Source of the DNA: an uncultured candidate division Zixibacteria bacterium
GTDB lineage: Bacteria; Zixibacteria; MSB-5A5; GN15; FEB-12
Direction: 5' to 3'
Assembly: GCA_913009765.1 (NCBI GenBank)
Contig: CAJVYT010000027.1
Coordinates: forward strand, 1 to 20,540
Length of the DNA: 20,540 nucleotides
The notes under the pieces were generated by a model. It worked only from the letters and a program-made list of their open reading frames with translations. It had not been told where the DNA came from and ran no database searches. Positions 1 through 20,540 of this stretch are shown here, piece after piece (within the stretch, counting starts at the first letter, position 1; each line of letters opens with the position of its first letter). Made by a program: the position numbers and the translations under genes.

Positions 1-171
1 ATGTAGTCTTTAGACATGTGCAATTGTGGGAGCGTGTCGATCGATTCACCTCTACTTTTTTTATTATTTTTTTTTGTGTTTTTTTTTCTTTTTTTTCTAT
101 TGTTTTTTTTTTTAATGATACGGCGACCACCGAGATCTACACTCTTTCCCTACACGACGCTCTTCCGATCT
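1..171. other. Assembly artefact: low-complexity T tract plus Illumina P5/TruSeq universal adapter
   Basis: Positions 114-171 match, base for base, the 58-nt Illumina TruSeq universal (P5) adapter, from AATGATACGGCGACCACC to CGCTCTTCCGATCT. Positions about 54-113 are an almost pure T tract with scattered errors. Together they are the reverse complement of a read that ran through its insert into the adapter and then into the poly-A signal beyond it. Translating through the junction gives the peptides IRRPPRSTLFPYTTLFRS and TATTEIYTLSLHDALPI in two frames, which are adapter translations rather than proteins. The first ~53 bases have no recognisable identity and may be noise or a chimeric join. 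No gene should be called upstream of 172. Confidence 0.97.
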
Positions 172-773
172 TTGCCTCTTTCAGCTGGAATATCGAATTT
201 GCGGTTGGAATTCGTAACGACGGCAACGGATTAGATTATTATTCTGTTGTCTCATTAGATGATACTGCTGCCTCACCGGGGTGGACAACTGTAGATCAGG
301 ATTCTGTATCTCATGCCAACGTAGGGCAAACAACAACCGTATATTTTAACGTAGATCTTTCTCTTTGGGGCGGAGGTCTTAATGATACCTCTTTTGTCGT
401 TCATTATACTGTTATGTCAGCAATTGACACATCGGTAAAATATGCCGATTCTGTTACAATTATTAAATCAGTCACAGATATTGGTGATGACGGATTTGTT
501 GCTGTTCCTGACAGGTTTAATCTGTTCCAGAACTATCCAAACCCGTTTAATCCGACGACAAATATCTCATTTTCTATAACTCAAAAAACATCTGTAAGAA
601 TTGAGATTATAAATATAACCGGTCAATTAGTTGATGTAAGAAATCTTGGTGTTCTTCCTGCCGGTTCTCACGATATAGAATATGATGCATCTCGTTTATC
701 CTCCGGCGTATATTTTTATAGAATGACTACAGATAATGGCTCTATAAGCAAAAAAATGGTGCTATTGAAGTAA
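172..773 (+). CDS. Secreted protein, C-terminal part, with T9SS type A sorting domain (5' partial)
   Basis: Only the last ~200 residues are present; the reading frame runs upstream straight into adapter sequence, so the start is missing and no ATG in the artefact should be used. The first part (SFSWNIEFAVGIRNDGNGLDYYSVV and following) is beta-rich with Asp/Asn/Ser/Thr, like an extracellular Ig-like or lectin-type module. The last ~85 residues carry the hallmark NLFQNYPNPFNPTT followed by a seven-strand FlgD-like Ig fold, SSGVYFYRM and a basic KKMVLLK end. This matches the Por/type IX secretion type A sorting domain used in the FCB superphylum to export proteins and attach them to the surface. 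The catalytic or binding part of the protein lies off the contig, so its function is unknown. An intrinsic terminator follows. Confidence 0.9.
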
Positions 774-800
774 ATAAATAAGCCATTTATAAAAAACTTA

Positions 801-828
801 AAACCCCGACAAAATCGGGGTTTTTTTT
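801..828 (+). terminator. Rho-independent terminator after the T9SS-tail gene
   Basis: CCCCGA (804-809) pairs with TCGGGG (815-820) around the loop CAAAA, the stem can extend by A-T pairs, and a run of eight Ts follows directly. It lies 28 bases after the stop codon. Confidence 0.92.
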
Positions 829-900
829 ATTGTCTTTGTGCCGATAATATTTAATATTATGCTGAATGACGTAATATATATCAATAGCTAAGGAAATTTC

Positions 901-1899
901 GTGCCGTTAGAACTAAAAGTCATTGGGAAAACAGATAAAGGGTTGGTCAGAAAAGGAAATGAAGACTACCTGCACATAGATAAAGAAAATCAGATCTTTG
1001 CAGTCTGTGACGGCATGGGTGGACATAAGGCAGGTGAGGTTGCCTCAATGATGGCTTCTGAAATGCTTGATATTACTTACAAACAATATAACACAGCTTT
1101 ACAAAATGACCAAAATTTAAATTTTGGTAAAGCTCTTCCGGTAAGTGGTGATATTTTGCTGAAATCTATCAGACTTGCCAACAGAGCAATTTATAACAAA
1201 GCATCTGACAATCCGGATTTACACGGCATGGGGACGACAATTGTTGCCTTGGCATTTGAAAATAATTTGTTATCAATTGCTCATGTCGGCGATAGTCGAG
1301 CGTATAGAATTGAAAATAAAAAACTCTTTCCCTTAACATCTGATCATTCTTGGATTGCCGAAATTCAAAAGACACAAAATATTTCAGAAGAAGAAGCATC
1401 ATCGGTTGTAGGTAAAAATGTTATCACCAGAGCATTGGGTGTTCGAGATAACGTTGAAGTTGATTACCGCCTGATAAAAGTTAAACGAGGAGATAAGTTT
1501 CTGCTCTGCTCTGACGGACTTTGTGGCTATGCTGATGACGATGAAATCTTTGCATCTATTGAAACAGCCGGTAATAACAATGAAAAAATAGTCGATAACC
1601 TTATTCAAATGGCAAATGACCGAGGCGGAGCTGACAATATAACTATTATTGTTGCAGAGGTTGTTGATATTGCCGAAAGTAATCTTCCCTCAGTAGAAGT
1701 TTTTACACTTGAAGCGGAATCAGCCGAACTACTTGCTGCTGAAGATTCTTGGATTGACAAGATTAATGATTTTGTGCTAAAAAAAAACGGTGATACAGCC
1801 TTGATAGAATCGCAGCCTCAAAAAAAATCTATTATGCTTATTTTTGCTCTTTTCATAATTGCTGCTGCTGTTGTTATCTACTTTGCCACTATGAAATGA
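901..1899 (+). CDS. Membrane-anchored PP2C-family serine/threonine protein phosphatase
   Basis: A 332-residue PP2C (PPM) phosphatase that would remove phosphate from Ser/Thr residues, usually opposing a Hanks-type kinase. The PP2C motifs occur in order: RKGNED (17-22), VCDGMGGHKAGE (35-46) with metal ligands D22 and D37, HGMGTT (108-113), HVGDSRAYR (128-136), LTSDHSW, ITRALG, CSDGLCGYADDDEI with D205, and GGADNITIIV with D245. After an acidic linker (about 255-305) a single hydrophobic helix (309-329) ends the protein, so the catalytic domain should sit on the cytoplasmic face of the inner membrane. The GTG start follows AAGGAA at good spacing. No kinase partner is in the window; the gene precedes a glycosyltransferase by 53 bases and may be co-transcribed with it. 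The family call is firm, the substrate unknown. Confidence 0.93.
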   Translation: MPLELKVIGKTDKGLVRKGNEDYLHIDKENQIFAVCDGMGGHKAGEVASMMASEMLDITYKQYNTALQNDQNLNFGKALPVSGDILLKSIRLANRAIYNKASDNPDLHGMGTTIVALAFENNLLSIAHVGDSRAYRIENKKLFPLTSDHSWIAEIQKTQNISEEEASSVVGKNVITRALGVRDNVEVDYRLIKVKRGDKFLLCSDGLCGYADDDEIFASIETAGNNNEKIVDNLIQMANDRGGADNITIIVAEVVDIAESNLPSVEVFTLEAESAELLAAEDSWIDKINDFVLKKNGDTALIESQPQKKSIMLIFALFIIAAAVVIYFATMK

Positions 1900-1952
1900 C
1901 GAACGCAATGAAATTGCTTGCTTCAAGCTCTTAAATTATATTCTTTTTTAAC

Positions 1953-3881
1953 ATGGCTAAATTCTCTCATACATCTCTCAAAGATTATATCTTCTTATTC
2001 TCTTTTGCCTTATTGATAAGAATCATATTTCTCTTTCAATTTCAGTCTGTTATAATTTTTGATAATCCTGTTGTTGATATGGCATATCATCATAATTGGG
2101 CATTGGCAATTGCAAACGGTAAGCAATTCTATGCCGGACCTTTTTTTCGGGCTCCATTGTATCCTCTGTTTTTAGGCTTTGTCTATTGGCTCTTTGGGGA
2201 ATCATCTTGGATTATTAGAATTATACAGGCAGTTATCGGCTCGGTAAGTTGTGTACTGCTCTATGAAATCGGTCGAGAATTATTTAACCGTAAGACTTCG
2301 GTATTAGCTTCGGTTATTATGGCACTATACGCACCGCTTATATTTTTTGATGCACAGTTGCTGGTTCCAAATTTAGCCATATTTCTGAACCTGATGGCGT
2401 TAGTTTTTATAGTAAGAACACAAACAAAAAATGACCTAAAATCTTATCTTTTGTCAGGACTCTTTTTGGGATTATCGGCAATAGCAAGACCAACGATTGG
2501 GCTGTTTGCTCTTATGCTTATTATCTATTTGGTTTATATCAATAGAAAAAAGATGAAAACTCAGTTAAAAAAAATCGCATTATTGGTTCTTTGCATCTTT
2601 ATCCCAATTTTACCTGTGACAGTGTATAACTATGTACAGAGTTCTGAAATTACGCTTATAGCCGCTTATGGTGGGATTAATTTTTATATCGGCAACTACG
2701 ATAGTGCCGATGGTGTCTCGGCGGTTATCCCTGGCGTGCGTCCTGATTGGCAGGGCGGTAAAGAAGATACCAAACAGATTGCTGAAAAAGAGTTAGGTCG
2801 AACTCTTTCAGAAACCGAGCAATCGGACTTTTGGTTTGATAAAGCGATGGATGATATTTCTGATGACCCTTTGAGATGGGTAGGTTTACTTATTAAAAAG
2901 ATGGGTATGTTAATAAATGGGTATGAGCTGTCAAACAATTTTGATTTTTATTATTTTGCTCATCAGACAACTCTTATGAAGATACTATTACATCGTTCAT
3001 TCTTGTTTTTCCCTTTTGGGCTATTATTTCCACTGGGATTTTTAGGAATCTTTTTATTATCAAAATATGAGAAAAAACATAAGATACTTCTTCTCTATCT
3101 GCTAGCAGCCGCTGTTTCAATAATTTTATTTTTAGTAACAGCTCGTTATAGATTATATATGGTTCCTCCTCTTATATTGTTTGCATCGTACTCTATTTTT
3201 TATTTTAAAAAAAATTGGAGAACTATCTCAAAGCTGAAAATAGGTATCTATGGGATTTTATTTTTAGCATTACTTACAGTTTGTAATGCTGATATGTACG
3301 GATATGCAAAAGCCACAAATGCTCATGGGTTACATACGACTGCGACTCTTTATCAAAAACAAGGCAACATCAGAAAAGCCTCTGAATATTACCAAAAAGC
3401 ACTTGATGCTGACTATAACCAAACTGAGACTCTCAACGACTACGCACTCTTACTTACCTCACAAAAGAAATATGAAAAAGCCGAAAAACTATTATTACAT
3501 GGGTTGACTCTTCCAAACAGTAATTTTATGATGCGTTATAATTTGGGTTATCTGTATTTACAAATATTCCAACCGGAGAATGCCAAAAAGCAGTTTAAAA
3601 AAGTCATTTCTGAAAGACCAAATTATATTTTTGCTCATAACAATCTTGGACTTTCATATATGTGGCTCGGACAACTTGATTCGGCATTGATGGTGTATTA
3701 TAATTTGATAAAAATAGAACCGTCATTTACCGAAAGCTATTATAATGCAGGTTTGATTTGGCTGGATAAAAAAGCAGCTGATTCTGCCGAGTTCTACTTT
3801 CGGAATTTTTTAGACCATAATCCCTCAAATACTCCTCAGATAGAAACTTCCACACATTTGCTGGACTCATTAGAGCAGTAA
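1953..3881 (+). CDS. GT39/ArnT-PMT-like membrane glycosyltransferase with C-terminal TPR domain
   Basis: A 642-residue polytopic membrane protein. Residues 1 to about 445 contain roughly ten to twelve hydrophobic segments with GT39 features: an acidic residue in the first periplasmic loop (DNPVVDMAYHHNWA, D42 the likely catalytic base), GPFFRAPLYPLFLG after it, and ARYRLYMVPPLILF near the last membrane segment. Such enzymes move a sugar from a polyprenyl-phosphate donor to a lipid or protein acceptor on the outer side of the inner membrane. From about residue 460 to the end there are four to five tetratricopeptide repeats (for example ASEYYQKALDADYNQTETLNDYALLL and FAHNNLGLSYMWLGQLDSAL), a protein-binding scaffold probably on the periplasmic side. 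The Shine-Dalgarno before the chosen ATG is poor. Donor and acceptor cannot be told from sequence. Confidence 0.85.
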   Translation: MAKFSHTSLKDYIFLFSFALLIRIIFLFQFQSVIIFDNPVVDMAYHHNWALAIANGKQFYAGPFFRAPLYPLFLGFVYWLFGESSWIIRIIQAVIGSVSCVLLYEIGRELFNRKTSVLASVIMALYAPLIFFDAQLLVPNLAIFLNLMALVFIVRTQTKNDLKSYLLSGLFLGLSAIARPTIGLFALMLIIYLVYINRKKMKTQLKKIALLVLCIFIPILPVTVYNYVQSSEITLIAAYGGINFYIGNYDSADGVSAVIPGVRPDWQGGKEDTKQIAEKELGRTLSETEQSDFWFDKAMDDISDDPLRWVGLLIKKMGMLINGYELSNNFDFYYFAHQTTLMKILLHRSFLFFPFGLLFPLGFLGIFLLSKYEKKHKILLLYLLAAAVSIILFLVTARYRLYMVPPLILFASYSIFYFKKNWRTISKLKIGIYGILFLALLTVCNADMYGYAKATNAHGLHTTATLYQKQGNIRKASEYYQKALDADYNQTETLNDYALLLTSQKKYEKAEKLLLHGLTLPNSNFMMRYNLGYLYLQIFQPENAKKQFKKVISERPNYIFAHNNLGLSYMWLGQLDSALMVYYNLIKIEPSFTESYYNAGLIWLDKKAADSAEFYFRNFLDHNPSNTPQIETSTHLLDSLEQ

Positions 3882-3922
3882 TTGGAATATTGTGTAAATC
3901 CAATATCGTCAATAAATTTCAC

Positions 3923-3953
3923 TTGACATTTTTTGTAAGAATTTGCTTATTAG
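3923..3953 (+). promoter_or_regulatory. Probable sigma-70-type promoter of tRNA-Arg
   Basis: A perfect TTGACA (3923-3928) lies 19 bases before TATTAG (3948-3953), which would start transcription a few bases upstream of the mature tRNA 5' end. The spacing is longer than ideal, so the -10 assignment is tentative. Confidence 0.5.
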
Positions 3954-3964
3954 AAAACTCAAAT

Positions 3965-4038
3965 GCGCCCGTAGATCAATTGGATAGATCGTCTGACTAC
4001 GGATTAGAAGGTTGAGGGTTCGACTCCTTCCGGGCGTA
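3965..4038 (+). tRNA. tRNA-Arg, anticodon ACG
   Basis: A 74-nt cloverleaf. The acceptor stem GCGCCCG pairs with CGGGCGT (one G-U at the first pair) and leaves discriminator A. The anticodon arm TCTGA-CTACGGA-TTAGA places ACG at positions 34-36, read as ICG after deamination, for CGN arginine codons. The T arm contains GGTTCGACTCC. No 3' CCA is encoded, so it must be added enzymatically. A run of Ts follows at once and probably ends the transcript. Confidence 0.96.
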
Positions 4039-4148
4039 TTTTTTTTAATCATGATCGACTAACTACTTACAATTTTATCTTATTATTATATCTACATTTG
4101 AATATATGTTTCTTTATTTGGTATATATAATAAACAAAGGAGAAAAAT

Positions 4149-4313
4149 ATGTCAGGAGCCAGTGCAATCGCTGCTGCTATTGCTGCTAAAAAGAAACGTG
4201 AAAGACAGCAAAAAGAGGAAGAAATTATGACCAAATACAGTGCTGAAGATTTAGACGGATGGAAATTTACACTTGCAGGTCGCAGTTCCGATTCTATAAA
4301 AATACAATCGTGA
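4149..4313 (+). CDS. Small Ala/Lys/Glu-rich protein, 54 residues, probably C-terminally truncated
   Basis: A short ORF with a near-perfect Shine-Dalgarno (AAAGGAGA, 5-6 bases before ATG) and AT-rich promoter-like sequence upstream (TTGAAT at 4098, TATATA at 4122). The product begins MSGASAIAAAIAAKKKRER, continues as a charged helix, and reaches MTKYSAEDLDGWKFTLAGRSSDS before stopping. From memory, small bacterial proteins of unknown function share this layout (an Ala-rich start, a basic/acidic helix, then a DL.xxWEFKI-type motif) but are about 80-90 residues long and end with a basic segment. Here the frame ends soon after the Trp motif and the DNA turns at once into hairpin repeats. The ORF is therefore probably a truncated remnant, or a very short variant. 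Function unknown. Confidence 0.5.
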   Translation: MSGASAIAAAIAAKKKRERQQKEEEIMTKYSAEDLDGWKFTLAGRSSDSIKIQS

Positions 4314-4593
4314 GAAACCCGACATTGTTGTGGCAGACGTTCTCGTCTGCCAATCTTCAATCACATTCATTATACTGGAAGACATTGGTTGTGTTTATTT
4401 TCATGGCGTTAGGACTAGACTCCGTGGCAAACACGGAGAGGAGTTCGGTGGTTTTTTTGTAGGGAACATACATGCCTGTTCCTCATGAAAGGTTGAGGCA
4501 TGCCTCAGCCCTACAATTGTTTCCCCGAGTGGAATAAAGTGTGTGAAAAAACTGACCCTTTCCGTTTAGGCGGACTCAGGGTGACAGACAATA
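4314..4593. repeat. Gene-free stretch made of palindromic dispersed repeats
   Basis: No coding frame has support here. Hairpins follow one another: TGGCAGACG/CGTCTGCCA with a 4-nt loop (4331-4352), CTCCGTG/CACGGAG (4420-4438), a branched TTGTAGGG...CCCTACAA element (4457-4516), and CTCAGGGTGACA near 4575, whose minus-strand reading GTCACCCTGAG recurs at about 14948. The second and third also have relatives near 15260-15450. The stretch separates the truncated small ORF from the minus-strand citryl-CoA lyase operon. Confidence 0.75.
4457..4516. repeat. Branched palindromic repeat, TTGTAGGG/CCCTACAA type, copy 1
   Basis: An outer 8-bp stem TTGTAGGG/CCCTACAA encloses two inner hairpins: an imperfect GGAACA...TGTTCC and TGAGGC/GCCTCA. 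Copy 2 at 15294-15354 has the same outer stem, the same inner layout and almost the same length, with differences mainly in the inner arms and loops. Confidence 0.8.
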
Positions 4594-4623
4594 ATCCTGT
4601 CAGAAACACTTTCCTGACAGGAT
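4594..4623 (-). terminator. Hairpin just after the citryl-CoA lyase-like gene
   Basis: ATCCTGTCAG (4594-4603) pairs perfectly with CTGACAGGAT (4614-4623), a 10-bp stem with a 10-nt loop, five bases beyond the minus-strand stop codon. The following T tract on the minus strand is weak (TATTGTCT), so termination is plausible by position rather than certain. Confidence 0.55.
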
Positions 4624-4627
4624 AATC

Positions 4628-5395
4628 TTATTTTATTTCCCGTTCGTCGGGACCGTCATAATCAAATGGAAGTGGTCCAAGTTTTCGCATTGGTTTTTCA
4701 CGAGTCTTTTCTTCATAGGCATGAGCAATGAGTCCGGGAACTCGTGAAATAATGAAAAATCCTTTGCCAAGCTGCCAATCAAAACCCATGTCAGAAATAA
4801 CAGCAGCAATAGCACCGTCAACATTGATAGGAAGTTGTTTTCCTGTTTTTTCAGCAAGGGTGGATTCTATCGCTTTACACAGTTCTATATGTTTCCCCAA
4901 ATAGCCATGTCTGTCAGCTATCTCAAAAAGTTTTGCAGTACGTGGGTCAACTTTGTGTAGCCTGTGTCCAAAGCCCGGCATTCTTCTTTTGTTTTCTTTG
5001 AGCCAGTCGACCAATTCAGAAGCTGTTGATACGGCATCTTTACCTTTAGCAGCCCATTCCTGCATAATTTTTGCTGATTGTTCTATTGCTCCCCCATGAG
5101 TGTCTCCAATAACCAAGACACCGCCTGCAACGGCAGCATTAAGCGAGTTTCCCCCTGACATGACAGTACGAGCACCCAAGACAGACGGCGGAGTCGCACC
5201 ATGGTCTATTGAGGCAACCAAAATAGCATTCATCAGTTCTGCTTCAGCTTGAGAAGGAAGTTCACCTTTGAGAATTAAATAGACTGTTTCGGCATAAGAG
5301 AGGTTCTCCATTATGTCAGTAATATTGTACCCTTTGACATGGATCTTACCGGGTTCAATTTTCGTTATAGCTGTTTTCCAATTTCCTGATGACAT
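4628..5395 (-). CDS. Citryl-CoA lyase-like protein (citrate synthase superfamily)
   Basis: A 255-residue member of the citrate synthase fold that lacks the N-terminal part of full-length citrate synthase (about 370-430 residues). The superfamily's catalytic set is visible: H100 in GDTHGGA, H144 in GFGHRLHKVDPR, and D193 in NVDGAIAA, with SRVPGLIAHAYEE (R218) near the end. Stand-alone proteins of this size resemble citryl-CoA lyase of Hydrogenobacter and the C-terminal domain of ATP-citrate lyase. They cleave (S)-citryl-CoA to oxaloacetate and acetyl-CoA. AGAGGT precedes the ATG. It is the second gene of a minus-strand operon, 18 bases after the lipoprotein. No citryl-CoA synthetase is in the window, so citrate cleavage is inference; many such proteins are uncharacterised and may act on other acyl-CoA lyase or condensation reactions. 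Confidence 0.85.
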   Translation of the reverse strand: MSSGNWKTAITKIEPGKIHVKGYNITDIMENLSYAETVYLILKGELPSQAEAELMNAILVASIDHGATPPSVLGARTVMSGGNSLNAAVAGGVLVIGDTHGGAIEQSAKIMQEWAAKGKDAVSTASELVDWLKENKRRMPGFGHRLHKVDPRTAKLFEIADRHGYLGKHIELCKAIESTLAEKTGKQLPINVDGAIAAVISDMGFDWQLGKGFFIISRVPGLIAHAYEEKTREKPMRKLGPLPFDYDGPDEREIK

Positions 5396-5413
5396 TACAT
5401 ACCTCTATTTATT

Positions 5414-6259
5414 CTACTTTTTTTTCTTCATTGCTTGGCGAATAACCCTCAGCCAATCTTTTTCCAACGTATCCAAATTTATATTGCAAATAGTTTGGAT
5501 TGTCGGCTCAAATTCACGTGGTGATTCATATAGTAATTTAAAATTATCAATACCATATTTATAAATAAAATAGTCTATAAAAGAAGCAGCCTCGGCAGAC
5601 TGATACGCTTCCGCATTGTAATTAACCCTCGTATCCTTGATTAAATCCTGAAGATAAATAAACTTTGTTGAATCTATGAATGAAAGTGTCGTTACATGAT
5701 AATTACGTCCTGACGCATCAAGCAAACGCAAAATACCATGGTATAAAAACTTATACTGCGAATCAATTTTAGTCCACTGTTTTAATGCATACATAGCAGC
5801 AGTAATACCCAGCCTATTCCCGGGCCAGTAGTAAATGGAATCACCACGAACTGTCGGAAATTCTGAGTTCGCCAAATCCTGTCCCTGTCCAAAACCTGTG
5901 TAATAAAATATTGTGATTGAATCGGTCGGCTCCGGTAATCTGAAAAATTGGAAATCTCGTCGTAAAACTGTTTTATATATTTGGGCGTAATCCTGCATCT
6001 TCTCAGTAAATGGATGCCCTTCAGGAAAGATAATTTTAATATTTTTATATTGAGCTGTCGACCAAGAATCATAATCATATGTTTTGGCAGTATCAACATA
6101 CACTGTTGTATCTTGTATGTTATTAAAAGAAATTTGAGGTGAAGCAGGCTTCACTTTTTGCGTTTCTTTTTTAGAACTACAAGCCCCTAAAAGCAAAAAA
6201 ATGACAAATAACAATATATTAGGCATACATGATTTCAAAGAGACACTCATTTTCTTCAT
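5414..6259 (-). CDS. Lipoprotein with degenerate gluzincin (peptidase MA-like) features
   Basis: A 281-residue predicted lipoprotein. MKK, a hydrophobic helix and the lipobox LLGAC (C27) are followed by SSKKE, which fits export and N-terminal lipidation. The mature part has IKIIFPEGHPF, a beta-rich middle, and a C-terminal SAEAASFIDYFIYKYGIDNFKLLYESP...LEKDWLRVI stretch. That stretch resembles the end of peptidase MA/gluzincin domains, where the Y-x-YG-x-x-x-x-x-L-L and final W are typical. The expected HExxH zinc site is absent; the nearest candidate is FLYHGILRLLD, so enzymatic activity is doubtful. It is the first gene of the operon with the citryl-CoA lyase-like gene, downstream of a good promoter. 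A second Met three codons on is an alternative start; no clear Shine-Dalgarno is seen. Function unknown. Confidence 0.8.
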   Translation of the reverse strand: MKKMSVSLKSCMPNILLFVIFLLLGACSSKKETQKVKPASPQISFNNIQDTTVYVDTAKTYDYDSWSTAQYKNIKIIFPEGHPFTEKMQDYAQIYKTVLRRDFQFFRLPEPTDSITIFYYTGFGQGQDLANSEFPTVRGDSIYYWPGNRLGITAAMYALKQWTKIDSQYKFLYHGILRLLDASGRNYHVTTLSFIDSTKFIYLQDLIKDTRVNYNAEAYQSAEAASFIDYFIYKYGIDNFKLLYESPREFEPTIQTICNINLDTLEKDWLRVIRQAMKKKK

Positions 6260-6323
6260 AAAAATTTTATAATTAATACATATACAAAAAAGTACAATTT
6301 ATTTAAAGCAAACATGTTTGGAA

Positions 6324-6352
6324 AATATACATAGGAATCTCACATGAGTCAA
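6324..6352 (-). promoter_or_regulatory. Sigma-70-type promoter for the lipoprotein/citryl-CoA lyase operon
   Basis: Read on the minus strand, TTGACT (6352-6347) is followed after exactly 17 bases by TATATT (6329-6324), each five of six to consensus. Transcription would begin near 6317, giving a leader of about 57 bases. Confidence 0.7.
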
Positions 6353-6387
6353 ATTTATTCTTTACGTTATTTTTTTCACAAACTGAC

Positions 6388-6416
6388 TTGACTTCATTGA
6401 GAATTTTGGCGATATT
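6388..6416 (+). promoter_or_regulatory. Probable promoter of the nine-gene oxidoreductase operon
   Basis: TTGACT (6388-6393), 17 bases, then GATATT (6411-6416). The transcript would start near 6423, with a leader of about 90 bases before the GTG start at 6517. It lies about 35 bp from the divergent promoter, so a single regulator could act on both. The -10 is only four of six to consensus. Confidence 0.5.
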
Positions 6417-6516
6417 TGAACCAAGACTAATTTGAGGGTCTTTAGTATGCTGTAGAGAAGCCGAATTTGATGTGGAATACAGAAAACACTTTAAATTAGA
6501 TACATAAGGTACAGCA

Positions 6517-7239
6517 GTGTTGACGGATAGTCGCTTACAAAAATGGGACTCACCCCATATTAAAAAATCTATAAATATCATTGTCGGCGGGTATGGCTCC
6601 GGGAAATCGGAAGTTTCGGTAAATTTGGCGAGACATCTTGTGCTTGACAGTTCTTTTACGGCTCGTCCTATTTCAATTTTAGATTTAGATATTGCCAATC
6701 CTTATTTTCGTTCCCGTGAAGCATCAGCCGAACTTGAAAAACTCGGTATCTCCCCTATCAATCCTGAGGGAGCACAGTTTTATGCAGACCTTCCGATAAT
6801 TCTTCCTCAAGTAAGAGGAACTATTGAGACTGCAGAGGGTACAATTATCTGTGATGTCGGAGGAGATGATGTAGGTGCGAGAGTTTTGAGTTCCTTGGGA
6901 ACATCATTTGATACCTCTACGTATGATATGCTGCTTGTATTGAATGCCAACCGTCCTTTCACATCAGACCTTGCCGGCAGCCTAAAAACGATTGCTGAAA
7001 TAGAATCAGCATCAAGATTACAATTTACAGGTATAATATCAAACACCCATATGATGGATGATACCGATGAAGAAGTTGTCATGCGAGGAATCAAATTATC
7101 AAAAGAAGTAAGTAAACAGACCGGCTTAAAACTGTTTTTTGTTTCAGCCGAACAAAAGATTTTGGATAAAATAAATAGAGCAAACATAGACATTCCGGTT
7201 TTACCCCTAAACCGATCGCTTTTAAAGCCCTGGGAGTAA
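6517..7239 (+). CDS. MinD/CobQ-like P-loop ATPase, first gene of the oxidoreductase operon
   Basis: A 240-residue P-loop NTPase. Walker A is GGYGSGKSE (24-32), followed by VNLA and the switch-like ILDLDIANPYFRSRE (54-68) found in MinD/ParA/CobQ-type ATPases. The Walker B-like strand is IICDVGGDDVGARVL (110-124), and FTGIISNTHM supplies the NxH/NxD base-recognition region. An in-frame stop 9-12 bases before the GTG fixes the start at 6517 or the adjacent TTG at 6520; AAGGT lies 6 bases upstream. The gene leads an operon of iron-sulfur and thiamine enzymes, so a role in assembling, maturing or positioning the complex is suggested, by analogy with MinD-like Nbp35/ApbC scaffolds. It lacks the C-terminal CxxC of ApbC. 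Specific function not established. Confidence 0.8.
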   Translation: MLTDSRLQKWDSPHIKKSINIIVGGYGSGKSEVSVNLARHLVLDSSFTARPISILDLDIANPYFRSREASAELEKLGISPINPEGAQFYADLPIILPQVRGTIETAEGTIICDVGGDDVGARVLSSLGTSFDTSTYDMLLVLNANRPFTSDLAGSLKTIAEIESASRLQFTGIISNTHMMDDTDEEVVMRGIKLSKEVSKQTGLKLFFVSAEQKILDKINRANIDIPVLPLNRSLLKPWE

Positions 7240-7263
7240 AACAAAAAAAGAAAAGGAACCTAT

Positions 7264-7497
7264 ATGCCCGGCGTAATAATAGATAAAAATCATTGTAAAG
7301 GATGTGAACTCTGTGTGAGAGCATGCCCCCAAGATATTCTCCGAATGTCAAAGACAATCGGAGTGAAGGGGTATTTCTATGCGGAGATGGTTGACAGTTC
7401 TAGATGTATCGGCTGTCAGCTTTGTGCGATAACCTGTCCCGATGTAGCAATAGAAGTTCATACTCATGGAACTTTATTTGCTCTTTTCGAATATTAG
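7264..7497 (+). CDS. 2-oxoacid:ferredoxin oxidoreductase, delta (ferredoxin) subunit
   Basis: A 77-residue two-cluster ferredoxin. CKGCELCVRACP (C11, 14, 17, 21) and CIGCQLCAITCP (C48, 51, 54, 58) bind two [4Fe-4S] clusters. It fits the delta subunit (KorD/VorD type) that carries electrons from the thiamine/Fe-S core of a four-subunit oxidoreductase to external ferredoxin. AAAAGGAA precedes ATG. The alpha subunit follows after 17 bases with its own strong Shine-Dalgarno. The order delta-alpha-beta-gamma is the usual one for this class. Confidence 0.93.
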   Translation: MPGVIIDKNHCKGCELCVRACPQDILRMSKTIGVKGYFYAEMVDSSRCIGCQLCAITCPDVAIEVHTHGTLFALFEY

Positions 7498-7514
7498 GCA
7501 CAAGGAGAAAAATA

Positions 7515-8603
7515 ATGGCTAAAATACTTATGAAAGGTAACGAAGCAATTGCTGAAGCTGCTATCAAAGCAGGTGCCACCAATTATTTTTGTTACCCAAT
7601 AACTCCACAGACAGAAGTTGCCGAATATCTCGCAAAGCGGATGCCGGAAGTCGGCGGTGTTTTTTTACAGGGTGAATCAGAACTTGCTGTTGCGAATATG
7701 CTTTTTGGAGCAGCCTCAACCGGAAAACGAGTTTTTACAACATCCTCTTCCCCCGGAATTTCTTTAATGCAGGAAGCAATTTCCTATATGGCAGGTGCCG
7801 AACTTCCATGCGTTATTGTAAATATCATGCGCGGCGGTCCCGGACTGGGCGGAATTTTACCGGCACAGTCTGACTATTTTCAATCAGTCAAAGGAGGCGG
7901 GCATGGTGATTACAGATTACTTGTACTTGCCCCATCAACGATTCAGGAAGCTGTTGACCTTATGATGCTTTCATTTCACTTGGCGGATAAATACAACAAT
8001 CCGGTTATGATGATTGGTGACGGTATGATTGGTCAGATGATGGAACCGGTAGAATTTCCTGACACATACGAAGAACCTGAACTGCCTCCAAAAACATGGG
8101 CAATAACCGGAGCCAAAGGAAGAAAACCAAAAATTATTAAGTCTCTCTTTTTAGACCCATACAAACTTGAAAAAAGCAGTTGGCATCTGCACGCTAAATA
8201 TGAATTGATGAAAAAAGACGAAGTACGATTTGAAAAATATAAAGTTACTGATGACAATGAAATCATGATAGTAGCTTATGGTACGACAGCTCGTATTTGT
8301 CAGACTGCAATTGATGCGTTGGAAAAAGACGGTGTCTCGGTTGGGCTTTTTCGCCCTATTACTCTTTTCCCCTTTCCTCAAAATGCTATCTATACCGAAG
8401 CGACAAAAAAAAATATAAAAAAAGTTTTAGTCGTTGAAATGAGTACCGGTCAAATGGTTGAAGATGTAGAACATGCTATTGTAGGCAAGAAAAAAGTCTC
8501 TTTCTTTGGTCGTACCGGTGGAGTGGTGCCATCTCCTGAAGAAATTGTTAAAAAGATAAAAGATATGGTACCAAAAAAATCTAAATCGAAAAAGAAAGCA
8601 TGA
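7515..8603 (+). CDS. vorB: 2-oxoacid:ferredoxin oxidoreductase, alpha subunit (VorB-type)
   Basis: A 362-residue alpha subunit. The frame is open further upstream, but AAGGAG (7502-7507) just before ATG at 7515 and the family N-terminus MAKILMKGNEAIAEAAIKAG set this start. Diagnostic stretches are YPITPQTE (27-34), GGVFLQGESELAVANM, SSSPGISLMQEAISYMAGAELPCV and MRGGPGLGGILPAQSDYF, then the transketolase C-terminal-like domain (EIMIVAYGTTARI). These match the family annotated as 3-methyl-2-oxobutanoate (2-ketoisovalerate) dehydrogenase VorB more closely than classical KorA, though substrate calls between Vor and Kor are unreliable. With beta it forms the thiamine-diphosphate site that decarboxylates a 2-oxoacid to acyl-CoA and passes electrons to [4Fe-4S] clusters. 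It ends in a Lys/Ser tail and overlaps or abuts the beta gene. Confidence 0.93.
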   Translation: MAKILMKGNEAIAEAAIKAGATNYFCYPITPQTEVAEYLAKRMPEVGGVFLQGESELAVANMLFGAASTGKRVFTTSSSPGISLMQEAISYMAGAELPCVIVNIMRGGPGLGGILPAQSDYFQSVKGGGHGDYRLLVLAPSTIQEAVDLMMLSFHLADKYNNPVMMIGDGMIGQMMEPVEFPDTYEEPELPPKTWAITGAKGRKPKIIKSLFLDPYKLEKSSWHLHAKYELMKKDEVRFEKYKVTDDNEIMIVAYGTTARICQTAIDALEKDGVSVGLFRPITLFPFPQNAIYTEATKKNIKKVLVVEMSTGQMVEDVEHAIVGKKKVSFFGRTGGVVPSPEEIVKKIKDMVPKKSKSKKKA

Positions 8604-8611
8604 GGTCGGAT

Positions 8612-9376
8612 ATGAACAATAATTCAAAAACATTATTTGCCCGACCGGAAGCAATGACCGATGTAGTCACACACTACTGCCCCGGATGTACTCATGGAAT
8701 TATACATAGACTAGCAGCCGAAGCGATTGATTCATTGGGTATCAGAGAAAACACTGTAGGTGTCGCTCCTGTAGGATGTTCGGTTTTGGCATATAATTAT
8801 TTTAACTGTGATTTTTTGGAAGCCCCTCATGGACGAGCTCCGGCAATAGCGACCGGTTTCAAGCGGCTCCGCCCTGACATGATAGTCTTTACCTATCAGG
8901 GAGACGGTGATTTAGTCTCTATTGGTATGAGTGAAATTATGCATGCTGCCAACCGCGGTGAAAAACTGACCGCTATATTTGTCAATAATGCCATCTACGG
9001 TATGACCGGGGGTCAGATGGCACCGACTACATTACAGGGTCAGATTACTTCCACTTGCCCTTCAGGAAGAAATTTGGAAAGTACCGGATATCCGATTAGA
9101 ATGGTGGAACTTCTTTCGGGGTTAGTTACACCGATGTATTTAGAAAGAGTTTCAGTTCATTCTCCTCGGCATGTCATACAGGCAAAAAAAGCTATCCGTA
9201 AAGCATTTGAATATCAGATAGCCAATAAAGGCTTCTCATTAGTTGAAGTACTCTCAACCTGTCCGACGAACTGGGGTCAGACTCCTAAAGAATCAACAGA
9301 ATGGCTTGAGGGAAATATGCTTCCGTACTATCCTCTTGGATGTTTCAAAGATTCATTTGCCAAGGAGGAAAAATAA
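8612..9376 (+). CDS. 2-oxoacid:ferredoxin oxidoreductase, beta (thiamine diphosphate-binding) subunit
   Basis: A 254-residue TPP-binding subunit. HYCPGCTHG (21-29) gives the CxxC iron-sulfur ligands with later cysteines, and GDGDLVSIG (97-105) followed by NNAIYGMTGGQ (125-135) is the Mg-diphosphate site. EAPHGRAPAIATG and the CPTNWG near the C-terminus are typical of the beta subunit of Kor/Vor enzymes. The start at 8612 is preferred because GAGGT lies 5 bases before it; an ATG at 8600, overlapping the alpha stop, would add four residues. The stop shares one base with the next start (TAATG), so translation with gamma is probably coupled. Confidence 0.92.
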   Translation: MNNNSKTLFARPEAMTDVVTHYCPGCTHGIIHRLAAEAIDSLGIRENTVGVAPVGCSVLAYNYFNCDFLEAPHGRAPAIATGFKRLRPDMIVFTYQGDGDLVSIGMSEIMHAANRGEKLTAIFVNNAIYGMTGGQMAPTTLQGQITSTCPSGRNLESTGYPIRMVELLSGLVTPMYLERVSVHSPRHVIQAKKAIRKAFEYQIANKGFSLVEVLSTCPTNWGQTPKESTEWLEGNMLPYYPLGCFKDSFAKEEK

Positions 9377-9945
9377 TGGAACAATATGAAGTAACCATAG
9401 CGGGATTTGGCGGACAGGGAATTATGACTGCAGGGCAACTGCTTGCCTATTCGGGAATGAATGAAAATAAAAAAGTAATCTGGCTCCCTTCGTATGGACC
9501 GGAAATGCGCGGCGGAACCGCTTACTGTACAATAGTCATCTCAGACGTAAGAATAGGTTCACCGATTATTAACACACCCACCGGAATTTGTGTTTTCAAC
9601 AGACCATCGTTTGATAAATTTGAATCAAAAGTAAAACCGGGAGGATTGTTAATTGTTAACTCATCGCTCATTAATGTTTTATCCAAGCGAGAGGATATCG
9701 ACCAACTTTTAATTCCCGCCAATCAAATGGCATTAGACGCAGGCAACCCTAAAGTAGCAAACATTGCCGTTATCGGTGCCTTTATCGGTGCTACCGGAAT
9801 TTTAAAATTAAAAACGATTGAAAAAACTCTCACGCAAAAACTCGGTCACAAAAAAGAGATGCTTGAACTAAATAAACAAATTTTAAAAACCGGTTATGAG
9901 TTCGCTAAGAAAAATCTTGTAAAAGCGAAGAAGGTCTCAGCATGA
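9376..9945 (+). CDS. 2-oxoacid:ferredoxin oxidoreductase, gamma subunit
   Basis: A 189-residue gamma subunit. GFGGQGIMTAGQLLAYSGM near the N-terminus, SYGPEMRGGTAYCTIVIS and CVFNRPSFDKF are the family's conserved stretches. This domain binds CoA or shapes its access in related pyruvate:ferredoxin oxidoreductases. The frame is open 12 codons upstream, but AAGGAGGA directly before ATG 9376 gives one of the strongest ribosome-binding sites in the window. The C-terminus is basic (KKNLVKAKKVSA). It overlaps the NuoE-like gene by four bases (ATGA), so the oxidoreductase and NADH-linked halves form one translationally coupled unit. Confidence 0.92.
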   Translation: MEQYEVTIAGFGGQGIMTAGQLLAYSGMNENKKVIWLPSYGPEMRGGTAYCTIVISDVRIGSPIINTPTGICVFNRPSFDKFESKVKPGGLLIVNSSLINVLSKREDIDQLLIPANQMALDAGNPKVANIAVIGAFIGATGILKLKTIEKTLTQKLGHKKEMLELNKQILKTGYEFAKKNLVKAKKVSA

Positions 9946-10397
9946 AACATAACTTTGAAAATTTACACACCATTTTTGATAATCATCCAAAATCACAGGA
10001 ATCACTTATTGCTATACTGCAAGACATTCAAAAAGAATATCAGTATCTTCCATGTGAAGCATTAGAGGAAACCTCAAAATTTCTCGATGTACCGTTATCG
10101 ACAGTTTTTTCGGTTTCGACATTTTATAATTCATTTTCTCTCACGGCAAAAGGTGAAAAAATAATTAAAGTATGTACCGGCACTGCCTGTCATATTCGTG
10201 GGGCAAAACTTTTGCAAGAGCAGCTTGAGAATCATCTTCATATCAAAGCAGGCGAAACAACCGAAGATATGAAATTTACCCTTGAAGTGGTTGCTTGTGT
10301 TGGTGCCTGTGCGATGGCACCGGTTGTTGTTGTTGATGACAAATATCACGGCTCGGTAAAAGTATCCAAAGTAAAAAAACTGTTAAAGGCGAAATAA
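9942..10397 (+). CDS. NuoE/HydC/BfuC-like [2Fe-2S] subunit
   Basis: A 151-residue thioredoxin-like [2Fe-2S] protein of the 24-kDa complex I/HydC type. Four ligands are in place: C78 and C83 (CTGTAC) and C119 and C123 (CVGAC), following the helical LIAILQDIQKEYQYLP and the VFSVSTFYNSFSL segment typical of the family. It normally sits against the NuoF-like flavin subunit and holds a side cluster in bifurcating enzymes. The start overlaps the gamma-subunit stop by four bases, and the NuoF-like gene starts one base after this stop. Being fused into a Vor/Kor operon rather than a nuo operon, it is not respiratory complex I. Confidence 0.92.
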   Translation: MKHNFENLHTIFDNHPKSQESLIAILQDIQKEYQYLPCEALEETSKFLDVPLSTVFSVSTFYNSFSLTAKGEKIIKVCTGTACHIRGAKLLQEQLENHLHIKAGETTEDMKFTLEVVACVGACAMAPVVVVDDKYHGSVKVSKVKKLLKAK

Positions 10398-10398
10398 G

Positions 10399-12252
10399 AT
10401 GCAAATATCAAATGTAAAAGAACTCAATAAGATAAAAAAAGAGTGTCTCGCCACACAGAAAGAACATCCAAAAAAAGTGTTGGTCTGCTGCGGTACGGGA
10501 TGTATTGCCAATGGTGCTTTAAAAATCGTTGACTCGGTTCGGGATGGTTTAGCAAAACGGAAATTAAAAGATGTTTCGGTTGAGATTTTAAAAGAAACCG
10601 GATGTCATGGTTTTTGTGAGTTAGGACCTTTGGTTATTATCGAACCGCAGGAAACATTTTATACAAAAGTAAAACCAAAACATGTTGATGATATTTTAGA
10701 TAAATCATTTCTGAAAAATGAAGTTATCGAACCGCTTCTGTTCACCAATCCTATTGACGGTTCAAAGATTACAAAATATAACGACATTTCATTTTTCAAA
10801 CATCAACAGCGGATTGCATTGCGTAACCTCGGTAAAATTGCTCCCCATGAGATAAGAGAATATATCGGCGTTGACGGCTATCAGGCACTTGCGAAAGTTT
10901 TATTTAAAATGAGTCCTGATGAAATTGTTGATGAAATCAGTAACTCCGGTTTACGCGGACGCGGCGGAGGCGGATTCTCAACCGGCAGAAAATGGAAAAT
11001 TTGTAAAAACATCAAAGCCGACAAACATTATGTTATCTGCAACGGTGACGAGGGTGACCCCGGAGCATTTATGGACCGTTCTATTATGGAAGGCGACCCC
11101 CATGGTGTCTTAGAAGGCATGATGATTGCTGCTTATGCTATTGGTGCCAAAGAAGGATATATATATGTTCGTGAGGAATATCCTTTGGCGGTGAGACATC
11201 TTGAAAAAGCTATTTTAGATTGTGAACGGTCAGGCTTGCTTGGTGAAAATATTTTAGGTTCTGATTTTTCATTTACAATTAAGATTGCCCGCGGTGCAGG
11301 AGCTTTTGTATGCGGAGAATCGTCGGCTCTGATGAAATCTGTAGCGGGTGAAGTTGGTGAACCACGAGCAAAATATATTCGCTCGGTTGTCAAAGGTCTT
11401 TATGACCAACCGACTGTTCTCAATAATGTCGAAACATTAGTAAATGTACCGACAATTATTCGTAATGGTGCCGACTGGTATAAATCTATCGGAACGCCAA
11501 AAAGTACGGGTACAAAAGTTTTCTCATTAGTCGGTAAAGTACGCAATACCGGACTGATTGAAGTTCCGATGGGTATCACTCTCAGAGAAATAATTTATGA
11601 CATCGGCGGTGGGATTTTAGACGACCGTCCTTTTAAAGCTGTACAAACCGGCGGTCCATCCGGCGGATGTATCCCTGAAGCAATGCTTGATTTACCGGTT
11701 GATTTTGATTCGCTGACTGAGGTCGGCTCTATGATGGGTTCCGGCGGTTTGATTGTTATGGATGATAAAACCTGTATGGTTGATGTTGCCAAATATTTCC
11801 TTGCATTTTTAGTTGAAGAATCTTGCGGAAAATGCACACCATGCCGTGAAGGTTTGTATCAACTGCATAAACTTCTTGAAAAAATATGTGCCGGAAAAGG
11901 CGAGATGTCTGACATTGAAAAGATGGAACGTCTTTCTGAAAATGTTATAATCGGCTCTCTTTGCGGTTTGGGCAAATCAGGTCCGAATCCTTTGATGAGT
12001 ACGCTTAAGTATTTTAAAGATGAATATATTGCTCATATAAAAGATAAAAAATGTCCGGCGGGTGTTTGTCCTGAACTTATTACCTATAAGATTTTAGATA
12101 ACTGTACCGGATGTATGGCGTGTATCCCTGCCTGTGGATATGATGCAATAACCGGTAAGAAAAAAGAAATACATGTTATCGCCCAAGATAAATGCACCAA
12201 ATGCGGTGCTTGTTATGCTGTCTGTAACTTTGAAGCGATTTTAGTAAGTTAG
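10399..12252 (+). CDS. NuoF/HydB/BfuB-like FMN and NAD(H)-binding subunit
   Basis: A 617-residue flavin subunit with the full HydB-type architecture. An N-terminal thioredoxin-like [2Fe-2S] domain (C30 or C31, C35, C69, C73) is followed by the NuoF core: GLRGRGGGGFSTGRKW (184-199) for NADH/FMN and CNGDEGDPGAFMDR (214-227). Then come GGPSGGCIPE (418-427), SCGKCTPCREG with C476, C479, C482 and C522 for the [4Fe-4S] cluster near FMN, and CPAGVCPEL. Two C-terminal ferredoxin clusters close it (C569, 572, 575, 579 and C599, 602, 605, 609). Respiratory NuoF (about 430 residues) lacks both end domains, whereas electron-bifurcating HydB/BfuB has them. It should exchange electrons between NAD(H), the FMN and ferredoxin. 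The next gene follows after 8 bases behind TAGGAG. Confidence 0.93.
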   Translation: MQISNVKELNKIKKECLATQKEHPKKVLVCCGTGCIANGALKIVDSVRDGLAKRKLKDVSVEILKETGCHGFCELGPLVIIEPQETFYTKVKPKHVDDILDKSFLKNEVIEPLLFTNPIDGSKITKYNDISFFKHQQRIALRNLGKIAPHEIREYIGVDGYQALAKVLFKMSPDEIVDEISNSGLRGRGGGGFSTGRKWKICKNIKADKHYVICNGDEGDPGAFMDRSIMEGDPHGVLEGMMIAAYAIGAKEGYIYVREEYPLAVRHLEKAILDCERSGLLGENILGSDFSFTIKIARGAGAFVCGESSALMKSVAGEVGEPRAKYIRSVVKGLYDQPTVLNNVETLVNVPTIIRNGADWYKSIGTPKSTGTKVFSLVGKVRNTGLIEVPMGITLREIIYDIGGGILDDRPFKAVQTGGPSGGCIPEAMLDLPVDFDSLTEVGSMMGSGGLIVMDDKTCMVDVAKYFLAFLVEESCGKCTPCREGLYQLHKLLEKICAGKGEMSDIEKMERLSENVIIGSLCGLGKSGPNPLMSTLKYFKDEYIAHIKDKKCPAGVCPELITYKILDNCTGCMACIPACGYDAITGKKKEIHVIAQDKCTKCGACYAVCNFEAILVS

Positions 12253-12260
12253 GAGTATAG

Positions 12261-13037
12261 ATGATTCATATAACTATAAACGGAAAAGTTGTTCAGGCTC
12301 AAGAGGGTGAGATGCTTCTTACAGTCATTCGCCGTGAACAAATTGATATTCCCACTCTCTGCCATCACGAAGCAGTGGAACCGTCAGGTGCCTGCCGCTT
12401 ATGTATGGTCGAGATTACAAAACCTGAATGGGACGGCTGGTGCGATTATGTTACCTCGTGCCTCTACCCTGCCGCTGATGGACTGATAGTTAATACTCAT
12501 GCTCCAAAAGTGAATGAACTCAGGTCTTCAATTTTAGATTTGTATTTAGCACGTCATCCAAAATCGCCTGAGATTCGTCAGCTTGCCGCTGAGTATGGAG
12601 TGCTTAAGACACAGTTTGAAGAAATTGTTGACGGTAATAATTGTATCTTGTGCGGTATCTGTACTCGTATCTGTGATACGATGGGATTCCATGCTATCTC
12701 TATGGTTGGACGGGGACACGGAAAAGAAGTCGCTCCGCCACTCAACATGGCACCTGAAGCATGCGTAGGCTGTTTGTCATGTGCTAAAAATTGTCCGACA
12801 AATTATATCGAATATAATATGTCAAACGGCAGATTGACTATCTGGGAAAAAGATTTCGAGATGATTGCCTGCAAAGAATGCGGCAAGACAACCGTCACCA
12901 AAGAATTTGCTGAATACTTGAGCAAAAATAGAGATATTCCGTATGACTATTTTGAAAAATGTGACGAGTGCCACCGTAAAGAACTCGCCACCACAATGGG
13001 ACGAATTTCTAATTGGGATAGAGAGGCAAGATCATGA
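12261..13037 (+). CDS. NuoG-N-terminal/HydA-N-terminal/BfuA-like iron-sulfur subunit without H-cluster domain
   Basis: A 258-residue electron-transfer subunit. A plant-type [2Fe-2S] domain (C34, C45, C48, C67) is followed by the NuoG-G region, whose usual His-Cys3 cluster is missing: around ARHPKSPEI only the His remains and the three cysteines are replaced. Two [4Fe-4S] sites follow (C128, 131, 134, 138 and C168, 171, 174, 178). The C-terminus adds CKEC (204-207) and CDEC (234-237), possibly a zinc or extra Fe-S site. The protein stops there: the [FeFe]-hydrogenase H-cluster domain of HydA and the molybdopterin domain of NuoG are absent. It matches the BfuA-type bridging subunit. It overlaps the next gene by four bases. 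Confidence 0.88.
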   Translation: MIHITINGKVVQAQEGEMLLTVIRREQIDIPTLCHHEAVEPSGACRLCMVEITKPEWDGWCDYVTSCLYPAADGLIVNTHAPKVNELRSSILDLYLARHPKSPEIRQLAAEYGVLKTQFEEIVDGNNCILCGICTRICDTMGFHAISMVGRGHGKEVAPPLNMAPEACVGCLSCAKNCPTNYIEYNMSNGRLTIWEKDFEMIACKECGKTTVTKEFAEYLSKNRDIPYDYFEKCDECHRKELATTMGRISNWDREARS

Positions 13038-13468
13038 ACCATAGATTTATTGTAAAACCTGAACTCTGCACCGGATGCCGTTCTTGTGAATTAGCCTGTT
13101 CATTTACTCATGCTATTGACGGTGTTCGTACGTTGACTCGTATCTCTCCAATAGACGGCGGTTTTAAAGATTTATGGGTACCGGTTACCTGTTTACAATG
13201 CGATGATGCCGCCTGTATAAAATCATGTTTGGTCAACGCACTCAAACGTAATCCTGTTACGGGTGCTATTGAACTGAACCATGAAATATGTGTAAACTGT
13301 ATGGCATGCGTAGCAGCCTGTCCATTTGGATGTGCTATCTTGGATACTCAAACAGATTTGATAGTAAAGTGTGACTTGTGCGGAGGCGACCCTGCCTGTG
13401 CTCACTTCTGCCCTACTAAGGCACTCGAATGGAAACCGATCGCAAAGGCTGTTAAGAAGACAGGGTAG
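13034..13468 (+). CDS. Four-cluster polyferredoxin (HycB/CooF/AOR small-subunit type)
   Basis: A 144-residue protein with four [4Fe-4S] motifs arranged as in DmsB/HycB/CooF proteins: C12, 15, 18, 22; C53, 56, 61, 65; C86, 89, 92, 96; C113, 116, 122, 126. The second and fourth have the longer internal spacing typical of this class. Such proteins are the electron-transfer partners of large catalytic subunits (molybdenum or tungsten oxidoreductases, CO dehydrogenase). In bifurcating Bfu complexes a small subunit of this kind joins a tungsten enzyme to the core. Here no large subunit follows: the operon ends in a strong terminator. It may instead link the 2-oxoacid oxidoreductase to the NADH-linked core. 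Confidence 0.88.
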   Translation: MNHRFIVKPELCTGCRSCELACSFTHAIDGVRTLTRISPIDGGFKDLWVPVTCLQCDDAACIKSCLVNALKRNPVTGAIELNHEICVNCMACVAACPFGCAILDTQTDLIVKCDLCGGDPACAHFCPTKALEWKPIAKAVKKTG

Positions 13469-13475
13469 GATTAAT

Positions 13476-13544
13476 TTTGTAGGTCAGAACCCTTTAGTGG
13501 TTCTGACAAAGAATTCGTTGGGCAGGTCTCGCTTTTGAGACCTG
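13476..13544. repeat. 69-bp direct repeat, copy A (two hairpins)
   Basis: Identical over all 69 bases to copy B at 14868-14936. Hairpin one is GTCAGAACC/GGTTCTGAC (13483-13491 with 13499-13507, loop CTTTAGT). Hairpin two is the terminator-like GGCAGGTCTC/GAGACCTGCC. This copy serves as the 3' end of the oxidoreductase operon, starting 7 bases after the stop codon. Confidence 0.97.
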
Positions 13545-13552
13545 CCTTTTTT
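13521..13552 (+). terminator. Intrinsic terminator of the oxidoreductase operon
   Basis: GGCAGGTCTC (13521-13530) pairs perfectly with GAGACCTGCC (13537-13546) around GCTTTT, followed by six Ts. It lies inside and just beyond the 69-bp repeat, so the operon's terminator is supplied by the repeat itself. Confidence 0.92.
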
Positions 13553-13565
13553 ATATACGTGTTGC

Positions 13566-14636
13566 TTACTCTGTTAATGACATTAATAAAATAAAAGGAG
13601 AAAAGGGAAGCCACCCGACAATAGATAGTGCTTTATGTATAAATGGTCTATTGTTGTGATAAGCAAGTTTGTTACCACCCCAACCTTCCATAAAAACATT
13701 TATAGAAATCATTCTGGCATATTTCCCACTATACAACGAATAAATAGTACCAATTTTTTGTCCTCCGAATTTTGCTGAAATCGCAAACACCATATCAAAT
13801 CGATGATAACCACCTACTGAAGTATTATAGCTATATCTAAACCTTTCAAACTTACTCTCTACTCGAATACCACCTTCAAGCCCAAACCCTTTTTTCACAA
13901 ATTCATTTGGGTCTTCATATCCTTTTATTCTAGAGTATGTCACAGCAGCATGAAAAATCGGAAAAATTCTATCTTTTCCCCATAGTATTAATTCACCCTC
14001 AATTCTTCCATAATCATATAGCGAGAATTTTTTTGAATGGTTTATGCTGTATCCAAATACAATACTGTAATTTCGATAATACCGTCCCATCCTATCTTCT
14101 AATTGCCATACAAGTCCGTTTGCATTTGAATGAATTGGTGGATCAAAACCACTTTTAGTAAAAAAACCCAAACCGACACTTGATTTCTTTCCGCCTCCTA
14201 TAGCGAAAAAAGGAAGTACTACTATTACATCACCATTTGATGAGATATTTTCATTTTCGGTATAAAATAATCGTAATCTATAATGATTTGGTATATCATC
14301 TTGAAAGTTTGGATAAATAATTTGCCCATTCCAACTATTCATTGTAATTGAATTATCACTATTGCTTTTAGAAATTTCTAATCGTTTCCAGATTGTATCG
14401 GTAGTATTGACAGTATTTGAATTATCAATATTCAAAGTTAATTGAAATTGGATTGAATCATATACTTCTCTTTTAATCATAAGATCATATTTGATAAAGA
14501 GGCTATCATTTTTTATCTTGGGGTTAAATTCACCATAAAAATTATCAAGGTTATAATTAGCATTCGCATATGTATGAGAAAAAATAAAAATAGAAATAAA
14601 TCCAAGTACTTTAATAAAATTTATCAATAGCACCAT
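13566..14636 (-). CDS. Unrecognised exported protein, probable outer-membrane beta-barrel
   Basis: A 356-residue protein of no family I recognise. An N-terminal hydrophobic segment (LLINFIKVLGFISIFIFSHTYANA) looks like a signal peptide, with cleavage near ANA|NY. Residues about 30-140 are beta-rich and Asn/Asp/Ser-rich. From about 145 onward short stretches alternate hydrophobic and aromatic residues (VVLPFFAIGGGKKSSVGLGFF, RYSYNTSVGGYHRFDMVFAIS, GTIYSLYSGKYARMISINVFM) with Gly and Tyr, as in small outer-membrane barrels. The ATG is almost touched by AAGG, so a GTG or TTG two to four codons on may be the true start. It has its own promoter, is convergent with the operon, and lies between the two 69-bp repeats. 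It may have entered as a cassette, but no integrase or transposase is present. Confidence 0.75.
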   Translation of the reverse strand: MVLLINFIKVLGFISIFIFSHTYANANYNLDNFYGEFNPKIKNDSLFIKYDLMIKREVYDSIQFQLTLNIDNSNTVNTTDTIWKRLEISKSNSDNSITMNSWNGQIIYPNFQDDIPNHYRLRLFYTENENISSNGDVIVVLPFFAIGGGKKSSVGLGFFTKSGFDPPIHSNANGLVWQLEDRMGRYYRNYSIVFGYSINHSKKFSLYDYGRIEGELILWGKDRIFPIFHAAVTYSRIKGYEDPNEFVKKGFGLEGGIRVESKFERFRYSYNTSVGGYHRFDMVFAISAKFGGQKIGTIYSLYSGKYARMISINVFMEGWGGNKLAYHNNRPFIHKALSIVGWLPFSPFILLMSLTE

Positions 14637-14660
14637 CCTTATAACAGAATTTTAAAATCT

Positions 14661-14689
14661 ATTATAACCTATCCTGTATAGTAAAACAA
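14661..14689 (-). promoter_or_regulatory. Promoter of the exported-protein gene
   Basis: On the minus strand TTGTTT (14689-14684), 17 bases, then a perfect TATAAT (14666-14661). Transcription would start about 18 bases before the ATG, a very short leader. Confidence 0.65.
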
Positions 14690-14867
14690 CTGAAATAGTA
14701 TAATTGTTGATCAAGTAATACTAAAATATAACGAACTTTGTCTATGTGATATATTTCAAGATATTATTATGCATAAGATGAGATTGCCATTCGCCTAGGC
14801 GAATTCGCAATGACTGCTGTGCGATAAATTTATGTAATTTGTTTATGTTCTGGACTCCGACTGAAGC

Positions 14868-14936
14868 TTTGTAGGTCAGAACCCTTTAGTGGTTCTGACA
14901 AAGAATTCGTTGGGCAGGTCTCGCTTTTGAGACCTG
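14868..14936. repeat. 69-bp direct repeat, copy B
   Basis: Perfect copy of 13476-13544. The second hairpin CAGGTCTC/GAGACCTG is followed by seven Ts, so it could stop transcription on the plus strand, but no gene lies just upstream on that strand. Directly before it is a half CTCCG element lacking its right arm. Confidence 0.97.
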
Positions 14937-15293
14937 TTTTTTTATTAGTCACCCTGAGCGGAGTCAAAGGATCTTGAAATGATAAAAATATCAGAAATTA
15001 GTTCCTAACACCACATTGGACAATTCATTTCCAGCTTATTATAAAAAGATGAGATTGCCACACTCCCTTTGGTAATTCGCGATGGCTGGTGTTACTAAAT
15101 ATTAGCAAATATGTCGGGTTTCTCGATTTTGAAATCTAACGATTTCAAACCAACGGAACCGCGACCTACAATTTTTATACTTAGCTAAAGAGTTTTGTCA
15201 TTGATGGTGGAAATGCTAAAGATTTCCGCCCTACAAAAATACTGTTATATTTGTTTCTGTTCTGGACTCCGGCGAAGCCGGAGTGGTGTGGTT

Positions 15294-15354
15294 TTGTAGG
15301 GAACAGGCCTGCCTGTTCCTAACGCGAAGGATTGAGGGAGCCTCAACCCTACAA
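15294..15354. repeat. Branched palindromic repeat, TTGTAGGG/CCCTACAA type, copy 2
   Basis: The outer stem TTGTAGGG/CCCTACAA encloses GGAACAGG/CCTGTTCC (4-nt loop) and TTGAGG/CCTCAA (3-nt loop), a cruciform-like three-way shape. The inner arms are better paired than in copy 1. A CTCCGGC/GCCGGAG hairpin sits 10 bases upstream, the same order as at 4420-4516. Confidence 0.82.
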
Positions 15355-15637
15355 TTGTTCCCCTAAAAAAAGAGGTAATAAAGGGGTGGGTTTATTTTAT
15401 AATTTTTAGATTATTGCTGGATGATTTGTTCTGGACTCCGTGTCAAGCACGGAGAGGTGTCAGGTATCGGAAAGACATGACATTGTATATTATATAACAA
15501 AACAACAATGTTGGATTCCCGTTTTCGGGAATGACAATGAATTATCACATTTAGTTATATTAATCACTCAATAATCCATCATAAAATTAACCTTGACTTT
15601 GAGTCTGAATTTCAAGTTTTTAAAGGAGAATATAAAA

Positions 15638-15695
15638 ATACGTATCCGTCAGTAAAAATACTCTGACAGCAACTTAAAGTTAGAACATACGTATC
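15638..15695. promoter_or_regulatory. Paired ATACGTATC sites in the leader of the partner-switching operon
   Basis: The 9-mer ATACGTATC, containing the 8-bp palindrome ATACGTAT, occurs at 15638-15646 and 15687-15695, 49 bases apart, both within 90 bases of the rsbV-like start. A small bulged hairpin (GTCAG/CTGAC) lies between them. The arrangement suits a dimeric regulator binding two operators, but no matching regulator is seen. Confidence 0.35.
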
Positions 15696-15723
15696 AATAG
15701 AATAACTTGCGGAGGCAGGAATT

Positions 15724-16065
15724 ATGAAATTGACTGACCGCGAAGAAAATGGTGTAATTGTATTAGAACCAACCGGTAAAATAATGGGTGGTCCCGATGC
15801 GAGTCTTCTACATGATAAATTATATGAATTTATCGAGCAGGACAAAAAACAATTCATAGTCGATTTATCAGCAGTGGACTGGATGAATTCAACGGGTCTT
15901 GGGATATTAATATCAGGTTACACAACACTTCGCAATAATGGCGGCAAGCTAAAACTGGCTAATGTCACTGAAAAGATTAAAACTTTATTAGTAATTACAA
16001 AACTTGATCCGGTATTTGAATCGTATGACTCAATAGCCGAAGCAATTAAGTCATTTGAACAATAA
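15724..16065 (+). CDS. STAS-domain anti-sigma factor antagonist (RsbV/SpoIIAA-like)
   Basis: A 113-residue single STAS domain. The phosphorylation loop DLSAVDWMNSTGLGILI puts the switch serine at S56 (MNSTGLG). In the known scheme the unphosphorylated form binds the anti-sigma kinase and frees its target; the kinase phosphorylates the serine to reverse this, and a PP2C phosphatase resets it. GGAGG lies 8 bases before the ATG. An RsbW-like kinase and an RsbU-like phosphatase follow on the same strand, so the complete three-part switch is present. An imperfect hairpin (AGGCAG/CTGCCT) in the 80-base gap to the next gene may lower downstream expression. Confidence 0.93.
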   Translation: MKLTDREENGVIVLEPTGKIMGGPDASLLHDKLYEFIEQDKKQFIVDLSAVDWMNSTGLGILISGYTTLRNNGGKLKLANVTEKIKTLLVITKLDPVFESYDSIAEAIKSFEQ

Positions 16066-16145
16066 AACAACATTTTGCTGATAACGATATTTGCAGGCAG
16101 GCACAATTTATCTGCGTCTGCCTCTTTTCTTAGGAGTACACAGGC

Positions 16146-16568
16146 ATGCATGAACCTATTATAAAAGGCAACATGATAACTATCCCCTCCAGCCTGGAGT
16201 ATCTTACTAACATAGATGATTTCATCGAAGGAATTCTTCGCGGATATGAAGTTGACGAATCTATTATAGCCGACATTGCAATTTCTGTGTCAGAATTAGT
16301 CAATAATTCAGTAAGTCACGGAAATAAACTTGACAGCAGTAAAACTGTTTCAGTTTCCATTTCACAAAAAAACAGTGATGTGGAAATTGTCATTACAGAC
16401 CAAGGTCAAGGATTTGATCCGCAAACAATTTCTAATCCATTAGATGAAGTAAATCTTTTAAAAGATACAGGGCGGGGCATTTTTATCGTCAACGCATTAA
16501 TGGATACCGTTGATGTAAAAACCACAGAAAGTGGAACAACAACGACCATTACCAAGTCTATTGTATAA
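16146..16568 (+). CDS. Anti-sigma factor/serine kinase (RsbW/SpoIIAB-like, GHKL ATPase)
   Basis: A 140-residue HATPase domain. The N box ISVSELVNNSVSHGN (46-60) has the catalytic Glu and Mg-binding Asn. DQGQGFD is the G1 box and DTGRGIFIVNALMD the G2 box, and the protein ends with a short beta strand (TTTTITKSIV). It should phosphorylate the STAS protein encoded upstream and hold a target inactive when free. AGGAG lies 9 bases before the ATG. No sigma factor gene is adjacent, so the target may be encoded elsewhere or be something other than sigma. Confidence 0.92.
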   Translation: MHEPIIKGNMITIPSSLEYLTNIDDFIEGILRGYEVDESIIADIAISVSELVNNSVSHGNKLDSSKTVSVSISQKNSDVEIVITDQGQGFDPQTISNPLDEVNLLKDTGRGIFIVNALMDTVDVKTTESGTTTTITKSIV

Positions 16569-16591
16569 AGAGATAGGGATTAAAGTCTTTA

Positions 16592-18838
16592 ATGAATTTT
16601 GAATTGATACAATCGATACTGTATTTTTTAATCGGCGGTTTTTTGATATTTTTAGCTATCACGATAGTTCGCGATAATATCTCAAACCGTTTAAACCGTA
16701 CCTTCGGAGCTACACTCTTTTTTGCAGGTATTGGACCCCTGTTCATTGCATTGGGACTTATTATAGATACATCATCACTAACAGGTGTTCAATTTGAAGA
16801 ATCTATTTTATATAATTTGCATTATATTTGGGAGTTTTTCTTCCCGCTTCTGCTCTTATTTTCGTGGATATTCCCCGAAGACAGGCTCAAAAATTTTAAA
16901 CATTCCCGCATAAGATATTTTATTTTTACACCTCAGATAATGCATCTCATCATCATCATATTTGCCAATGATTTTATCAATTTTTTAAACTCTATGCAGG
17001 TTGGCAGTAACTCAGAAGGTTTTTCCGGATTGATATTAAAACCTTTTTCGATACTTATAACGTATTCGTCACTATTCATAAGTTTTATAAATGCAACACA
17101 TGCGATAATTTTTGGAATTTTTAATATCTTTTTTGCTTTAGCAACAATTTATTTTTTGGAATCAGGTAAAAAGTTAGTAACGAATCCAAGAATTTTAACA
17201 CAGACAAAAGTAATAAATTGGGCAACCCGTATTTCGTTGGGTTCATATATTATTGCAGTTTTGGGAAATACTTTATTTTCAGAATATATCAACAACACTT
17301 TCAGTTCGTTACTTATTCTCATAGCTCTGCTGTCCGGTACATCGTTGATTATATATGCTACGCTCAAATATCAGTTTTTAGATGTTCGACTCGCATTCAG
17401 GCAGTCATTTGTATATTCGATAACCTCGGCATTGTTTGTTGGACTCTATGTAACTTTGGTATTACAATCAAAGGCGTTTTTGGTACCAATTTTTGGCGAG
17501 CAGGCAAATATTATTAACTATGTCATCATAGGTCTGCTGCTGTTACTGTTTCAGCCAATCAATAACTGGATTGATGAATTCACCCGTTCATTTTTTATGC
17601 ATACACAAACAGACCACAGAAATGTTATTGAACGGTTCTCACGACAGGTTATTTCACTTTTCGACCCGCTAAAACTACGCCGTATTATAGATGAGACCCT
17701 TAAAACGACTCTGCTTGTTGAAAATATATATTTTGTTTTATACGATGATTCGCTTGCTGAATATGTTCTTTATCTTGATAAAGAAAACAGACAAAAAAAA
17801 GTTTTGTCCCGTGATGATATCCTTCTGCGGGGTATTAATCAACTGGATACTCCTACATTTTTTCAATCGTTGAGCGATTATACAAAAGATTCTGTTTTGG
17901 CAAAAGAACTTGAAGCTCGGCAGATAAAAATAATTTTACCAATGAAAGACTCAGAACACTTGCTTGGGTTTTTGGCTCTAACCTCAAAAGCTGCCGGATA
18001 TAATTATTCTGCTGAAGATATAAATCTATTAGGAGTACTGTCTAATCAGATGGTATCTGCCCTTACAAATGCCAGACTGTATGTTGATTCGTTGGAACGA
18101 ATGCGTTTACAAGAAGAAGTGACAATGGCTCGTGAAATTCAGTTAAATTTGCTCCCCTCTTCTCCTCCAAAACATCCCTCTATGGAAATATCAGCTCATT
18201 CGACACCATCACGTACAATTGGAGGCGATTTCTATGATTTTGTGTATAAAGATGAACATAAACTTGGGATTTGTATTGCTGATGCCTCTGGCAAAGGCAT
18301 GCCGGCTGCTTTGATGATTGCCCAAACACAGGCTATTTTAAGAAGTGAAGTAAATAATGGAACCCCTATTGATTTGATGCTTAAAAATATGAATAAACAA
18401 CTGGTAGAATCATCGTCCGCAGAAAAATATGTCACCCTCTTTTATGGAGAACTGGATACTGAAAACGGTTATTTCCATTATTCTAACGCCGGTCATAATT
18501 ACCCTCTTTTAGTAAGAGCAAACGGTGACGAAGAATTATTAAAAACCGGCGGGGCAATTATAGGAGCATTACCCGATATGAGTTATCAATCTGAAACAGT
18601 ACGACTTCACAAAGATGATACGCTCTTTTTCTTTACTGACGGTCTCTCGGAAGCTATGAACGAACAAGAGGAAGAATATACCGAAGCACGAATATATGAA
18701 TTTGTAAAGATACATAAGCATAATAAACCGAGTGAATTGATTGATTCAATTTTAAAGGATGTTCGTTTACACGACACAACATATCCTCCTCGTGATGATA
18801 CAACAATTGTATCGCTTAAAATAAGAAATGGATTTTAG
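16592..18838 (+). CDS. Membrane sensor with GAF domain and SpoIIE/RsbU-type PP2C phosphatase
   Basis: A 748-residue sensor phosphatase. The first ~330 residues hold about nine to ten hydrophobic helices, the last reaching IINYVIIGLLLLLFQPI, like the membrane input region of some histidine kinases. A GAF-like domain follows (about 345-500, ending SAEDINLLGVLSNQMVSALTNARLY), then the coiled linker LERMRLQEEVTMAREIQLNLLP seen before many RsbU domains. The phosphatase domain has GGDFYDF (544-550), IADASGKGMPAALM (D564), SNAGHNYPLL, FFTDGLSEAMNEQ (D683) and RDDTTIVSLKI (D735, D736), all metal ligands present. It would dephosphorylate the STAS partner in response to a membrane or cytoplasmic signal. 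The ribosome-binding site is weak, which fits coupling to the gene 23 bases upstream. Its stop abuts the Nudix gene with no gap. Confidence 0.92.
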   Translation: MNFELIQSILYFLIGGFLIFLAITIVRDNISNRLNRTFGATLFFAGIGPLFIALGLIIDTSSLTGVQFEESILYNLHYIWEFFFPLLLLFSWIFPEDRLKNFKHSRIRYFIFTPQIMHLIIIIFANDFINFLNSMQVGSNSEGFSGLILKPFSILITYSSLFISFINATHAIIFGIFNIFFALATIYFLESGKKLVTNPRILTQTKVINWATRISLGSYIIAVLGNTLFSEYINNTFSSLLILIALLSGTSLIIYATLKYQFLDVRLAFRQSFVYSITSALFVGLYVTLVLQSKAFLVPIFGEQANIINYVIIGLLLLLFQPINNWIDEFTRSFFMHTQTDHRNVIERFSRQVISLFDPLKLRRIIDETLKTTLLVENIYFVLYDDSLAEYVLYLDKENRQKKVLSRDDILLRGINQLDTPTFFQSLSDYTKDSVLAKELEARQIKIILPMKDSEHLLGFLALTSKAAGYNYSAEDINLLGVLSNQMVSALTNARLYVDSLERMRLQEEVTMAREIQLNLLPSSPPKHPSMEISAHSTPSRTIGGDFYDFVYKDEHKLGICIADASGKGMPAALMIAQTQAILRSEVNNGTPIDLMLKNMNKQLVESSSAEKYVTLFYGELDTENGYFHYSNAGHNYPLLVRANGDEELLKTGGAIIGALPDMSYQSETVRLHKDDTLFFFTDGLSEAMNEQEEEYTEARIYEFVKIHKHNKPSELIDSILKDVRLHDTTYPPRDDTTIVSLKIRNGF

Positions 18839-19405
18839 ATGACAAGTCACCATGATAATTTTGATGCAGAGAAACTGACACGCCGTAAAAATTCTCATAA
18901 CGGATACAAGTACTGCCCTTTTTGTAAGACAACTTTGGAAGAAAAAATATTAGACGGTACAACACGTTTGGTATGTCCAAATGATGCGTGTGACTTTATT
19001 TATTATCAAAATCCGGTACCTGCTGCCGGAGCCATAATAGTTGAAGATAATAAAATACTTTTAGTTAAACGGGCTCACCCTCCAAAAATCGGCGACTGGT
19101 GTATACCGGCAGGTTATATGGAATGGCACGAACACCCGACTGAAACAACTGTTCGTGAGTTAAATGAAGAAACCGGATTGGATATTAAAATTACATCTTT
19201 TTTCGAAGTATATTCAGGAATCGATGATCCACGCAGCAACGCTGTACTACTGCTCTATCTTGCTGATAGAATTGGCGGAAAATTGGAGGCGATGGACGAT
19301 GCTTTGGAAGTAGAGTATTTTGGTTTTGATGAACTCCCTGATAATATTGCTTTTGAAGCTCATATTCAAGCATTACAAGACTACAAGGATAGATTTTTAT
19401 CTTAA
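18839..19405 (+). CDS. Nudix hydrolase with N-terminal zinc ribbon
   Basis: A 188-residue Nudix protein. The Nudix box fits the consensus exactly: G, E, then RELNEETGL, within GYMEWHEHPTETTVRELNEETGL. An N-terminal zinc ribbon is given by CPFC (26-29) and C46 with C51, as in NADH-pyrophosphatase-like (NudC-type) and related enzymes. It should hydrolyse a nucleoside diphosphate linked to another group; the substrate is not evident, and the SQPWPFPxS motif of true NudC is not visible. The ATG directly follows the TAG of the phosphatase gene, so it is translated from the same message, an unexplained link between signalling and nucleotide clean-up. An AT-only weak hairpin (AAACATT/AATGTTT near 19414) follows the stop. 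Confidence 0.92.
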   Translation: MTSHHDNFDAEKLTRRKNSHNGYKYCPFCKTTLEEKILDGTTRLVCPNDACDFIYYQNPVPAAGAIIVEDNKILLVKRAHPPKIGDWCIPAGYMEWHEHPTETTVRELNEETGLDIKITSFFEVYSGIDDPRSNAVLLLYLADRIGGKLEAMDDALEVEYFGFDELPDNIAFEAHIQALQDYKDRFLS

Positions 19406-19502
19406 AATACTTGAAACATTTTAAATGTTTTCAGACTCTAATGTATATAAAACTTGATTTCTATGTAGAAACTTTATTTTTTATCTTAAATGGAGAACAT
19501 AA

Positions 19503-20540
19503 ATGAAAAATAAATATACATATATTTGTCTGGCACTGCTTCTTATTGCCACTACTGTATCAGCTATTGAGTACAAAGAGTATAAATCGAAAAAAAAACA
19601 GATAGATTATTTTCAGATAGAATATAGTAGAAATAATAATGAAATTGTAATAGTTTCTGTTTCAGACAAAATCGTGTCAGCTGTAACAGCAAACAAAGAA
19701 GACATACAAGTTAAAAACAATCAGGTATCTTCTAAAGGTAAACTGATTTTTGATGATAATAATATTTATATAAATCATCTCACTTTATCATTAGATAAAA
19801 TCTCTGACTACAATATCTCTGAAATTGACAACCGCATCACGATTTCATTTTATACCCCACTTGACAGTTCTAAACTTGCTCGGTTTAAAAAGGGAAATCG
19901 TATTTCGGTTGACAAAGATATTTATGTTAATCAAGATGAATTTATAAGGGGAATATTATTATCTGTTACAGGTGATATAACTATCAACGGGGAAGTTAAC
20001 AAAAATGTTATATCTCTTTTTGGAAATATAAATGTTGTCGGTGATGGTGTTGTACGGGGTGATATTGCATCTATTACAGGAAAAGTAGATATTGCAAGTT
20101 CAGCTATTGTCTATGGCGAGATTTATGACCATAATAAAAAAGGACGAGCTTTAAAACACCGTCTCTTTAGAGACAAAAAAGATTTTGATTATGACGGATA
20201 TCTTTCTTATAACCGAGTAGATGGGTTAGCTCTTTCAGCAAAAGTTTTTCATGAGGATATAGATTCTCTACTCCCTACTTTGGAGGCTGAAATAGGTATC
20301 GGCTTTGCCTCTAACCGTGGTCGTTATAAATTTTTACTCGAACAAGTACTCTTTCGTGAAAAAGCAATTGCTGTCGGCGGTACTTTTTACAGACAGCTTC
20401 TGTCAGATGATGATTGGTTAATCGGCACAGACGAGAACACAGTTTTTGCTTTATTTGCAAAAGAGGATTACAAAGATTATTACGAAACAGAAGGTGGTTC
20501 ATTATATTTAAAAGCATCTCCATCAAACCACTTTACAGAT
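19503..20540 (+). CDS. Exported protein with bactofilin-like repeats and outer-membrane barrel-like region (3' partial)
   Basis: The frame is open from the ATG to the end of the window: 346 residues with no stop. GGAGA lies 6 bases before the ATG. A signal peptide is clear (KNKYTYICLALLLIATTVSA, cleavage after A21). Residues about 30-145 are a lysine/asparagine-rich beta region. Residues about 150-205 (ITINGEVNKNVISLFGNINV, then VVRGDIASITGKVDIASSAIVYGEI) repeat the short right-handed beta pattern of bactofilin/polymer-forming proteins. After a basic linker, DGYLSYNRVDGLALSAKV begins alternating hydrophobic/polar strands (LEAEIGIGFASNRGRYKFLLEQ, AIAVGGTFYRQL) as in surface-antigen outer-membrane barrels. 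It is probably an outer-membrane protein of unknown substrate. The bactofilin-like part in an exported protein is unusual, since classical bactofilins are cytoplasmic. Confidence 0.82.
   Translation, partial: MKNKYTYICLALLLIATTVSAIEYKEYKSKKKQIDYFQIEYSRNNNEIVIVSVSDKIVSAVTANKEDIQVKNNQVSSKGKLIFDDNNIYINHLTLSLDKISDYNISEIDNRITISFYTPLDSSKLARFKKGNRISVDKDIYVNQDEFIRGILLSVTGDITINGEVNKNVISLFGNINVVGDGVVRGDIASITGKVDIASSAIVYGEIYDHNKKGRALKHRLFRDKKDFDYDGYLSYNRVDGLALSAKVFHEDIDSLLPTLEAEIGIGFASNRGRYKFLLEQVLFREKAIAVGGTFYRQLLSDDDWLIGTDENTVFALFAKEDYKDYYETEGGSLYLKASPSNHFTD

Follow-up and report, generated by a model that had tools for sequence, protein, structure and literature searches.

A Zixibacteria gene cluster predicted to join a VOR-type 2-oxoacid oxidoreductase to an electron-bifurcating Bfu core

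Genes and ends of the cluster

The window, that is, the whole stretch of 20,540 nucleotides analysed here, comes from the uncultured Zixibacteria contig CAJVYT010000027.1. On its + strand, at positions 6517..13468, it carries nine ORFs in the order P-loop NTPase, VorD, VorA, VorB, VorC, BfuC, BfuB, BfuA and polyferredoxin. A preliminary description of this DNA had proposed a nine-gene cluster joining a four-subunit 2-oxoacid:ferredoxin oxidoreductase (OFOR) to a bifurcating core. All nine ORFs were found, and Pfam and NCBIfam profiles assigned the genes to the families claimed, but the first gene had been left undescribed. Overlaps of four bases join VorA to VorB (8600-8603), VorC to BfuC (9942-9945) and BfuA to the polyferredoxin (13034-13037), and VorB and VorC share one base (9376). 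The other spacings are 1 base (BfuC/BfuB), 8 (BfuB/BfuA), 17 (VorD/VorA) and 24 (P-loop/VorD).

As had been proposed, the cluster ends at one terminator. This intrinsic terminator (13520..13555, +), with a 12-bp stem and a T run, follows the polyferredoxin gene. It is strong: the fold at 13520-13547, of -21.5 kcal/mol (z -4.76), was equalled in 0/200 shuffles. The single promoter proposed with it could not be upheld: the scan gave 37 promoter-like sites compared to 26.8 +/- 6.5 in shuffles and, since this count is not above chance, no single promoter can be named.

The first gene (6517..7239, +) encodes a P-loop NTPase of 240 aa with a SIMIBI-class fold and a weak ParA/NUBPL match. Its AlphaFold2 model (pLDDT 85.6) best resembled SRP GTPases (TM about 0.56), and close relatives are called CbiA by some sources; its role is possibly in maturation. 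VorD, the delta subunit (7264..7497, +; Pfam and NCBIfam), has two [4Fe-4S] motifs, with all 8 Cys conserved in 37/37 aligned rows. VorA, the alpha subunit (7515..8603, +; ATG start), passes the NCBIfam model of the VorB subfamily, NF005507, with 540 bits (curated cut-off 399). It scores 112 bits against PorA_Arch, so by family score it is not of the pyruvate (PorA) type. VorB, the beta subunit (8600..9376, +; TPP_enzyme_C), harbours the site for thiamine diphosphate as well as a single [4Fe-4S] cluster; among the rows covering these positions, Cys 27, 30 and 60 are kept in 38/38 and Cys 221 in 57/57. VorC, the gamma subunit (9376..9945, +), carries the POR domain and scores 92.9 bits against TIGR02175 (cut-off 81.1). 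Judged only by the VOR family name, the 2-oxoacid substrate would be branched-chain.

Domain profiles identified BfuC (9942..10397, +) as a NuoE/HydC-like protein with one [2Fe-2S] cluster, C1, whose four Cys are conserved in 60/60 rows. BfuB (10399..12252, +) is a HydB-like NuoF in which profiles and solved-chain alignment place an FMN and NAD(H) site and the ligands of clusters B1-B5. It combines PF01512 (Nuo51), PF10531 (SLBB), PF10589 (NADH_4Fe-4S) and Fer4 in a single protein, and aligns nearly full length with solved bifurcating HydB/BfuB chains. In agreement with the preliminary description, the NuoF-like protein has extra Fe-S domains at both ends: a thioredoxin-like [2Fe-2S] domain at the N-terminus and a pair of [4Fe-4S] motifs at the C-terminus. 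Together, BfuB and BfuC hold all the B1-B5 and C1 ligands that mark a bifurcating Bfu core. The B2 ligands Cys459, His546, Cys552 and Cys557 occur in 66/66 rows, Cys479 (B1) in 63/66, and the naturally variable fifth B2 ligand, Cys497, in 26/66. Such variability is reported for the Bfu family in the main text of Schut et al. 2022 (PMC9304861), which also describes the B2 His as present in bifurcating BfuB and absent from non-bifurcating homologues.

BfuA (12261..13037, +) is a short NuoG/HoxU-like protein with one [2Fe-2S] and two [4Fe-4S] clusters. Residues 4-244 of its 258 align with 9mqx_A, and its cluster Cys are conserved in 57/57 rows. It has no Cys between Cys67 and Cys128 and no catalytic domain. 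In this it fits Type 2 Bfu, in which BfuA is fed by added subunits, here putatively Vor, and it would lack HydA's additional lettered clusters. The polyferredoxin (13034..13468, +), with four [4Fe-4S] clusters and 9mqx_E as its best solved match, is a WorS homologue: it keeps its 16 ligand Cys in 57/57 rows and shares 35-40% identity with S subunits from four Wor-Bfu loci. Its AlphaFold2 model is poor (pLDDT 58.6). Note that the PadI profile of NCBIfam matches both this protein and the VorB beta subunit. The homology to WorS supports the earlier suggestion that the polyferredoxin may bridge the two halves, and we propose that it would act as the wire from the Vor part to BfuA.

Conservation, partners and lineage

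The survey suggested in the preliminary description, for conserved synteny of Vor, Bfu and polyferredoxin genes, revealed that the set stays together at 68 loci, as far as the contigs extend. Given room, a gene was scored as present if it lay on the same strand and no more than 8 kb away; gene order was read separately. VorC and BfuC were each present at 60/60 loci, BfuA at 59/60, the polyferredoxin at 57/58, VorB at 38/39, VorA and VorD at 37/38 each and the P-loop NTPase at 35/36; every missing gene was traced to two loci interrupted by 100-N assembly gaps. This count leaves out twelve loci duplicating L001-L014, as well as L015, L016 and L021, which scored over 800 bits yet fall outside the Vor clade; L151 was admitted at 747 bits.

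Across 132 genomes of the phylum, counted from the best matches listed in one search and from a second search at E <= 1e-60, the VorA type occurred in 78, the BfuB type in 69 and both in 67. Of the 13 genomes with one type, 12 are cut short by the end of a contig, and in the remaining one BfuB is split over two frames. A different, stand-alone VOR type occurred in 32 other genomes, none of which had the cluster's BfuB type among the matches listed; where there was downstream room, 8/8 inspected genomes lacked Bfu genes. The co-occurrence spans one phylum and one Smithella genome, and may stem from few events.

A hidden tungsten AOR or FeFe hydrogenase partner was considered and, from searches of 14 host genomes, rejected. 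The tungsten AOR domain AFOR_C was found in 0/14 host genomes and in 5/14 control genomes, and the FeFe hydrogenase domain Fe_hyd_lg_C was above cut-off in 3/14 host genomes, with four matches in Smithella (179-349 bits) and one each in G007 and G012 (80 and 87 bits). Since the latter two have a different BfuB (48-49% identical among the matches listed) at a distance of about 0.9 kb, they are probably part of another Bfu set. Where tested, then, neither a usual separation of Bfu from Vor genes in homologous clusters nor a strictly co-occurring tungsten or hydrogenase partner was seen, the two observations that the preliminary description had named as speaking against it.

In the BfuCBA tree, the VOR and Wor sequences formed one group (100/99), with Vor-Bfu sister to Wor-Bfu. 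A single BfuABC clade with Por-Bfu was rejected (p 0.0017 and 0.0007), in a test whose groups were named only after the first tree had been seen and with a Wor sample of only four rows, of which two were long. The concatenated trees speak against direct descent from Por-Bfu; BfuA alone did not decide between Wor and Por. BfuB, BfuA and the polyferredoxin all had their best solved match in PDB 9mqx, which we take to be the Wor-Bfu of A. mobile. The cluster looks like a Wor-Bfu chassis in which a thiamine enzyme has taken the place of the tungsten subunit, WorL presumably having given way to VOR.

The proposed enzyme and its alternatives

We consider it probable that the cluster encodes one soluble bifurcating enzyme, 'Vor-Bfu'. 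Because the set is conserved and the VorA and BfuB types go together, the thiamine enzyme is likely the Bfu catalytic module, as had been suggested; the AFOR_C and FeFe results above support this further. VorABCD would convert 2-oxoacid and CoA to acyl-CoA and CO2. From the thiamine site, electrons would flow by way of the beta subunit's cluster to VorD, and then pass through the polyferredoxin, the counterpart of the S subunit of Wor-Bfu, to BfuA and on to the FMN in the BfuBC core. That core would hand them jointly to NAD+ and ferredoxin. We infer the physical complex, this electron path, the simultaneous use of both acceptors and the direction of oxidation. Since VOR alone can reduce ferredoxin, bifurcation is thermodynamically unneeded.

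A single complex could also work uncoupled, its Bfu part draining VOR electrons to NAD+, and to ferredoxin if available, like phenylglyoxylate:NAD+ oxidoreductase (Pad). The 2-oxoacid couple is low enough for either acceptor (table in Schut 2022, PMC9304861), and the PadI-like wiring comes, by its NCBIfam name, from an NADH-linked 2-oxoacid enzyme. However, the B1-B5/C1 ligands, B2 His included, are kept in all covering rows except for Cys479 and Cys497 as given above, and Wor-Bfu, with an equally low-potential donor, reduces neither acceptor alone according to the same text, making the uncoupled complex unlikely in our judgement. It is rather improbable that the operon encodes two enzymes, a normal VOR that reduces free ferredoxin and a separate BfuABC-S unit taking this ferredoxin and NADH together with an unknown third substrate. 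The VorC/BfuC junction is indeed a border between modules found apart, in Wor-Bfu and in stand-alone VOR. Yet these two genes occur together at all 60 loci with room, the domain searches in the 14 host genomes argue against a tungsten or FeFe hydrogenase partner, the WorS-like subunit would be left with no donor, and OFOR and Bfu are joined in other lineages too, once by gene fusion. Least probable of all, we consider, is a reductive carboxylase running in reverse, from acyl-CoA, CO2, NADH and reduced ferredoxin to the 2-oxoacid. The main text of Schut et al. (PMC9304861) suggests this direction for Por-Bfu, in gluconeogenesis, but argues elsewhere for pyruvate oxidation, and mixing ferredoxin electrons with NADH electrons would weaken the drive for a couple near -500 mV.

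Beyond Vor-Bfu as a single bifurcating enzyme, we tentatively propose, at little short of an even chance, that it arose by WorL-for-VOR exchange independently of Por-Bfu, replaced VOR in most of the phylum and makes NADH and reduced ferredoxin obligately. If true, oxidation of 2-oxoacids, perhaps branched-chain ones, would yield both products solely together, in a fixed ratio, and OFOR-Bfu enzymes would have arisen at least twice, in addition to a fused Actinomycetota form. If the coupling is real, one enzyme would set the NADH:ferredoxin ratio of a catabolic step in an uncultured phylum. The system also bears on the question of whether unrelated catalytic heads can plug into one Bfu core. A single S-BfuABC scaffold with a tungsten or a thiamine enzyme, by lineage, would be a natural experiment, with stand-alone VOR in related genomes as a built-in control.

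Comparison with known systems

Known Bfu partners had been given as hydrogenase, tungsten, formate and NADPH modules. This was too narrow, since the main text of Schut et al. 2022 (PMC9304861) already lists a predicted Por-Bfu, with four pyruvate oxidoreductase subunits and BfuABC, and further partners for CO, F420, benzoyl-CoA and others. The OFOR-Bfu idea is already published. The VOR-type variant was not found in the same main text, from which the words 'Zixi', 'polyferredoxin', 'isovalerate' and 'fusion' are all absent. By title and abstract opening, none of the papers listed in literature searches describes it or a BfuA fusion, and the available part of a Hydrogenedentota paper (PMC11406978) does not mention it.

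As in Por-Bfu, the cluster places four OFOR subunits immediately upstream of BfuC-BfuB-BfuA, with a short BfuA devoid of a catalytic domain. Por-Bfu differs in its gene order, gamma-delta-alpha-beta, in its BfuABC, which sits on another branch, and in its alpha subunit. Both alpha subunits tested resemble PorA, with PorA_Arch as the top-scoring model, though under its cut-off (459 bits at L015, against 121 for the VorB subfamily). Vor-Bfu has two extra genes; neither the polyferredoxin nor the P-loop gene was seen in 10 Por-Bfu stretches inspected.

Some Actinomycetota encode a BfuA-Nfn-PorB fusion, in which a BfuA-like part is continuous with PorB, the beta subunit of the pyruvate enzyme. This fusion supports the principle of an OFOR joined to Bfu.

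Pad is likewise a 2-oxoacid oxidoreductase wired to NAD(H), and in PadI a polyferredoxin resembling gene 9 is joined to a VorB-like beta subunit. The acceptor subunit of Pad is a different flavoprotein, and Pad is not known to have a Bfu core. With the HydABC bifurcating hydrogenases, the cluster shares a BfuB homologous over nearly its full length, cluster ligands kept, whereas its BfuA is devoid of the H-cluster domain.

Among solved structures, those of Wor-Bfu come closest to the cluster's BfuB, BfuA and polyferredoxin, and the two systems have BfuABC and a WorS-type polyferredoxin in common. BfuCBA followed by S is also the order of the WorCBASL operons reported in PMC13328260, which describes three WorSL units of the A. 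mobile enzyme as nanowires feeding one ABC plug. The difference is in the catalytic subunit: WorL is absent from the cluster, as is AFOR_C from the 14 host genomes, and VOR stands in its place.

Organization and conservation of the Vor-Bfu cluster

Nine open reading frames, all on the + strand at 6517-13468, encode a P-loop NTPase, VorD, VorA, VorB, VorC, BfuC, BfuB, BfuA and a polyferredoxin, with families assigned by Pfam and NCBIfam. The ORF map agrees with the preliminary description, in which the Vor subunits run into the Bfu genes with 1-4 base overlaps, followed by the polyferredoxin and a terminator: such overlaps occur at four gene junctions of the cluster and a strong terminator lies 3' of the polyferredoxin gene. 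VorA, the alpha subunit, exceeds the cut-off of the NCBIfam VorB-subfamily model, with the PorA models far lower, and the putative VOR label of this 2-oxoacid:ferredoxin oxidoreductase (OFOR) derives from that subfamily model. Divergent from the cluster is a citryl-CoA lyase-like gene (4628-5395, - strand; NF004869, 312 bits); several relatives carry a gene of like size and place, matched by size and place alone. Note that positions 139-171 are identical over 33 bases to what we take to be Illumina adapter sequence, so the window start looks like an assembly artefact.

A BfuB scan of GTDB genomes placed 14 Vor-Bfu-type loci among the best 80 matches, hosted by Zixiibacteriota, GN15, one 'Calditrichaeota' MAG (which falls in the same phylum set) and one Smithella. 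Searching 132 genomes of the phylum, together with the fetched neighbourhoods, raised this to 68 distinct loci. The synteny survey proposed in the preliminary description, that is, whether Vor, Bfu and polyferredoxin genes are kept together, was run on these: at loci with contig room, same-strand VorC and BfuC were each present in 60/60, VorB in 38/39, VorA and VorD each in 37/38, the P-loop gene in 35/36, BfuA in 59/60 and the polyferredoxin in 57/58. All nine genes are visible at 33 loci. The only loci with missing genes, L012 and L150, are both cut by 100-N runs; for L012, the remaining half of the cluster turned up at another place on that scaffold, where it too stops at an N run. The nine-gene cluster is real and conserved, and it probably encodes a single enzyme.

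Window-type VorA (at least 67% identity, fragments counted) was found in 78 of the 132 genomes and window-type BfuB (at least 63%) in 69, with both in 67. BfuC comes next in nine of the 11 VorA-only genomes examined; in one of these nine (L165) the cluster is complete, its BfuB being broken into two frames, and the other eight reach contig ends. The last two VorA-only contigs stop inside VorB, and those of the two BfuB-only genomes begin inside VorB (L008) or BfuB (L148). A further 32 genomes carry a second VOR type (47-55% identity) and lack both window-type VorA and window-type BfuB. Among nine of them examined, all eight with room downstream lacked Bfu genes on that side and all eight with room upstream lacked the P-loop gene; one of the nine showed an unrelated ferredoxin match (40 bits, other strand, about 5 kb away). 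Since both types are clustered in the genome list, the VorA/BfuB pairing and the stand-alone pattern may rest on few evolutionary events. In two genomes of the phylum the stand-alone VOR has beta and gamma in one open frame (L167:5417-6931, - strand; L169:6451-8499, + strand).

The P-loop NTPase gene (6517-7239) goes with the Vor-Bfu loci, and was not seen beside those stand-alone VORs or at the nine loci with room of Por-Bfu, the pyruvate counterpart. It belongs to a large family (6979 matches) and could possibly be a dedicated maturation factor of Vor-Bfu. Smithella PtaU1.Bin162 (L009/L112) is the sole genome found with Vor-Bfu outside the phylum. It additionally carries a VOR unaccompanied by Bfu genes, and the VorA match of that second VOR contains a stop. 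Among the 155 genomes of its order, the window type was found only in this Smithella (70% identity, the next 60%; E <= 1e-230), and we attribute its presence to transfer or a binning error.

The Bfu core and the search for a further catalytic partner

The preliminary description recognised the NuoF-like protein as HydB/BfuB-like. Indeed, window BfuB aligns nearly full-length to solved bifurcating HydB/BfuB chains, best to 9mqx and the NiFe enzyme 7t2r, and its eight C-terminal cluster cysteines are invariant in 66 rows (the window and same-type relatives at 840 bits or more). Schut et al. 2022 (PMC9304861) named the ligands of the unusual B2 cluster as C438, C476, H525, C531 and C536, which correspond, via the 7t2r alignment, to Cys459, Cys497, His546, Cys552 and Cys557. 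All are invariant in the 66 rows except Cys497, which is Cys in 26/66; this position is the variable one in that study too. The B1 ligand Cys479 is kept in 63/66 rows, the BfuC cluster ligands are invariant (60/60), and BfuA keeps ligand sets for one [2Fe-2S] and two [4Fe-4S] clusters (57/57). BfuA has no catalytic domain, and therefore its electrons must come from other subunits.

The search for other partners covered tungsten AOR and FeFe hydrogenase domains in 14 host genomes. The AOR domain was found in 0/14, against 5/14 control genomes. The FeFe domain was above cut-off in 3/14: Smithella (four matches), and G007 and G012 (one weaker match each). In the latter two (G007:C1:3112371-3115743 and G012:C1:207862-211237), the FeFe-domain gene (a 428-433 aa frame) has another BfuB about 0.9 kb away, 48-49% identical to that of the window, and the two probably form a Bfu set distinct from Vor-Bfu.

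Proposed electron path and related fusions

In the mechanism we propose, VOR chemistry at the thiamine site would yield two electrons per turn, which would pass from the beta cluster through VorD, the polyferredoxin and BfuA to the FMN and the B2/C1 clusters, where NAD+ and ferredoxin would be reduced together. Oxidation is the favoured direction: on the potentials tabulated by Schut et al. 2022 (PMC9304861), a couple at about -500 mV would be harder to reduce with averaged ferredoxin and NADH electrons.

Two gene fusions bear on this path. In the PadI profile (phenylglyoxylate dehydrogenase), the first 143 positions match the polyferredoxin and the later part VorB (90 and 47 bits). The other is a 1050-residue ORF of Actinomycetota (L058:11824-14976, + strand; likewise L194-L199) joining a BfuA-like N-terminus, an NAD(P)-flavoprotein domain of Nfn/GltD-like type, ferredoxin clusters and PorB. 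It follows PorC, PorD, PorA, BfuC and BfuB at 7/7 inspected loci and occurs in 9/18 genomes of its order (three partial). Of 1368 matches in all, 120 were listed, and 106 of these 120, the fusion itself included, align over at least 98% of its length. L058 BfuB keeps 20/21 checked ligands, with Ser at the Cys497 position. This architecture, of which no description was found in the literature searched, is suggestive of an enzyme that uses pyruvate, NADP(H), NAD(H) and ferredoxin. Thus, an OFOR beta subunit is covalently tied to a Bfu A-like part in nature, which backs the principle of OFOR-Bfu joining, not the Vor-Bfu complex itself.

Relationship to Por-Bfu and Wor-Bfu

The preliminary description gave hydrogenase, tungsten, formate and NADPH modules as the known partners of the Bfu core; the joining of a thiamine 2-oxoacid enzyme to this core was already in print, with Por-Bfu predicted by Schut et al. 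2022 (PMC9304861). Vor-Bfu is a variant of this predicted OFOR-Bfu type, and the variant itself appears to be new. Por-Bfu-type loci account for 8 of the best 80 BfuB matches, one being the fused L058, and for 10 of the 12 neighbourhoods examined in the order of Smithella. Unlike the window, their alpha subunits are PorA-like (two tested, both below the PorA model's cut-off), and the stretches examined at those 10 loci, one of them truncated upstream, show neither a polyferredoxin nor a P-loop gene. A single clade of the window group and Por-Bfu was rejected (p 0.0017; p 0.0007 without loci L021/L043).

Other Bfu layouts were also seen. In Syntrophales, L191 has BfuCBA (BfuB 2484-4418, - strand) with an HdrA-like gene upstream (5687-8584, - strand) and no Por, and L192 resembles it in its BfuCBA arrangement. 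A Thermoplasmata archaeon carries a BfuA fused to an HdrA-like protein (L031:12088-15327, + strand; 1079 aa) and a further HdrA-like gene upstream of BfuC, possibly an Hdr-Bfu.

The closest solved relatives of window BfuB, BfuA and polyferredoxin are in 9mqx; for the polyferredoxin, 8c0z_C (an aldehyde oxidoreductase subunit) is nearly as close. Judging by its chain names and subunit set against PMC13328260, which does not state the code, 9mqx is presumably the A. mobile Wor-Bfu, the tungsten counterpart. In that 2026 study of tungsten enzymes, three WorSL units form [4Fe-4S] nanowires into one ABC plug, and one operon order given is WorCBASL; in the window BfuCBA is followed by the polyferredoxin. 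At four Wor-Bfu loci an aldehyde oxidoreductase-like protein adjoins BfuCBA, scoring 240-263 bits at three, under the cut-off, and 59 bits, in pieces, at L033. Between the window polyferredoxin and the S subunits at these loci, identity is 35-40% and all 16 cluster cysteines are in common. With tree groups named after the first tree, where this join had 93, two samplings of the BfuC+BfuB+BfuA tree, one of 33 rows and one of 41 that takes in Syntrophales Por-Bfu, unite the window group with Wor-Bfu (four rows, two of them long) at support 100/99; the BfuA-alone tree did not resolve the grouping. Vor-Bfu was apparently built on a Wor-Bfu-like scaffold.
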